Below, piece after piece: positions 1 through 5,851 of a stretch of DNA of 5,851 nt (positions within the stretch are counted from its first letter, which is position 1; each line of letters starts with the position of its first letter). This DNA is from a bacterium (GTDB lineage Bacteria; Coprothermobacterota; Coprothermobacteria; Coprothermobacterales; JAADFF01): NCBI GenBank assembly GCA_027063755.1, contig JAMORD010000126.1, positions 1-5,851 on the forward strand, given 5' to 3'. The notes beneath the pieces are model-generated. The model was not told the DNA's origin, did not search any database, and saw only the letters and a program-made list of their open reading frames with translations. The position numbers and the translations under genes are program-made.

Positions 1-672
1 CTTCTGTCTCTCACGGGCAAGTTTTTCCTCCATCTTACCCTCAAAAAACTCTACAAATGCTTTAACCTCCGATGGATAAAGAAAAGTGCCGTTATCTGAT
101 ACACCTAAAACAACAACAACCTTTTTCTTCTTTAGATTCTTATCGGCAAGTATATCTTTCATCACTTCATAGCCTTTTGTCTGAAGGGCCTCATATATCT
201 TCCTTGTAGAACCACTGCTAAGGACCCCCTCTTCCTCTAAAGCCCACAACATACGCTTAACAAGATTGGGAAGCATAAAATTTTTAGTCTTCTTTCCATC
301 AATAGTATCGGCCACCTTGCCATCTACCACTACCTTTTCAAAGGATATCTCTGGTATCTGCTCAACCACCTTATTTTTTAGCTTGCTGATATTCAAAAAA
401 GGCATCATCTGGTATGAAGCATTGGCGTTAGTCTTAACAAAGGGCAACTTAGCAACAAAGTCTTGCTCTGACCAGTCATCTATCTCTTTGACATCAACAT
501 CGGTAACATCTACAACCTGAAGGGGCATACCATCTTTATCTTCTACACTTAGGTGCACCCTAAGGAGCACAAAGTCTGAAGGCTTACCCAGTGGAGAGGC
601 ATATTTAAATATGCCTTTCCCTGACACCCCCACAACCTTACCCATATCCACAAGTGCCTCTAAAAATCCCAA
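1..672 (-). CDS. Possible Cas8b/Csh1 (TM1802-type) CRISPR effector large subunit, N-terminal 224 residues; runs off the window
   Basis: The reading frame is open from a TTG start to the window edge, so the C-terminus is missing. I chose TTG at 672 because it lies 8 nt after the GGGGG of a strong ribosome-binding site; the in-frame ATG at 678 overlaps that site and is less likely. The protein would begin MGFLEALVDMGK, like the short LEAL/IG-K opening I associate with the TM1802/Csh1 family. Other resemblances are a FVLLRVHLSVED strand (residues 34-45), a lysine-rich helix near 96-104, a KIYEAL helix (158-163), a lysine/valine strand (181-190) and GTFLYPSEVKAFVEFFE (195-211), which recalls the strand-then-acidic-helix preceding the family's zinc finger. 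Cas8b is the large subunit of type I-B Cascade and recognises target DNA. This is pattern memory, not an alignment. No cysteine pair is visible because the window ends first. The start is 12 nt past the stop of the 126-aa gene, so it belongs to the same operon. It could instead be an unrelated defence protein. Confidence 0.45.
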   Translation of the reverse strand, partial: MGFLEALVDMGKVVGVSGKGIFKYASPLGKPSDFVLLRVHLSVEDKDGMPLQVVDVTDVDVKEIDDWSEQDFVAKLPFVKTNANASYQMMPFLNISKLKNKVVEQIPEISFEKVVVDGKVADTIDGKKTKNFMLPNLVKRMLWALEEEGVLSSGSTRKIYEALQTKGYEVMKDILADKNLKKKKVVVVLGVSDNGTFLYPSEVKAFVEFFEGKMEEKLARERQK

Positions 673-676
673 ATGC

Positions 677-686
677 ATCACCCCCT
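677..686 (-). promoter_or_regulatory. Ribosome-binding site that decides the TTG start of the Cas8-like gene
   Basis: On the minus strand this reads AGGGGGTGAT, a near-perfect match to the anti-Shine-Dalgarno complement. The gap from the G-run to TTG (672) is 8 nt, while ATG (678-676) overlaps the site itself. The stop codon TAG of the upstream 126-aa gene (687-685) overlaps its first bases, so termination and re-initiation are likely coupled. Confidence 0.7.
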
Positions 687-1065
687 AAGAGTCGCTATGA
701 AGAGCCTGCAAAGCCTCATATACGATGTGCTCTGTAAACTCTTCCTTTTTATCTTTAAATATCTGATACAAATAGTATACACCGGTAGATGCATATCTTT
801 CGGCTATATGCACAGCCTTGTTAAAGGTATCTGCCTCATCGCCTGCAATGGCAATAATGGCGGCAAGCACCTCGTCGGGGAGAAGTGCCACTTTACCGAT
901 ATCATACTTTTTGGGCTGTTCAGGGGCTTTACCACCTCTAACCTTTCCAAGCACAGCGGAGAGTACCCAAAGTAGCGTAATGGGTACCCCCAACTGCTTA
1001 TTAATCTCTTCAAGGTACTTTTTTCCATCTTCGGTTATCTTAATACCAATAGAGGGAAGATCCAT
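685..1065 (-). CDS. 126-aa small protein with a possible DndE-like N-terminal half
   Basis: The ATG start has a textbook AGGAGGTGAT site, with 7 nt between GGAGG and ATG. The site overlaps the TAG stop of the DndD-like gene, so translation is coupled. Residues 6-40 show a short strand (IGIKIT), a basic helix (EDGKKYLEEINKQLG) and a hydrophobic helix (VPITLLWVLSAVLG). This recalls DndE (ikiskeakeyLekLkkrtG, then a hydrophobic helix); DndE is about 110-130 aa and binds DNA in phosphorothioation systems. Lying directly after a DndD-like ATPase is the expected place for dndE. Residues 41-60 form a lysine-rich linker. Residues 63-122 look helical (LLPDEVLAAIIAIAG, then aromatic-rich ASTGVYYLYQIFKD) and I do not recognise them. 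An alternative is a Cas11-like small helical subunit, since the next gene may be cas8. There is no signal peptide or enzyme motif. The gene call is secure; the family call is not. Confidence 0.88.
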   Translation of the reverse strand: MDLPSIGIKITEDGKKYLEEINKQLGVPITLLWVLSAVLGKVRGGKAPEQPKKYDIGKVALLPDEVLAAIIAIAGDEADTFNKAVHIAERYASTGVYYLYQIFKDKKEEFTEHIVYEALQALHSDS

Positions 1066-1076
1066 ATAATCACCTC

Positions 1077-3011
1077 CTAAGCAACCTTCTTTGCCACAGT
1101 ACTACTGGTGGCATCATCGTGCTCCAGCACCCAAATGGTAGAAGCCCTATTTTCAACATACTTTCTCACTTGCTCCCAATCTTTATCATTGAGAAGAAGA
1201 ATAATCTGCCTCTCTTTGGATATATCTGCAAGGACATTCATAACAAACTCAGTAGAATCACCAGAAATATTGGCCGTAGGTCTATCAATAATAACAGGAG
1301 ACTCAAGATGCATAACATCGTGCAAAGCAAGGGTATATGCAAGTGCAAGTATCTGATTTTCACCACCAGATAAACTACCTATGACATTAGCCCCCTTATC
1401 GTCAAGCACCTGAACCTCAAAGTCATCGGTAATCTTCACCTCTTTAAAAGCGTTTTCTTTCCACATCATCTTTCTAAACCAATATGTGGCACGTTGAGAC
1501 AACTCACGGGTGCTATCGCTCATTATTCTATTCATCAGTTTCTCTAAATCCTCACGAAGGGCAAGCGCATGTGTGAGCTTCTTTCTTACCATGTCTATAT
1601 CTCTAACACGACTTTCATTTTTATTAATTGCATTTTTAATACGCTGTATACGGGTCTTCAGTTCATTAATCCTTTTATCTATCTGTTCTCTTTCCTCTAT
1701 CAGCTTTTCTATCTGCTGATTGATACGGGGAATCTCCTTCATAACTTTATTGACCTCTTCAGGCAGATGTCTCTTTATATCTTTGGCAAGCTTGGCCTTC
1801 TGTCTCTTAAGATTTTCTATATCCTCTTCAAGCTCAGCCACCTCTTTACCCAGCAGAAGGATAGAATCGCGATCTTCAAGCAAGCGAGTAGCACGACCAT
1901 ATGAACGCTGAAAGATACCATAGAGAATCTGTGTGGCATCTGCTGTGGCAATATCTTTCAGACGCACTTTAAGATTATTTATCTCTTCTGCTGATAAATC
2001 TCTCTGACATATGGGACATCTACCCTTATCTATAGCATAGCGGATAAAGTCAGAAAGCCCCGGAATAACGGCATCAGCAGACTCTCTTTCTTCTATCTTC
2101 TTCTGCATGTCCTTCATATAAGGTTTGGCAAGAGCCAATATATAGAGCTTTACACCGGCAATATTCCACTGTGATAGCTTTTCCTTCCACATCTTCATCT
2201 TCTGGTTCAGCTCTTCTTCTTTTAACTCTTTTTCCTTCATTTTGAGGCTAAGATCATATGTAGAGTTAGCTATCTCCTTATACTCTTTCAGTTTCTTGTT
2301 GAGACTTGACAACTCTACACGAATCTCTGACTTTCTCTCTATGTGTTCATGCACCTCACGATCATAGTCTTCAAGCTGTCTGTAGAGCTGAGCCAGTTTG
2401 TTGTCTTTAATGGATATACGACCTGTTTGCTCGTTTATGTATGCAGTCAAATCTTCATATAGCTTCTTTAATCTGTCATATCTCAGCAAATCCTTTATAG
2501 TCGTCTGAACATCTTCTCTCTTATCTTGGGTGAAATATTTTTCCAGTGCTTCACCATCAAAGAAGAAGAAGTGACTAACTTTCTGCGGTATAAAGTTATC
2601 AAGCCATTGGGTAAAGTCTTCTTCCATCTCATCGGGTGTCTTTACAGACACCTTAGGATCGGTATATGCAACACTATCTCCAACCTTTTTCAGCCATACT
2701 TTACGCTCCAGTATCCACTGATTTAGTCCCCTTGAAACGGCCATGCGAATGCTCATAGGTACCCTACTAATACCCTCTTCAAAGATACCTGTGTAGTGAA
2801 TAGGTTTGCCATCAACTTCGCTCTTTGTCAGTTCTCTATTGTAGAGAAGATATGAGATACCATTGAGAAATGTTGTCTTACCAGTACCCATCTTTCCAAC
2901 AATAATGTGTAGATCTTCTTCTCTGGTCTTTTCCAGCTCAAAGGTTTCATCTTTATACACACGATACCCTTCAAATGTCACACTATCTATACGGGTATAT
3001 CTCTTCGCCAC
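1077..3011 (-). CDS. DndD-like SMC/Rad50-type AAA ATPase with coiled coils and a CPIC zinc-hook-like motif
   Basis: A 644-aa split ABC-type ATPase. Walker A is GKMGTGKTT (39-47). A run FFFFDGEALE (148-157) matches the FFFDGE motif I know from DndD. Long charged coiled coils occupy about 165-310 and 380-495, separated by a segment with RCPICQRDL (C332, C335), a Rad50-hook-like cysteine pair. The signature is SLSGGE (546-551) and Walker B is PVIIDRP (572-578), followed by a hydrophobic IILLL strand (603-607) and ND. In Walker B an arginine stands where most ABC ATPases have the catalytic glutamate; DndD proteins similarly have IDTP-type sequences. Length fits DndD (about 650-700 aa), which powers DNA phosphorothioation with DndC and DndE. 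The start is GTG, 7 nt after GGGGG; the preceding gene's TAA abuts it with no gap. No dndC lies upstream, so a sibling family of DndD-like defence ATPases is the main alternative. It is cytoplasmic, with DNA as the expected substrate. Confidence 0.9.
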   Translation of the reverse strand: MAKRYTRIDSVTFEGYRVYKDETFELEKTREEDLHIIVGKMGTGKTTFLNGISYLLYNRELTKSEVDGKPIHYTGIFEEGISRVPMSIRMAVSRGLNQWILERKVWLKKVGDSVAYTDPKVSVKTPDEMEEDFTQWLDNFIPQKVSHFFFFDGEALEKYFTQDKREDVQTTIKDLLRYDRLKKLYEDLTAYINEQTGRISIKDNKLAQLYRQLEDYDREVHEHIERKSEIRVELSSLNKKLKEYKEIANSTYDLSLKMKEKELKEEELNQKMKMWKEKLSQWNIAGVKLYILALAKPYMKDMQKKIEERESADAVIPGLSDFIRYAIDKGRCPICQRDLSAEEINNLKVRLKDIATADATQILYGIFQRSYGRATRLLEDRDSILLLGKEVAELEEDIENLKRQKAKLAKDIKRHLPEEVNKVMKEIPRINQQIEKLIEEREQIDKRINELKTRIQRIKNAINKNESRVRDIDMVRKKLTHALALREDLEKLMNRIMSDSTRELSQRATYWFRKMMWKENAFKEVKITDDFEVQVLDDKGANVIGSLSGGENQILALAYTLALHDVMHLESPVIIDRPTANISGDSTEFVMNVLADISKERQIILLLNDKDWEQVRKYVENRASTIWVLEHDDATSSTVAKKVA

Positions 3012-3197
3012 TTATATTCCCCCTTCCTCCTTAACAAGTCTGGTGACATACTTGTCAATAATGCTCTTTGCCTTATGAGAGGATATATAGGTCTCTTCAA
3101 ACCATATCCTCACAAGCTCGCTGAGGGCATATCGTCTTGATTCGTTATCCCATCCCTCCCTTAATGCCTCAAGCACCTTATACGCCTGATCTGCCAT
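3012..3197 (-). CDS. 61-aa helical orphan protein between helicase and ATPase genes
   Basis: A start at ATG 3197 is preceded by GGGAGGTGATTGT, an excellent ribosome-binding site. A longer frame from 3239 exists but would overlap the helicase end and lacks such a site. The product begins MADQAYKVLEALREGWDN and appears all-alpha, with three or four amphipathic helices, a tryptophan in each of the first two (W16, W33) and a basic last helix (KAKSIIDKYVTRLVKEE). There are no cysteines, membrane segments or recognised motif. The site overlaps the helicase TGA stop, and the ATPase GTG follows the TAA directly, so all three genes should be made in step. A role as an adaptor or small subunit between helicase and ATPase is inference from position only. 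I do not recognise the family. Confidence 0.8.
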   Translation of the reverse strand: MADQAYKVLEALREGWDNESRRYALSELVRIWFEETYISSHKAKSIIDKYVTRLVKEEGGI

Positions 3198-3201
3198 ACA
3201 A

Positions 3202-4464
3202 TCACCTCCCAAATAGATGTTCAATCTTTTCCACAACATTGAGATACTCAGAAAAACCTCCCACCGCTTCGCTTGCCAATCTGTCTACACGTGGCATTTG
3301 CAGGCTTAACAGTTTATCCACATAATCACCGGAAACATAGGAAGGTGGAAGGGTTATCGTGTCCCATATAGTGGCAACGCTCTTACCAGCATGCTTTCTT
3401 GTCACTCTACCTATACGCTGAGTAACAATCCTGTGTGATGACGGAGAGGCAAGGAAAATAGCCCTGCGTGCCTGGGGAATATCTACACCCTCATCAAGCA
3501 CCTTCATGGCAACAAGAACATCTATTTCTTTGTTCATAAATCTACTGATTTTCTGTTGTCTCCTTTTTTGAGAGTCATCACCTGTGATCGTCTCATAAGC
3601 AATACCATGCTCTGCAAGCACTTTCTGGGTGTCGGCAAATAACAGATAGGATGTGAATATGATGGTATGGGAAATGTTGTGGTGGCTAATAATCTGTCTC
3701 AAAACATTGAGTTTATCTTTTACCGAAATCATCGTCAGGGCACGGCGTATGGCAAGTAAAGCAGCATCATCTTCTTCATCTTGAGACAACTTTGCAGCAA
3801 TACCCCGTGTATAGTTTTGAAATGTCTCCCACTCATCATCATTCATAAAACTGGCATATACATAGTAGTGATATGGCACTATTACATCGTCGGCAAGGGC
3901 ATCTCTCAGGTCATATGTGTATATGACATCCCCCAAGAAAGCCGATATAAAGGCATTTCCACTTTCGTCAAATGCCCTCTGAGGAGTAGCAGAGATACCC
4001 AGTGTGGCGTGAAACTTATCAAGCCCTTTGAGTTTCTTCATACCATCGGACCCAAAGCGATGAGACTCATCGGCAACAAGCATAGAGGGAGTAGTAGGAG
4101 AAAGATAATATAAAAGATCGTCACCCCACGAGACAAACCATTTATATGTCGTAATGGCAATGGCTTTACTATACCAGCCCAATGATACATATCGTGCTGC
4201 CTTGATGGTATCTTTATTTGTAACAACCTTATCTACATCTAATCCATATTTTTCTATTGCCGATTTCCACTGCCCCACAAGGTGTGTAAACGGCACCAAT
4301 ATAATGACAAACCCTTTGCCCATATGCTTAAAAAACTCCTCGGTACAGGCAAGAGCCGTAAAGGTCTTGCCTGCACCTGTAGCCATGCTAATTACACCTC
4401 TCATGTTGTTATCCAACCACAGCCCAACAGCCCTTTTTTGATGCGGATATAAAGATATAGCCAT
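3202..4464 (-). CDS. SF2 DEAD/DEAH-like helicase (ResIII + Helicase_C), resembling the Dnd-linked restriction helicase family
   Basis: A complete 420-aa superfamily 2 helicase/translocase with all core motifs in order: LYPHQ (5-9), Walker A ATGAGKT (28-34), Ia LVPFTHL (56-62), Ib ITTY (104-107), motif II DESH (132-135), III SAT (158-160), IV IIFTSY (268-273), V VLDEGVDIP (322-330) and VI QRIGRVTRK (349-357). The XPB/type III restriction-like layout uses ATP to move on or unwind double-stranded DNA. It has no HD, PLD or other nuclease domain and only about 60 residues after motif VI, so it must cut through a partner or not at all. A family annotated as DNA phosphorothioation system restriction enzyme has this size and domain content, and the DndD-like neighbour supports the link. 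It is not a typical Cas3 because the HD domain is absent. The ATG start follows AGAGGTGG with good spacing, 12 nt after the stop of the 132-aa gene. Confidence 0.95.
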   Translation of the reverse strand: MAISLYPHQKRAVGLWLDNNMRGVISMATGAGKTFTALACTEEFFKHMGKGFVIILVPFTHLVGQWKSAIEKYGLDVDKVVTNKDTIKAARYVSLGWYSKAIAITTYKWFVSWGDDLLYYLSPTTPSMLVADESHRFGSDGMKKLKGLDKFHATLGISATPQRAFDESGNAFISAFLGDVIYTYDLRDALADDVIVPYHYYVYASFMNDDEWETFQNYTRGIAAKLSQDEEDDAALLAIRRALTMISVKDKLNVLRQIISHHNISHTIIFTSYLLFADTQKVLAEHGIAYETITGDDSQKRRQQKISRFMNKEIDVLVAMKVLDEGVDIPQARRAIFLASPSSHRIVTQRIGRVTRKHAGKSVATIWDTITLPPSYVSGDYVDKLLSLQMPRVDRLASEAVGGFSEYLNVVEKIEHLFGR

Positions 4465-4476
4465 AGAACCACCTCT

Positions 4477-4875
4477 TTAATCTTTGACAACACGAATAGG
4501 AATGAGCACACGCATATCCTCTGCAACATCGGCATCAAAGACATAGATGGCACCATGACCCTCTAAAGCTGTCTGATGCCAATGGCTAAAATATGCAGCA
4601 GGCTTTTTGTAATACGCATCAATGACATTTTGAGAGGCTATCACATTCATAACATAAGACACAAGTTCGTCAAATGAAGAAACCTTCTTTAAAACACTGT
4701 CAAACTCATTGGAGGAAAGCACTACAAACGCTTCCTGTCCTGTTGAGATGATGCAATAGTCGGAAAGTTTCCACAACCAATCAAGATTTTTACGCTGTGC
4801 AATAAAAACTGGAATGGAATCATCTAAAAGATTTCTATCTGTCTGTATAAGGCCACACCCCAAAGATTCCACCAA
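4477..4875 (-). CDS. 132-aa orphan protein of unknown function, second gene of the operon
   Basis: I chose TTG at 4875 because it is 8 nt after the GGGGG of a strong site. GTG at 4884 lies inside the site, and GTG at 4872 is 3 nt further on and also possible. The product starts MVESLGCGLIQTD and reads as a mixed alpha/beta soluble protein. A hydrophobic start is followed by IPVFIAQRKNLDWLWKLSDYC (a strand and a tryptophan-rich helix), a short STGQEAFVVLSS strand, a helical middle (FDSVLKKVSSFDELVSYVMNVI), a YFSHWHQTALEGHG stretch with three histidines, and a final strand pair ending VLIPIRVVKD. The histidine cluster could bind metal, but no known catalytic signature is seen. There is no signal peptide or membrane helix. 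It sits 12 nt before the helicase gene. I do not recognise the family; a partner or sensor for the helicase is only a positional guess. Confidence 0.8.
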   Translation of the reverse strand: MVESLGCGLIQTDRNLLDDSIPVFIAQRKNLDWLWKLSDYCIISTGQEAFVVLSSNEFDSVLKKVSSFDELVSYVMNVIASQNVIDAYYKKPAAYFSHWHQTALEGHGAIYVFDADVAEDMRVLIPIRVVKD

Positions 4876-4879
4876 TACT

Positions 4880-4889
4880 ATCACCCCCT
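4880..4889 (-). promoter_or_regulatory. Ribosome-binding site that decides the TTG start of the 132-aa gene
   Basis: The minus strand reads AGGGGGTGAT, with 8 nt from the G-run to TTG (4875). It has the same sequence and spacing as the site before the Cas8-like gene, and this consistency supports TTG as the real start in both. Confidence 0.65.
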
Positions 4890-4916
4890 ATTGTTTTTTT
4901 CATGCTTTTTCCCCAA

Positions 4917-5141
4917 TTACCAGAGGTCACCCAAGAGCTTCTTCATTTCGCCCTCATATTGACGAGCATAGCCATATCTGTATTCCATCTCCCATGGATC
5001 ATCGGTATCATCCTCCATGTCAAAGTCATACCAGAAGCACTTTGCTGCAAAGCCCCATTCATGGGGATGAATGTAATCATCATCAAGAATAGAATGCCCA
5101 CGCTTTACAGACTTCTCCCCAATATACAATGATTTCCTCAC
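4917..5141 (-). CDS. 74-aa acidic, aromatic-rich orphan protein, first gene of the operon
   Basis: The GTG start is preceded by ATGGAGGTGATATAA, one of the best ribosome-binding sites in the window, which is the main support for a gene this short. The product has a basic start (MRKSLYIGEKSVKRG), a histidine-containing DDYIHPHEWG segment, then a strongly acidic and aromatic centre (residues 36-55, with D39, D41, E43, D44, D45, D47 and D48) and a helical, mixed-charge C-terminus ending in W. Net charge by count is about -7. It has one cysteine (C35) and no membrane segment. The acidic surface could suggest a DNA mimic or a binding partner for a basic protein, but this is speculation. It follows the leader region and hairpin and is probably the first cistron of the defence-like operon. 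Confidence 0.7.
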   Translation of the reverse strand: MRKSLYIGEKSVKRGHSILDDDYIHPHEWGFAAKCFWYDFDMEDDTDDPWEMEYRYGYARQYEGEMKKLLGDLW

Positions 5142-5245
5142 TTATATCACCTCCATATATATGTTCAAACTTTCTCTTCAAGTGCGTATAGGAGGCATAA
5201 AAAGAAAAAATCTGTATCCATCTTCTAATAAATAGGCTGGAAAGG
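5142..5245 (-). other. Leader region upstream of the seven-gene operon
   Basis: This stretch separates the hairpin from the 74-aa gene. It holds a pyrimidine-rich segment (ATTTTTTCTTTTTATG on the minus strand) and the ribosome-binding site of the 74-aa gene. I find no convincing -35/-10 pair: TATACG and TATATG hexamers occur but without a good partner, or too close to the start codon. It also contains an 18-codon frame (5221-5165) with only a weak ribosome-binding site. The operon promoter may lie here in non-consensus form, or transcription may read through the hairpin. Confidence 0.4.
5146..5168 (-). repeat. Leader segment similar to the helicase/61-aa junction (3201-3224)
   Basis: The minus strand here (TTGAACAT, then TATATATGG, AGGTGAT) matches the minus strand at 3224-3201 at 21 of 24 aligned positions with one gap. 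In the second copy the same bases encode the last codons of the helicase and include its stop. Part of the match is simply the shared ribosome-binding site; the TTGAACAT portion is not explained by that. Confidence 0.35.
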
Positions 5246-5274
5246 GCTCCGCCGAGGGCAATCCTCAGCGGAGC
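5246..5274 (-). terminator. Terminator-like hairpin, 12-bp GC-rich stem, overlapping a stop codon
   Basis: The arms are 5246-5257 and 5263-5274 with a 5-base loop. The pairing is perfect except for one position, which is a U-G wobble in minus-strand RNA but an A-C mismatch in plus-strand RNA; this favours function in minus-strand transcripts. The TGA of the membrane-protein gene (5267-5265) lies in the stem. The bases after the stem read CCCTTTCC, so the U-tract is poor; this may be a weak or attenuating terminator or an RNA-stabilising stem. Confidence 0.55.
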
Positions 5275-5672
5275 AGGAGGGAGCAGAAGATAAAAACAAT
5301 CAGAAAAACAACCATAGTAATTAGCATATAAAACTGTAGTTTTAACATGCTGGTTAAAACTTGCAAAAGAGAAGAGTTAATCGTTATCATCTGCTCCACC
5401 GTGCTATCAATATTAGAAAGTCTGGAACGAATAGATTTCATTTCATAAAGTTGAGCTCTTATAGCAGAATCATCATTTTCCTCTATTCTATCCCACATAT
5501 CCTCAACACTCTGTGTAGTTTCATTGTCAGCTCTTACAGTTCTATATACTTTCTCAACAACAGATGCATATTGCTCGGTATGTATGTATCTTTCAATATC
5601 CCAAGCCAAAGTTCCTGCCAATACAACGGCAAATACTACAATCAACAAATAAATAACTTTCTTAGAATTCAC
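5265..5672 (-). CDS. 135-aa small membrane protein: two transmembrane helices flanking a helical loop
   Basis: The GTG start at 5672 is 7 nt after a GGGGGG ribosome-binding site. A longer frame to 5729 overlaps the previous gene and has no such site. The product begins MNSKK, followed by a transmembrane helix (about 6-24, VIYLLIVVFAVVLAGTLAW), a charged, probably coiled-coil region (about 26-105, rich in E, R, S and Q and containing MWDRIEENDDSAIRAQLYEM), and a second hydrophobic helix (about 114-134) ending LLLR. The lysines at the start suggest an N-in topology with the helical loop outside, although the N-terminal helix could be read as an uncleaved signal anchor. It resembles in outline small phage, plasmid or methyl-accepting-like membrane proteins, but I recognise no family. 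It starts 13 nt after the stop of the partial gene, so those two form a pair. It is separated from the helicase operon by a hairpin and may be unrelated to it. Confidence 0.8.
   Translation of the reverse strand: MNSKKVIYLLIVVFAVVLAGTLAWDIERYIHTEQYASVVEKVYRTVRADNETTQSVEDMWDRIEENDDSAIRAQLYEMKSIRSRLSNIDSTVEQMITINSSLLQVLTSMLKLQFYMLITMVVFLIVFIFCSLLLR
5339..5360. repeat. Perfect inverted repeat inside the membrane-protein gene
   Basis: GTTTTAAC (5339-5346) and GTTAAAAC (5353-5360) are exact reverse complements around a 6-base spacer, and the flanking A-T pair (5338/5361) extends the arms to 9 bp. It lies in codons for LTSMLKL. It may be chance, an operator-like palindrome or an RNA stem. Confidence 0.4.
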
Positions 5673-5685
5673 AACAAATCCCCCC

Positions 5686-5850
5686 TTATGTACCTGTGTA
5701 AGCATCACTACTGGGAAACATATACTCATAGACAGGTATGGTAACTAAAGTATTCCACTCATCCCATATATTGCGAAAACCTATCTTTACATATCTAACC
5801 TTTGTAATATCTACTCCATCAGGAATCTTAAAGAACATCCAACCACGACG
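5686..5850 (-). CDS. C-terminal 54 residues of a possibly secreted DUF4352-like beta-domain protein; N-terminus outside window
   Basis: The frame is open from the window edge (codon boundary at 5850) to TAA at 5688-5686. The visible end begins RRGWMFFKIPDG, with alternating strands (KVRYVKIGFR, LVTIPVYEY) and a short tail ending DAYTGT. A G-hhhF-hP-G motif followed by a beta strand recalls the last strands of DUF4352-type immunoglobulin-like domains found in Gram-positive lipoproteins. The piece is too short for certainty; a phage structural or adhesin domain is possible. It is followed 13 nt later by the start of the membrane-protein gene, so the two are probably cotranscribed and may act together at the cell surface. 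Confidence 0.65.
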   Translation of the reverse strand, partial: RRGWMFFKIPDGVDITKVRYVKIGFRNIWDEWNTLVTIPVYEYMFPSSDAYTGT

Positions 5851-5851
5851 G

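Follow-up and report, generated by a model that had tools for sequence, protein, structure and literature searches.

Can two immune systems that are normally encoded apart be joined in one operon, and if so, would one of them lend the other its specificity? PbeABCD, which in its published form comprises the helicase PbeA, the small protein PbeB, the ABC ATPase PbeC and PbeD, that is DndE (PMC6459918, PMC10853773), has been described as needing DNA phosphorothioation for the recognition of self, and most copies are found without those genes (PMC6459918). Pairs of pbeA and pbeC without adjoining modification genes are in fact the majority, with 320 of 553, making solitary Pbe common (PMC6459918). 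In an archaeon, the system halts viral DNA replication without cutting the DNA (PMC6459918).

The stretch of DNA that we analysed, called the window in the following, is 5,851 bp long and constitutes a whole contig (C126) of a genome of 1.5 Mb in 251 contigs, 88% complete; its left edge is therefore an assembly end. The source bacterium is heat-loving. In tetranucleotide composition, the window gave values of 0.87 with C91, a second contig that is central to the argument below, and of 0.89 with C113, while values with fragments belonging to other families in this phylum did not exceed 0.54, indicating that the window fits this genome. Five open reading frames, all on the minus strand, follow each other with gaps of 4, 0, 11 and 3 bp: an SF2 helicase, a 61-aa ORF, an ATPase, a 126-aa ORF and an ORF that is cut by the contig end. 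The coupled five-gene run that had been read from the sequence at the outset was thereby borne out. Ribosome sites of the AGGAGGTGAT type precede pbeB and pbeD; the one 5' of pbeA is similar to them. Upstream of pbeA, three uncharacterised ORFs of 135, 74 and 154 aa are found on the same strand (4477-5729). The first of these (4477..4884, minus strand), 12 bp upstream of pbeA, is possibly an operon gene as well; the 135-aa protein has no family match in the profile libraries searched (Pfam, NCBIfam, PADLOC) and is absent from the other eight genomes of the phylum.

Judged by profiles, motifs and order, the four genes for the helicase, the small protein, the ATPase and the DndE-fold protein are a PbeABCD-like cassette, a known antiviral module, so that the Dnd-like helicase/ATPase module of the preliminary description is real and can be given a more precise name. 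The helicase (3202..4464, minus strand, 420 aa) matches the PADLOC profile for PbeA with an E-value of 9.9e-102 and NCBIfam TIGR04095, a phosphorothioation-system restriction enzyme, with 2e-77. Of the 672 positions of the PbeA profile, its alignment covers none before 251: the N-terminal part, which elsewhere bears the HKD nuclease, is missing, leaving a helicase in place of the fusion of HKD nuclease and SF2 helicase. The following 61-aa protein (3012..3197, minus strand) is not detected by the PbeB profile and is assigned to PbeB by place and size only, and it is with this assignment that the window has the gene order pbeA-pbeB-pbeC-pbeD. The third gene (1077..3011, minus strand) encodes a coiled-coil ABC ATPase of 644 aa that matches PADLOC PbeC (3e-59) and DndD (2e-47) and contains a Walker A motif (GKMGTGKTT), a signature motif (SLSGGENQ) and a zinc hook (GRCPICQ). 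This hook, CPIC, is of the CxxC type and thus differs from the C-x-C hook of the CxC ABC-ATPase clade. We had considered that it might be unique to this ATPase, an idea that was discarded once a CxxC hook was seen in positional orthologs from 21 of 51 surveyed Pbe loci. All four frames of the cassette are open, with the ATPase and helicase motifs intact and the ribosome sites kept.

For the 126-aa protein (685..1065, minus strand), proposed early on as possibly DndE-like, assignment as PbeD is backed by both profile and structure. A profile built from 49 PbeD orthologs, identified by their position, detected it at 4.3e-7, the next best control being at 0.22. An AlphaFold (AF2) model made with 41 orthologs had a pLDDT of 88 and contained two strand-helix-helix repeats with a long last helix; its best structural matches were DndE from an archaeon (7x4e, Z 9.8) and from E. 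coli (4lrv, Z 8.5), followed by an F-plasmid relaxosome protein of related fold. The predicted model thus supports a DndE fold, with the two ribbon-helix-helix repeats and the C-terminal helix common to both structures, although sequence identity is only about 10%, and although the protein stands here beside a PbeC-type ATPase in a genome without dndC. Indeed, dndC is undetectable in the 88% complete genome, and phosphorothioate modification genes (dndCDEA) do not adjoin the cassette within the window. The cassette is thus without the self-marking partner with which PbeABCD has been described. The Pbe proteins have no close relatives among the sequences searched: the best helicases in genome contigs share 32-34% identity with PbeA.

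The fifth gene (1..681, minus strand; 1-678 from ATG) encodes 227 residues up to the contig end, and its proposed likeness to the N-terminus of Cas8b was the least certain of the initial assignments. Curated profiles gave it no match in Pfam, NCBIfam or PADLOC, and in this respect the Cas8 call was not supported; a custom HMM built from 29 Cas8b proteins, by contrast, did match it, at 24.2 bits and an E-value of 9.6e-6 among 12,637 ORFs, with the next ORF at 0.42. Exactly three of these ORFs rose above noise, namely the window protein and two pieces encoded on C91. The best of 200 shuffles reached 5.7 bits. The window protein ranked third under every alignment program and weighting variant tried, and when the profile was rebuilt from random halves of its set, only the C91 pieces ranked above it in 11 of 12 trials. 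Its score is modest, at 22-26 bits in most model variants: a genome search with the Cas8b alignment did not list it at E 0.1, although a local run of this alignment with the filters off scored it at 22.5 bits. Single-sequence hhalign to Cas8b returned a probability of 8.5%, compared to at most 1.4% for shuffles. AlphaFold of the protein alone gave a pLDDT of 38, which was unusable, and it was left out of the fold search. Relatives were found neither in plasmids and viral contigs nor in 60 genomes. Weak matches at E 0.02-0.05 were judged to be due to chance, two that we inspected being ordinary cellular genes, and a Halococcus gene of 393 aa located 3' of PbeD proved unrelated. Placed in the Cas8b alignment, the window protein begins at Cas8b residue 1. 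The gene is thus best explained as encoding a divergent N-terminus of Cas8b, the large subunit of type I-B Cascade.

Where, then, would the remainder of this protein be encoded? We searched for the Cas8b family in the same genome and in a set of 290 genomes. Within the genome, pieces recognised by curated profiles occur only at the very start of C91, a contig of 7.5 kb on which a partial cas8b, a 131-aa ORF, cas7, cas5, cas3, cas4, two cas1 and cas2 follow one another. On the Cas8b profile, the window protein covers positions 47-178 and the two C91 pieces 290-407 and 463-570, that is, all three are collinear and non-overlapping. The window protein runs from Cas8b residue 1, and a median of 92 residues (88-101) separates its end from the start of the C91 part. 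We conclude that about 280 bp are probably missing between the contigs and that C126 and C91 probably carry one cas8b gene cut by this gap. The central CxxC..CxxC zinc finger of Cas8b would fall into this unassembled gap, the C-terminal part being on C91. The ends of C126 and C91 share no k-mers, no other contig overlaps the window end, and the junction is not bridged; the downstream cas genes anticipated in the preliminary description are hence present on C91, with cas7, cas5 and cas3 beside cas8b, while their physical link to the window is one that we infer rather than have sequenced. The searches turned up no further Cas8b N-terminus in the genome, and the window protein and the C91 pieces alike diverge from canonical Cas8b.

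With cas8b, cas7, cas5, cas3, cas4, cas1 and cas2 in the usual order, C91 resembles type I-B CRISPR-Cas systems (Cas8b/TM1802), from which the locus differs in that cas8b is divergent and split, cas1 is present twice and the gene before the cas8b start is pbeD instead of cas6. The cas8b part on C91 (2-921) is split such that the C-terminal portion forms a separate ORF with an ATGA overlap; this 131-aa ORF matches a 134-aa PADLOC Cas8b model (2.5e-43) and has the appearance of a small subunit with a gene of its own. Further split-type members were absent from plasmids and viral contigs. Cas7 matches its profile with 3e-73, and its closest relative in plasmids is 39% identical, so no close relative was found in this set. 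Cas3 is full-length (735 aa) and contains both the HD and the helicase domain. The two cas1-like genes adjoin (5290-6105 and 6098-7039); the match of the first to Cas1 profiles is concentrated in the N-terminal third, so that this gene may be a partner or an inactive copy. A CRISPR array likely starts at 7447-7524 with the 30-nt unit GCTTTCAGCCTACCCATAGGGGATGTAAAC, whose first ten bases recur at the contig end.

Two other contigs of the genome carry CRISPR loci. On C113, cas6-cas4-cas2-cas1 are followed by an array of eight repeats (5760-6254; GTCTCAATCTCAGCTTGTAAGTGTGGAAAC), and C158 carries a cas6-cas1 pair; neither has effector genes beside it. A cas6-cas8b pair elsewhere, which could have supplied the N-terminus missing from C91, was rejected, as both of these cas6 contigs are without cas8b. 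Given these further loci, the 12% of the genome that is missing may contain a second effector operon; the lack of another Cas8b N-terminus and the common divergence of the window protein and the C91 pieces speak against this.

To place the window among other Pbe loci, we assembled a set from a helicase-alignment scan of genome and viral contigs together with plasmid and phage records. In 51 loci a helicase was followed by an ATPase, most with an ORF of 50-100 aa between the two and 49 with an ORF of 120-200 aa after them, so that the four-gene order is found in about 50 other loci. Profiles for cas8b, cas7 and cas6 detected none of these genes near any of the 51 within the stretches examined, nor did a less sensitive phmmer search find other cas genes there; the neighbourhood of Pbe and cas genes, for which recurrence in other genomes had been named as a check, did not recur among these loci. 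Conversely, cas6 was detected directly upstream of cas8b in 12 of 29 type I-B loci of other genomes and PbeD in none. Short PbeA proteins also occur elsewhere: a few of the loci encode helicases of 455-469 aa that lack the N-terminal region, and no cas genes were detected beside them. The gene 3' of PbeD differs between loci (GmrSD endonuclease, AIPR, PAPS reductase, sigma factor and others), which suggests an exchangeable partner slot.

Compared to published PbeABCD, then, the window has the same order of SF2 helicase, small protein, DndD-like ABC ATPase with cysteine hook and DndE-fold protein, but a PbeA without HKD region, a CxxC hook, a genome without dndC and a Cas8b candidate as the next gene. 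The gap of only 3 bp between pbeD and this candidate makes it appear that two immune systems that are normally apart share an operon. We favour, with reasonable though far from full confidence, the reading that a variant Pbe cassette and a divergent type I-B CRISPR system would form two co-transcribed defence modules in one operon, a single case for which we infer the adjacency of the contigs, the common transcript and the mechanism. The ABC ATPase PbeC and the DndE-fold PbeD would load on DNA as an ATP-driven clamp and PbeA would translocate along it, the Pbe proteins jointly hindering replication of invader DNA without cutting, as reported for archaeal PbeABCD (PMC6459918); such a block without cleavage agrees with a PbeA that is devoid of the nuclease. 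The CRISPR half would independently bind crRNA-matched DNA and cut it with its own Cas3, linkage serving mainly the joint expression of both modules.

A closer cooperation is conceivable, in which the Pbe motor acts together with Cascade and Cas3, for instance by loading at or clearing Cascade-bound DNA, with crRNA replacing phosphorothioation as the source of self/non-self distinction. The 3-bp spacing, the absent HKD part, the lack of a dndC in the genome and the variable gene after PbeD would all suit such a hybrid, but it is known from a single example, Cas3 and the remaining effector are complete on C91, short PbeA also occurs in loci without detected cas genes, and solitary Pbe is common; we therefore regard it as rather unlikely. 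That one transcript should amount to hybrid immunity, with RNA-guided Cascade choosing the targets for a PbeABCD motor that is without nuclease or modification partner, we consider improbable. Slightly less credit still is due to the view that the fifth gene encodes something other than Cas8b, or that it is Cas8b while C126 and C91 are not neighbours, leaving the window as a Pbe locus with an unrelated or uncharacterised partner: the silence of curated libraries, the unassembled junction and the missing part of the genome speak for it, whereas the profile signal clearly exceeds that of the shuffles and of the background of 12,637 ORFs, coverage is complementary from Cas8b residue 1 onwards, and the genome searches gave no alternative candidate for the half that the C91 gene lacks. 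Absence of the nuclease domain and of dndC could also mark a decayed, functionless Pbe remnant that came to lie beside a CRISPR operon by chance, which the open frames, intact motifs and kept ribosome sites make very unlikely. Finally, a Cascade with a Rad50/DndD-like motor in the place of Cas3, as initially suggested, would have adjacency alone in its favour; if C91 is the continuation of the window, the intact Cas3 in its cas operon rejects this idea, and we see almost no room for it.

The apparent junction of the cassette to a type I-B cas8b would be the first Pbe-CRISPR link among the loci and literature that we searched, no linkage of Dnd or Pbe to cas8 having been found in open-licence papers. 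A Pbe copy that apparently shares its operon with an RNA-guided system is also a concrete candidate for another source of specificity. Other arrangements were seen among the surveyed loci. Two of them, L018 and L019 (labelled as gut phages), have apparent Ssp-type phosphorothioation genes directly 5' of PbeABCD, L018 with a GmrSD-type endonuclease after the cassette, and in a Halococcus Pbe operon (L021:7653-8852) a transposase gene is located between pbeB and pbeC.
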